A stretch of 64,000 bases of DNA. Origin: Gigantopelta aegis. Lineage: Eukaryota; Mollusca; Gastropoda; Neomphalida; Peltospiridae. The stretch spans positions 43,251,751 to 43,315,750 of the forward strand of contig NC_054704.1 of the NCBI RefSeq assembly GCF_016097555.1. The letters run 5' to 3'. The first letter of the stretch is position 1, and each line of letters begins with the position of its first letter. The translations under genes were made by a program, and so were the position numbers. Positions 1 through 64,000 of the stretch are shown piece by piece. A model generated the notes under the pieces. That model was not told where the DNA came from. It was given only the letters and a program-made list of their open reading frames with translations, and searched no databases.

Positions 1-49
1 ATTTAGTCTGTGGCTAACAAAATGTTCTTTAAATTAACCACTTTTCAGT

Positions 50-222
50 TATTTTCAAAGAAATCTCTACATATACAGGTATCTAATAATTGCCTATAAC
101 AAAATTCTATCCACTTTTCAATTATTTTCAATCAAACACTCTTTATATACATGTATTTAATAATTGCCTATAACAAAATTCTATCCACTTTTCAATTATT
201 TTCAATCAAATACTTTTTATAT
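50..222. repeat. Minisatellite, about 73-bp unit, roughly three to four copies
   Basis: A unit containing 'caattattttcaatcaaa' and 'aataattgcctataac' recurs head to tail with a period near 73 bp. The array is interrupted at 222 by a TA-target MITE and resumes after 1060 with 'catgtatttgataattgg', which is the expected continuation of the broken unit. No coding potential is visible. Confidence 0.8.
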
Positions 223-223
223 A

Positions 224-1058
224 CCGTATTTGACCGGAAATAAGCCCATGTCTTTGAATAAGCCCCCCTCCGTTTTGATAGCATTTAAGAAATTAGGCCC
301 TCATTCGTAAATAAGCCCACCCCCAACTTTGCCACCTTATAAATAACATGAAATTGCAAGTTTGCTCAAAGTTCATTTAAAAGGTCATACCTCCTGCAGA
401 TAATTAAACACAAATGTAACACAATATTTTACCACCAGTGAGATTTAGCTCTAACAATAACAGTGTGTAACATTGTTTTCAATTTCATGCCTGCAGTATT
501 TCTCTGAAGTATCCAAGCCCAAGTATGAACTAAAAACCAATGTCTATTTTTACCACCACACTGGGTCCGCAGTTAATGCTAATTAAGCAAATACCTTATT
601 CTGATTGGCTAAACAAAATGACCGTAGATTGATAATTCTTTGTAGTGTAAGCTGGCTGCCTGTGTCAGAAACGTGTGTATACGTTATTGAGTTTGTTGTT
701 AATTGCTGTTGTTTTAAGTCTTCTCAGCATTAAATTTTGGATGTAAATAAACAGCACTGGTAAGTAATTGTAACATAGAAGGTGTGTTTCTGATAATTAG
801 ATACTAGTAAAAAAACAAACAATTTAATTAATAAACAATTATTATTTATTAATAACAAATGGAACACTAATTAATAGATGAGCTACAGAACGTTTTTTGT
901 TTTCTTCCTAGTTCATTTAAGTATTGTTATTTATTTTAATTATTATTATTAAAAAAATTTTCAACAAAACTGGCCCCTTGTCTGGGAATAAGCCCACCCC
1001 ATGCTAAGCTCACAATGAGTTGTCTTGGCCCCCTGGGCTTATTTCCGGTCAAATACGG
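224..1058. mobile_element. Non-autonomous DNA transposon (MITE) with TA target duplication
   Basis: The ends are inverted repeats of about 25 bp: 'ccgtatttgaccggaaataa' at the left and its reverse complement at the right end, each flanked by TA. Interior segments repeat the 'aataagccc' motif next to both ends. No transposase is encoded. A TA duplication suggests mobilisation by a Tc1/mariner/pogo-type enzyme (inference). A reverse-oriented fragment of the same family lies at 21582-21682. Confidence 0.85.
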
Positions 1059-1687
1059 TACATGTATTTGATAATTGGCTTTAACAAACTTCGATCCAGT
1101 GTGAGTCCTGTTTAGGGTTCTGCCCAGAAATGTTTAGAGTGATCGAAATAACATTCCAAAGGTGTGTAGTGTCAAATTCATGATTTTATTTGGATGACAT
1201 AGTGTCCTATTTAGAAGCACTGGTTAGAACTTTAAAGTGCTATAAGGAACTAACCAGCACTGACCATTTTAGTTAGAATATACATATGGTATGAAATAAT
1301 TATAAATAGTTGAGAAAAAGCTATATTTCTGTAATTTGAAACCATAAACTCTGATTTCTTGTGTTTTGAAAAATGCATTTCTTCAGTAAGTTCTTTTTTA
1401 TTTTCAGTAACAATGACGGGTGGTGTTGTCTTCATAATATTTGCCTTCTCAGCACTAATGTTCAACATTGACTGAAAAGAATCTGCCCCAGTACCACCAT
1501 GCCAACCAGTGTCACAGGAACATTTTGTTTTAGATAGATATTAAATAGCAGGGAACATTTTGTTTAAAACATTTTGATTTGCAACACTATGACATATTTT
1601 TCACTATTAAAGCACTTTTTAATACTTGAAATCGGACATTACTTTAGATTTTATTATTCATAATATTCATTTCTGTACCTCAAAGCA

Positions 1688-1868
1688 GGGCTAGCTCTGG
1701 CACTCGCCGAATTCACCAACTGTGAATTTTGAAAGCAGTTGGCGAATTTTATTTTAATTTGGCGAAAACAATTCATATAATAATTGACATTAACTGTTGA
1801 ATTCTGCAATTTTTGAAGTTTAATAGACAATTTGGCGAAATGTTTTGCTCACCCAGAGCTAGCTCTGC
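1688..1868. repeat. Short foldback repeat with 'gctagctctgg' ends
   Basis: The left end 'ggctagctctggcactcgcc' pairs imperfectly with the right end 'ctcacccagagctagctctg'. The interior has 'ggcgaattttattttaattt' and 'ttcatataataattgac'. Related copies occur at 22676-23497, 32580-32755 and 42363-42792, two of them enlarged by extra sequence. Non-coding; short open frames here have no support. Confidence 0.7.
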
Positions 1869-1874
1869 AAAGTA

Positions 1875-2135
1875 TTGATGGTCATCCTGGTGTTTCTGAT
1901 GCTCTACAAAATACATTTTTCATATTTTTTAAAATGCATGTACCTCTGAGAAGTAATGTTTATGAAGACAAGCTGTCGTCTATTTTTTATGGATATTACC
2001 CCATTTCAGCATTACAGACTCTTTGTTTCACTCCATTGTAACTTTATCCAAATGTGCTACAGGTTTGTAAATTAATCAAGCTTAGTGTCCATTCTCACGA
2101 CTTGAAACTAGAGTGTGTGAGTTTAATGTTTTAGA
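1875..2135. repeat. Fragment of the dispersed element seen whole at about 45742-46530
   Basis: Shares 'catttcagcattacagac' and 'gtgctacaggtttgtaaatt' with the 45.7-46.5 kb element in the same order and ends in a related 'gaaactagagtgtgtgagttt' tail. Diverged and non-coding; small open frames across it look accidental. Confidence 0.6.
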
Positions 2136-3138
2136 ATTGTGGAGTGATATCTGAAAGATGCATAGCGAAATGCACTGCGATACTGAAAATAATGTTCCCT
2201 GTTACAGTGTATGGATGACAAAATGCTAGTACTGAATGTTTACTGATAATATTTATACATTTTGTGAAAGTAAAATACAATTTTAATTTTTTAATGAATT
2301 TATTTTATATACATTTTATGTTTATATCAAAGCTAGGGTACATTGATTATTTTTGTTTTTCAGACTTGAAAATGCAACATTTAAAGTGCATGCTAGCTTT
2401 TGAATGTGTGTGTTTGATTTTATTTTTTAAAATTTCAGTTGTTTTTATTGATGTACACTAGTTGCATTAAAATTACTTCGAAAATTCTGAGATTAATCAT
2501 TAGATATGGTACCTACTTTACAAAGATTTTAGTCCATCAAGTTAAAAATAGCATATTTTCATAACTGACAAATTATTATTATTGTATTATTTTAGTGGAG
2601 TGACCTGTTATAAGTTTATTATTAATTTTTTTTATTAGACCAAAAAATGTCGTCATCAGTTTTTAGCATCTTATGGCCACCAAGAATAAGCTACCATCTT
2701 TTCACATCACTTATACCAATACTTACCCAGCTTTATGTGTCTATGCATGGAATTGAAGCTGAAGGAGATCTCATGAATTTGTGATTCACGTGACCTCTCG
2801 ATAGTGTTGTATTTTTCACAGAATGTATTGTGACATAGTATGATAGAAATTGTATATAACTGCATGGAGTAATTAATGGTGGTATGCAACCTAAAACTGA
2901 TAACCCACCTCATTAACCTGAGATAGTTTTTATCCTGCAATCCAATGAAATGAGTAGGCAGTGTCTGGGACTGACACTAGATATTGCTAGTGTCCTAACT
3001 ACAAATCTTGCTGGTACAATTAAGAGAAAATAATTATTATATCTGTTTTCTGGTGGTCACTTACCATTATTCAACTTTTTAGAAGTTCATATAACATTAA
3101 CAATGTAGCACATATTATACTTAATAATGCATTTCTTT

Positions 3139-3390
3139 GATAACAAATAAATTGCAATGGTGGTGTATGGGGAAATTGCCATACCAGTTATTTTTACAAT
3201 CTTGAACTATGTTCAACTTGTTTACTCATTGGTTTGATGTATTTGTTAAAATGTTTAAACATTTGATAACAAATAAATTGCAATGGTGGTGTGTGGGGAA
3301 ATTGCCATACCAGTTATTTTTACAATCTTGAACTATGTTCAACTTGTTTACTCATTGGTTTGATGTATTTGTTAAAATGTTTAAACATTT
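3139..3390. repeat. Recent tandem duplication, 126-bp unit, two copies
   Basis: A 126-bp segment that begins 'gataacaaataaattgcaat' is present twice in direct succession and differs at about one position (gtatgg versus gtgtgg). The near identity indicates a recent duplication or an assembly duplication. No coding potential. Confidence 0.9.
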
Positions 3391-3909
3391 GTTTATAATT
3401 GCTTAAGTATCAGTTATAACTTCATTTTTTATGTTAAAACAATTTTATTCAGTAGTTTAGTTGTGGTACCAAGGTCTGTAGTCATATGTGTTGCTATGAC
3501 AATAGAAATATCGTTTGTTGGTCCCAAACAGAGGTGGGGGAATTGTACTGTTTTCTAACTTTGATAACCCCTTTTTTTTTTACAATCTTAAAAAAGCAAG
3601 CAAGTCTTGCAGCATGCCATGTTTTTAAGATGTTAAATTAGTCATATCTATTATTATTTTTAAAACTCCTAATTCATAAATAAATGATATGTTATGTTTA
3701 CCAAGATATACAATTTTATTTTAATATTCTATAGTCTAAAGGAAACAAGTTGAATCAGGCTTGTATGAAATAATAAATACTTTGCTAATAACATCATATT
3801 CTATCAATGCAAAGAGTGATTTCAAAATAAACATCATATTATTCTATCATGCAAAGAGTGATTGCAAAATAAAATTATCTATATTGCAGTACCAAATGCA
3901 GTAGTGTAA

Positions 3910-3936
3910 GATATATATATATATATATATATATAA
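3910..3936. repeat. (AT)n microsatellite
   Basis: About 13 AT dinucleotides in a row. Just upstream, at 3780-3872, a roughly 50-bp segment with 'catcatattctatca' and 'gcaaagagtgatt' is also duplicated in tandem. Confidence 0.9.
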
Positions 3937-4382
3937 ATTGTGTCCTAATTTCCTCATAATTCTATAAATAATTTTGAGGACTAATAAAATCAAAAGTGTA
4001 AATAATTATTTGCAGACCAAACTACAGACAAAACCCCAGTTATGTGATATATTGTGCTGATGTGACAACAGTTTTGTATATTTTTCTTCTATTATTTATG
4101 ATTGTGAGAGATTAGAGGTCGTTCATAATAATCAATATTCATATGGTCATACAGAACATATTAAGATCCCTCGATCTCCAATCTCCCTTACATAGTATAG
4201 CTACTTGTCCAGCATTTTCGGTGATACTTGTAGCAACCCCCCCCCCCCATTCCTACCAAACAGAAAAAGGAGAAACCCCCCAAACATTTTGGAATTGCAA
4301 ATAATCACATCAAATGGGATGCAGTCATTCTCAGTAACCAAAGGGGTGTGATGTAGCACATTGGGGTTTCCTCAACACAGCC

Positions 4383-4480
4383 TGTGTTCCATGATTGGTT
4401 GTATCAAAGGCTATGATGTGTACTGCCTGTCTAAGAAAATACATAAAAAGATCCCTTGCTACAGTAGCAGTAGCCTACTG
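4383..4480 (+). repeat. Decayed tRNA-derived SINE fragment
   Basis: Contains degenerate versions of the SINE body: 'ggttgtatcaaaggctatga', 'gtgtactgcctgtct' and 'acataaaaagatccct'. Neither the head nor the tail is recognisable. An old copy; non-coding. Confidence 0.6.
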
Positions 4481-4599
4481 GGTGGTAGTAGCAGTATCCC
4501 AATTCACGAAGCTCTCTTTAGCAGCATCACTTTCCCTTTTATATCTATTTGCATTGGATTGTGAGATCACAGTTACAGGAGTTTGATGTATTAGACCCC

Positions 4600-6460
4600 A
4601 GATGTCTTCTCTTACTTTCTAGGCCAAGTGTAATAAAAACTCTGTGTTAGACGGCAAATAATTAAAGTTAAATATTCCTTTCTTTTCCTTTTAAACATCC
4701 ATCATGACCAGCAACAAAGCGTTTTTTCTTTTTCCCCATTAGAGAGAATTTCAATAAACCAACTAGCCATAAAATTGTAATTATGTTTAGTGGCACCCAT
4801 CCTGTATGATTATTTCTGAGACAACTCATAGCCTCCTTCGCCCACCACCAATATACACATTTGATACTATAATTTTAGATGACCTGATAATGATTATAGA
4901 AATTGTATACTCTATTAATGGTGTTAAAACAGAGTATATTGTATTAGTTATAGAATAACAACACTTGGTCATGAGTCACCTACCACTATTTAGGAATAAC
5001 AAACAATTTGATTAATTAATTAGACAGTGCTATTTGGTATTATTGTTTGTAAATAATTAACTATTCAGTGACATTTTTTAAATCAGATATGTAAGTTATA
5101 TAATTTGTGACTATGATATAGAATTAGTAGTATTTGTATTATTTGTCTTGATGTGAATGCTGCACTTCTGCAAACTCAAGTCGGTGTCAAATGTTTTCAG
5201 AAAAAAATATATACTAATTTTATTTTAAAAACTGTGAACACTACTATGTAGCTGTTGTTGTAGTGATGTAATATGTCAGTGACAGTTTGATGTAAAACAA
5301 TAATGTCGGGACTATTTATTATTCTTTGGGATTTGTGACTTTTCTTGACTACTTGCTCCTCTGGCCAGAGAGACATTTTTCTTTATTTCTATTCCTGAAA
5401 TATATGGTCAGCTTTAGAAAAAAGTTGTTATAGATGTTGCCATTACTATAAAAAAAAAAACCCAACTTGTTGGCATTTCTGATCTTAAACATTTAACTGC
5501 AGACTGCAAATTTGCTTAGAGGAAATAGACTGTCACCCATGGAAATGTTTTATCTATGAATATGCATAGGTTTGGTGATAGAACCTTAAAGACTGAATTT
5601 ACAAACATCGTTGTGAGAATTGTGTGAATGATTGTTGCTACTCTTCACACGAAGGTAGTCATCTTACAGATTTTTAGTCCAGGCCCAGATTTTCGACAAT
5701 GTCTTAGTGCTACAATATCGTAAAACCATCATAAGCTATGATGTGTCATAGTGACACCATAGCTTGCAACTGTTTTACGATTTCGTAGTGCTAAGATCAG
5801 TTTAAAAATCTGTAGCCTGGACTTTGGACTTTAAATAAACTACCGGGTAAAGAAAAGAATAGCATAGTTGAACTCTCATTTTTAAATGAAGTAATGTTTA
5901 TGTAATTTATATTTCATATGTCACAAATAGCCATCTGTTTTAGTGATGGTTTGCTGTGGGTTCCATGTACCAAATTATGTATATGTTTTGTAAAAATGGG
6001 TTTGCATGGTGAAACGTTACCGGTAATAATTATGGAACCATAAACTAATTATTAAGTGTACTATGTGTGGAAATATAATGGCTAGCAAGATCCTGAAGAA
6101 CTTAACCTTAGACATCTTGGACTTGGTTGTTTTTTGTCATGCATGATCATTTTCATGCTTATATTATTTGTAGTGAATGTTTGATTTGTTAAAGGTAGTA
6201 TGTGTATATTAAGTAGTATGAGAAACACTTAGATATTTTTGGTACATGTGTGCACTATACATTTAAAATACATGTTTATAATATATTAATCATAATGTGG
6301 GCCAGACACCTAACATACTTTATATAAATAGATTATTGATTGATGAGAACCAGATTGGTATTCAATTACGTACCCATGAAATCCTACCCTGTGATTGCAA
6401 TCTAAAATACAAACATAAAATCCATCATTCTATACATCACTCTCAGTATAAAGCTATCAG
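4600..6460. other. Intergenic, no gene seen
   Basis: AT-rich sequence without a supported open frame, RNA gene or recognised repeat. At 5690-5820 there is a weak inverted pair ('ttttagtccaggcccagatt' against 'aaaaatctgtagcctggact') around 'cgtaaaaccatcataagcta', probably a small foldback repeat. Confidence 0.5.
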
Positions 6461-6461
6461 T

Positions 6462-6900
6462 CCCCTACTGTCAAACTGGAGGGGACTGTAGGTTTTTTCT
6501 CTCTCCTTTTAGCTGTTTGTCTGTATCACATATGTTTTCATGACTCTTTTTTTTATCACAATGTCTCAAGATATTGAGTTGAACATTTTATGCATATCTT
6601 TATTATGTACTGTTGCAGATCAAGTTTGACTTTCATGGTGATTTATCAATTTTTGACAGTCATGGGTCTTGAACTTATCTACCAAATTTTTTTTTGTGGA
6701 CTTTTTTGCAATGCTTCAAGATACTGAACTGAAATGTTTGATATAACTTTATCATGTACTGTTATAGATGACGTCTGACTTTTCATGGCAATTTACTAAT
6801 TTTTCACAGAGTTATGTGCCTTGAACTTAGGAGATAGAAAACAAATGTGGGCCCGTTAGGGGACATGTATTGCTTTTTCAGTACTCTTAGAATCCTTGGT
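6462..6900. repeat. Dispersed repeat, copy A (about 430 bp)
   Basis: Begins near 'cccctactgtcaaactggag' and ends near 'aggggacatgtattgctttt'. A second copy with the same start, the same internal 'catgatgatttaccc'-type segments and the same end lies at 31383-31805 in a JADE intron. Internally it repeats an approximately 125-bp phrase ('gactttcatggtgatttat', 'gactttt catggcaatttac'). No coding function is apparent. Confidence 0.7.
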
Positions 6901-7283
6901 TTTCTCAGAAACCACAGTGCTATTTATAGCACATGGTCACTGGGAATAGCTACAGAAATAAGTAAACAATGACACCTCCTTTATGTTTTTAACAAAAAAA
7001 TAATCTAAACATTCTTTAAAATCATTACAGACACTGTGATGACTAATTTAGAATATTGGTTAACATTATGCGGTCTAATAAGACTTAAAAACAATAAAAT
7101 TGTGGTCCACAGTGCTGTAATGTTGCACCTAAATAAATTCACATTTTGTTGGTATGAAGTAGTATAATATTCAAATATATCTTAGCTTGCCTAAAGATGT
7201 CACATTAATTGAAAGAATATAAACAGTTATCACAAATAAATATACTGCTATATTCAGTGTTAAAATTTTTAACACTATATTCA

Positions 7284-7662
7284 GACTGGCCTCGGTGGCA
7301 TCGTGGTTAGGCATCGGTCTACAGGCTGGTAGGTACTGGGTTCGGATCCCAGTCGAGGCATGGGATTTTTAATCAGATACCGACTCCAAACCCTGAGCGA
7401 GTGCTCCGCAAGGCGTAAACCACTTGCACCGACCATTGATACATAACTGGTTCAACAAAGGCCATGGTTTGTGCTGTCCTGCCTGTGCAAATAAAGATCC
7501 CTTGCTGCCTGTCGTAAAAGAGTAGCCTATGTGGCAACAGCAGGTTTTCTCTAAAAAAAACCAGTGTCAGAATGACCATATGTTTGACGTCCAATAGCCG
7601 ATGATAAGATAAAAAATCAGTGTGCTCTAGTGGCATCGTTAAGTAAAACAAACTTTACTTTC
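7284..7662 (+). repeat. tRNA-derived SINE, near full length
   Basis: The head contains 'ggcatcgtggttaggcatcg' and 'gggttcggatcccagtcgag', the latter close to the Pol III B-box consensus GGTTCGANNCC. The body then has 'aaagatcccttgctgcc' and the tail 'gtgctctagtggcatcgtta'. The head differs from the 'gatgtagcccagtggtaaag' head of other copies, so this is a separate subfamily with the same body and tail. It should not be read as a tRNA gene. Confidence 0.85.
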
Positions 7663-8024
7663 ACTACATTCACTACATTCACTATATTCTAAAGACAAAT
7701 GTTACTATTATGTGTTTCGTGTGTATGACAATATTTAAGAAACATTTAAACATTTGTTTCTTTTACATTCCAGTGTCACATGTATATGTAAATATAAGAC
7801 ATAACATAGTGACTATGTTTACATATGTTTGTATATTATGTACATATCTGTATATACCTATCGGAGTATATTGTTATTTAACAATCTTTTGATGTGTGGT
7901 CAAACAGTAATTGTTAATTAGATTTTTTAAAATTCTCAAATAAATGCTTTTGTTACCTATATATTTTGATTTGGATATGCAATTCCATGGCATCATGATT
8001 TATTTAAATTTTTAACATTGAACT

Positions 8025-8095
8025 GAATGAATATTTAATGATATCCCAGCACAAAAAACACCAGCTGTTGGGGTGCCAAACAAAGATAAATAATG
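8025..8095 (+). repeat. Short SINE-like fragment ('aatgatatcccagcac' family)
   Basis: The sequence 'atatttaatgatatcccagc' followed by 'gttggggtgccaaac' matches the diverged copy at 14325-14400 ('gtttaacgacaccccagcac'). Only the 3' part is present. Confidence 0.5.
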
Positions 8096-8099
8096 ATCA

Positions 8100-10083
8100 C
8101 TAAAATAATATTTCTGAATTGTACAAGTGCTTCAAAACCTCTCCAAAAATAATCAACAATGGAATGCAACTAGTATTAACAGAAAAAGTCAAATGTATCA
8201 AATTAAGACTTAACATAGAATGGAAATCTTCAAAATTAAATTACTATATTTTAATATAACAGTTTATATATGATTCAGAATGGTTGTACAAGTGCTAAAC
8301 AACAATCTTGTCTCATTTAAAGAGTGGATTTTGGAATATAAGATGGAACTATACCTGTAGTAAGCAGACAATATTGTCAGAGACAACACTTACCATAAAA
8401 CATGTAAGTTATACTGCTCCACCGTATACAAAAGCAAAATTACAGAGAAAATAAATGCACAAATAACCAGTTACTTTTAAATTTAAATTTGCCCCTAGTA
8501 TTCCAACAAATGTGGCTATGGCATTGATGATATATCTCTAATATTTTGAAGATATGATCTTAGGTTTTGCGTTACTGGTCACTGGGTGATTTAGATAAAT
8601 TACAGTTGTCTAGAATTTGATTAAAAAGTTTTAAAAAGATGAAACAAATTTTGATAGTCAAATCCACATCTGTCTTCCTTTTGCAAAAAAAAGAGCAGAA
8701 TTACTAGCATGTAGTAACTATTTATGTATGTGTGAGTTAGTGTTATTGTCTCCTTTGTGTGATGTTGGAAATTGTTATGATAAAGATCTATTTCAGTTAC
8801 CATGGACTATCCATTCAGCCAAATGGTGTTCTAGAAATATACAGCTAGTTAGCTAGGATGAAATTGGAGTGAAGTATAATTCTGTTTTAACATGCTGTTA
8901 TCTCATTTTTACTAATATTTTTGTTGTATTATCTTAAATGGCAATTCCAAAGTTTAACCAAGAACGTTTTTATACAGCAGATGAAGAAATCAGTTAGTGT
9001 GAATAATCAAAATATTGTATCCCGTATACTTGACCACTCTAAAAGAGTATTTTTAAGTGTACAAAGGCAATTACATTGTTTATATAATTGGCATAGCCAG
9101 GATTTAATTTTGGGAGGGTGACTATTCACACTGTCTATAAGTAGAGTTATGGGGTGACAAGACAAATATAAAAGGTGGTGGTGGGAAAAAAGGGGTGTGA
9201 TTGTAGGGGATTGCACCCACCCCCAACTACTACAGTGGTTTAAAAAAATTTGCAAACAAAAGTAATAGTAAAACTTATGGATATGTCTCAGTCTTTTAAT
9301 AATGAAAGATAAAATCCCTACAAACTTGAGAAAGAATTGTTAGAATCTGTCAAACTGGGTGTTATCTATTCAAAATATATTGACATTTATTTACTTTGAA
9401 ATAGCCACCTAGAAAATTAATAGGCAACACATTGCAACTGAACATGTTTTCCAAAATTCTGATGCTTGTAACTTACTAGTATTGAGTTGGCTTCTCATTG
9501 GTATGATAGAAGATGACACAAGCCCAGATAAAACACTTATCTCTGTGTAAATGTTTCATATCAAGTAAATGATTAGTACATCGGAAACACAGAAACATGG
9601 CAAGTAATATCTGACATATTACTGTCAAAAACTTGAATTAGTGTTTAAAAATATGACAGCACTAAATGAAATGACTACGGAATGCATGAAATGACTACGG
9701 AATGCATATGTTACAGGCATTGTAAATGCCTGAATGTATGTCATGTGTTTGTGAACCTTATTCAGAGTGTTAGTGATTGACTTTCTAATAAATGAACTCT
9801 GTTAATTCAGTACCCTTAAATCTTGCTTATTTTCCTAAGTTTATTAATATAAGCTTAGACAGTAATATAAGCTTAGACAGTAATATAACAACATCTAAGT
9901 TTTGGCCTTGGAACTCTTTAAGTTGATTTAGCACTGTGTAATTCTTAGTGTTTTATGTACAAATAATTTGTTTCATGGTTCACCATTGCACTAATGGAAC
10001 AGAAAACATCTACCTTGATGCAAACTTTTTACCAAATTGTGATGTAGGTTGAAGGGATTCAATAATAATGTTATATATATATA
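8100..10083. other. Intergenic, no gene seen
   Basis: AT-rich sequence without a supported gene. It holds two very short tandem duplications: 'gaaatgactacggaatgcat' twice at 9667-9707, and a 21-bp 'taatataagcttagacag' unit twice near 9846-9890. Confidence 0.5.
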
Positions 10084-10272
10084 TGTTACAGTTAATCTGT
10101 ATAATCAGGTAATATGTATATTACCTGATTTTTTCAGCTAATATGTATATTACCTGTTTCACTCAGGTAATATGTATATTAGCTGAAAAAATCAGGTAAT
10201 ATACATATTACCTGAAATATACTTCACTAATTTATACAGATTACCTGAAATGTGCAGAATGGTATTGACAAG
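10084..10272. repeat. Left terminal inverted repeat of the Ginger-like element
   Basis: 189 bp, the reverse complement of 12451-12639 with only a few differences. Much of its length (about 10110-10216) is itself palindromic: the block 'caggtaatatgtatattacc' occurs repeatedly in both orientations around 'ttttttcagctaatatgtat', so one strand of the repeat alone can fold into a long hairpin. Confidence 0.9.
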
Positions 10273-10404
10273 GTTGGTATTTGACTGAATGAATAACTAT
10301 AAACAATAATATGCTGGCAATCTTTATTGGCTCAAAACACATACCATTTGCAACATACACCACACACACACACACACACTACTGCAGAACAAACAACAAG
10401 ATCT

Positions 10405-10515
10405 TTTGATCAATGTAGTCCAAGTTCTCAGTTCAAAACAAGTCTATTGATCAATGTAGTCCCAAGTTCTCAGTTCAAAACAAGTCTATTGATCAATGTA
10501 GTCAAAGTTCTCATC
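10405..10515. repeat. Subterminal tandem repeats, left side (about 42-bp unit, three copies)
   Basis: 'ttgatcaatgtagtc' occurs at about 10406, 10447 and 10489, alternating with 'aagttctcagttcaaaac'. The same units occur in inverted orientation at 12335-12450. Subterminal repeat arrays are commonly transposase-binding sites; that role here is inferred. A (CA)n run lies at 10353-10380. Confidence 0.85.
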
Positions 10516-10870
10516 AACAACAGTTCTTGTTTATGCATGGCAGGCTGGAATGGCAGCGGGAATTGCACACTAATCTGGCTTTGAAGCATTTACATCGATT
10601 TGTCTGACACCTCTTACTTCCAGCACAGTTACATCTTGTGAAACCTTGTCCACCGCATCTTGACGCAGGGAAATGTCCTTATCTGTACAGACATCATTGG
10701 GTGAATACAAGATCGTAGCACACTCATTGAATTGGTTTCTGAGTACTTTCAATCCAATATTCCTCCTTTTACAGCAATTGTATACAACTCGTTGTCACTG
10801 CACTCTGTCACAACTCCGATGATGTTCCTAAGATCTGCACGTCCTCTGTCAACTGAAGGAATGGGCACTG

Positions 10871-12088
10871 TCACATTGCTTCCGATTTGCACACTAGAAA
10901 ACACAATGTGACTTCGTTTGACCGTTCTCTCTGCCTGCTGGAACTGGGCATCTCTGGCACTCTCTCTCTCTGCAGCCTAATTTCCTCCTGACGTACAGAG
11001 ATGGGTGAGACTGGTACAGGTTCTGCTTCCTCGCTGGATTGCTCGACTGGGTTTGGATGGAATACTGCAGACAGGAGGTCGTGTTCAGTTTGCAACCTTG
11101 CAATGACATCTTGGGGGTGGCTGGATGATGTCAATCCTACCTTCGCATCGGCATCAAACAGAGCAGCAAAGGGAGAACACTTGATTCCAGTGTGATGGCT
11201 TGAGTTCTTTTGAAATTGCACAAACTTGAGTCCAACAGTCCAGTCCCGTGTGTCATTGTCACTCATCCATGCAATCAACATGTCTTTTATGTCGCAGTTG
11301 GCTCTTTCCACTGAACCATGTCTCTGGGGGTGTCTCGGCTTCCCATGAACGATGAAGAGCTCAGACCACATCTGCTTCAACTCAGTGATAAATTGCGCTG
11401 TGAATTCGGACCCGTTGTCACTTTGTAGTATTGAAGGGGATCCCAGCAGAAGGTAGATGTCCAGCAACTGATAAGCTACTTCCGATGCACGCTTGAGAGG
11501 ACGCAGGATGCAGAACTTGGTAAGATGGTCTTGGTACACCATGATCCATTTGTGTTGACCTTGGCACTTAGACTGCATGTCGATGAGGTCAACTTGCGCT
11601 CTGGAACTGAAGTCCTTAGACAGGATTGGTTTGACGACAATTCCCTTGGTAGCTGTCTGTTTCCGTTTTCTCTGGCACTCGATGCACATGGACTTGAACA
11701 AGATAATAGCATCCTGGGTGATGTTGGCGTAATTCTTGTTGATCTCCTTGATCATCTTGTCTTGTCCTCCATGACCAGAAGCGATGTGGGCGCACTTGAT
11801 GATGTCAAAGGTCTTATCGATGGTAGCGAAGTACAGTGGATGTTCCTGGTTTAGCTTCTTTCTGATGAGCTTTTGAACGTCCCCACACTGCAGTAGTTCA
11901 TATTTCTTAAGCAAGTAAAACTTACGCGGTGATTTTTTGGGTGCCTGGGTGGCTTCCAGCAACTCGCCAACAGTCTTAATGTATTCGTCCTTAGGTAGCA
12001 AGATACACTTATTCTCTCCATAGCTCGTGTACAGCGAACGCCTGAAAGTCTCCTCTAGATCCATTTTGCTAGTGACAGAGAACAGCAT
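10871..12088 (-). CDS. Integrase-like transposase of the Ginger-like element
   Basis: A 405-residue frame. The likely start is the second methionine (MDLEETFRRSL, residue 9). An N-terminal HHCC zinc motif is visible (HIASGHGG ... CIECQ, about residues 101-137). A DDE core follows: D in QVDLIDMQ, D in LQSDNGSEF, and E in GSVERANCDIKDM. This is an rve-type integrase fold, which would catalyse strand transfer at the inverted repeats. It resembles the KRBA2/SCAND3-like integrase proteins scattered through animal genomes. Beyond about residue 395 the expected C-terminal part, including a cysteine-rich CXC-like segment (CNCAGSKRC, NRCKCF), lies in other frames toward 10540, so the copy looks broken at its 3' end. 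Confidence 0.85.
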   Translation of the reverse strand: MLFSVTSKMDLEETFRRSLYTSYGENKCILLPKDEYIKTVGELLEATQAPKKSPRKFYLLKKYELLQCGDVQKLIRKKLNQEHPLYFATIDKTFDIIKCAHIASGHGGQDKMIKEINKNYANITQDAIILFKSMCIECQRKRKQTATKGIVVKPILSKDFSSRAQVDLIDMQSKCQGQHKWIMVYQDHLTKFCILRPLKRASEVAYQLLDIYLLLGSPSILQSDNGSEFTAQFITELKQMWSELFIVHGKPRHPQRHGSVERANCDIKDMLIAWMSDNDTRDWTVGLKFVQFQKNSSHHTGIKCSPFAALFDADAKVGLTSSSHPQDVIARLQTEHDLLSAVFHPNPVEQSSEEAEPVPVSPISVRQEEIRLQRERVPEMPSSSRQRERSNEVTLCFLVCKSEAM

Positions 12089-12334
12089 TCACCAGGATAT
12101 TTATACCTACCAATCAAATGAAGCCAGTCAAAGGAAATCAGCAGCCTAAATCAAGCAGTTTTTCCAGCTAATCCCATCTGCGTCCTAGCAGGCTGGCACA
12201 ACTTTATAGTGCACTTTATTGTGCTTTAAAGACAGGATTAGTTAAAACAGCAGTGGTGGATTATACAGATTAACTGTAACATTGTCTATGAAATGATTTA
12301 ACAATGAACATGTACATCAACGGTATTGTGACCA

Positions 12335-12450
12335 ATCAAGGAGAACTTGGACTACATTGATCAAAAGACTTGTTTTGAACTGAGAACGTGAACTACATTG
12401 ATCAATAGACTTGTTTTGAACTGAGAACTTGGTCTACATTGATCTAAAGA
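12335..12450. repeat. Subterminal tandem repeats, right side
   Basis: Three units with 'ctacattgatcaa' and 'cttgttttgaactgagaac', the reverse complement of the array at 10405-10515. They sit just inside the right terminal repeat. Confidence 0.85.
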
Positions 12451-12639
12451 CTTGTCAATACCATTCTGCACGTTTCAGGTAATCTGTATAACTTAGTGAA
12501 GTATATTTCAGGTAATATGTATATTACCTGATTTTTTCAGCTAATATACATATTACCTGAGTGAAACAGGTAATATACATATTAGCTGAAAAAATCAGGT
12601 AATATACATATTACCTGATTATACAGATTAACTGTAACA
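12451..12639. repeat. Right terminal inverted repeat of the Ginger-like element
   Basis: The reverse complement of the left repeat, ending AACTGTAACA and followed by TATA. It has the same internal palindromes ('caggtaatatgtatattacc' blocks). Confidence 0.9.
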
Positions 12640-13146
12640 TATATACATTTTCATGACCTTTGTTCATAGTTTTTTTGTTTGTTTTTTTATCACATTTCCA
12701 ACTAAAAATTGTGTATATTGGTATGAATGCTACGTTAATACACCTTCTATATCGAATACTGTATTTAAACTCTGGCAGTTTGTATGCATGTTAAAAATAC
12801 TACGATTTCTCTTCTCTGGCTATTGTCTTTTGTACAGAAATTACTGAAATTAGTAATAATCATTAAATTATTGTTAACATTTCTCGTTTCTTATTATTTA
12901 TTTACTTTTAAATGCATTTACTTTGTGCACATAATAGGCCTAGATGGTATCATGCATTTAATAGTGTATATGGTCACTATTTCATTATTCCTGAGGCGGG
13001 TTGTAGCTTGATTGATGTGCAGTCACTCTAGAATTGATCACTGTGCTATTGGGCTATTTCTCGTTCCAGCCAGTGACAACGATTACAGTGCTATTCTGTC
13101 TGTGAGATGGTGCAGATAAAAAGATTCATTAGTACTAATCAAGTGG
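12640..13146. other. Intergenic, nothing recognised
   Basis: AT-rich sequence. At 13035-13125 a few phrases ('ttgggctatttctcgttcca', 'gtgagatggtgcagataaaa') show a decayed SINE body on the + strand. No gene. Confidence 0.45.
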
Positions 13147-13405
13147 TACCGGCCTTGGTGGTGTCATGGTTAAGCCATCGAAAATAAGGCTGGTAGATAC
13201 AGGGTTTGTAGCCCAGTACCGGCTCCAACCCTGTGCAAGTTTTAACGATTCAATGGGTAGGTGTAAGACCACTACACCCTCTTTCTTTTTTTTTCACTAA
13301 CAACTAACCCACTGTCCTGGACAGATAGCTGAGGGTGTGTGCCTCAGGACAGCGTGCTTGAACCTTGATTGGATATAAGCACAAAAATAAGTTGAAATGA
13401 AATAA
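13147..13405 (+). repeat. SINE of a second family
   Basis: Starts 'ccggccttggtggtgtcatg' and includes 'ggctggtagatacagggttt', 'ccactgtcctggacagatag' and a 3' part 'cttgaaccttgattggatat' ending in an AAT-rich tail. The head is tRNA-like (a degenerate B-box around 'gggtttgtagccc'); the body differs from the 'ggatggtgcatataaaagat' family. A partial reverse copy lies at about 14170-14320. Confidence 0.7.
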
Positions 13406-13849
13406 ATCAGGTGGTGACATTAAAACTAACTACATGTATTTTCATTATTACAAGCTTTGTAAATGTTATCAGGGACAGATGCAAGATTTGTCCAGTGAAG
13501 CGGTGCAACATTTAAAATTGCACCTACAGTATAATAATCAAAAGAACAATAACATGCATTGTATTTGGCAATATTTCCCCAAAACACCAAGTCAATGAAA
13601 ATATTACGTGTCCCCACTAAACACAAATAAATTCCATGAATTCATTTCCTATACACTGGATTTTGGGGGCATTTTGAAATTCAGGGGTGTGGGGTGCACC
13701 TAGTTATACTCTTATAAAGAAAGGAATGGAATATTTACTTAACAATATCTCAGCACATTTGGTTATGGCTATTTGGTGTCAAATTATTTCAACATACAAG
13801 CTACTCCTAAATATTATTTCATTTAATTTCATTTATACTCATTTCGACA

Positions 13850-14135
13850 GGATGTAGCCCAGTGGTAAAGCTCTCACTTATTGTGCGGTTGGTCAGGGTC
13901 TGGGCTATTTCTTATTCCAGCCATTCCACCACAACTGGAATATCAACGGCCATGGTATGTGTTATCCTGTCTGTGGAATGGTGCATATAAAAGATACTTT
14001 ACTACTAATGGAAAAATGTAGCGGGTTTCCTCGCTAAGGCTTAATGTCGAAATTACCAAATGTTTGATTTATAATAGCCGATGATTAATAAATCAATGTG
14101 CTGTAGTGGTGTTGTTAAACAAAACAAAACTTTAA
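13850..14135 (+). repeat. tRNA-derived SINE, main family
   Basis: Head 'ggatgtagcccagtggtaaa', body 'ggaatggtgcatataaaaga', tail 'caatgtgctgtagtggtgtt' followed by 'gttaaacaaaacaaaa'. A full-length but diverged copy. Confidence 0.85.
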
Positions 14136-14169
14136 AACTTTTTTATACTACTTTTGGCAGATCATGTCA

Positions 14170-14625
14170 GGTCAGGTCATAGGGTTTTATGTGCACATTC
14201 AGAACAAGCTGTTGTAGCGCATGCCTATCCTGGGTGCAAGTCATGGCCTCTGCAAAAACCTAAGCTCTTTGTCCAGGACAGAGGGTTGGTGGTTAATTGA
14301 CAATGGTTAGTGAGAGGAAGGATGAATGAATGAATGTTTAACGACACCCCAGCACGAAAAATACATCGGCTATTGGGTGACAAACTATGGTAATGCAAAC
14401 AAATAAAGTGATGATCAACATCAATATAAAAATTCAAAATCTAAATAAAAACAGTGCAAAGAACTGTGCAAAAATACAAATATCACAGATAGATACTGAC
14501 TTTTACTCAAAATTTCAATTGTATCGAAAAAAACAAGGGGATGTGTGCTGTATTGGCCATTCTCAAAGAGAATGTTACACCCCTGCACCACGGTGAGGTT
14601 ACAGCACGTGCAGGGGTGAGAGGAA
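14170..14625. repeat. Composite of SINE fragments
   Basis: 14170-14320 is a reverse partial copy of the 13147-13405 family ('tttgtccaggacagagggtt'). 14325-14620 begins 'gaatgtttaacgacacccca' and ends 'gttacagcacgtgcaggggt', a third SINE-like sequence also seen at 8025. Open frames here are accidental. Confidence 0.55.
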
Positions 14626-14629
14626 GGAA

Positions 14630-14995
14630 TGAAGAAAGGAAATGTTTTATTTAATGGCGCACTCAACACATTTTATTTACGCTTATATGATATATGGTTA
14701 AGGACCACAGATATTAAGAGAGGAAACCCGCTGTCGCCACGTCATGGGCTACTCTTTTCGATTAGCAGCAAGGGATCTTTTATATGCACCATCCCACAGA
14801 CAGGATAGTACATACCATGGCCTTTGTTACACCAGTTGTGGAGCATTGGCTGGAACGAGAAATAGCCCAATGGGTAAGTTAATGAGAGAGACGCCAGTTT
14901 AGTGGCCGTACACCTACCCATTGAGCCATTGAAGCTTGCTCTGTGTGGGAGCCGGTACCGGGCTGTAAACCTAGTGCCTACCAGCCTTAAGTCTT
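14630..14995 (-). repeat. tRNA-derived SINE, antisense, with foreign 5' head
   Basis: Reverse orientation: tail 'ggaaatgttttatttaatgg', body 'gcaagggatcttttatatgc' and 'accatcccacagacaggata'. The head end (14880-14995) carries 'accgggctgtaaacctagtg' and 'cctaccagcctta', which resembles the 13147 family, so this copy looks like a hybrid of two SINE families. Confidence 0.75.
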
Positions 14996-15057
14996 AGATA
15001 TTAAATATAAACCTTAGATCTTAGATATATATATTAAGTTTTTTTATATATATATAA

Positions 15058-15342
15058 CAGCACATACTACACTGTCTTTGAGGTAGCAGTTGTGAGGCAT
15101 TTGTTAGATAGGAAAAGTGATCAATCTTTGACCTATCACGGCTTAGGTGAGTGCGATCTATATAAATCATAGGATCCATTGCACTTTTCCTGTTCCAAAC
15201 AGCACATACTACACTGTCTTTGAGGTAGCAGTTGTGAGGCATTTGTTAGATAGGAAAAGTGATCAATCTTTGACCTATCACGGCTTAGGTGAGTGCGATC
15301 TATATAAATCATAGGATCCATTGCACTTTTCCTGTTCCAAAC
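15058..15342. repeat. Tandem duplication, 142-bp unit, two copies
   Basis: The block from 'cagcacatactacactgtct' to 'gcacttttcctgttccaaa' is present twice at a spacing of 142 bp with essentially no differences. It is followed at 15343-15440 by a SINE body fragment on the + strand ('ggtatgtactgttctgtctg'). Very recent, or an assembly duplication. Confidence 0.9.
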
Positions 15343-15984
15343 AGTACCCCATGATGTGTATCAAAAGCTGTGGTATGTACTGTTCTGTCTGTGGCAAAAC
15401 ATCCCTTGCTGGTAATGGAAAAATTTAGTGGGTTTCTTCTGAAAACTAAGCATGAGAAATACTAGTAGCCAGTGATTACTACAGTCCTTCCCACAGGGAA
15501 CGCTTTTTTTCATACTATGGAATTTACTACAAGTTATTTATTTCTAAGCCGATTGTTTTACAAATTGCACACAAAAATCTTATTTTTTTTGTTATTTCCA
15601 AAACACTTTTACTGTTTTCCTTACATCAAACCAAACTGAAATTACTCACAAAAACCATCTTTACATTATGTATTTCATGTATACTGCTTGTGTTTCACTT
15701 TTAAAAACTCTGATAAATATGATCCAGTTTAAAAATGTTTATCATAAATACAAGATTAAACTGGCAGTTTGTATACATGACAGTTTTTGCCTGAATTTGA
15801 GGATTTGCTACAGCACTGGAGGGGTTGAGCTGCATTCCCCCCTTCCCCTCCCCATCTGGTAGAATTATGCCTACTCCAATCCTAATGTTCCATCTCAAGA
15901 CTCTCCAGCCAAATGGATTTACAAAGCTATCTCATAATATGGACCATGTAATATTACATATACATATATTTGTGTGAAGTGAGG

Positions 15985-16310
15985 GGCAGGATGTAGTCCA
16001 ATGGTAAAGCGTTCGATCGATGCAGTCGGTCTGGGAATTTATCCCCGTTGGTGGACCTTTTGAGCTATTTGTCGTTCCAGCCAGTGCACCACAACTGGCA
16101 TGTCAAAGGTTGTGGTATGTACTTCCCTGTCTGTGGGATGGTGCATATAAAAGATCCCTTGCTGCTAATCAAAAAGGGTAACCCATGAAGTGGCGACACT
16201 GGGTTTGCACTCTCAATATCTGTGTGGTCCTTAACCATACGTCTGACGCCATATATAAGTAAATAAAATGTGTTGAGTAAGTCGTTAAATAAAACATTTC
16301 CTTCCTTCCT
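15985..16310 (+). repeat. tRNA-derived SINE, full length
   Basis: Head 'ggatgtagtccaatggtaaa', body 'gggatggtgcatataaaaga', then the long-tail variant 'atatctgtgtggtccttaac' and 'aaataaaacatttccttcct' ending in a TTCC run. This is the 'ttaaataaaacatttcc' subfamily also seen antisense at 14630 and 63556. Confidence 0.85.
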
Positions 16311-16334
16311 TGTGTGAAGGACTAATGACAGAGA

Positions 16335-16715
16335 AAGAAAAGAAGAAAAGGAATATGTTATATAGTGCCAGACATATGATCATACAGATAACGAGAGAGG
16401 AAACCTGCTGTTGCTATGCAATGAGCTCTCTTTCCAATTAGCCACAAGGGATCTTTTATATGCAGCATTCCACAGCTGGGCCCATTTGGCTATTTCTTAT
16501 TCTAGCCAGTGCACCACGACTGGTATACCAAAAGGCTGTGGTATGTGCTATCCTATCTGTGGGATGGTGCATATAAAAGATACCTGGCTACTAATGAAAA
16601 AATTTAGCAGGTTTCCTCTCTAAGACTGTGAGAAAGCTACCAAATATTTGATATACAACAGCCAATGATTAATCAATCAATGTGCTCTAGTGGTGTCATT
16701 AAACAAATAAAAAAT
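16335..16715. repeat. Two SINE fragments in opposite orientation
   Basis: 16335-16480 is an antisense fragment ('gccacaagggatcttttata'). 16480-16715 is a sense fragment ('gggatggtgcatataaaaga' ... 'tgtgctctagtggtgtcatt'). They meet near 16478 and together form an imperfect inverted repeat. Confidence 0.7.
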
Positions 16716-16954
16716 GTCCATAGCTGGGATAGTACATACCAGTTTTGGTGCACTGGCATGAACAATATGGCGACAGAAAAACCCCCTGGAAAAGAGCTTA
16801 TTTTATCCTACAGACTATAGACTACTGGTGTAGCTTGTAAAAAGGAAGAAGATACAATTATTAGCCGACATCAATGCACACTGTGAGTGAACGTGATTTC
16901 TATCTCAGTGTGTGGCCATTCAATTGACCAGCAGTCAGCATTTGGTTAATTTTA

Positions 16955-17272
16955 TTTGTTTTTGTTTTGTTTAACGACACCACTAGAGCACATTAATTAA
17001 TCAACGGCTATTGGATGTCAAACATTTGGTAATTCTGACTCAGAGTTATCAGAGGAAACCTGCTACAATTTTCTTCATGCAGCAAGGGATCTTTTACATG
17101 CACTTTCCCACAAACAAAAAAACACATACCACAGCCTTTGACCAGTTGTGGTGCACTGTTGAAACAACAATAAAAACAGTAAGTTGATTGGATCCACCGA
17201 GGTGGTTCGATCCTGCAGTGTAAGCACCTCAAGCGAGCACTCAACCGACTCAGTTAAATCCTGCCCCTCCAT
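16955..17272 (-). repeat. tRNA-derived SINE, antisense, variant head
   Basis: Tail 'gtttaacgacaccactagag', body 'gcaagggatcttttacatgc', head 'gaggtggttcgatcctgcag' with a B-box-like GGTTCGATCC, ending 'actcagttaaatcctgcccc'. The same variant head occurs on the + strand at 35936. Confidence 0.8.
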
Positions 17273-17496
17273 TGGTTAAAGTCGGATTAAAGTTTGGTTG
17301 AAGTTCATGTAAGACCACATTTCCACTTGTTTTATGGCCTCTGTTCATACACATCATTCAAGTATTATATGTGTTGGGAATATTCTTTCATGCATTTGCA
17401 GAATTTTATTTAATTTAAGCATGGTAATATTTGGTTAAAGTTTGTTAACTTTTTCCAGTTGCCTAAAACTCTTGAATTTTTTCAGGTAGTACTAAA

Positions 17497-17935
17497 CCAA
17501 ATAACTTCCGGCTGGGTCAAAGTTCGAGGTGCACCCAACTTTTGATAGAGAAGTGAACACCACAAGTCCTGTGATTGGTTATAAATGTGAGTGTGTTGGT
17601 TGTAAAAAATAATAGTTTCATCCGGGTAAAAAAAATGTGCAATTTTATTTCGTCTAGTACCAATGTGTCAAGTAGCCTTGTGCTTGAAACATGTATGGGG
17701 TACCTGTAAAAAAGAAGTACTCGAATTTTGTGCGAAACTAGGGTAGTCATAGACGCTACCCATTATCTCAGAAATGAGCAGCTTGACCCCCATTTTTTTC
17801 TGATTCACTTTAAGTGTAAGGGGAGGTAGTATTTATATCCATGGCGTTTATGTCGGTTGATACGTTGCAGGTAGGAGTTTTAGCCACATATGTTACTATT
17901 GTCGTCTATGGGATTTGATTTGGTAGTATACACCC
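17497..17935. repeat. Dispersed repeat of about 440 bp, copy 1 of 3
   Basis: Runs from 'aacttccggctgggtcaaag' to 'gatttgatttggtagtatac'. The same order of phrases occurs at 59606-60041 and, more diverged and shorter, at 63260-63512. Shared inner phrases are 'cttttgatagag' and 'tgtgtcaagtagcctt'. No coding function is seen. Confidence 0.85.
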
Positions 17936-17949
17936 TTCAAGGATGACTC

Positions 17950-18230
17950 ATCACATGATAGTCTTTCAAATGAACACCTACAACCATATAAATGTGACAT
18001 CAAGGACAAAGTTGGGAATGTTTAGAAATTGGTTTATATTTAATCTTGTTAAAGTCTCCCTGATTCCATTTCACTTTAAATTCTTTTAATGAATGGTTTT
18101 CATATTTGGTGTGGATGTTCATCAAGCAGTGGCATATCCAGAAAATCCATTTAGGGTGGCCCAGTGACATGTTGCTGAAGGTCACAAACGTTCTCGAAGG
18201 GATTCCTTGGATTCTGCAACATAAACCATG

Positions 18231-18287
<57 letters not shown>

Positions 18288-18650
18288 GGTGTATATATAT
18301 AACTATTGCAAATTTTTTATCCGCCACTGGCAAGTCATAGTGCACACACCCTGGGCCATAAATTTGAACCCATGACAGGATAAAGGGTAATTTAGAATGT
18401 AGTTAATATAGTTTTGTTAAAAACAATTTCTCAAAAGTCTTTAACACTTCCTGAAGTGGATGGCTTTAATATTACATGTACATTAATTTGGTGAAAATGT
18501 TCACCACATGGTGCACACCCTCAACCCATGAATTTTACCTCATGCTAGAATCAAGAGTCAGAGTAATTTAGAATGCAGCTAGTATTGCTTGATTGAAGTT
18601 TCACTTCAGTCATGTTTTAAATAGATGGCTTTAATTTGGTATGGGAGTAA
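17950..18650. repeat. Degenerate tandem repeats of about 180 bp, with poly-A/(AT)n tract
   Basis: Phrases such as 'aatttagaatg', 'gatggctttaat' and 'gtgcacaccct' recur about every 180 bp at 18331-18650, with a possible third diverged unit at 17960-18140. Between the units, 18229-18300 is a run of A followed by about 14 AT dinucleotides. Confidence 0.6.
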
Positions 18651-18739
18651 ACCTCTAATAATTTCAATACTACAACAGAATTGTTATATTACCCCACCCC
18701 CGATATTTCATCCAAGTAAACCTATCAGTACCACGTGAT

Positions 18740-18830
18740 GTTGATAATGACGTATATTGTACAGTGACGTCAATGACGTTGCTTAATCTAAACAGCCGAA
18801 GTATAAATTTAATGTGCTAGAGTTAACTCG
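18740..18830 (+). promoter_or_regulatory. Probable promoter of the JADE gene (CRE sites, TATA-like box)
   Basis: A perfect cAMP-response element TGACGTCA lies at about 18764, a second half-site TGACGTT follows directly, and TGACGTA lies about 15 bp upstream. TATAAATT at about 18801 is followed 30 bp later by the start of a clean exon-like stretch that ends at a strong splice donor. This suggests a CREB/ATF-responsive, TATA-type promoter. The link to JADE rests on strand, donor and the lack of another gene up to 23949. Confidence 0.4.
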
Positions 18831-18961
18831 CACCACATAACTTCGTTAGCGGAAATCTAATACTGTTTCAATTTAGTGACATACATCAGTGTAAATTAGT
18901 CTTAAGTAGGAAGTGTACAAATATATTGTAAAGATAGATGTTAAGTTCAATTTTCTAAGGT
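18830..18961 (+). other. Candidate non-coding first exon (5' UTR) of JADE
   Basis: About 130 bp without an ATG-initiated long frame, ending in 'tttctaag' followed by the strong donor GTAAGTTT at 18960-18961 onward. The next in-phase acceptor on the same strand is 'taacttacag' at 23903, just before the JADE start codon. The start point is set by the TATA-like box, and the exact donor cut is uncertain by a few bases. Confidence 0.4.
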
Positions 18962-20730
18962 AAGTTTACATATTATTAAATTTAACAAATATTTTAAATC
19001 TTTGTTAAAAAGTATCTAAAGCATTCATTAAAAAAAAGTTGTTTAATGTGAAAATCGTTCGTAAATTTATTATTTTTAAATTGAGGGCTATTTAATAAAT
19101 TAAAACATTTATTACGGATCCATTCGGAATAATATACACATTAAAAAACATTTGGCGTTTTGTTGTATTCCATTTTCAAAAGGTAGATAACTCTTTTAAG
19201 TCTCGCTTGTTCTCGCAAAAGGCCATGTGATCAAACTAAACGTGAAAAACCGCCATGATGGCGCCAAATGACCCTCGTAATATTTCAGTGTTTCTTCATT
19301 TTATGTCCCCTTGATCGCAAAAGGTATCACGGAATAAGTTATATATGACATTGAAGACTAATATTAAGCAATGGATAATATGAAATGGTAAATAGGTTTA
19401 TCTACACATCCCTGATGAATACGTAATGAGGTGTTTTTATGGATCTGACATCTTCAATGCAAAATTGCAAATTTCAGTAAACCAACACATTTTAATTCCT
19501 ATTCTCAGCGGACTTAGGTCACAGTCGAGGTGCTGATAATAGCTGGGTCTTAATGGACGAAATGATTTATCTGCTGTCAATCGTTGTAAGATGTCTGATC
19601 TATTACTTTATACACGGCCAGGAATGGATCATGTCTGACATGCTTATCACTACCAGAAATGATTGTTTATGTCATATGTGAAATCTGTAGACCTATTATT
19701 TTAATCATTAAAAAGCATCAATTACAGTCGAAATAGTGTGGGGTTTTTTGTTGAAAATTAGCTAAAATAAAAAAATTATTAGCAGTTTAGTGACAAGTTG
19801 AAGTGTCCATTATTTATTATGTCATGTGTTGAAAAGGAGAACCTAAGGCTACAGGTCAACTTGCCTCAAGCAGTTTAATCAACTTGCCCCCAAAATGTTG
19901 CCAACTCGCCCCAGTTTCACTTTATTATGTTCAAAATCAACTTATATTAATATATTAGATTTGACGGAACTGGAACTTCAACATATTTAATACCAGAACA
20001 TTCATTGGAAGTTCAGAGACTTGTGTTTTTAGAGAGGATATTAAATTGTTTTGCTGAAATTTTTATTACAGGAAGTAACAGTATTTGATAATAAAATATT
20101 ACAATTTGAACTGAGTGTGGAACACTAAGAAGCATTACGAGATGTACCAGACCGTGTCTTGTAAGGTGTGCGAGTGCAGTCGCGCTTGTACAGTGCACAT
20201 AATTTCAAACTGGCGAGTGAAAAATAACGCACCTTACGCTTAACAAACAGTGCACGTAAAATAATTTTGTATATTGATTGCCACTATTTATCTAAATGTA
20301 GCTGATAGAAAAAGCTGTTTAATAATACCGGAAAAAAAAAGGTGACAAGAACTGTAGCGTCCATGCACACTTTGGTATACAAATTGGAAAACACTGGTTT
20401 AATAGACATCTTTGAAGACTTGCCAACTCGATCAAAACTCCTTTGCCTATTTAATTTATAATTAATTAGAAACGGGTAACTTTTTTAAGGTAATAAATCA
20501 CAATGTCTGATAAGGCTGACTCATTTAAATACTGTACATAAGTTATGAAAAAAAATGGAATTGAATTAAATAGTGGCATCTGTAGTCAAATGAACTCGTA
20601 ATGGAAATCAGCGAAGTTGGTAAAATTGTCTTGATTAGTTCATAACTGTTGGCCTATAAAGCTTACGCGAGTTCCGAAAATGGCAAACGTGTAACTTTCT
20701 ACTTTCTTTAAAAAAGAAATAAAATTTAGA
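18962..20730. other. Presumed JADE intron 1, no other gene seen
   Basis: AT-rich. A phrase set around 19850-19920 ('caacttgcctcaagcag', 'caacttgcccccaaaat', 'caactcgccccag') is a short degenerate repeat. No supported open frame or RNA gene. Confidence 0.45.
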
Positions 20731-20732
20731 CA

Positions 20733-22072
20733 GGGCTGGCCATATAAAATTTTCAATTGCCCGCCGGGCAAGTAACTCTGAAATTTCACTTGCTTAAAAA
20801 AAAAAATAACCAGTCCCAAAACATAAGCAGTTTAAATCAAAATTTAAACTATGTGTCAAACAATTTCACATCATACAAAGCACTTGTAAGCCCTGTATTA
20901 CTAAATATGTTTATTTCCCTTAATTTGTGAATATTAAAAAAAAAATTGAAGGTACATTGGAATTTTGGATAAGAGTTTATGATTTATTTATTTTTTAATT
21001 TTAACCCTTTAAGTACTTTAGAATGATCATAGAAAATGTGCTACTTTGAGTTAATGATTTCACAGTGAAAAACATTAATTACATTTTGTTTGTTTGGTGG
21101 GGGTTTTCGGGGGAGGGATCATAACTGACGAGTGTACCAAAGAGATATATATATTTTTTTAAAATATGTAGAATGCAGGACATTGCATTTCAAGATATTA
21201 TATTTTAAAATTTTCCAGGGGGAATATACCCTCAGAAATCCTGGCGTTTGGCACTCTCATGAGTCGCGACACAGACTCAGTCGGAGACTGCTTAGAACCC
21301 GTTACAAATTGTTGCCTACTCATTGTTCTTTAACATTTAGCCAATTAAATAATTAAATGTTAATTTGCATGTACATTTAATATGTACATTTAATTGGGAA
21401 ACATGCGAAAATGTGCAAATGGACAACCTAATTTCGAATTTGATAAATAAAGCGAAACCTAACTTTACAAATAGTCTACTTATCTATTTTAGTAAGGTGC
21501 TGGATCGTAACGTTCTAAACAGCTTTTTCTTGATTCTTTAACGGTTTTGGCAATTTACTTCACGGACACCGTCATGGAATGCCATGATTTATGAATAAAG
21601 GCCTAATTTCTTAAAGTTAAATGCCTTCAAATAGGAGGGAGCTTATTGAAGGACATGGGCCTACTTCCGGTCAAATATGGTATTCGATATAATAATCATG
21701 AGAAACAAAAGTTTGGTTTCATGGTTTTACTGACACGCAACTGAAAACTGTCGTTTCCGTGAAATCCAGGGTCCACACACACATGCACTGTACATGGAAA
21801 TGGATGGAGAGAGAAAGGGGGGGGGTCAGTTATAGTTTTCTTACTTGTACAACCAATTGAAGTCCGTGAACGGCCTCGTGGTCTCGGTCGAGCTTTGAAA
21901 TGGACACCGCTTGCTGCAGACTACACAAGTGTACAAAAGGGATAAAGAGGCAGTTTGTGTTTGGAAATTTTGGTTGCCCTCTGGACGACTGATTTGTACA
22001 TTTCACTTGTCCGAGCAAATTTTTACTTGTCTGGGGCGAGAGGACAGGTACTTTTGGCCAGCCCTGTTAGAC
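20733..22072. mobile_element. Non-autonomous element with 'cagggctggccat' inverted ends
   Basis: The left end 'acagggctggccatataaaa' followed by 'ccgccgggcaagtaac' mirrors the right end 'acttgtctggggcgag' and 'acttttggccagccctgt'. The 1.34-kb interior contains a reverse-oriented MITE fragment at 21582-21682, so at least one older insertion sits inside. The 153-residue frame at 21911-22372 runs out of the element and has no recognisable domain. Confidence 0.6.
21582..21682. repeat. Fragment of the 224-1058 MITE family, reverse orientation
   Basis: 'ggcctaatttcttaaa', 'gagggagcttattgaaggac' and 'ccggtcaaatatggta' match, in reverse complement and in order, the first 100 bp of the element at 224-1058. 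Only this end is present. Confidence 0.75.
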
Positions 22073-22675
22073 AAAGACAATTCAAAAGTAAACAGAATAA
22101 TAAAAAGAAGGAAAAGAAATGATAATATGTATATAAGAATAGGCTTAGGTCTTGTTGACAAAAAAGTAATTCTTTCAAGTCTATTATTTTTCTTTTTTTT
22201 ATTCTTTAAACATAAATTAAATAAAAGCTCATTTAAATATTTACAAATATTTCAGCCAGAGGTTAATGAATGTACATCTGTTATTTATATAAGTATATAT
22301 GCACATAATATAGTAACAGTAATCATTTATCATAGCCGACTATTTATTTTTTGTTTTAATATTCACTTTTAATCTGTTTTCAGTTCACAAAGTATATTTT
22401 ATTTTTAACAATAAGGAAAAAATACATCTTGAAAAAAAATTCGGTGTAGTCCATGGCAAAAAAAAAAAGCTACAGAAATTGGCAATGCTGTGGAGATTGA
22501 CACGGGCAGTTGCAAGGGTTGTAAATTAATAATTCTTGGTTTTCACTCGCGTTAAGATTTTGATGTGTGTAGTTTTTCACTCGCTATGATTTTTTAAAAG
22601 CCAAGGACTTTTTCCTTTATATCCTAATAATGGAACTGATATGCCTCATGGCTTTAAAACGCCCATTGTGCAGGA

Positions 22676-23497
22676 ATAACTCTGGCACTCACCAAATTTG
22701 CCGATTACAAGCAACTGGTAAATTAAATTTTTATTTGGCAATACAATTTCATATAATAATCGTGTTTGACAAATGTTTAAGACCGTTACTAGCCCTTGGC
22801 AAAACTTATTAATGTCCTATGTATTATAGTATTACAGCTGATAATTTCCACTAGCACAGACCAAAAATTCACTGGCCAAGGCAGGACCTTTGGATTTGTT
22901 GAAGCCTGTAATTTAAGTGATATTTTGTTAGAAAATAACTCTTTGTTTCTGCAATTTTGGAAGTGTAAGTCTCACTACACAGTTGACTTCCGGGTGAGAG
23001 TTCATTCATCATGGTCCACTATAGTTTATAATTGTAACATATGTTGTGGTTCACATATTCACTTCTAGTAATTGGGGAAGAATTAAAACAATTTGTATTT
23101 TTAATGGTAAGCCTTCTGGCTGGATTTTGCCACGGTGTTATTTTGTAATATTGTGCATTGACCTTTTGGGACGTGTGTATAGTGGAAGAGACAGCCGGAG
23201 TGAATCGGTTAATGAACCACCTGTTCTGACCGGTACTACAGCCAACAGCCAGATGCGGTCATATAGCAAAAAACTGAGATGAAAATGTTCTCAATTTTGA
23301 AGTGAAAATAATTACTAAAATATAATATATGTTCGCAATGATGTATGTTGTTAGTGCCAACGAAAACCCGTTCTATTGGCAATTTTCATTTGAAGTTGGG
23401 CAATTTAACATGGATTTCAAGGGCAGATGACATCTGTGTAGTGAGACCTTAATAGATAATTTTGCAAATAGTTTGCTCACTCTGAGCTAGCCATGAA
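22676..23497. repeat. Enlarged copy of the 'gctagctctgg' foldback repeat
   Basis: Starts 'taactctggcactcaccaaa' with 'tttcatataataatcg' and ends 'tttgctcactctgagctagc', the two ends of the 1688-1868 repeat. The roughly 640 bp between them is extra sequence, probably one or more insertions. The 90-residue frame at 22796-23068 lies inside and shows no known domain. Confidence 0.5.
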
Positions 23498-23948
23498 TGT
23501 GCATTGATGCTAAATGATGCATATTGAGTACAGTTATATCTATTTCTTACTATACCAACTTTAGTTATGAGGCACTTTCAATCTATTCCACATCCTACCA
23601 TTTTCAATTCCATTTCTGTTGAAATGTATTTTTTGGTGCGTCTGTGATCAATGATAATACAGTTCAGTTTGGTTCCAGTTGTGTCACATCATACGAAAGC
23701 AATGGTACTCTCATATGTGAATTCAACAGGACCTTCGTGTTACATCACAACCATATTTGGTGTACTCATGTCATTTTTCTTCAATGCACATGGATACACT
23801 TTCATGGCCTATAGAGCATATATATTTCTTGCTCTATTTATGATCATTTTATCTATGTTGGACAACATCATCAGTAAAATTTAATTATGATTTTAACTTA
23901 CAGATTCTTGTTCAAGTGTCTGGTTCCATAGTGCACTGCTGACCAATA

Positions 23949-26900
23949 ATGTCTCCCAATAAAACTAAGAAGGGGGCAGCTGGTGCCTGTGAACCACATG
24001 CAGGAATTGATGCTGGTAAGTTATTGACTTTTTTTTCTTGCAATCATCTACAGGGATTGAATTATTGTCGTCCCTTCCATATTTTTTTTCTAGTCAAGAA
24101 CTCCTCAGGCAGGGAGATTTTTTTTATGTCGTCGCATCAGACAGACGATTATTCTATTTTTATATTCACACATTAGTCAATCATGTTTGGTCCTGAAGGT
24201 TTTGATTCAGGCAGGCAGACTTTGTTGCTTGCCAAATCGAAAATCCAACAGGAATTTCATCTACTTTCGTTACTTGATTATATTGACAGGCTGGGCCCGA
24301 AACAGCCGGTCACCAAATGCAATAAATAGCTACTTTGACCATGTTCGAAGGCTAGTCAAAAAAACTAACAAACAAAGCCCTCAAAACCGTACCTTATATA
24401 TATACATGTGACAGGTTTTGTTTACCAAGTTGTCATCAGTATATCATCAGCCATCTCTTAATATTTATCTACCCATCTACTGGTTTTATTTTTTTTGAAA
24501 TCAAAGTTGAACAGAATAATTTATTTTTCTCTCCAACGAATCCAGCCAATTTGTTGACACTGGTACACAAAGATTTGTTAACACTGTAGGCGTAAACCAG
24601 ATGATTACCAGTCTAGTCTTGGCTGGAATTTTATTAATTATTGTCTGATTGGTTGTTTTGCAGATAAAAATATTTCATCTTACTGTATAAGCGGAAATTT
24701 TCGTGGTCTTAATCTTTCGTGGTTTGGGGTATAAAAACATTTCAAGGTTTCTTATTTTCGTTGTTTGCCAAATCTAAATTGAAAGTGATTTTATTTTTAG
24801 CAAGTCTAGTTGCGAGAATACTTGCTATTGTTGATTAAAGTTTCACTTAGGCTGCCAGTTGTTCGATACTACCGACGTGTAAAGTTAAACAATAGAACAG
24901 TCACCTGTAGCTAATTGGCCACTGTGATACCCTGTATGCTATTCGACAGACAACTGATCACAGTCTTTGATTTTGTGTAAAGCCAATTACGACGTATGTG
25001 TGAACCCTGGCTATGAAACACTGCGAAGTTGTAACGGACATGAAGATCAAAATGCGTACTTCGGCGATAAAACCAATTCATGCAAGGTGGATTATGAAAG
25101 TTATGGCAGAATTAAAAATACGCCAGGAAATGTTGAAATCTGCATTCATCCACCCCAGAATCTCTGATGCAGTTCGGGCGGACATTGACAAAAAACAATA
25201 TACGAAATGTAAAAATATTTCATTATATTCTACAAACAGTGAGATTCATGCAATAACTTAAAAAAAATTCTAACTTGTTGTTTTGACTATACTATTCTCT
25301 TGTCGTATCCGGTGGACTGCGCATGACAGGAAATAAAATGTTCCGGCAAATTGTCAGTGTGTTATGGTTTTCACAATAAATATTTTAGTTAGAATTTGTT
25401 GATTTTTTCAAATATTGTCAAGGATTTATATTTTCGATGCTGACTACTTACCTCGAAACCCACGAAGATAAAAATCCTCGAAAATTTCCGGTTATACAGT
25501 ATTTGATATCTAGCTTATGAAATTATTAATTTACTCTGTATGCTGCTGTTGTAGATACACCAATGCCAAGTAGATCCAAGAAACGGCGAGTCAGTACTGA
25601 TGATGATGACGATGATGTTGGGCCATCCAAAAAAGGTATTGTTGGTACTGCTGGGAATTATGGGAAATAATGTTAGATTAATGATCAGTTTGCAGCAATC
25701 GATGAGTTCTCCGTTAACATTATATTGAATTCAGGCTCTAAAATAACAATTTGTCACCCATCGAAATTAAAAAAACAAAATTGCAGTTGGTGAAAGAACC
25801 AACCGACGGCAATTTTATAAATCTGCCTATGGACTATGACTTTTGCAGCAAATAAACATGAGTGAAAGGTTATTTTGCTGTATGAAGACCTATTTTAAAT
25901 GTTCAAATGTTAAATACTGGCTGATAACGTGCATCAAACCCCTTGCTTATAAAACTAGTAGTCTTAGATTCGAGACTAATAAGAGTCTGAGACAGTAACA
26001 TCATGGCAACACCATACAAATTGCATGCATGTAACATCATTTGAGATTGATTCTGTGTTATAAGCACGGGCTCAGATATGTTCATTTTGTGGTTGTTGAG
26101 GAGTTTTACCCACAGCAATAATTTTTATCCGTTGACACAAAAGTGCCATTAGTGATGCTCCCGATCCATGGCAAATTATATATCAATGATGTTTTATTTA
26201 TTTATTATTTTTGTTTAATGTGGATTCTCTTAAGTAGTAGTTTTGTGTTAAAAAGTGTTTTTCTTTGTCTTTTTTTTTTTTTAAAGTCATCACACCTGCA
26301 TGTACCAGTAAGTTGGGATTCAATGGTCTACGCAGTCCTGGCTCGATCCAGAGTCACAACAAACCTGCAGAAGTAAGAATAAATACATGTACAATGTATC
26401 ACTGTATATTAGCAGTTATCACATGCTTTGGGCTTTCAATACTAGCTATTAATTATTATATGTATTTTTGACATGGACATAAATGGAAAAATTCTTGGCC
26501 ACTGATTTTGTAATGGTAATGAGACTGTTAATAATATTGCACTACAGTGCCACAATTTGTGATAGAAAATGTATGAACCATTACTCTGATAATACAAAAC
26601 AAAATAACGTATTACAACTCAATTTAGGGCACACTTGTACAAATTAAAACAAATTAAAGTCTGTTATTGGTAAATGTGAAACGATAAAAGGTCGGAACTA
26701 CATTGTTAAAAACTATGATAAATTGCTCTCCTAACTTTAATTATTACCATTAGATTTTGTCCAGGCACATATGGTGAAAACCCCCCATTACATTGACAGA
26801 TTCCACACACTATATTGTAACTATGTCAACTGTAATGACTTCGTTGAGATTTCCTACAATAAAAAACACAATTTGTTGTCATCTGCCATTTTAAAAATAT

Positions 26901-29900
26901 TATGGAATGCTTTTCAAGAAGCCTCCAAAGTATGTGACATAATTAATTTGACGTCATGATGATTTGCCTAGGCAACTTTCCTGACGTTATTAGATCATGC
27001 ACATCTTTCCACCCTTCTTAAAGAGTATTCCATAAAAAGCAAAATGGCAGCCGGAAAAAGAGTTGTATGCTTTTTGTCCTAGAAAGTCGCATTGAAGTAA
27101 ATGTAGTTGACATGGATGTAATCTAGTTTGTGAAATTTGTTTCATTGTAATGTTTTTTTTTCACCATTTGTATCTGGACAAAATGTGGGGGAAATCTAAC
27201 AGTAATTAAAGGTAGGAGAGTAATAAATCATAGTTGTTAACTTTGTGGTTCAGACTTTAAAATATCACAGTTGATGTGATACTGTTATCAAATTGACATG
27301 TTCTCCATTACAAATTGTTTGATGTTTTGATTGGAATTAAAGAATGTTTCCTTCCTTATCCAGCTATTTCGCAAGGATCTGATAAGTGCCATGAAGCTGG
27401 CTGACTCTGAAACGCTGCCGCAGGACAGTTACATCCTCATCTCGGACCCGTGGAAACAAGAGTGGGAGAAGGGAGTACAAGTCCCTGTGAATCAGTCGGA
27501 AATACCCAATGTTGTCATCAAGTGAGTGGTTCTTCCTGTATTACTGGGATCTTGTTTACGATAGTTCAGACACACAAAAAAGCCTTAGTAAATCCAGGCC
27601 TTCGGATTTCTCAGAAACAATTTTTTCCGGTACCGTGTTGGTAAAATCACAGAACTGAAATTTTGTTTCCCATGATTATTACAGTGAGTACTACTATTCA
27701 ACAGCACCTAAAAACAGTTTCCAATCTGTTCCCATGATCACAAGGCATGGAACCAAAAAAGGTGTTTCCCATGAAATTTGAAATCATATGGCCTGAAATC
27801 TTTAAGGGATGCACAGTCTGTCTAGGACCGATCTGTGTCGGTGGGCCCCATCGGTCTATTTTGTGTTCCAGCTAGTGCTTGACTGGTGCATCAATGGCTA
27901 TGGTATGTGCTATCCTGACTGTGGGATGGTGCATACAAAATATTCCTTGCTGCTAATGGGGAAAATGTAGTGGGTTTCCTCTCTTAAGACGATAAGTAAA
28001 AAAAGTGCCAAATGTTTGACATTCAATAGCCCATGATTAATAAATCAGTGTGCTCTAGTGGGGTTGTTAAACAAAACAAAACAAACTTAACTTTAGTAAA
28101 TCTTTAAAATACAAGCTATGTGTATGGGCAGAACTGTTAAAGCCTATAGAGTTAGGTGGCAAAGTTGACATTTTATTTTACTTACGCATTCATTTAATAT
28201 TTTATTTTACTTGTGAATTCATTAAAAATAAAGCAAAAACATTCTAGATAATAGAAACAAGTGTCTCTTAAATTGAGTTTCATTATTGCCACACGGTTAA
28301 TTTTCAAGGTGAATTCTAAATATATGTGCTTGATAATATTTTTCAGAAAACAACTTGATAAGCCTACTTATGGTGATTTCAAGCTCAAAAAGTAAGTATA
28401 TGTACTATTATTTGCATATGTATATACACTTTTAAAAATAATATGATGCAGGGCGCAATACTGCGAGTGAAATTCTGTTATGGCGATTTAAGTTTGCAAA
28501 ACACTAGCCTTTTGGCGAGTAGATTATTTTTTCAGAATGAAGCTGTCACTGGAACATTTATTTCACTAATCAGTCAGACGACACATATACTAATAATCGA
28601 AACTGTATACATACACTACCGCATTTTGCCCTGTTTGCGGATATCACACTCGGAGCTCTCCGGCCGACTTGACGATCGAGGTGTTCGGAAAGCCTCGTGA
28701 CACATCGGGGTTTTCCAATTGCTTCGCAGCCAATTTGTTTGCACCTAAAGTTAAGCTAAATGTTACATGGCGGGAATATGCTAAATAAATTTTTAAAAAA
28801 CGTTCGAGAAAGTTGTTGGTAACGATAGCATATCGTGAACAAAAATAAATAAATAAATAGAATACGTCCTAGTTTCGGTAACTGTAGCCGTCGGTATACT
28901 TGTCGGAATCGCGTAACCCAATTAAAAAACGGTTTACAAAGGAAAGTAAAACAAAATAGGATGAGGTTGGTGTTTAAAGTTCTTTAATTATGTTATTATA
29001 ATTATCCATACTAATACATGTATTTCATATGTTGCCTGGCGAGTAACAATCTCTAGTTGGCTAGTATTTTTTTTCATTCACTAGCCAGTTGACGAGTAAA
29101 TATAAAGTGCTGCTTTGCACCCTGTGATGATAGATTATTGCACGAGTTTAAAAAAAAAATTAATGCAGGATTTAAATGTGATAATTTATTATCCACAAAC
29201 TAATTTATATTAAACATTTAGTATGATGGTATTCGCTATACATTGATGTTGATGACATTCAATAAGGTCCGTTACAAAGACCCTACATTTCACATAAAAT
29301 AAAGAGTTCCCATTTATAAAAAGAAATCAATGAAATGATGCCATTTTCACAAACGACAACTTACATAAGCTTGAAATGATGACAAAAGTGTGCCATGACA
29401 GCATTCAATTGTTATGTCCCGTGCCATAAACATAGCATAGGAAAATAAAATATTTAAGTGTTTATTATTGTGCCATGACAGTATTAAAAGTGTTATGTCA
29501 TAAACATAGCATAGGAAAATATAAAATATTTAAATGTTTATTGTTGGTCATTTGGGGAATAAAATTATATTGACGTATGTTGTACACTCAAACACCAAAC
29601 ATTCTTTGTTGTCATTGAAGTGACATGTAGAAAAAGGATGTGACTTTGTTTTATTCACCCATATATGGATATATTTTTTAATTTTGTAAAATTAATCCAA
29701 ATTTCTATTCACTATTTATGCAGAAAAAATCTTTGTCATTTGAATAAGATTTTTATTTTTCTTCTCACTTATTTCAGCCCCAAAAAGATGCTCCATGCTT
29801 TTCAAGATGAAGTATATCGCCAGGGTATTCACGAGTTGACGGGAATGCACCAGCTGGCGGAACAAGTTGTTCGATACGATCTAGATGATTTGGATGTTTG

Positions 29901-32900
29901 CTGGTTACAGCGGGCAAATGAGGATCGCGAGGAGATAGGTAATTGCAGATTAGATTCATTTCACATAAAATTATGAACTTCAAAACATAACATGAGATAT
30001 AAATTCTTTGTCTCAAAGCAAAAAAAAAAGAGAAAAAAAGTTGGGAATTTGTACATAAAATTGAGGCAAAAGGAAAGGCATTATGGATGTATTTATGTCT
30101 GGGAATGTGATGTTGATTATCAATTTAGAAACATGGGTGGTATTATTCTGGTTACAAAATCTCTCGCGCCCCCCCCCCCCCCCCCCCCCAAAAAAACAAA
30201 AAACCCCAAACCTACTGCTTATGGAATATTGCTAGCTTGAACACTGACTGTATGTATATCTGTGTCCAAATTGGGTCTCAGTTATTGTATGTCAACTATA
30301 AATTAAAGTTAAATTCAACAAATGTATTTTTCAGGTCAGACCCTGATTCATGAGTGGATCTTGGAGAGGATCATTGAGGCTTTTGAGAATCAGGTAAGCC
30401 ACACTTTATAATGACAGAACATGTGATTTATAGTAAAGATAGTAATCTTAAATTTTAAGCTGAAGTAAAGATCAACATTTTCATATATTTCATGCTTAAT
30501 TATTTTGTTGAAAGTTAGTTGAAGTGTTAATAGGTTTAATCTGCTTTTGTAAAATGTGTTTTTTGATAAGATAAACAAATCATATTCAAAATCATAATAA
30601 TAGAAATATGTTATTGTGAATCATATTTTCTAAGTTTCTGGTGCTTGATTTTAATGGTCTTTGTTATATTTTGGCTTTTTACAACTCAATTGTTGATTTT
30701 AATATTTGTTTACCTTTGATGTTTTAGTGTCATGAAAGTATGCACAACATGATAAAAACAGAGGAAGGTCTTGGTATTGAATACGATGAGAATATTGTGT
30801 GTGAAGTATGCAAATCAGTAAGTATTTAAGTATCATTTTAAAAACTTGTCTATAGAATACTTGAATTCAATAGACAAATATGTTGTGCATCTTTTGTTTG
30901 TTTGCTATTTTTGTTTTTATTACACTTAATTTGGACACAGATAACTGTTAGAAATAATTGATCATGTCCATGAGATAGCTTTTGTTTGAAAATGTACTAT
31001 TTTATTATTTTACCTTTTTTATTATTATTAAACCTCTTGTGATGCTTTTTTTTTTTTTTCTTACTTTTTTTCTGTTTTTGAAGTATAATAAATATATAAT
31101 AATTGCATTTGAAGATGTTCCACATCAAAGTATAGGAATGGAATTGAAAAGACCACAACACTCTCCATAACATTGCTGCTTGTGATATGTCGGTTTGGCT
31201 GATTTTTTAATTATTATTTTTCTGTAATTTTAGCCTGACAGTGAAGACTCAAATGAAATGGTGTTCTGTGATGGCTGTGATATTTGCGTACATCAGGTAA
31301 GAACACTGTAAAGATTTGATTATATTCTTCAGCATTTCACAAATGTTATTGACTGTATAAACATATTAGGTTGATTTATTTATTAATCCCCTACTGGTCC
31401 AACCGAAGGGGACTATAGGTTTCATCTACGTCCTTTCTGTCTGCCCGTTCATCTGTCCCACTATATTTTTTTGGATGTATTTTTCCACAATGCCTTGAAA
31501 TATTCAAATTTTGTGTATACCTTTATCATATGCTATTACAGATAACATTCATGATGATTTACCCATTTTTCACAGAGTTATGGCTCTTGAACTTAGAAGA
31601 TGCAGAAATTTGTTTTCCAGACTTTATTCCGCCCATGCGTCAAGATACTGAGCTGAAATTTTGTGTATGGCTTTACAATGTATTAATACAGATCACGGTT
31701 GACTTTCATGATGATTTACCCAGTTTAACAGTTATGGCCCTTGAACTTAGGGTATACAAAAATTAGTTGAGCCTACTAGGAGACATGTATTTCTTTATCA
31801 GTACCCTCTGGATGTCTGTTTGAAAGCTTATTACTGAATTTCTAAAATAAATGTTTGATTTGTTACCTTGTAGGCTTGTTATGGGATTCAGAGTATTCCA
31901 GAAGGCAACTGGTTGTGTCGGACATGTGCTCTGGGTTTCAAACCTCGCTGTATTCTCTGTCCAAAAAGTGGAGGTGCCATGAAAAGCACAAAGTTAGTAG
32001 CTTGTTTTTTAAACTTGATGACAAACACTTGTTGGGTTACTTTACCATTTCCTTAACTTGTAGTTTCATGTTTAAGACCCATTTCAAAATCGTACGGATT
32101 ATATACGAGTACAGTTACAAGGTTTTATTGCATGAATGCATTGTTTATATATATCCAGTAGACGATGATGAATAAATCAATGTGCTGTAGTGATGTCATT
32201 AAACAAGCATTGTTATATAAAATTGGGAATATTAAATAAATATTTTCTAGCAGTTGCTAAATGGAATAGTTCAATAACTGAAATACACTTGAATTTTTGT
32301 AGAAGCTGAATGTGGCTTTTAAGTCGCTTGTTCACTTTACCTTTAACTTTGAAACTTAAATCCATTTCAAAAATTGAAAGCAGATTTTTACGGGAATTTT
32401 TTTTTAATGACTTCAAACATGTAGCTTACTGATAAAAGTATTTTGAGGTCCCAAAATGAAACATTCTATCATGATGAGATAATGAAACTAAAGCAGTGCT
32501 GAACTAAGTGTTTTGAAGTACCACAGATCTACTGAACAATACTGAAGTACTATTTGTCTGGATACAGAAATTTGAATGTACAGGGCTCGTGCTAACCAAT
32601 TTTGCCAGTCACAGATTTTAAAAACAATTGGCAAAGTTTATTTTAATTCCTGAATAAATTTCAGGTTATAATTGTCATTTTATTAGAAAATACCTTTTTG
32701 TTTAAAGTGATGTTTTGCTGAAATGTTCTGATCACCCAAAGCTAGCCCTGACTGTCTCTAGTATAAATAAGCCTTGTTGTTATACAGTAAAACCCCAACT
32801 AATGACCACCCCGGTACTACGACCACCCCACTATAAAGACCAATATTTTTAAGACAGGAATATTTCCATATTATTTTATAGTAAAACTACCCTGGTATTA

Positions 32901-35900
32901 AGAAATTCGACGATTAGCTGAAATCGGTCAAGTGAGATAGAATTCACGTTTGTATTACCTTTGGGGCAGTGGACATCCTAAAACGTTGGGAGGTTGTCAT
33001 TTGTCTAGACAGTTGTTAATCTGTATTGTGCAATTAATTAAGAAAATGAATGGATCCAAGCTCACAAATAACCAAAGCAGGTTTCACACTTTATTATTCT
33101 TGCATTTCAATGTAAATGTTAGTACACCGTCGTCGACAAGTAATTTTATTAGTATACACATTACTGACAGCAACTGAAAAGGAGGGCGAGATGTAAAATT
33201 CAAAATCAGTATTTAACAGTCATCATTTTGAATGATAATGGTAATTCGGTATTGGGACCACCCCACTATTAAGACCACTTTTAATAAGTCCAGCCGATGG
33301 TCGCAGTAATGGGGTTTCACTGTATACTGAAGTGAATTAATGGCTGCATGTTTGTGTTTTCTCTTCAGGAGTGGAACCAAGTGGGCCCATGTGAGTTGTG
33401 CTCTTTGGATACCAGAAGTGAGCATTGGGTGTGCAGAGAAAATGGAGCCTATAACAAAAATATCAATGATTCCTGTATGTACTGTACTTTGTTTTTGTAA
33501 ATATTACACTGAAATAATGCTATGATTTTATTAATTTAAAAAAAAACCCCAAAACATTTTAACATAAAATAATTTTCATAAAGTGCTTATATTACCCCAA
33601 TTAGTAACACATCCCTGTATATATCACACAGATTGTTTCCAAGCACTTCTTTAATTTATAATCACTTTACAAGTTACTCTAAGATGCATTAAACATTTTG
33701 TAATTACATCAGTTTCATTATTTTCATTTATAACGTTGTTGTAAGGATTTCTTTCCGAGTATTCTTTTAGTTGGATTTTGTGATTTCATTTCAATTTTTT
33801 TTTTTTGAAAATCATTTCTTTGTCATTCATTTACAAATTTTTTTTTTATCTCCCCACACCCCCACCAGGCTAGTCGATGGGCACTGATCTGCTGTTTGTG
33901 CAAGGAGAGATACGGAGCGTGCATTCAGTGCTCTGTGAAGACCTGCAAGACGTCATTTCACGTGACCTGCGGCTTCCAGAACAACCTCAGCATGAAGACC
34001 ATACTCGATGACTCGGAGGAGCCCGATGGGGTTAAGCTAAAAGTTAGTTAAACATTTTGAGAAAAATTAAATAAAAATGCGTTTTTATGAAATACATTCA
34101 AAACTTGTTTTAAGCAGTCACATATGGGAGTAGTCAAAAGCTACCGCTTAAAGACATGTGGCCACTGAATACAGACTGCCATTACAGTCTTTAAAATGTT
34201 GTTTTTGTTTCTCTCGTTTTTTTTACTAATTATGATACAGTAACACACCACTATTAATTACTCCATGCAGTTCAATACAATGTCTATGTATATATTCTGT
34301 AAAATATACAACACTATTGACCGATTCATATGACTATTAATATTAGAGAGTGCTCTCAACTGAACAAAATGGACAGTTGTGGCCAGCTGTCCAGTATTTA
34401 TGTCCATTATTCCCGATAACAATGGTTTTCTGACCAAATTTAAAAACAAAAATGAACTACGATTCATATCCCAATATTTGGTGATTTTACTTGTTGGTAA
34501 AACGATCAAATTTATTATCAAATTAGCTGTCAAAACCAGCTATCAATCCCTGAAAATTACCGCAATGTGCCGCCATTTTTGTCGAGCGAAAAACCACTTT
34601 TTGAACTCGTAATTCCAAAGTATTTTACATTGAAAAAGACACCATCTTGTCAAATGATCTGTTTTCTGTATTACATTTTGGTTTCCGGCGAGTGCAGTCT
34701 GCAAAACAGTGGGAAATATAAATTGGAAAATTCACTGTATACAGTGTACACTGTCAACTGGCATGACGTCGGGCGAGATATCTCGCCTGCAGTAGTCAGA
34801 AGTTTACGGATGAAAGGATCAAACACTACATTTGGTTTAATCTGTTAGTTATTACACATTATTATGGTTGATTAAAAGTGCATATTATGCTATTAAGTGT
34901 AAGCTGTAAAGTTTGCACGCATTTATATAACTTGGGGTACATAAGGTGCACAAATGTGGCTTCTACTTGCAGGCATTCTGCCCCAAGCATACTAGGAAAC
35001 AGGACAATTCACAGTCCGATTCGGACAGCGATTCACCCAGAAAGGAAGGTCTGGGAACACCACGCAAAGATATGACTAAAGAAGAGTTAGCCAATCTACG
35101 AGCGAAAAAGCAAGTTATTTCTGTTACAATTTAAAAAGCCATGTCACTTTTTCAAAAGCGACATATTTCATTGTTGTGTTTTGATTTTAACTTTAGCATT
35201 AGTTGGATAGCTAATAGTTTATGAAAAATTACCTATCTCTTACAGTCTTTTTCTCCAAGGTAGATCTGTAGTATTTTATTTTGTAAGAAATGGAGAATAA
35301 TCCACAAGTACCAGTTGTGTACAAGGTGTATAAGTTAATGACGTCATAGACATAAATGACACACTAAAATTATGTCATCTGTTTATGGTTACTTGGGTCA
35401 TGACCTTGGAACAGCCAATCACAAAGCTCATAAGTGATCTACAACATATGTTGAAAACAGTATTGATGTACATCAGGTCATTCCTTACATACAGTTGTAT
35501 AAAAAAATATTTCTTCATATATATTTTGAGCTATGTACGAGGATAAAATTGATGCTAGTTTTGGCATTGGACTTTACTTGAATATACTAAAACATACTGT
35601 ACTGTCTGACAGAATAATAATAATAATAATAAAAATCCCTGTTTACTTCAGGATAAAAGAACTGGAGGCTGAATTCTATACAATAGTGGATGTTGCGAAG
35701 GTGTCTGAGGCGCTGGGTGTTGAAGAAGAGGTGGTGGAACTTGTTCTCTTCTACTGGAAGCTGAAACGGAAGGTTTGTTTCAGGCACTTCATTACCTTAC
35801 AACTGATAACGAGAAAGAACATGGCTGTACATTTTAAAATAAATATTCCTATCAAGAATATGCATGCAAAACAAAATACAAAAAGTGAGGTGGAAAAGTT

Positions 35901-38900
35901 AGGTGAACAAATTAATACCATGGCATCAGTCTCAGATAGGTGGCAGGATTTGGCTCAGTTGGTTGAGTGCTCACTTGAGGTACTGCATTGGATCCATTCC
36001 AATGATTGGGTTTTTTCTCGTTCCAAACAGTGCACCACAATTGGTCAAAGACCGTGGTATGTGCTTTCCTGTCTGTGGGAATGTTTAATGACACCACTAG
36101 AGCACATTGATTTATTAATCATCGGCTATTGGATGTCAAACGTTTAGTAATTTTGATATGTAGTAAAAAAAATTCAATTAGTAGCAAGCATCTTTTATAT
36201 GCACCATCCCACAGACAGGGTAGCACATACCACATCCTTTGATATACCAGTCATGGTGCACTGGCTGGAACGAAAAATATTCCAATGGGCCCACCAACTG
36301 GGATCGACCGCACATCAAGCGAGTGCTTTACCAGTGGGCTATGTCTGTGGGAAAGTGCATATAAAAGATCCCTTGCTGCATTAGGAAAAATGTAGTGGGT
36401 TTCCTCTGATGACTGCTTATCAAAATTACCATCCCATGTTATCTTCATTGCTACTTTTATTAATCTTTAAACTTGTGCACATTAATACTTATTGTGGCAA
36501 AGCTCATTATGCAAACAGATGATGACCATAGTAATAATCCTAACTAAATCAATTCTAATTTCATCATGACCATTACATAGATTTTGCCGACATTCCAACA
36601 GTTTAATATCTTTGTTAATATGTTCTTAAATATGTAATAATCGGAACTATGAGTATTCTCCTAAGCAGCAATCAACCTGTTAGTAAAACGTTCGTGATTA
36701 AAGTGAAAAATGTTTTATTAATATTTTTTCAGACCTATCCTTCACTATCAGCTGTGTGGACTGATCTATGTATATATTGTGTTGAAGCATGACCTACTTC
36801 TGTCCAATAAATGGGGAACAGAAATCATACTTGAGGCATAAGACAAACTAAAACACAAGAGAAAACACATAATTCCTATCATTACCAATCATTAATTTAT
36901 TTCATCCCTCATTGTACATAACAAAATTTTTTTAAGTTTGTAATAACAAAATAAATTATCTGTCAGTGTGCTGTCTTCTTTTTTTCTGCCTTGTTTTTTC
37001 TTTTTCTTTGTTGCTAATAACTCTGTATGACCATGGTATGTCATTTCTTATGAGTGGGAAGGTACTTACATGAAAGTGGTTACTGATAATTTAATGAAGT
37101 AACCTGTTACACAGGGGTTTTTTCTAACAGTAAACACTAAACCTACAATGACAGTGAATTGTGTCTTGACACCAAAAGATTTCATTAAACATGCAAATTC
37201 CTTTCTGGCTCAAATTAATGGTTTGTCGGTGTGTGTGTGTGTGTGTGTTATCATCATTTTTCATTTTCAGTGAACATTTTGTTTTCAAAATTTTGATTAG
37301 CAATATTTCTAGTCAATTGAAAATTGATTATCAACTACTGTTTAATATTGTAAAATTGTGTAGCAATCTCTGAAACTTGCATAGCAAATCGCAGTGCTAT
37401 ATTGAACAAAATGTTACCAAATGTTATCATTAATTTGTCTATAAATAATGGTGTATCATCAGATTCTTAAAAGTTTTCAATTTCTGTGGATTGGACAGTG
37501 TAGACAGATTTCTTCTTGAATGCCTTGCTGTAGCAGCTTCCATGCATGTACTTACATTTGGGTGATCTACATTAATTTACCCGAAGGTCCATTTTAACTG
37601 GGTTCTCTTCCCGTAAGATTAACATGTAATTGGGGTATAACATACAAAATTTTATATTTACTGTGCCCAACATTGGTATGTTGTGGTTACCAATGTGCAG
37701 ACAGATATAACTTATGCAAATAGGACAAAAGTTTATTGAATTTGCCTACAATCAAGTTTTACATCCTATCTGTGAGAGTTATTAAAAATTGCGTTTTAAT
37801 TTTAGTTATGTCAGCTTTACAATTACAGCTTTTTAGAGTCGTTGAGAAAAGTGTCGAAGGAATCAAATATAAACAAACGCCTTAGGGTGCGGGGTGGTGG
37901 GGTATATTGTACAAAATGTCAAAATATAGTGTGATAATTTATGAATAGTAGGTAGCTCCACTCAATATAGTTACATCTCTATCTGTTTCCTGTAACTTGG
38001 ACTATCTGTAGTAAATGATTTTCTGTTATCCACCTTCAAAGAATCGATGCTTTTTTAGCACATATTGGTATTTTTGCAGTCTACAAATGTCAGTAATAAT
38101 TCAGGCATCACGGTAGTGAATAAATCTGGCATAAATAGATATCATGTGCCATAAAAATGCAAAATCCACTTGATCTTTGAATTCTTAGAATTTAAAATCA
38201 TTACATCATTGGTAATATGGTCACTGTCAAAATAGGCCACAAACACTTTTGACAAATCACTTAAAGTAAAAAAACAACCCAAATATGTTTGATTGATGTT
38301 TAGGTGAACTTCAACCAGCCTCTACTAATTCCAAAGACTGAAAAAGACTTGCTGTAAAAGGCAGTGGGAGGACAGCTTAGATATTTTAACACATTTCATT
38401 CATTCAGTGTTTTGGCATCCTCATCCTGATTACAAAATTTTAGTGCTTTACTTTTCATTTGTGGCTTTTTTAATTGTGTCTTGGTGTAAACAGCTATGTT
38501 TGATTGATCTTTAGGCTAACTTCGACAAGCCGCTGCTGATGCCAAAGACCGAGGAAGCAGACTTGTTGGAAAGGCAGCAAGAGGACAGCTTGTTGGCCCG
38601 GATGAAGATGTTCGTCCACCTTCGCCAGGATCTTGAGCGGGTCAGTATGAGGACTGCTTTATTACAAGTGTTTTTCGCCTCTACGACATTGACCATAACT
38701 TGATAAAAAGTACAATGGTTTTACGATATCGTGGAGCTTAAACAGCTTTGGAAATCTTTAGGCAGGCCATCTGTATGTTCATTAGTTAACAGCAAGCAGC
38801 AATGTTTGGTTTCTATTACTGCCACTACTGCTGCCAATTTTTCAGATTTACAGTTATTTATCCTGCAACAACCGTTTCTATTGACAGAATATGATGACAG

Positions 38901-41150
38901 ATAAAGCAAAGTGGAAATATTTTTAAAGATCAACATTTTGTATCTTACTACATTGTCTTTTTTTATTTTTCGTGGTAGGTTCGGAACCTGTGCTATATGA
39001 TCAGTCGTCGTGAAAAACTGAAGCGTCAGTACTACAAGTCCCGGGAGCATGCCTTCAAGGCAGCGGTGCACGTACTGACAAACGACAGTCTCAAGTTGAC
39101 GGCCAGAGAATGTGAGAAGATTGCCGACCGCTACAACACGAACAGCTTGTATGAGGGCTACGGCCAGCAGGATCCACCCGTTCTGAAGCCCATGCGGCCG
39201 CTCAAGCTGTCCGACATCAAACGGAACTTGAGTCGGTGCAAATCCCAGTACACATCTGACTCGGAAAGCCAGCACAGCGACACGGCGTATGTTCCTGGCC
39301 GGTGCATCCGTTCCATGTCCAAGAGTAGCTGTGGGTCGAGATCTGCCAAAGACGAAATTCCCGTTCTCGAGCCGGAGGTTCCGTTGAAAACCGACTTTCA
39401 GACGGAGGACGTCGATGTCACGGGTCTGGGACCTAGTGGTGACGAGGTTCCCGAGATGGATAATCGAGTCGAGATGGGGAGGCCCAGGAGGAGAAGGCGG
39501 AGAATCGGAGATAAGAGTAGCGAATCGTCCGAGTGTGAGGTGTCCGATCAGAGTCGGACATCCGACAGTAAGATACCGACACCGGAAAGGACGGATGTGG
39601 TAGTGAAGTCTGAAGGTAGTGACAGTGGTGTGAAACATAATAAAGTCTCGACAAAATCCGCGATTCAGAAATCAACTCTGAGCTTTGAAAAGGAAGTAAT
39701 TGTGAAATATCAACCCGAAAGTGCTGTGGTGAAAAGCGAACCTGAAAGTGCTAGTGAAAGTGCTCCTGCTGAAGAAATATTTGGTACACCTTCTAAAGGA
39801 ACGAGTGATAATCCATATAAAGCAACGAGTGGTACTCCTAAGGGAATGAGTGGTACTCCTTGTAAGGGAATGAGTGATACTCCTTCTAAGGGAATGAGTG
39901 GTACTCCTAAGGGAGCAGATGGTATTCCTTGTGAGGAAGTAAGTGATACTCCTAAAGAAATGATCGATACTTCTAAATGTGCAAGTTCTATAGAAACTAG
40001 TTCTCCTATAGAAACTAGTTCTCCAAAAGAAACTAGTTCTCCATTAAAAAAATCGGACCGAGGAAAGCATAGGAAAAGGCGGAAACATAAAGAACTAGTT
40101 CACCGAGAGCATAGAAATTTACGCAGATCCCATAAGGATAAAAACAGAAATGAAAACCACCCAATGGAGTCAAGATCTGTTCCCAGTATTACACCTGTGG
40201 TTCGTAGTCCAAGGCACAGTATTAGCAACGTGCAAAAAGACAAGACGATAGCAAACCCTGGAACACCAAACTCTGCTTCTCCTGACAAACAGGCCAGCAA
40301 GGAACGTCGGTCGAGTCGGCAGGCCTTGCCGTCTAAAAGTGAGGGGAAAGTGAAAATTGAGCGGAGTCGGTCTGTCCAGTCGAACAGCTTGAGTTCCATG
40401 TACATTGTGGAAAATGCAATAAAACAGAGAGTACAGAATAAACTGTTGAAGTCCAGAAAGTCCCGTTTTCTAAATGGCCTGCACGACGGGTCACTGAGGA
40501 AGATAGACAGTTTCTTCCAGCTACGTAGTCAGAAAAATGGTTCACCGGTACGATCGAGCCCGTCTGGTGATCAGTCTGGACGCATTCTCAACGAGATCCC
40601 GTCCGGTATAGGAAAGAGTGCGTTTGAACAGAACAAGTTGTTTGGTGAGCAGTGTTTATCAAAAGAAAACAACGGCTTCAGTACACCCCAAAAGACTGCC
40701 AGTGGTCAGAGAACACCGCAGTCGGGCAGGCAGACAGCGGGAGACATGCTGAAAGACTTGAAAGCCATCATCTTGGAAGAAGGCATCGGGTCGCCGGAGA
40801 CAAGGAGCGTGAGGCGCAGGATCGAAGCTGTGTTCGACATCGATGTCAAGAAGAACATATTCACCGAGGCGGGACTGGACGAAATGTCGTCAAAGTTCTG
40901 CGACGATGAATTCAAAAATGTCGAACTTGTCACGGACAGCCGCGGTTACCGATCTCAGTCGCCCCTCTCCTCCGAGACCGACGGGTCCACCGCGTCTCAC
41001 CGGTCAAGGGAGAGCACTCCCCGGATAGTAACGAGGAGTCACTGTGTAGATACAGACGAAAACTCTTTGGACAGCGTACATTCTTTACGTAATACGACTA
41101 AGTTACACTTGCGTGACGGTTGGTTAAGAGCCTCTCACTTCAAATCATGA
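23949..41150 (+). CDS. JADE: JADE-family PHD finger protein (HBO1 acetyltransferase scaffold), 16 coding exons
   Basis: Spliced model: 23949-24015, 25555-25635, 26287-26372, 27364-27521, 28347-28391, 29778-29938, 30335-30393, 30728-30817, 31234-31296, 31874-31992, 33369-33474, 33869-34042, 34973-35109, 35652-35772, 38515-38640, 38979-41150; the phases agree throughout and give 1254 residues. The acceptor before the ATG is at 23903. Residues 79-220 form the EPL1-like region. PHD1 is C244/C247/C261/C264/H269/C272/C285/C288. The extended PHD runs from C296 to the CPKH at 406-409. The helical part ([35 protein letters not shown]) matches JADE1-3. JADE proteins scaffold KAT7/HBO1-ING4/5-MEAF6 in the nucleus and direct H4 acetylation. 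Vertebrates have three paralogues; this looks like the single invertebrate orthologue. The tail is longer than in human JADE1. Confidence 0.95.
24683..25499. mobile_element. MITE with remnant of pogo/Tigger-type transposase (JADE intron)
   Basis: Roughly 45-bp inverted ends, 'ctgtataagcggaaattttc' at the left and 'gaaaatttccggttatacag' at the right, each bordered by TA. Inside, a short frame on the + strand (about 25013-25230) reads [17 protein letters not shown] and then [15 protein letters not shown], which resembles the C-terminal region of pogo/Tigger transposases (DLRTSVIKPLHA-type). This is thus an internally deleted transposon of about 817 bp that kept the 3' end of its gene. It lies in the intron between coding exons 1 and 2. 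Confidence 0.75.
27800..28087 (+). repeat. tRNA-derived SINE in JADE intron
   Basis: Starts inside the head ('cagtctgtctaggaccgatc'), with body 'gtgggatggtgcatacaaaa' and tail 'cagtgtgctctagtggggtt' followed by AAAC repeats. It lies between the exons ending at 27521 and starting at 28347. Confidence 0.8.
28443..29127. repeat. Probable inverted-ended element in JADE intron
   Basis: The left end 'gatgcagggcgcaatactgc' and the following 'ctagccttttggcgagtaga' mirror the right end 'cactagccagttgacgagta' and 'gctttgcaccctgtgatg'. The pairing is imperfect, so this is an old copy or a chance-assisted call. No protein domain is seen in the 85-residue frame at its left end. Confidence 0.5.
29389..29545. 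repeat. Tandem duplication, about 75-bp unit, two copies
   Basis: 'tgtgccatgaca(g)' ... 'ataaacatagcataggaaaa' ... 'taaatatttaa(g/a)tgtttatt' occurs twice in succession with a few small differences. It lies in the JADE intron upstream of the exon at 29778. Confidence 0.8.
30170..30192. repeat. Poly-C tract followed by poly-A
   Basis: About 19-20 C residues in a row, then A-rich sequence. Homopolymers of this length are error-prone, so the exact length is doubtful. Located in a JADE intron. Confidence 0.9.
31383..31805. repeat. Dispersed repeat, copy B (see 6462-6900)
   Basis: Begins 'cccctactggtccaaccgaa' and ends 'taggagacatgtatttcttt', with 'catgatgatttaccca' repeated internally. It lies in the JADE intron between the two PHD1 exons (31296 and 31874). 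Confidence 0.7.
32150..32213 (+). repeat. SINE tail fragment
   Basis: 'aataaatcaatgtgctgtag' followed by 'gtcattaaacaagcattg' matches the 3' end of the main SINE family; the body is missing. Confidence 0.65.
32580..32755. repeat. 'gctagctctgg'-type foldback repeat, third copy
   Basis: Starts 'agggctcgtgctaaccaatt' and ends 'gatcacccaaagctagccct', with 'aattggcaaagtttatttta' inside: the same layout as 1688-1868. Located in a JADE intron. Confidence 0.65.
32785..33322. mobile_element. MITE with 'cagtaaaacccc' ends and TA target duplication
   Basis: The left end 'cagtaaaaccccaactaatg' mirrors the right end 'cagtaatggggtttcactg', and each is flanked by TA. Repeated 'gaccaccccactat' phrases sit near both ends. 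The type resembles pogo/Tigger-derived MITEs (inference). It lies in the JADE intron before the exon at 33369. Confidence 0.8.
34377..34640. repeat. Dispersed repeat shared with the Polinton-like element, copy 1
   Basis: From 'tggccagctgtccagtattt' to 'aagtattttacattgaaaaa'. A copy with high identity lies at 55228-55503 inside the Polinton-like element. Non-coding in both places. This copy lies in the JADE intron between exons at 33869 and 34973. Confidence 0.85.
35936..36430 (+). repeat. SINE (+) split by a second SINE
   Basis: The outer SINE starts 'ggcaggatttggctcagttg' (variant head) and runs to 'tgtctgtgggaa' at 36070-36081. It resumes at 36342 with a second copy of that 12-mer and continues 'agtgcatataaaagatccct'. 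The inserted piece is the antisense SINE at 36082-36341. Located in the long JADE intron before the exon at 38515. Confidence 0.85.
36082..36341 (-). repeat. Inner SINE, antisense, with 12-bp target duplication
   Basis: From 'tgtttaatgacaccactaga' (tail) to 'gctttaccagtgggcta' (head), 260 bp, flanked by the direct repeat 'tgtctgtgggaa'. A target duplication of this length fits LINE-type target-primed integration, and it shows the inner copy is younger than the outer. Confidence 0.85.
37219..37249. repeat. (GT)n microsatellite
   Basis: About 12 GT/TG dinucleotides following 'gtttgtcg'. Located in a JADE intron. Confidence 0.85.
38285..38400 (+). pseudogene. Decayed tandem copy of a JADE coding exon
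   Basis: After 'gattgatgtttag' a segment reads [17 protein letters not shown] and then meets TAA at 38355. The real exon 211 bp downstream starts after 'gattgatctttag' and reads [18 protein letters not shown]. The upstream intron sequence is duplicated as well, and similarity continues past the stop ('cagtgggaggacagctt'), so this is a tandem genomic duplication, not a retrocopy. The AG acceptor is kept but no convincing donor is seen. If spliced in, it would end the protein at about residue 506, before the last conserved helices and the tail. Confidence 0.8.
38979..41150 (+). CDS. JADE: Last coding exon of JADE: conserved helix plus long low-complexity tail
   Basis: The acceptor 'cgtggtag' ends at 38978 and the exon begins [17 protein letters not shown], the conserved JADE end of the EPL1-homology/helical block. 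The rest (about residues 560-1254) is a serine-, proline- and lysine-rich tail without a known fold. At 39780-40050 it has repeats of the form SGTPxKGM (about seven) and then ETSSP (four), which are imperfect tandem DNA repeats. Basic stretches ([30 protein letters not shown]) suggest nuclear localisation. TGA is at 41148-41150; AATAAA at about 41267 is the first possible polyadenylation signal. Confidence 0.9.
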   Translation, partial: VRNLCYMISRREKLKRQYYKSREHAFKAAVHVLTNDSLKLTARECEKIADRYNTNSLYEGYGQQDPPVLKPMRPLKLSDIKRNLSRCKSQYTSDSESQHSDTAYVPGRCIRSMSKSSCGSRSAKDEIPVLEPEVPLKTDFQTEDVDVTGLGPSGDEVPEMDNRVEMGRPRRRRRRIGDKSSESSECEVSDQSRTSDSKIPTPERTDVVVKSEGSDSGVKHNKVSTKSAIQKSTLSFEKEVIVKYQPESAVVKSEPESASESAPAEEIFGTPSKGTSDNPYKATSGTPKGMSGTPCKGMSDTPSKGMSGTPKGADGIPCEEVSDTPKEMIDTSKCASSIETSSPIETSSPKETSSPLKKSDRGKHRKRRKHKELVHREHRNLRRSHKDKNRNENHPMESRSVPSITPVVRSPRHSISNVQKDKTIANPGTPNSASPDKQASKERRSSRQALPSKSEGKVKIERSRSVQSNSLSSMYIVENAIKQRVQNKLLKSRKSRFLNGLHDGSLRKIDSFFQLRSQKNGSPVRSSPSGDQSGRILNEIPSGIGKSAFEQNKLFGEQCLSKENNGFSTPQKTASGQRTPQSGRQTAGDMLKDLKAIILEEGIGSPETRSVRRRIEAVFDIDVKKNIFTEAGLDEMSSKFCDDEFKNVELVTDSRGYRSQSPLSSETDGSTASHRSRESTPRIVTRSHCVDTDENSLDSVHSLRNTTKLHLRDGWLRASHFKS

Positions 41151-42360
41151 CACATGGTTTAGCTGCAGTCACTTTTAAAACAGATTTTGTTTGCATTCAG
41201 ACTAGTTTAGTCAGTTATGGTAATTAAAATACCACCTTATTTACCATATTGTTTATGGTTATGTGAAATAAACGACCTATGCCTTTTAAAGTTTTAAAAC
41301 TTGTAAAAAAAAACCCCCATTTATATGTAAAACAGTTGGTACTTGCATATAATTGGAAGAATTAAATAATACCAGAATTTAGGCTTACCCAGCCTTGTTT
41401 TAGTTTACATCAAAATAAATATAACATGAGTACCTTAAAGAAATAGGTCATTTGTGTTTAAAATTTCAGATATGTATCCAAAAAAGAAAGAAAAAATCTT
41501 TAAAAAAGTAAAAATGCACATTTTGTTCTAAAAGTGCCTGCATCAAACCATTTCTGTTATATTCTCAGTATATTGAACCATTTCACATTATTTTGTATGT
41601 ACACAATCATTACAGGTGATTCTTTTTAACATACAGTTCGTAGTCTAAACAAACATTCTAGTAAATGTTTTAATAAAAAATACCATTACACATTTTGGTT
41701 GGTGTTTTTGCCAGTTAATGGTAACAAACCACTGCAGTTTTGTTTTCATAATACGAGTAAATGGTAATTGGTCCTATCACAACATTATATGGTATTTGTC
41801 TAAAACTGGATTCCTTGCTTAAAATAGTAATTTATTTACATCTTGTACCATGGAATTTATTTTCAAATGTACACAGGGTCACATACTCCTTGAGAATATT
41901 GAAACCCCTTAAATTTTGGAACACTTGCAAGGGCCTTTGAATATCCTTGAAAATCAAGTTGTCCAAGATGTGCTAGAATATTTCAAAAGTCTTGGAAATA
42001 TGGAAAAGTGTCGCTGAAATAATGTAACACAAAAGTTTAGTTGCAACTTACAGGTTTGAGGCAATATATGTACAAGAGGAGTGTATGTAGGTATGTCTGA
42101 TTTTCATATTCAACCAATTTTTTAATGCCCATTGTAATAATGTCTAGTTAGAGGTCCTTAAAAAAGCAAAACTTGGGTTTGAAAATACATGAATTGTGTA
42201 TGAACCTTGTATATAATTACATCAGAACCCCAAAATTTCAAATCTTTGTCTGGAGATGAGCAAATGCTTATAACAGTGATAAGTTGAAGACTTCTAAATT
42301 ATCACAGTGGGGATTCAATTAAATGTGTTTCCACTTGAAAAAATTCTGTCGTATATCTAA
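41151..42360 (+). other. JADE 3' UTR and downstream sequence
   Basis: AT-rich, without coding potential. AATAAA occurs at about 41267 and 41415, and others follow, so the cleavage site cannot be fixed from sequence. No repeat is recognised in this stretch. Confidence 0.5.
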
Positions 42361-42362
42361 CC

Positions 42363-42792
42363 AAGGCTAGCTCTGGCACTCACAAAATTTGCCATTTGCA
42401 AACTTAAAACCAAATTGTACATTTTAATTTGACGAAATAATTTCATGCAGTGATTGATATTTTGTAAAATAATTGTGTTTTTGCTTCTTTTTTTAAAGGA
42501 GTTTGTTTTGTTTAATAACACCACTAGAGCACATTGGGATTAATTAATCATCGGCTATTTGACGTCAAACATTTGGTAATTTTTACATATAGTCTTAGGA
42601 AACCCACTACATTTTTCCATTAGTAGCAAGGGATCTTTTATATGCACCATCCCACAGACAGGAGAGCACATACCACGGCCTTTGATATACCAGTCATGGT
42701 GCACTGGATGGAACGAGAAATAGTTTTTTTTTTTTTTTAAAGATGAATAAATAATTTGGCAAAAGTTTCTGGTCATCTACAGCTATCCCTGC
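42363..42792. repeat. 'gctagctctgg' foldback repeat interrupted by a SINE
   Basis: Starts 'ggctagctctggcactcaca' and ends 'tggtcatctacagctatccct'. Inside, 42503-42724 is an antisense SINE ('gtttaataacaccactagag' ... 'gcaagggatcttttatatgc' ... 'ggatggaacgagaaatag'). The foldback repeat is thus older than this SINE. Confidence 0.75.
42503..42724 (-). repeat. tRNA-derived SINE, antisense, 5'-truncated
   Basis: The tail and body are intact in type ('accatcccacagacaggaga', 'accagtcatggtgcactgga') and the head is missing. A T-run follows at 42725-42738. Confidence 0.8.
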
Positions 42793-42959
42793 AAATTTGC
42801 ATCAAGCCATCGTTAAACTTGGATAGATAAGTGGACAACCAAGAAAACTGGATATATAGAAATGAATATTTTAAGCTGAAAACTAAAGTTCAACAAGTAC
42901 TATTCGATGTTTATAGAGGACTATGGATCTTTAGTTTGTTGCTTAATGATGATCAAAGA

Positions 42960-43380
42960 ATGCAGTTTCAGAAGATGATTAATGCTGCGTTCGTTAGAAG
43001 TGAATATTGTATTTCCCAATTTACAAGTTGTGAAGAGCGTTCGTTGGAGAAATAATCTGTGATCACAACTTGTGAACTGGGGTAGGAATTTCTGTCTCGA
43101 TCTTTACAACTCGTGGAAAAAATGGCAGAACAGACACAAATCATTCGTGCAACTATGAGTTGTGTGTGAGATTGGAGTGACAGTGCAGGTTGTCTGTAAA
43201 TCGCCTGAACGCTCTCCACTTAGTAAAGTCGTGTTCACAATTATGAGTTGGGTGGGGAGGGGTGAGATTGGAGTGACAGTTCAGGTTGTCTGTAAATTGC
43301 CTGAATGCTCTCCACTTGGTAAAGTCGTGTTAACAATTTTTAACTTGTGAATTCACGATATTCAGGAGCACCAAATGAAT
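42960..43380. repeat. Repeat with internal tandem duplication of about 105 bp
   Basis: 'gagattggagtgacagt(g/t)cagg' and 'ctctccactt(a/g)gtaaagtcgtg' occur twice at 43166-43335. The flanking sequence contains several 'caa(g)ttgtgaa' and 'acaagttgtgaag' motifs in both orientations, suggesting a foldback element with ends near 42985 and 43375. Non-coding. Confidence 0.55.
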
Positions 43381-43522
43381 GCAGCATGACACTATAATCA
43401 CAAAACTTGTAGCTGGTTTATCTTAGGAATTCCCCGGCTTCTCATCTGCTCTTAAATCATATTAAACTCTTTTTATAGTCAGAAATAAAACAGGAGGGAC
43501 CGGTAAGTCATTTTTAAATTGT

Positions 43523-43525
<3 letters not shown>

Positions 43526-43556
<31 letters not shown>
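43526..43556. repeat. Poly-A tract
   Basis: A run of about 30 A residues; the length is uncertain in any assembly. No SINE is recognised directly upstream. Confidence 0.9.
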
Positions 43557-43561
<5 letters not shown>

Positions 43562-43984
43562 CCCTCAAAACATTTAACATGAAAAACCCCCAACAAATTT
43601 CATACTAATGTTAAATGAATTTCTGCAGGAGTAAGCTTACTCTAAACACAGATTGTCCGTTATCCTGTATTTTTTTAGATAATTAAATCTTTTTTATTTT
43701 TTTCCTTTTGACAAATTGACAAAGTTTTTCCACACTTAACTTCTCTATAAATTCATAGCACTTGGGCATTTATAGAGTGAGACGTGAACTTTTTTGTTGG
43801 ATCGACATTTGTACCTTTTATATTCAGTGTCTAATATAGATACCCATATTCACACATGCACGCACACATACATTGAATGTAGCCAAAACCACATACCTCA
43901 TTTACATGGCCAGTTATATAGAAATTAAAAAAAATATTTTCTCTCGCCCCTCACCCCCTTCTGTATTCTCGTAGCAATTTTTAT

Positions 43985-44310
43985 TTTAAAGGGAATATCC
44001 TGAGTTTGCAACCAGTGTAACAGTTTCAAATGATAAATCCTTTTCAACAACTAAAATTTTATTCTTGCATACTGTTTATTGTTTAGAATACCAGTGTCTG
44101 TATATCCAATGTGTTTTAGTTGTCCTTCTGTTTCTAGTAGCTCAAATTTTATTTTACTTCCTAATATAATGTAATTTTTTAAAATTATTATTTGGAGGTA
44201 AATTACAGTTTGGGCTAATACAAACATTAGCATAACAAGACACACAGTATATGTACAGACAATGACAATTTAAACAAGAAAATGTATTTGATATGTCATT
44301 TTAGTTTAAT
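43985..44310. repeat. Dispersed repeat ('aaagggaatatcctgagtttg' family)
   Basis: Starts 'aaagggaatatcctgagttt' and contains 'ccagtgtctgtatatccaat' and, later, the partly inverted phrase 'cacacagtatatgtacagac'. I recall a similar 'gggacattcctgagtttgct' element as very common in mollusc genomes, but this was not checked. Non-coding. Confidence 0.55.
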
Positions 44311-44666
44311 TAAAATGCTCGGTTAGTTGAAAACATGTTACAATGAAAGCAAACTCAAGACTGTCCCTTTTAAAAAAAAGAAGAAAAGTACTGTCATCAT
44401 GGCATCTTTCTGCAGATTTGATTCTTCCTAGTCCACCAAGCCGTCCTGTGAAAACGCTATATTAATTATGGCTGAATCGTTTAGTGTGATGTTTTGCCAG
44501 TCTTCTTATGAATTTTAAGAATAGGACTTTATTATGAATGATTATAATGTAATCTATATGCTTACAACTATCACAAAGCCCTCGAAATAAATCACGAATG
44601 ATAGGTCAGGTCTCATTTTGGTCGGCTATTAAAAAACTGACTTGGTGTGCATTTAACCACAAGATA

Positions 44667-44823
44667 TTTATAGGATATTAAACGGGCTTCCATTTCGTAT
44701 CATGTTTATGTCCCAAGTGAAATAATTTTTAATTGTCACAAGCTTGAGCGAGTGACAATGAAAATTATTTCACGAGGGACATAAACAACTTCAAATGGTA
44801 GCGAGTTTAATATCCTATTTATT
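44667..44823. repeat. Foldback element with a long near-perfect hairpin
   Basis: The arms 'ataggatattaaac' and 'gtttaatatcctat' bound a second, stronger pair: 'tgtttatgtcccaagtgaaa' against 'tttcacgagggacataaaca', and 'taatttttaattgtca' against 'tgacaatgaaaatta'. The loop is only about 14 bp ('caagcttgagcgag'). Typical of MITE-like foldback repeats; an expressed hairpin RNA is possible but unsupported. Confidence 0.8.
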
Positions 44824-44999
44824 ACCCATAATCGATCTTAATTTATATCAATCCTTTTATTTGACGTTCCAGTAAGGTTGTCATGTGCCAATCGATGACG
44901 TCGAAGTGTTACTACTTGGTGTTACTGGGATATATCAGTTTGATATGTACCAAGATAGTTTTAACCTGTAGAGCACTTGCATGTTTCCCCTATTTTATT

Positions 45000-45740
45000 G
45001 TTAATGCCAATATACAGTATTCTATAGTTATAAAATGGCAAGTAAATTTTTATTTATAGTAATGAGCCCAATGTCTAAAGAACAGAAATTGGGTAATGTA
45101 ATGGAAAAACTATGTTCTTTTGTTTGTGTAAGATGCAAGAAATAATTTTATATCATGTACATCATTTTTAAAAAGACTTATAATTCCTCTTAGCACTGAC
45201 AAATGTGAATTAAACCATGATTATACGGTAAACTTGAGTCATTCTGTGTTTTAAACAGGGTTGATGTTTGTTTCAACAGTGGTCGATTTATGCCATTGTT
45301 CAAATGTGCCAATATGTAAAGTTTCAGGGAATTCTTTATTGTGTAAATTTTAACTAAGTCATAGCAGTTCAAAATAAATGGCAAAGAGTCTTGACTTAAT
45401 TCACCAATTTATTATCACTTGATGTATACATGTATTTTATGTGATAGACAGGAAACCTAAAGAAAGTGTATTCATTAACTTAATGGTACTTCTCTCGAAA
45501 AATAATTTCAGCGATATTTCTGTAAAATACTTTAATTTCCTTAACTGAACTATTTTTTGCACGTTTCTGTGCACATTCATTTGTTTACGGAAACTGGAAA
45601 GGTTTTCAACATATGTGACTCCTATTACACATTTGTAATATTTTATTTTATTTTGGTATATTACTGGCAAGTAGTAATGATGTCAGTTTTCTCAGGGGGA
45701 AAAAAACCCCAAACCCACCTTTTAAAGGTGAAGTACCTTT
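45000..45740. other. Intergenic, nothing recognised
   Basis: AT-rich sequence without a supported gene or repeat. Confidence 0.5.
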
Positions 45741-45741
45741 A

Positions 45742-46530
45742 AAGGGACACACCCTAGTTACGGCTATTTGTTAACCCTTACGGCGTTGTTTTTCGCTATT
45801 AAACCCCATTTTTCACTATTAAACCCCATTTTTCACAAATAAAATTGCACTTTACTTACATTTTATTATTTAGAATACACATTTCCATTCACCTGAAGTG
45901 CTTTTTGGTAATCCTGATGTTTGTAAAACCACGAAATGCATTTAAAAAAAAAATTCACTCTATTTTTAGAGGGGATATTTCCATTTCAGTGTTACAGACG
46001 TTGGTATATCACGTGACCGTTATCATTTTGGTTCTGTTTGTTTTCACGGTTCGCGCAATCAACATCCGATTTGTTGTTCATTTGTGAGATTTTTCTTCAC
46101 AGTTCGTGAACATTTTCAGTAACAATAAAGTTCAGACAAGTAAGTGTCTCAATACAAAACGTTAAAAACCCTTAAAACCAATAATTTTACTAAGTCTTAC
46201 GATATCTGGAGAGGGGATACAACCAGGACAGAACAGTTGGAACATGTCCAGGAGAGGTGAAACGAACGCACCCCAAGTCTGTGAAATTTGTCGTGACGTA
46301 GGCATTGTTGTGCTTCGATCGACATCTACCGGTGACATCAGAATACTAACTTTCAAAATTATTTCAAACAATTGGGACATGGGGATTCCCATGGTATTTA
46401 TCGATATAAAACCTGCTTTTTCACCCCATTTGATAAAAACGTGATCAAAGTGTGTTACAGGTTTGTAGATTAACCAAATTATAATTTATTTTCGCTGGAT
46501 GGAACTAGGGGTGTGCGGCTTTAATACTTC
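45742..46530. mobile_element. Non-autonomous element with 'taaagggacacaccctagtt' ends
   Basis: The left end 'taaagggacacaccctagtt' mirrors the right end 'gaactaggggtgtgcggctt'. The length is near 0.79 kb. A decayed piece lies at 1875-2135. The left part has a 23-bp phrase ('ttaaaccccatttttcacta') in tandem. The 66-residue frame at 46244-46444 has a CEICRDVG-like cysteine pair but no complete domain, and I do not call a gene. Confidence 0.65.
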
Positions 46531-46679
46531 TTCTAATTTATGATAATGTTAATATACAGGGATGTGATGCCCATTTAAAAGTAAAAGCTGAAATGATCTT
46601 AAAAAGACCTGAAACCTCCATACTACACCTAAATAAAGGTCATTTCTTAGTTTTCAGATCAAATCCAGTCTACTACATG

Positions 46680-46815
46680 TACAGCTTTTTATCAGATTTC
46701 GGGGGGGGGGGGGGGTGTGTGTGTGTGTGTGTGTGAGCGTGTGTAAATGTTTTTACATATGTATATTTTACACACACAAAAAATACCCAAAATTATGAAA
46801 TCTGATAAAAAGCTG
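46680..46815. repeat. Hairpin around a G-run and (GT)n tract
   Basis: 'agctttttatcagatttc' at 46682-46699 and its exact reverse complement 'gaaatctgataaaaagct' at 46797-46814 enclose about 14 G, about 11 GT and a further 'tacacacacaaa' complement. One strand could fold into a stem of 18 bp plus GT/CA pairs. Confidence 0.75.
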
Positions 46816-47075
46816 AAAAATTACCTCCATGAATAGAATGTAGTCAAATCGCAAGTCACATCTAGATTTACAAAAACTGGCACTGTACAAACTGCCACTC
46901 AATATATACTCTCATCAAAATGGCATTTTCTCTTTACCTTAATGAAAGACAAAAAACTCTCAGATTTTTAAGTGGAATTCATGCATTATATTTGTTCTTG
47001 TATGGATTACCATACAGTAATTTCTTTCTATAATAGAAAGGTATAGATTTTTACCTAGAAATTGTGTATTATATC

Positions 47076-47077
<2 letters not shown>

Positions 47078-47121
<44 letters not shown>
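47078..47121. repeat. (AT)n microsatellite
   Basis: About 20 AT dinucleotides in a row. The open frame reading YIYIYI across it is not a gene. Confidence 0.9.
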
Positions 47122-47125
<4 letters not shown>

Positions 47126-47432
47126 CTATAAATATTTGTCATAGTCTGCGGTACAATGTTTAGCAATTGTATATAATTATCTGCTCAAATAAACACAAGT
47201 CCAGAAACACTTTTTGTTAATCGTTATTACTGCTGCAAGAAGACTAAAGTAGTATGTCCTATTCACACTGAAGTGATTTGAAACTGATTTCCCACCCCCC
47301 ATAGTCCTTTCAAAATGCATTGTGTGAATACTAGTCTAATAATCAAGTGTGTTTTCAGCCATTCACACTCGAATCAATTAGGTGACATCGTAATTTCATC
47401 ATTACACTAGTCCAGATAACTGGTATATAAAC

Positions 47433-47680
47433 GAGGTGGGATGTAGCCCAGTGGTAAAGAATTCACCTGATGTGTGGTCAGTCTAGGATCGATACCAGTG
47501 TGTGGGCCCATTCAATATATATCTCGTTCCCAGTATGTGCTACCATGTCTGTGGGATGGTGCAAATAAAATATATCTTGCTACTAATGGAAAAATGTAGC
47601 AGATAGAATTACCAAATGTTTTGACATCCAAGGGCAGATTATTAATAGATCGGTGTGCTGTATTGGTGGTATTAGATTAG
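47433..47680 (+). repeat. tRNA-derived SINE, main family
   Basis: Head 'gggatgtagcccagtggtaa', body 'gtgggatggtgcaaataaaa', tail 'gatcggtgtgctgtattggt'. It ends just before the DIRS-like terminus at 47698. Confidence 0.8.
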
Positions 47681-47697
47681 TCTTATTAACTTGCCCT

Positions 47698-50600
47698 ACT
47701 AGCACAACAATGCTATACGACCATGAGTTATAACCTCCACTGCAGAATTATCTCCCCTTGCCGGATGTGTAACCTACACCCGCGCATGGGTAGACCGTAT
47801 ATCCTCGTTTTTTGATTCTGGAGTCCTCCATTGCAGTCGTGTTCGAGTTCTGTAATAAAATTTGTGGTCAAATTGGCAATTTGTTTATTAATTTGTAATT
47901 TTGTTTTACTCTGTCATACGAGGTCTTTTGGGTGATTTACATGGGGTTAATGTCTGACACGGCTGCCTTGGGCTCCAACCGGTTGGTTGTGTGTGCCGAG
48001 GGGGGTTGTCTTAAACGACTGCCCCAGTTTGATCAGCATTTGTTATGTCATTCTTGTTGTTTTGAACGCCAGTGTCATATCTGTGTAAATTGGTCCCCCG
48101 CCACGTGGGGAAGGCTAAGAAGCTATCAAAAGACGCCGAGCGTAAGAGGATGATTAGACGTGAACGGGACGGGCGGTGGCAACCTCCGGGATCGTGCTCC
48201 ATTCCGATTTGCCGTCGGTCGGCAAGTCGGTGTCCAGTTCAAAGAGCTCGCGGACAAGTGGTAGGCGCAAGGGCGTCTCCTCGTCTGTTCGCCATCTTCA
48301 TGGTGATACCAGAAAACCCGAAGCGCCGCTTGGCGCGGAGGGGGCGCTGTTGTGGTTTCTTCCAGGTCGGGCTCCGTTCCACCTGGGGATTTGCTTTTGC
48401 CTCCGTCGGTGGAGGCGGCGCTTGTTACGGTTGTAACGGGGGCGTCAGTCGGATGGAGTGCAATCGTGGCAGGAAGGACTGTCTCTCAGTTCCGACTCCC
48501 ATCTTGCTGATGGGGGCAGAGTTATCGATCCTTCTGTGGAGGGGTCGATTAGCTCTAGAATGAAGTCCGCTTCGCGGCGCCGTTCGTCTCATCAGACTTC
48601 TGGTGGAGGGTTGGTCGTGGCGTCCCGAGGGCGCTGTTTCGGCCAACGCGTCTTTTGGCGCTACTTCGGTGATCGAGCCACTTGGCGAAATCGCGAAGTC
48701 TCACAACGTTGTCTCGGTCACGGAGCCGGGTGGCGTTTCGGGTGCGATGCCAGTGGGCGTCCCTTCTGTTGGGGCGCCTGTACAGCGTCATCATCTATGT
48801 TTCTCTTTTTGAGAATTTCATGGCCTGGCTAGGGGAATCGCCTATACCAGTCCCTCCACCGCCGGAGTTTCCAGCGAGACCGGGGTTGGACCAGTTTCCG
48901 GATTCGGCTGGTCCGCATCATCCTGCCCATCTAGTTTTGTTTCCGTTACGGTCAGCGCATGGCGCGTCGTTTGAGAAAATTTCTTCTTCGGAAGAGGATT
49001 TCCCCCCCGAATCAGTGTGTGGTTCGGGGGAAGGGTCGGCACCAGGTTCGGTGCTCGATGAGATTCCCATTTTTGCCGATGGTACGCCAGACGGCGATTA
49101 TGATTACCAGGCGGTTCTTGGTTTTGTACAGGAACAGGTCCGACTGGTGTGCGCGGATGCAATTCCGTCGGAGGAGGCTGTTAAGTCATACAAGGGTGTT
49201 TCGTTTGGAAACCGGCCTTTAGCGACGGACGCTCCGCGGCAGGATTTCGGCTTGCCGTTAGCGCACGAGGCGCATAAATCTCTTGTGGAGATTGATGCTT
49301 TGATTGCAGGTAGCGATCGTATTTTGGGGGCGGTGGTGGAAGAGTTTCCGGCAGCGTTAGCTACCGGGAAACTTGTCTGCGGCGAAGGTTTTGTCCACGT
49401 CTTCGTATAAGACAATGGGAGCTTTCTTCCTTTCACATCCAGCGGTCGTTTCCGCTAGGGTGAAGGCAGACTGCCACCCATCTCCTAATGTCAGTGTGCC
49501 ACTCACGGATTTAGAGACTTTGGAGAGGTTATCTAAACTTCTTTTTCAAGTCAATAACCATTTAGGTACGTTCCTATTTGGATTAAATAAAGCAGTCACG
49601 GGTCTTCCGATGGTTGTCGAGTTTCTAGACAAGAAAGCCATCCAGGGGGTAGATTTGGGCACTCCGGGAATTAGTGCCAACGCAGGTTTTCACTTATCTC
49701 GGGGTGGTTTTCAACCTTGTGGAGGCGTCCGTTCTTCCGACGGATTCGCGACTTCACAATTTCATGACGTTGGCGCAACGTCTTCTGGTGGAGCAAAGTG
49801 CGTCAGTGCGCATGCTCCATGTGTTGATAGGCCATCTTGAATCGCTGGCAGCGCTGAATGTGCGGTTAAGACGGTTTAAGAGACCGCTTCAATGGCATTT
49901 GTCCCAAGTGTGGGATGGTTTCAACTGGGATTTGGTGATACCATTGGGGCCTTGGTTCATTCTTCCGATCCAAGAGTGTCTAGTGGACAAGTGTATGTCC
50001 CAGGCCGTTCCTTTACACCCACTTTCTCCAGAGTTGGTCCTGTTTACCGATGCTTCCCTCGAGGGGTTCGGTGCACACCTTTTGTCAGGGGTGTGGACTC
50101 CTTCAGAGAGGAGTCGTCACATCAACCTGTTGGAGATGGAAGCGGTGCGTCGCGCTTGTCTCCATTTCAGGACTGTTATTCGACATCGTCAAATTTTCCT
50201 GAGGTCGGACAACACGTCGGTTGTTGCGTACCTCAATCGGTGGGGAGGCACCAAATCCCTGTCATTGTGTCTTGCGGCTTTGGAGATTCTGGAATGGTGC
50301 GACGATTGGGGAGTGGTGTTATCGGCCAAAACACATTCCTTCGTCCGTGAATGTCTTGGCGGACGCTTTGAGTCGTCGTTCCCCGGTTCAGACGGAGTGG
50401 ATGTTGCACCGGACGGTGGCTTATCAAGTTCTTCAGCTGTGGGGGAGTCCTCAACTCGATATGTTTGCCACTCGCCTGAACAGTCAGTTGCCAGTGTTTG
50501 TATCGCCGGTACCAGACCCACTAGCACTGGAGTACGATGCGTTGAGCATGGACTGGACGGGACTGGATTTTTACGCCTTTCCCCCTCCGGTTCTGCTTGG

Positions 50601-52150
50601 CAAGGTTCTGGCAAAGATCAGACAGCAACCTTGTCGTGTCACGCTCGTAGCCCCGAGTTGGGCAGCTCAAGCCTGGCTTTCTCCGCTCCTGTCACTTTTA
50701 GTGCAGGAGCCGGTGCGGTTGCCGTTGATACCTGATCTGCTCATTCAGAGACTGCGTCGGACAGAGTGGCATCCGAAGCCGGAGGTTTTCCGACTTCACG
50801 CGTGGCGGTTGTCGGGGTTTCCCTCCGAAACCGAGGCTTTTCTAAACGGGTTGCTGAGCTCGTCTCCTCTTCGAAGCGCCAGTCTACGGAGAGGGTCTAC
50901 CAGTGTCATTGGCGCGCTTGGGTTCGTTGGGCGACTGAGAGGGACGTGGATCCCTTGTCGCCTACTGTTAATGACTTAGCCGAGTACTTTCTGGCTCTTG
51001 TCCAAGAAAGACAGCTGAAGGTTCAAACAGTGAGAAGTCACCGGTCGTCCATTTTCACTACTCTGAGGCAGTGTGGACGTCAAGATTTCTCAACGAATCT
51101 TGTGTTGCATGACTTGCTTAAGTCGTTGCAAAACACGGTTGAGAAGCCTTCCATTTTGCCTAAATGGAATGTGTTTCTGGTTCTGCATGCACTCAAAGGG
51201 AAACCCTACGAGCCTTTGAAATTCGCCAGTCTTCGTCATTTGACGTGGAAAACTTTGTTTCTGGTCTAACTAGCGGCTTGCCGTCGTATTAGTGAGATTC
51301 ATGCTTTTTTGCATGATTTAGTGGATTACAATACGGACGGGTCAGTTACGTTACGTACTGATCCTGTTTTCGTGGCTAAGAACCAGGTGCCAGGGAAAGA
51401 GTTTCCTCCGGCCATCATTCAGTGTTTATCTCGTACGCTTTCTGCGGATAATTCTGATAGACTTCTTTGTCCGGTGCGGGCTTTGAAATTCTATTTGGAG
51501 CGTACTAGAAATCTCCGGCAAAACACTAAGAGACTGTTTATCTCTTTCACGTGCCAACCGGGAGACATTAGGAAGAATGCTTTGTCGAGATGGATTGCTG
51601 CAACCATCAAACTGGCATATGAGAAGGCGGGTGATCATGTTCTGCGGAATTTCTCCGTTCAACCTCATGAGATTCGGGCGATTTCTGCTTCCCTTAATTT
51701 CCATGATTCTTTGGACATTTTCAAGGTCATGAGTGCTGGGTTTTGGAAAGGTCGACACACGTTTGACCGGTTTTATTTCCGTGATATGGCTGTTGGTCCG
51801 GACGGAACTCAGCGGATTGAATCAGTCATTGCAGGGCAGCAAGTCGTTTCGGTGCGCAGGACCACGAGTAGGGGGGCGACCTTTATTTCGTCCAGTCGCT
51901 AGCGGCAGTCTTTCTGGGAGATAGTTCTCCACCTCCTGTTTGGAGAGTGGGGCGTGGATGGTTGACTATCTGGGGCAGTCGAATGTCTTTCACCATTACT
52001 TGGTGTGCGGGTTTCCTCACCTTGTTAACTTGGTTTTCTTTTAATTGGGGTTGTAGTTCTTCAATTTAAAAGTCACTTTGACATTTTATACCTCGTATGA
52101 TGTGGGTTGCTTTTTCACTGTATCATTACTTGAGACGAACACTACTGGTT
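47698..52150 (+). mobile_element. DIRS-type (tyrosine-recombinase) retroelement, broken
   Basis: A fossil with several breaks (roughly four or more). Parts in order: a terminal segment at 47698-47810 that recurs inverted at 58396-58535; a gag-like region (about 47932-49840) with an N-terminal Cys/His-rich stretch; the C-terminal part of a reverse transcriptase joined to an RNase H domain (about 49674-50450; LVLFTDASLEGFGAHL, LRSDNTSVVAYLN, NVLADALSR); then a tyrosine recombinase (about 50820-51902; HEIRAIS and FDRFYFRD). RNase H followed by a tyrosine recombinase in place of a DDE integrase marks DIRS/PAT-like elements. GC content is clearly higher than in its surroundings, which fits a fairly recent arrival. 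The right limit is uncertain. Confidence 0.8.
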
Positions 52151-53091
52151 GAATGGGTAAGTCCTTGTTTTCTTACCTCCTCCCTTTAATGTTAAATTCT
52201 CGTGCTTTACACTCAAACTCAATAATGGGGTGCAATTGCAGAAAAAAATATTTGAAAAATAAAAGTGTTCTGAATTCAATGAGTTTGTTGTTTTTTAAAA
52301 GCAAATTATTTGCAGTATACAATTCCAAATTTGTTTCATCATCATTCTGATAGTTTTTTTTAGAAATTCTATTGAATCTGGAGTAACATTTTATGAGAAA
52401 ATAACAACAAGAAATGTACGTTACCTCAGCAGTATGTTTATTCACACTCTAAATGATGGAAAAGTCATTGGGTAATATAAGGTGTATATATCTTTTAATA
52501 TACATAAGAATATAACTTTCAATAAAAACTCTTCAACATCCTTTTAAGGTCTTGCATATTGTTGTTCCTATGAGATAAAAATTAAAGGAAAAAGTAACTT
52601 TATATGAAAAACACCTCATGCATAAACCGGTACATCTTGCAAAATCCAGAAAAGTTTTTATGGAAACGCCACATGCATTACAAAAATATTATTGACAACG
52701 TTCTTATTTGCAGAAACCATAAACATTGAAACCACAAACCTGCAACATTTTAGCAAACAAGAAATTCAAAATGATGAAGTGTTATAAAATATAACGTACA
52801 TTTCAGTATTATTTCCATATAATCGTAAATGCAAACTCCAAAGTTAAAGTAACCATATAACTATCAACATAATCCAAGCATGAATCATAAATGATACAAT
52901 TATTTACTAGCACATTATCTATCTACCTGAAATATTGTTTTACCCTTGTAGCATATGAAATATTTGGATTTTGAAGGGTTGTTGATATAGTGCATAAAAT
53001 AATTAGCATCTTTACGAAAATGCATATTAATTACAGATAAAATTGAAACTTTAACCATATTTTTAAGAATAAGTAAATGAAATGTAACATA
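52151..53091. other. Intergenic, nothing recognised
   Basis: Very AT-rich sequence between the DIRS-type element and the Polinton-like element. No supported gene, repeat or RNA. Confidence 0.5.
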
Positions 53092-53097
53092 ACTAAT
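53092..53097. other. Target-site duplication, left (ACTAAT)
   Basis: ACTAAT directly precedes the Polinton-like element and is repeated directly after it at 56716-56721. Six bp is the duplication length typical of Polinton/Maverick integration. Confidence 0.85.
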
Positions 53098-53425
53098 AGT
53101 AGTATCAGGGCCTGTTGCGCCTGATGACCTACGTTCCGTGACCTTGATGACGTCACGGCCTTGTGCCGTGACCTCGTCCTACTGACCATGACCTACTTTC
53201 CGTGACCGTGACCGTGATGACGTCGCGTGACCTCGTCCTACTGACCCGGCCCTGACCTACTTAGACTGACCGTGACCTACTTAGACTGGCCTACGGTGCC
53301 GTGTGCAACGTCCTACTGACCCGGCCCTGACCTACTGACCCGGCCCCTGACCTACTTAGAACGGCCCCTGACCTACTTAGACTGGCACGAAGAGTATAAA
53401 AAGGCTAGATTCGGTTTAATTGTCA
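53098..53425. repeat. Left terminal inverted repeat of the Polinton-like element
   Basis: GC-rich (unlike its flanks) and built from degenerate short tandem phrases: 'gacctacttagactgg', 'cctactgacccggccctgac' and 'gatgacgtcacggccttgtg'. It matches the reverse complement of 56446-56715 with small length differences among the tandem phrases. The inner end holds a TATA box. Confidence 0.9.
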
Positions 53426-53466
53426 TTCGCTCGCCGAAAACTATCAGATCTACGTTCAATCCAGAG
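53385..53466 (+). promoter_or_regulatory. TATA-type promoter inside the left terminal repeat
   Basis: GTATAAAAAGG at about 53393-53403 lies some 65 bp before the ATG at 53467, in the right place and direction to drive the PC4-like gene. The mirror image (CCTTTTTATAC) in the right repeat at about 56465 points inward from the other end, so both termini carry a promoter-like core. Confidence 0.6.
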
Positions 53467-54006
53467 ATGGCTTGTTCCACAAGTGATGAAGCGAGATGTC
53501 GTCTAGAACTTGGAACTAACGTCTACGTGGTGGCCAAGTTATGGAAAGGGGACACTGCTATTCACATAAGGAAATTTGACAGTGAGAAGGGGAAAACGTT
53601 CCCCACCAAGTGAGGTATTGTCCTTAGTCTTAAACAGTGGATCGAGCTGTGTGGATGTAAAAGCCAAATTGACGAAACAATTTCAGCATTAAACCAGGGG
53701 AAAGACGAAAAATTGTTCAGACACCTTGGTGCCAACGTCCAAGTCAGCATCGACAAGAACTTTGCTGGGGTGCACCTGCGTCAGTGGTGGTGGTGTGATG
53801 AAACTAAATCCATGAAACCTTCGAAGAAGGGAATATTCCTTTCTCTACAACAATGGGAGAAACTGAAAGGCTGTTTCACAGTCATGTGTGACTTTGTACC
53901 AGAGCTGAACTCGATTGTGCCCTGCACCATGCAAGACGACCATCAAAACCAGATGGGATTTCTTCAGTGTAACTTCTGCAACCCTAACGAGTGTCACCAG
54001 TGGTGA
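53467..54006 (+). pseudogene. Polinton-borne gene with two PC4-like (Sub1/p15) ssDNA-binding domains
   Basis: The first unit has NVYVVAKLWKGDTAIHIRKF, then GIVLSLKQWIEL and IDETISAL, closely following the human PC4 pattern (YVSVRDFKGKVLIDIREY, KGISLNPEQWSQL, IDDAVRKL). The second has LGANVQVSIDKNFAGVHLRQ and KKGIFLSLQQWEKLKGCF. PC4/Sub1 proteins bind single-stranded DNA and act in transcription or replication; two domains in one chain could form the dimer-like unit. The start is the first ATG after the TATA box. Part of a fossil element, with about one break. I am confident of the fold and unsure of the function in the element. Confidence 0.75.
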
Positions 54007-54154
54007 ACGAGTTTTGTTTTGGATGAACTCAAAGGTATAAAAGAATGGATTTATGGTTTACACTTCATTTGCTTCGCGACTGTGCTAGAGAACAGACGTG
54101 TTTTATGATTCTGACATTCTTGTGGCTTGTTGCACTCTATCTTGAACGAAGAAG

Positions 54155-54691
54155 ATGGCATCGGGATATTCGAGCAGTCTTAGTAGTAGCAGCAACAGTA
54201 GCGACGAGGACGACGTCTTGGTCTGCAAATGTTCAGAAAGACATACAATCAAATGTGTGACTAGCAAACAAGATGAGAAGAAGAGTACTCATTGTGTGGA
54301 TCAAGCGGATGCTACACGCAAAATTGGGGATAGAACTGAAGATGGCGAACTCGTGGATGAACCCACAGATCAGACGGATGCTGCCTGTGACACAGACCCT
54401 GTCTGGGATGAGGAAGACTGCTATTCGAGACGTTACTTGTTCTGTCATCGTCCTGAAATGAGACATTTCTATGCCCAGATGCAGACATTTGGGTGGTGGC
54501 CCATACAGTTACGCCAGAAACCGAGGGAACTCGCCAAGGCCGGTTTCTACTACACAGGGGATCACGATGCCGTCGTCTGTTACTGTTGTGGACTACGCGC
54601 CTACCGATGGCAGAGAATGGACGACCCAGTGATGGAACATTACAGACTCTCTCCAAGATGTCCCTATGTGAATAACGTGTTCAGACATTAA
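54155..54691 (+). CDS. Polinton-borne BIR-domain (IAP-like) protein
   Basis: A 178-residue frame that looks whole. The N-terminus is serine- and acid-rich (SSSLSSSSNSSDEDD). One BIR domain occupies about residues 103-176: MRHFYAQMQTFGWWP, LAKAGFYYTGDHDAVVCYCC, then the zinc pattern C-x2-C-x16-H-x6-C ending in EHYRLSPRC. There is no RING finger. BIR proteins inhibit caspases or regulate ubiquitin signalling, and viruses with large DNA genomes often carry them to block host apoptosis. It is unclear whether the element took it from a host IAP gene. It lies 148 bp downstream of the PC4-like gene on the same strand. Confidence 0.8.
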   Translation: MASGYSSSLSSSSNSSDEDDVLVCKCSERHTIKCVTSKQDEKKSTHCVDQADATRKIGDRTEDGELVDEPTDQTDAACDTDPVWDEEDCYSRRYLFCHRPEMRHFYAQMQTFGWWPIQLRQKPRELAKAGFYYTGDHDAVVCYCCGLRAYRWQRMDDPVMEHYRLSPRCPYVNNVFRH

Positions 54692-54834
54692 CTGTTTCAA
54701 ACACGCGTGAGACACTTGAATGTTTTTTGTCATAACTGTATGTTTTGTCATATATTTTATGTACTACATTTTTGTTGTTTAGTAATAAAAAAAAAAATTG
54801 TATCCTTCGGTTATTTATAAATAGCATGACTTTG

Positions 54835-54999
54835 CGACATGTATGTCAGTTGAGAACCATGTCTCGGTGGGAAAGGTACCTAGAGTCTATTTACTACGAT
54901 GTAAAACATCCTGGGAGTTATGCAGGTCCTAGTAAACTGTATCAAACTGTTAAAGCAGAGGGTAAATTTAAAATTCCTCTGACACGTATTAACCTTTAG
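54835..54999 (+). pseudogene. Integrase-like remnant in the Polinton-like element
   Basis: The frame includes RWERYLESIYYDVKHPGSYA and GPSKLYQTVKAEGKFKI. The 'IYYDxxHPGSxxGxxKLYxxVKxEGK' pattern is what I recall from the N-terminal part of Polinton/adintovirus-type integrases. Only this short piece is recognisable. It supports the Polinton assignment independently of the ends. Confidence 0.6.
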
Positions 55000-55227
55000 A
55001 CTACTGGATTAATTTTTAACAAAAACCACGTTGAGTGGGTACAAGTTTATAATTTTTACTCACATATATTCACTTAAATGTTTCATAAATACATGAAATA
55101 AAGTTCATATATGAATCGGTAAGTATTATTTTCGTGTCTTTTTTTGTAATTTTTATTATTTTAGATCGGCTAATGGTGATTAAAATTAGGCAAAAAATCG
55201 AAAAAGTTGCGTTTACTTACGGGCATT

Positions 55228-55503
55228 TGTGGCCAGCTGTCCAGTATTTATGTCCATTATTCCCGATAACAGTGGTTTTCTGACCAGAATTTTTTTTAAA
55301 ACCCGAACTACGATTCATATTGCAATATTTGGTAATTTTCGTTGTTGGTAAAACGATCAAATTTATTATCAAATTAGCTGTTACAATCAGCTATCGATCC
55401 CTGAAAATTACCGCGACGTGCCGCCATTGTTGTCAAGCGAAAATACTTGCCGAAAACCACTTTTTGAACTCAAAATTTCAAGGTATTTTCAATTGAAAAA
55501 ATC
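55228..55503. repeat. Dispersed repeat inside the Polinton-like element, copy 2
   Basis: High identity to 34377-34640 from 'tggccagctgtccagtattt' through 'aaaattaccgc(g/a)a(c/t)gtgccgcc'. Host-genome repeat, so it landed in the element after integration, or the element carried it in. Confidence 0.85.
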
Positions 55504-55553
55504 AAAACAAAAACCACCATTTTGAAAAAAAATCTTTTTTCTTAATTATATTT

Positions 55554-55753
55554 NNNNNNNNNNNNNNNNNNNNNNNNNNNNNNNNNNNNNNNNNNNNNNN
55601 NNNNNNNNNNNNNNNNNNNNNNNNNNNNNNNNNNNNNNNNNNNNNNNNNNNNNNNNNNNNNNNNNNNNNNNNNNNNNNNNNNNNNNNNNNNNNNNNNNNN
55701 NNNNNNNNNNNNNNNNNNNNNNNNNNNNNNNNNNNNNNNNNNNNNNNNNNNNN
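55554..55753. other. Assembly gap (200 N)
   Basis: An unbroken run of N inside the Polinton-like element. A round 200 may be an arbitrary gap size, so the true length of the element is unknown and genes may be missing here. Confidence 0.98.
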
Positions 55754-56445
55754 ATTGACGTGTGACCTCACATTTTTTTTTAATGATGTCAACTCACTAA
55801 TGCATAAAAATAAACATGCAGACGACACTTCGATAGATATTTTGGGCATGCTCGCTATAAATTACAAAAACTACAAATGTTTTAATTATCATACAGGATA
55901 TGTGTTTTTGACCTATTTTGGTTCCTATGTAGAAAAAACTAATTTTTAAAGTAACAAATAATTTCTTAGCTATTTGACTGTCCACACATCTTACAGACTT
56001 AGAACGTAAACAAACGGTAGGTTTTACTTTTAAAAAAAAGTGAAATCCCAAATAACACGACTTAATAGAGACAACGACTCAACAGGGGTGAGAGTATTTA
56101 TTTTCTGTCTATCATTTTTGAATGACGTCAGTCTTTGAATAACGTTGCATACAAGAACAACTGCTTCCGTTTTTAGAAGGCAGAAAACTTTCAAGAAAGG
56201 ACGATTTTCAAAAAGTACCATTTGTTAAACGTTATATTTGTCCACCACTGCAAACACATAGTTCTTCAAACTAAATCAGAATAAGAAAATTAACTTACTA
56301 TTTTCAAGTCTTGATCCAGTCGATTTCTAACACTGACAAAATCTCTCACAATGATCCAAATGAATCTTCTTTCTTCTAACAATGACAAAATATCTCAAAC
56401 GAATCTCCTAACAATGACGTAGTAGATGTGTTCGAATAACAATCG
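55754..56445. other. Right interior of the Polinton-like element, no domain recognised
   Basis: Minus-strand frames of 84 and 63 residues (55797-56051, 56030-56221) could be driven by the inward promoter of the right repeat, but show no motif I recognise. At 56321-56425 the phrases 'acaatgaca' and 'atctc' recur in a degenerate short repeat. Confidence 0.4.
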
Positions 56446-56715
56446 TGACAATTAAACCGTATCTAGCCTTTTTATACTCTTCGTGCCAGCCTAAGTAGGT
56501 CAGGGGCCGGGTCAGTAGGTCAGGGCCGGGTCAGTAGGACATTGCACACGGCACAGTAGGCCAGTCTAAGTAGGTCAGAGCCGGGTCAGTAGGACGAGGT
56601 CACGTGACGTCAAGGTCAAGGCCAGTCTAAGTAGGACGAGGTCACGGCACAAGGCCGTGACGTCATCAAGGTCACGGAAAGTAGGTCATGAGGCGCAACA
56701 GGCCCTGATACTACT
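56446..56715. repeat. Right terminal inverted repeat of the Polinton-like element
   Basis: The reverse complement of the left repeat: it starts at the inner end with 'tgacaattaaaccgtatcta' and 'gcctttttatactcttcgtg', then the 'agtaggtcagggccgggtca' tandem phrases, and ends 'ggccctgatactact' followed by ACTAAT. Confidence 0.9.
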
Positions 56716-56898
56716 ACTAATATCTGGAAACATAAATCTATGCTCTCACTCTGTTAAAAACCCTATATTCTAACAAAGAAATATCCGTTACAGATGTGAA
56801 ATCTCCGTTACCGTATACCTTACCTGCAATATTCTTTACACATCATACGAAACTGAACGAATTATCTGAATGTTACCAAAAATAGTACAATCTACAAG

Positions 56899-57420
56899 TC
56901 ATTTTGGTCTTGTGTCAGTCCAATAATGTATACATTCTACATCCGGATCTAATTCTTTGATATCCTTGGTGATTTCCTTAATGAAGGTAACAACCGTTGT
57001 GGAGTTATGATTAAGGTCATCAGAAACCAGAACAAAACTTTGGTGTTGAACTTCGTGGTCTTCTTTTGTCTTCGTGTAGGATGGAGTGTTACAGATGTTT
57101 GATTCCAATAAGCAGCTTGGATTTCTTCCACACTCCTACAATTATAGTTCTCTGCAAAGTCCATGTGAACTACAGCATGGTGAACAGGGAGTTTTTGCTT
57201 TAGCAAACGAATTTGTTCATACTGGGTTCTCATCCTACAAACATGTCTGTGAATTTCTTTGTTTGGTGAATTAGGTAGGTCATGAAGTCTTCCTTTGTTT
57301 TGGTGATTGGACTACCTTCATTACCATCTTTTTCTTTCCTCTTTGCTCTACAACACGTGTCCATGATTCATAGCTCACATTGGAATTACTAATACCATCA
57401 CAGATTTTTTCAATGAACGA
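56899..57420 (-). pseudogene. Decayed gene of a widespread DDE-transposase-like family
   Basis: Minus-strand pieces in more than one frame read YEQIRLLKQKLPVHHAVVHM then DFAENYNCRSVEEIQAAYWN then SVTLHP, and further on FVLVSDDLNHNSTTVVTFI and CIHYWTDTRPK. The order 'HMDFAENY ... SVEEIQxAYWN ... VTLHP ... SDxLxHNSxTV ... IHYWTD' is one I recall from uncharacterised multi-copy proteins in molluscs and cnidarians, with two Asp in DDE-like positions. An upstream piece (YESWTRVVEQRGKKKMV) is in another frame. It is broken by at least two frameshifts and is probably an old transposon copy. The name and family are unsure. Confidence 0.55.
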
Positions 57421-57479
57421 ATTTTCTGAATATTTCTCTGGCTACTATTTTTATGCAGTTTTCTATAAAATACGTCACA

Positions 57480-58050
57480 AACATTTTCGTAACGAACATT
57501 TCAATTTCGTTGAAAAAGTAATCTAAGGTACAATGTGGATGGTGCTTTAAACTTTTAAATATTGTTTCATAACATCGCTGTCATAATGTGCATAACTGAA
57601 GAAAAATCCGTTTATCTAGACATTTTATATTTGAAGCACCGCTAGTCACGAACATTTCGTTCTTATTTCTACTCTTTAGAAATAAACAACTTTCAATGTA
57701 ATACAAAGAAAATAATGTGTTTTTCTGAATTTATGGCATTTTGATTAAAATACTAATAAATGAAACTATTGAAAGGTGTTCTTAAAGCAGTAATTTGTCA
57801 TTTTTACTGTCATATATGAGAATATCAACTTTAGACAACGAACATTTCATAGAAACTGGTGACAACAATACTTGGTCTAACGGAGAACAAATAGATGCGT
57901 TTAGGGTATAGATTTGTATTGTATTTTACAGTCCAGCGCTATTGTGATATACCAATGAATGAAATCTTCTTAATTATATTCGATTTTTATAAAATTTAAT
58001 TGGTTGAATTTAAAGTTGTGTAACTGGCGACAGTCACGAACATTTCAAAA
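57480..58050. repeat. Four spaced copies of 'acgaacatttc'
   Basis: The 11-mer occurs at about 57492, 57648, 57838 and 58036, always on the + strand, in otherwise dissimilar AT-rich sequence; two copies share the longer 'agtcacgaacatttc'. It could be a very diverged tandem repeat of 150-200 bp or a clustered binding site. Confidence 0.5.
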
Positions 58051-58250
58051 TCACGTTTCATAGCCTATAGCGCTGCGATCTCAGTGGTTTCCGTTGACCT
58101 ACTACTGTAAATATTAATAACTTTATGTATTAAAATGATACACAAACATTTTAATGGAAACAATTTCATGACTTTTGAGAAAGTATGTGGCGACCTTATT
58201 TGCACCCCATTATTGAGTTTAAGTGTTTAACGGTGTTATATCACGTCTGT

Positions 58251-58568
58251 TATAGCATTGTTGTTGTGCTAGTACGGTAAGTTGAATAAGACCATTAGAA
58301 AATTTGTTTCTAATTTTCATTATTATTCATACTTACCTAGTACTAGCACAACAACCGTTACCTCCCACCCGCCCCGAGGGAGGTCTTTTTTGATTCAGTC
58401 ATTCCGGACTTTGAAGCGATAACGAGGATATACGGTCTACCCATGCACGGGTGTAGGTTATACATCCGGCAAGGGGAGATAATTCTGCAGTGGAGGTTAT
58501 AACTCTGGGTCGTATAGCATTGTTGTTGTGCTAGTACTAGGTATGTATGAATAATAATGAAAATTAGA
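58251..58568. repeat. Inverted-repeat unit related to the DIRS-type terminus
   Basis: 58311-58355 ('tctaattttcattattattc' ... 'cctagtactagcacaacaa') is the reverse complement of 58524-58568 with one or two differences. The right arm and adjacent sequence (58396-58535) match 47698-47810 in reverse ('agaattatctccccttgccg', 'agaccgtatatcctcgtt'). A third partial copy of the tip ('tatagcattgttgttgtgct') lies at 58251-58275. It may be the displaced right end of the DIRS-type element, a solo terminus, or a separate small foldback element. Confidence 0.7.
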
Positions 58569-58819
58569 ATTTTTTTTTCTAAAAAACTAACTTTTTGGAG
58601 TATATAAACAAGAATGTGCACATCAAATGCATTTTTGCTGAAACCTATTAAAGACTATTTACAACAGAAAACCGGAATTGTTTTTTCCATGAACAAGTGT
58701 CAGCAACAGTTTGTTTCAGCTGAAGAACTCTTAGCTGAAATGTTCACTGAATCATTTTCAGTTAGTATATATAAACTGCCAGTGTAAATGGCTGTATACT
58801 TTAAAATGCATATGAGTTG

Positions 58820-59372
58820 GGGATTTCCCCCCATTCCGGCCAGTGCTCTAAAACTGGTATATTGAAGACTGGTTTGTGTGGTCATGTCTGGGAAAATGCA
58901 TATGAAAGATCCTTTGCTGTTAATGAAAAACTGCAGGTTTCCTTCTGTACACTCAAAATGTCAAATGTTTGACATTCAATAGTCAATGATTAATTAAAGG
59001 CATACTGTCACAGATTTAAGGACTTTATTTCTCTAACAATGGATAATTTTTTTTACATTAATTGTTGGAAACCAAATCTAGCTATCGCATCACCTTAACC
59101 AAACCATGATGGAGTGAAATCCATGTCAACCCTCTCGGCAATTTTAGTTTTTGAATTATGTACCATTACCATAATTCAATAATTTGTACAAAATATCATT
59201 AATAAATGGAGTATGGTGGTTATGAAGATGGTTGAATAAAGTACATTTAGGGACAAATCAAATTATTTTTGTTCAGATAATACTTTGTTAAACCATTAAA
59301 TAGGTCAGTGGTCTGTGACAATATGTCTTTAATATGCTCTAGCAATGTCAACAAATAAAACAAACTTAACTT
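58820..59372 (+). repeat. tRNA-derived SINE split by a TTAA-target MITE
   Basis: The SINE body ('atgcatatgaaagatccttt') and the start of the tail ('tagtcaatgattaa') end at 58997. The tail resumes at 59329 as 'ttaatatgctctagcaatgt' followed by 'caaataaaacaaactt'. The intervening 331 bp is the MITE below. Confidence 0.75.
58998..59328. mobile_element. MITE with TTAA target duplication
   Basis: The left end 'aggcatactgtcacagattt' mirrors the right end 'ggtctgtgacaatatgtct', with TTAA on both sides. TTAA duplication is characteristic of piggyBac-type transposases; the assignment is inference from the site only. No coding frame. Confidence 0.8.
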
Positions 59373-59605
59373 CTTTTTTTCTTTTTTAAATTTTCTTTTT
59401 TAACTGAAAGGTTAAAATTCTGAAATGAACATTGCGATGGATAAAATGTTTGGTGTTGCCTTTTGTTCTCACGGAGTAACATTTTGTGTTTAGATCATTT
59501 GTAAATAAATATTTTTGTCACAAATTAGCACCCGACCATGTATCAGTAATTAAACATAGGTGTTGAAGACTCCAGTAACAGAAGGGGCCTATAGGTAACT
59601 AGTAC

Positions 59606-60041
59606 TAACCAACTAACTTCCAGCTGGGTCAAAGTGCGAGGTTCACCGAACTTTTGATAGAGCAGTTAATACCAGAAGTTCTGCGATTGATGATAAATGT
59701 GTGTTGCTTGTAAAAAAATTAGTTTAATCTGGGAAAAAAATATATGCAATTTTATTTCATCTAGTACCACTGTGTCAAGTAGCCTTATGTCTGAAACATT
59801 TATAGAGTAGATACTAGGGTACCTGTAAAAAAAAAAATTGTGTGACACTAGGGTAGTCATAGATGCTACCCATCATCTCTGAAATGAGCAGCTTCACCCC
59901 CAATTTTTTTCCAATTCAAGAGTGAGGGGTGGTAGTATTTATATCTGTGGTATATATGTCGATTGATATGCTGCAGGTAGAAGTTTTAGCCACCATGATA
60001 CTATGGTTGTCTATCGGATTTGATTTGGTGGTATACACCCA
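59606..60041. repeat. Dispersed repeat of about 440 bp, copy 2 of 3
   Basis: Co-linear with 17497-17935 from 'aacttccagctgggtcaaag' to 'gatttgatttggtggtatac', with numerous substitutions. Confidence 0.85.
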
Positions 60042-60044
60042 ATA

Positions 60045-61030
60045 ATATATTAATCTGATTTTCAATGGGGGACCAATATATTGGTTATTTGGGAGGGTGC
60101 AGTGCCCGCTCCCTCTTACGAAGAGAAACAAATTACAAATGCTATTTTTGTTTTAGCATAGTGCATAAAAACACTTTATTACATTGTACAGAAATAAAAT
60201 AAACAGAAAATGTCCTCTTGGCAAAAATGTACATCAAATGTTTACTTTTTTTCCTAACAAATAATAGTAAATATTACATGAATGCTGTATTAGAAAGTGA
60301 ACTGTTTTACGAGATGCAAAGGAATAATTCTATTGATTTAATAAATTATTTGTCGGAATACAGAAGTATATGAACATTTTGAAAATAATATTCTTTAGGA
60401 TCGAACGCCTTGGACATACAGGTTGTCAATTTCACTAAAATGTTCTATAAAAGGTGTGCTTCCAAAGCTGAACCTGAAATGTAGTATTTTAATAATTTAT
60501 TAAATAACATTTACAGAACAGTTTATTTTGAAACATGGATAATGAAAAGTATAAGCGTATGGAGTATACATAAGACATAAAATTACATGGATTTCTTCAG
60601 AAAGGTGTAAAATGTAAGCACATATTATGCATTGTACATATGTATGAACTAAATAAAATGTGTATTATTCAGACTGTATAAGGGGCTCAATTCACAATTT
60701 ACTATCAATATTTACCATATTCACTTTGCTAATCTCACCCCTTCCTAAAAGCACACCAAAAGTTATTTATTAAAAATGTAAAGACATAATTAAGCATGCT
60801 CACTCATTCCCCCTCCCCAAATGTGTTTTTATACAAGCTTTATATAAGCATGCTGATGATATAAAATTCTATATTTCTGTGGTTCAAATACTGCAGTCCT
60901 GAACGTTGTTTGTTGGTCAAAATCAACTCAGGCCAGAAAAATGTGTTTACCCATTGTTCTGTTGGACTGGCAATTATTTGATATTTATTAGTTCCGAGTC
61001 AATCGTGTTTGGTCTAGCAGGATTTGATAT
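60045..61030. other. Intergenic, nothing recognised
   Basis: AT-rich with several AATAAA/TTTATT strings. It could include the 3' UTR of a minus-strand gene, but no exon is seen in the window to support that. Confidence 0.45.
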
Positions 61031-61031
61031 G

Positions 61032-61660
61032 GGCCAATCTAATTAAAATTACCTCCACTATTACATGTGGATCTAACAGCAGCCCGTTGAAGCTCATGTC
61101 CAGTTGACCTTTCATTCGACCAATCAAAACCTTACTTTCAAAATCATGGCAGTGATTTGAAAAGAATTTGAAAACATTCGGGATTATGCCGAGGGTATAC
61201 GAAATGATTCGAGTGAATTACGAAGTATGCCGGAAACTAATTTCAATATAAAATTTCTTTCAAGATGAAAAAAAACCCCTGCAATAGTATAGCCATAAAA
61301 TCTTTTGATACTAGTGTACAATCCAGAGTTTATTACTGCACTTTTTCCCCGTTTTTTTAATGTTGAAATAGACCAACAAGTTTGCCTATTGCATAAATAG
61401 TCTCGCCCGATATTTTTAGAATTTGTATGCTCCCGAATAACGCTATAAAAAACGATGTGTAATTGGCTGATATTTAAATGGTTATTTATAGATGAAATGT
61501 CACATGGACATGGGAGTCCACGCAATGCTGTTAGATCTACTGGTAGACCAGATTTGATTTGGGAAGAATTTGTAGCTTTCTGGACCAAACGTGATTTTAC
61601 TGAACCAAAATTTGATATTAGAAAAGTAACCATTTTACTTTGTAATTTATTTTGTATTTC
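61032..61660. repeat. Dispersed repeat, copy also starting at 63878
   Basis: 'ccaatctaattaaaatta(c/g)c', 'tccactattacatgtggatc' and 'gaccaatcaaaaccttactt' occur here and again at 63878-64000, where the window ends. Here similarity cannot be followed beyond about 61170; the remainder ('gggattatgccgagggtata', 'agtccacgcaatgctgttag') looks like part of the same element. The minus-strand 149-residue frame is not supported as a gene. Confidence 0.6.
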
Positions 61661-61699
61661 ATATTACATGGAAACCCATCAATACAATGTCATGGTTAT

Positions 61700-62950
61700 G
61701 ACTGGATACTAGTATTTAAAATAAGCTATTAAATAACATGGCAAGAAAGCAAGACACTGCAGTATTGGGCAATTATAATTGTAAGGAGGAAAAAAGGGTT
61801 TTGTTTTTTAAAAGTGAAAACAAGCAGTACCTGACTTATTATATCTTCAGTAAAGTATCATTTGTTTTGATATGAAATAGTGCATATCTGGGTTATGAAC
61901 TTACATTTAGCTTTTCTACAAACTTTGTACCAAAAAAGATCACATTTATTCATCCTCAACTCTTCCTTGAAGGAAATTAGCACAATCTTTGATATATTAT
62001 ATACAGTATACAGACCATAAAATTTCCATCACAGCTCCACTAAAAATGTACACAGCATGAATAAAACTTCTGAAATTTGTTAGAGTATATAATAACGTAT
62101 AAATAAAAAGTATTGCACAAAATTAAGCAAACACAATGCTTAATAGTATTCGCACCATCCTGCTTTATAGAAAGCTCTGGTGTTTATAATCGAACTGACA
62201 TGCACAAAATGCTTTGCACATAACCTGATGGACTTCCATAATCGTTTACATAATATCCTCACTAAACCAACACATGGGTGTGTAGTCTTTCTGGTCTCAC
62301 AATAGCATTATTTACAGATTAAAATGGATTAATGACTCGACCAAAGTAACTAAAAAAAAAGATTCCATGTTATTTCTGCCAAAAGAAATTGATGATACGC
62401 GTGGATTCTTCTAGCCATTGGAAGAAGCTTTGCAATACACTAAAGTTGTTTTACCAGTTGTCATTTTGTACATGTAGTGGTGCAATCCTAAAAAAAAGAA
62501 AAGAAAAACCCCCAGTAGATACATTTGAACACCTTGTGTTTCTATTTAGTTAAAAGTTTAAGTAGATTGTTTTGATCATACAACTAGGCTGCCTGTCCAG
62601 TGTGTGGGAGTAGGCAGCTCTTACATCGATCAGAAGCTTTTATGTACAAGTTTCACCACAAATAACATAGTGAATACTAGGGCTCAAACTTGATGGCAAT
62701 TGCTGTAGCTTTGAAATGAAGTGCTACAGATCACAGACTTAATGATGACAGGTTTTTGCCACTGGATATAAATTATTGCTGTGGTTTTAAAGGATAATTG
62801 TTAGTTATAAATTTTGTATTTATTTATTGCATAAATGACTGGTTTAAAAAGTCTGTAGTCAAGCTGGCTCAAAAGTGCCATAGGTGAGTATCTTACCAGT
62901 AGGGAAAATAAATCAAAATTGCTGTAGGTAACAAATTATTTAGTTTGAGA
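61700..62950. other. Intergenic, nothing recognised
   Basis: AT-rich, no supported gene, RNA or repeat. Confidence 0.5.
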
Positions 62951-62954
62951 CCTA

Positions 62955-63200
62955 GTGTATACCATATTTCTCACTCCAACCAGTGTACCACGACTGATAT
63001 ATTAAAGGCTGTGTTATGTGTTATCCTGTCTGTGGGATGGTTCATATAAAAGATCCCTCGCTGCTAATCGAAAAGATTAGCCCATGAAGTTGCGACAGCT
63101 TCCTCTCTCAATATCTGTGTGGTCCTTAACCATATGTCCGACGTCATATAACCGAAAATAAAACATGCTGAGTGCGTTGTTAAATAAAACATTTCCTAGT
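62955..63200 (+). repeat. tRNA-derived SINE, long-tail subfamily, 5'-truncated
   Basis: Starts in the body ('ccaaccagtgtaccacgact'), then 'gtgggatggttcatataaaa', 'atatctgtgtggtccttaac' and 'gttaaataaaacatttcc'. The same subfamily as 15985-16310. Confidence 0.85.
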
Positions 63201-63259
63201 GTATACCAAGAACTTCAGTATACCAGTCAGGCCCACTAAGGATAACAGAATACCAAGTA

Positions 63260-63512
63260 GCATCTCAATGGGTCAAAGTTTAAAATGCATCTAACTTTTA
63301 ACAGTTCAGTTAATACTACCCAGTCCTGCCAATGGTGATAAATGTGACAGTGTTGTCAAAACATGTTTCATCTTGCAAGTAAATTTTTTTAATTTAATTT
63401 GAGCTTGAAACGTGCAAGGTCTTACTAACAAGAGGATGAGAGTTGTGGTGCAGAACTAAGGTTGTCAAAGACGATGCCTGTTATGTTTGAAACTATAGTC
63501 AGTCCCATCCTC
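63260..63512. repeat. Dispersed repeat, copy 3 of 3 (diverged)
   Basis: 'tctcaatgggtcaaagttta', 'cttttaacagttcagttaat', 'ggtgataaatgtgacagtgt' and 'aaggttgtcaaagacgatgc' follow the order of 17497-17935 and 59606-60041 with heavy divergence. Confidence 0.6.
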
Positions 63513-63555
63513 AGATAATTCTTTTTTTTTCTTTTTCATAATTTCAGTTTGGTTT

Positions 63556-63878
63556 GAAGGAAGGAAATGTTTTATTTAATGACACACTCAACACATTTTA
63601 TTTATGGTTATATGGTGTCGGACATATGGTTAAGAACCACACAGATATTGAAGGAGAAAACCCGCTATCGCCACTTCATGGGCTACTCTTTTCAATTGGC
63701 AGCAAGGGATCTTTTATATGCACCATCCCATAGACAGGATAGCACATACCACGACCTTTGATGTACCAGTTGTGGTGCACTGGCTGGAGCGAGAAATAGC
63801 CCAATGGGCCCACTGAAGGGGATCGATTCCAAACCAACCGCGCATCAAGTGAGCACTTTACCACTGGGCTACATCTCG
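63556..63878 (-). repeat. tRNA-derived SINE, antisense, full length
   Basis: Tail 'gaaggaaggaaatgttttat', body 'agcaagggatcttttatatg', head 'gtgagcactttaccactggg' and 'ctacatctcgcc'. The B-box-like 'gggatcgattccaaacca' region is visible. One of the best-preserved copies in the window. Confidence 0.9.
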
Positions 63879-64000
63879 CCCAATCTAATTAAAATTAGCT
63901 CCACTATTACATGTGGATCTAAAGACAGCCAGTTGGAGCTCATGTCCACCAATCAAAACCTTACTTGCAGAATCCTGCCAGTTATTTAAAAATAATTTGA
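63878..64000. repeat. Dispersed repeat, second copy of 61032 element, cut by window end
   Basis: Co-linear with 61032-61165 with a short deletion near 'catgtccaccaatcaaaacc'. It continues past the window. Confidence 0.8.

Follow-up and report, generated by a model that had tools for sequence, protein, structure and literature searches.

The element found in the window (the whole stretch of 64,000 nucleotides analysed here) is probably a degraded member of a Polinton (Maverick/adintovirus-like) family in which PC4-like and BIR genes sit at the left end. The family comes in two forms, one large and one small, and their gene contents suggest that the large form could supply functions to the small one in trans.

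Two forms of one Polinton family

Copies were located with DNA queries taken from PC4, BIR, the right arm and the ATPase, after which the ends of each find were read. Among the 19 copies read at both ends (the window copy included), the 6-bp duplications were perfect in 17 and carried one mismatch in two; for the 16 copies without integrase read at both ends, the figures were 14 and two. Long terminal inverted repeats (TIRs) with AG...CT ends were found in the family, and the recurrence of the same ends together with the same genes is more than chance. The initial annotation had made its reading depend on other loci sharing these ends and, indeed, such ends turn up with these genes throughout the genome. 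First-look searches of the genome, which give candidate numbers and not curated copies, returned 686 candidates for BIR, 303 for PC4, 728 for the small-form ATPase, 57 for MCP and 48 for PolB. The small form is apparently much more numerous than the large one. The PC4 frame was open in 14 of the 21 copies examined and the BIR frame in 27 of 36 (both forms).

The large form was read in an 18.3-kb copy (C15:12931901-12950183) whose matched duplication is ATTACG. The gene content of this form comprises PC4, BIR, integrase, presumed penton and capsid genes, an adenain-like protease, an ATPase-like gene and PolB. In the middle piece of the 18.3-kb copy the protease matched PF00770 (1.2e-5, above its cut-off) and PolB, present in the large form only and absent from the readable window copy, matched PF03175 (2e-8; L055). 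The PC4 gene of this copy is frameshifted (L006). The A32-like ATPase of the large form matched Pox_A32 at 0.0016, below the curated cut-off, and the integrase of another copy (L015) matched rve (PF00665, 5.6e-15) and chromo (1.4e-8). The existence of this 18.3-kb relative in the same genome supports the Polinton/Maverick membership originally proposed for the window element. A 473-aa ORF in the expected place, presumed from gene order to encode the capsid protein, had no match in Pfam or PDB (0 matches in the latter) that would support a double-jelly-roll major or single-jelly-roll minor capsid protein. Four queries (integrase, BIR, PolB and the presumed capsid) scanned against IMG/VR yielded no confirmed relative; in PHROGs, the integrase matched three families, two of transposases and one unknown, and the other four proteins matched nothing. 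No family gene was detected by tblastn in a 4.1-kb piece adjoining another right arm (L064).

The small form, of about 5-6 kb, has the shared repeats, BIR, then a small "YKLY" gene and then a different, putative packaging ATPase, with PC4 present in some copies. Four copies read full length in pieces share the ends of the family, and tblastn found in them no integrase, MCP, protease or PolB. In 10/10 further copies the right end lay at 4.9-6.0 kb with matching duplications, nine of them perfect (middles not all read). In a BIR tree of 35 rows, with the root drawn at the midpoint, the 17 rows without detected integrase (16 with YKLY and one unassigned) all sit to the same side of a branch labelled 100/99. 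A reduced lineage, as put forward by the initial annotation, does exist: its members measure about 5-6 kb and carry BIR, in some cases together with PC4. Its gene set differs from the one described, adding the putative packaging ATPase and the YKLY gene.

The small-form ATPase matched Pox_A32 (0.0013) and Adeno_IVa2 (0.00054), both below the curated cut-offs, and a P-loop-like GPTxxGKT is present in the ATPase sequences. Its core and the BIR gene are under purifying selection: dN/dS was 0.18 for the ATPase core and 0.44 (0.25-0.75) for BIR in 11 rows with open frames from the clade lacking integrase, while the ATPase beyond the core gave 0.71, near neutral. We considered whether the small-form ATPase belongs to a single longer element at C4:110.17 Mb and rejected this, as small-form pieces adjoin or nest in one another there.

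In satellite viruses, virophages and phage satellites, a small genome lacks genes for polymerase and capsid and includes a packaging gene as well as shared ends. The small form is alike in those traits, its ATPase being the putative packaging gene, in a comparison of how such systems work that claims no membership, and we read it as a putative helper-dependent, possibly packaged satellite. The large form would provide the polymerase and the integrase, which would act in trans on the shared ends, and the small-form ATPase would handle the DNA of its own element and might load it into helper capsids. BIR could delay cell death during replication, and PC4 could coat displaced single strands or aid transcription. 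A fuller reading, which we consider less likely than not, is that the 5-6-kb elements are true satellites parasitising the 18-kb Polinton: they would borrow its polymerase, integrase and capsid via the shared ends, their own non-orthologous ATPase would steer packaging, and BIR would help the host cell to survive. As these elements spread, the genome would fill with single-BIR genes lacking introns, and part of the bivalve IAP expansion that has been attributed to retroposition would then consist of transposon cargo.

DNA transposons commonly have non-autonomous copies, and the small form resembles MITEs and internal-deletion copies in sharing the ends of a larger element and in missing the integrase. 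The 5-6-kb elements might then be passive internal-deletion derivatives with BIR, YKLY and ATPase as dead passengers, a view with which the broken small-form ATPase frames (9/24 sampled) and the broken or incomplete BIR frames (9/36, both forms) agree. However, the small form differs from such copies in keeping several coding genes, two of them with the low dN/dS values given above for the ATPase core and BIR, and its putative packaging ATPase is not the gene of the large form (33-42% identity, opposite strand relative to BIR). We therefore consider passive derivation rather doubtful.

The window copy and its probable assembly gap

The features of the window copy are collected in Table 1. The element termini are AGTAGTATCAGGG...CCCTGATACTACT (53098-56715), with AGTAGT...ACTACT ends, and the main blocks of the inverted repeats, 101, 87, 64 and 54 nt long, are 92, 98, 97 and 94% identical. 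The perfect duplication, the AG...CT ends with inverted repeats of about 0.3 kb, the integrase-like piece and the BIR gene were all confirmed as first described. The two-domain PC4-like gene was confirmed in part: PF02229 matched both the piece before the stop (1.6e-4, 21.5 bits, under the 25-bit cut-off) and the piece after it (2.1e-10), but the stop breaks the frame.

Table 1. Coordinates of the window copy and its parts
Feature	Position	Strand	Basis
Left 6-bp target-site duplication, ACTAAT	53092..53097		Sequence; perfect match to the right one
Left terminal inverted repeat, AGTAGTATCAGGG... start, degenerate units of ~20 bp	53098..53425	+	Recurs in other copies with different 6-bp flanks
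TATAAAAAGG within the left terminal inverted repeat	53395-53404		
PC4-like gene, two-domain, in-frame stop at 53611-53613	53467..54006	+	Pfam, pieces searched apart
BIR gene, 178 aa, intronless, open	54155..54691	+	PF00653, 1.7e-21
Start of rve integrase gene, interrupted	54859..54987	+	Other copies run on into rve and chromodomain
Nested repeat flanked by TTAA (CCTTTAGACTACTGG...), cut off on the right by the gap	54988..55553		TTAA ends in three other copies
Run of 200 N, taken as scaffold gap	55554..55753		N-run sizes across loci
Polinton right arm, without long ORF here	55754..56445		Matches other right-arm loci
Right terminal inverted repeat, with CCTTTTTATA pointing inward at 56468-56477	56446..56715	-	
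Right 6-bp target-site duplication, ACTAAT	56716..56721		Sequence

The integrase piece of the window gave no Pfam match when searched alone; it is recognisable as an integrase start because other copies continue the same frame into rve and chromodomains. The right arm matched 11/11 other right-arm loci at 77-91%, two of them (L050 and L054) only partially. The nested TTAA repeat, unrelated to the Polinton, returned 2056 first-look candidates with a query that included 88 nt of integrase, and all 40 other matches listed were 99-100% identical over about 232 bp. The stretch 55221-55500, considered as Polinton sequence, was rejected since it falls inside this repeat, a location that would account for its 84% match to positions 34371-34637 of the window. 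Rfam gave 0 matches at the gathering threshold.

The apparent length of 3.6 kb is no measurement, because 200 N lie inside the element, and we rejected it as a size; the two ends are not joined by contiguous sequence. Across 105 loci there were 14 N runs. Twelve are wholly within a locus, and since all 12 (nine distinct gaps) are exactly 200 long, they look like scaffold placeholders. The remaining two are cut by a piece edge, one 106 long and the other at least 363 (L103), so not every N run is 200; sequence that is withheld likewise shows as N. The window copy is most likely a worn, gap-shortened copy of the large Polinton. Its decay shows in the stop in the PC4 frame and in the TTAA repeat that landed in the integrase gene; the remainder lies behind the scaffold gap.

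The true length of the window copy cannot be read, and a genuinely short copy keeps a small probability. The initial annotation had called the copy a miniature, and a real mini-Polinton of about 3.6 kb, in which the gap conceals only the end of the nested repeat, would fit the ACTAAT matched on both sides as well as the existence of reduced copies in which the stretches read contain no N, such as one of 5119 bp on C3812 (TACGTG twice, all but about 300 bp read). This reading is nevertheless unlikely: the gap hides the middle and has the placeholder size, and the integrase start is otherwise seen with the long form, as in the sole integrase-bearing copy read at both ends with no gap seen. Moreover, a 200-N run also lies inside the element at other break points in L013 (TCCAGC on both sides) and in the C14 copy, where the gap falls in the protease gene and is followed by the right arm. 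That the scaffold fuses two unrelated Polinton copies at the gap is highly improbable; a join within high-copy sequence is a weak point, but the 6-bp duplication would match by chance in only about 1 in 4096 cases.

Known elements and dispersed BIR genes

The family has in common with Polintons/Mavericks (Polintoviricetes, adintovirus-like) the 6-bp duplications, the AG...CT inverted repeats and an rve integrase with chromodomain, besides PolB, an adenain-like protease, an ATPase-like gene and presumed capsid genes. It differs in that its left end bears a BIR gene and a PC4-like gene with two domains. No Polinton with left-end PC4-like and BIR genes was found in the literature searched, a search that did not cover the direct combination of Polinton and BIR and implies no absence from print. 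BIR domains also occur in mobile elements of planarians, the Burro giant Gypsy-like elements (PMC6431247). Burro elements, however, are LTR retrotransposons with BIR inside a polyprotein, and their machinery is unrelated.

On dispersed intronless bivalve BIR genes, Song et al. 2021 (PMC7831173) invoke retroposition and also note that DNA transposons are enriched around IAP genes. That the BIR genes here are retroposed host IAP genes merely lying near transposons, as their intronless and dispersed state and the interpretation of such hard clam genes in that work might suggest, is hardly credible given a family TIR at most 1.5 kb upstream of BIR at 30/30 BIR-fetched places (window included) and a TIR or PC4 upstream in 4/6 further sampled BIR matches.

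The analysis corrects a size that had depended on a gap in the assembly and reveals two tiers within this Polinton family: a rarer large form and, apparently in far greater numbers, a small form whose apoptosis-inhibitor-like gene and putative packaging ATPase are under selection. Were this to hold generally, it would offer a testable satellite case within an animal Polinton family. The BIR load of the small form may also bear on the bivalve IAP expansions and, if general, would provide a DNA-transposon explanation for the dispersed, intronless BIR genes of bivalves.

The window copy and its internal gap

As the initial annotation had proposed, the window contains a Polinton insertion: ACTAAT is duplicated at both flanks, the termini read AGTAGT...ACTACT, and inverted repeats are present, whose main blocks are 54-101 nt long with 92-98% identity. 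From left to right, the copy carries the two-domain PC4-like gene already described, now interrupted by an in-frame stop, a BIR gene that is an open frame of 178 aa, and the first part of an integrase gene. The latter is recognisable because the same frame continues into rve and chromodomains in other copies (the matches come from L015, another integrase-bearing locus). PC4 domains bind single-stranded DNA, and IAP-type (BIR) domains inhibit cell death. Both terminal inverted repeats (TIRs) of this copy carry inward TATA-like boxes, as if a promoter stood at each end; the motif is present in 28/30 loci fetched by BIR DNA.

Features of the window
Feature	Position	Strand	Remark
Inward TATA-like boxes in the two TIRs	53395-53404 and 56468-56477		
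In-frame stop of the PC4-like gene	53611-53613		
Run of 200 N	55554-55753		
TTAA-flanked repeat fragments (CCTTTAGACTACTGG...)	54988-55553 and 34371-34637		very abundant, nearly uniform
rve-type-integrase-like open frame, 405 aa, of another mobile element	10871-12088	-	reading of sequence
Broken overlapping frames, presumably DIRS/tyrosine-recombinase-retroelement-like	48072-51902	+	resemblance

The copy had also been regarded as miniature. Its 3.6-kb length is no evidence for this, because it includes a run of N, taken as a placeholder, with an ordinary right arm (the family's DNA inside the right TIR) beyond it, and because similar gaps lie in two other copies. Indeed, the DNA right of the gap matches 11/11 other right-arm loci (2/11 in part only); L013, with TCCAGC at both flanks, also has an internal 200-N run, and the copy on contig C14 has one inside its protease gene, followed by the right arm. 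Among 105 loci, 14 N runs were found: 12 lie wholly inside their locus and are each exactly 200 (9 distinct gaps, seen 12 times), and two are cut by the edge of the fetched piece (106 in L074, at least 363 in L103). The 200-N runs are taken as placeholders, although withheld sequence is displayed as N too. The run in L103 shows that other sizes exist, which makes a genuinely short window copy slightly more probable. That run (C3:83247100-83248100, 639-1001), unlike the 200-N runs elsewhere, is perhaps a larger gap or withheld sequence.

The TTAA-flanked repeat running into the window gap measures about 0.7 kb in three other copies, where it terminates at TTAA, and is presumably piggyBac-like, judged by its target. 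It gave 2056 first-look candidates (uncurated genome search matches) with a query including 88 nt of integrase.

Large and small forms

On contig C15, PC4 at 12932273 is paired with a right arm at 12949622. The termini, at 12931901 and 12950183, delimit 18,283 bp flanked on both sides by ATTACG, with no N in the about 10 kb read. In the left piece PC4 is frameshifted, BIR is open, and the integrase frame reaches the piece's end; the 6-kb middle piece contains a 473-aa ORF, an adenain-like protease, PolB, and an A32-like ATPase match below the cut-off. The ORF, for which Pfam and PDB searches gave no supporting match, is taken as the capsid by its position. In the C14 copy, the gene between integrase and capsid, presumed to be a penton, had no family match.

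PC4 or BIR similarity yielded 38 loci, two of them repeats, hence 36 distinct places, which are best-scoring matches and no random sample. Downstream of BIR, 13 have the integrase, 20 have directly a small gene, YKLY, and three are unassigned (one lies at a contig end, one at a gap, and one has neither gene). A packaging-ATPase frame lies within the locus in 17/20 YKLY places; PC4 is present in 21/36 places. Four copies without integrase, read end to end in pieces, measured 4961, 5053, 5057 and 5355 bp, and tblastn across them detected neither integrase nor protease, and neither PolB nor the presumed capsid. In ten further such copies, whose middles were read only in part, the right end was sought in a 2-kb piece each and found in 10/10 at 4.9-6.0 kb, a count that leaves out L014 and L021 (left terminus present) and L018, L034 and L035 (left terminus unrecognised); the length of L074 may be misread because of its edge N run. 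Target-site duplications were perfect in 9/10 and had one mismatch in 1/10. Two reduced copies retain PC4, with no N in the pieces read: one on C3 (7525 bp including a Tc1-like insertion, GGTGTT twice) and one on C3812 (5119 bp, TACGTG twice). The reduced lineage proposed initially, with PC4-like and BIR genes, stands in part: many short copies with BIR exist, but their gene set also includes YKLY and a packaging ATPase.

L059 (C3:16441000-16446500) is a reduced copy containing a Tc1-like transposase gene, judged by sequence; in L099 (C4:110170800-110176700), reduced copies adjoin or are nested in each other.

Abundance, descent and selection

First-look candidates numbered 686 for BIR, 303 for PC4, 728 for the small-form ATPase, 131 for the right arm, 57 for the presumed capsid and 48 for PolB; these numbers vary with query length and divergence and are no copy counts. 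BIR and small-form ATPase candidates were more than tenfold those of PolB and capsid. Searching with the Pfam BIR family yielded 759 candidates. Among the best 150, 44 lay at or near a place in the family lists of the best 40 matches each (BIR DNA 20, small-form ATPase 19, PC4 14, capsid 6; categories overlap), and 4/134 contig-sharing ones had another candidate within 10 kb. Six more were sampled by hand: four had a TIR or PC4 upstream, the fifth (L105) had the family BIR gene at 86% with TIR-like matches of 18-19 nt only, and the sixth (L100) had neither TIR nor PC4, at a protein identity of 48% only.

In the tree of 35 BIR genes (midpoint root, a drawing aid only), 17 rows without detected integrase fall on one side of a 100/99 branch. 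The YKLY label needs four changes, at least three of them forced by well-supported branches, so that the module was lost or exchanged more than once.

The BIR frame is open in 27/36 copies, with a pooled dN/dS of 0.26 (0.31, 0.20-0.46, for 12 integrase-bearing rows; 0.44, 0.25-0.75, for 11 rows of the no-integrase clade). The small-form ATPase is open across 300 codons in 15/24 sampled copies, with 0.18 over the first 140 codons, 0.71 over the remainder and 0.31 (0.19-0.52) overall. PC4 is open in 14/21, with 0.64 at very little divergence. In all these values pairs are non-independent, and restriction to open copies lowers them.

Known elements and possible satellite-like behaviour

Polintons and non-autonomous transposons are known kinds of element. 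In the literature searched, no paper mentions both Polintons and PC4; Polinton and BIR may have been paired earlier, the literature on that point being covered incompletely. Passages of PMC11071296 and PMC11071308 link neither adintoviruses nor Polintons to apoptosis or PC4. BIR occurs in planarian Burro LTR elements (PMC6431247), and the bivalve literature reports Mavericks in molluscs and in the hard clam. In the latter, Song et al. 2021 (PMC7831173) report that 51/159 IAPs are intronless and dispersed; they proposed retroposition and also noted an enrichment of DNA transposons in the vicinity.

With ends in common, the large and the small form could share a single integrase and a single polymerase. 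In the simplest view, the small-form ATPase would move its own DNA into helper-made particles, while BIR would delay cell death. The small form lacks integrase and PolB, yet its ATPase and BIR are constrained, which suggests that it benefits from expressing both. Its behaviour would thus be satellite-like, with putative packaging and mobilisation.
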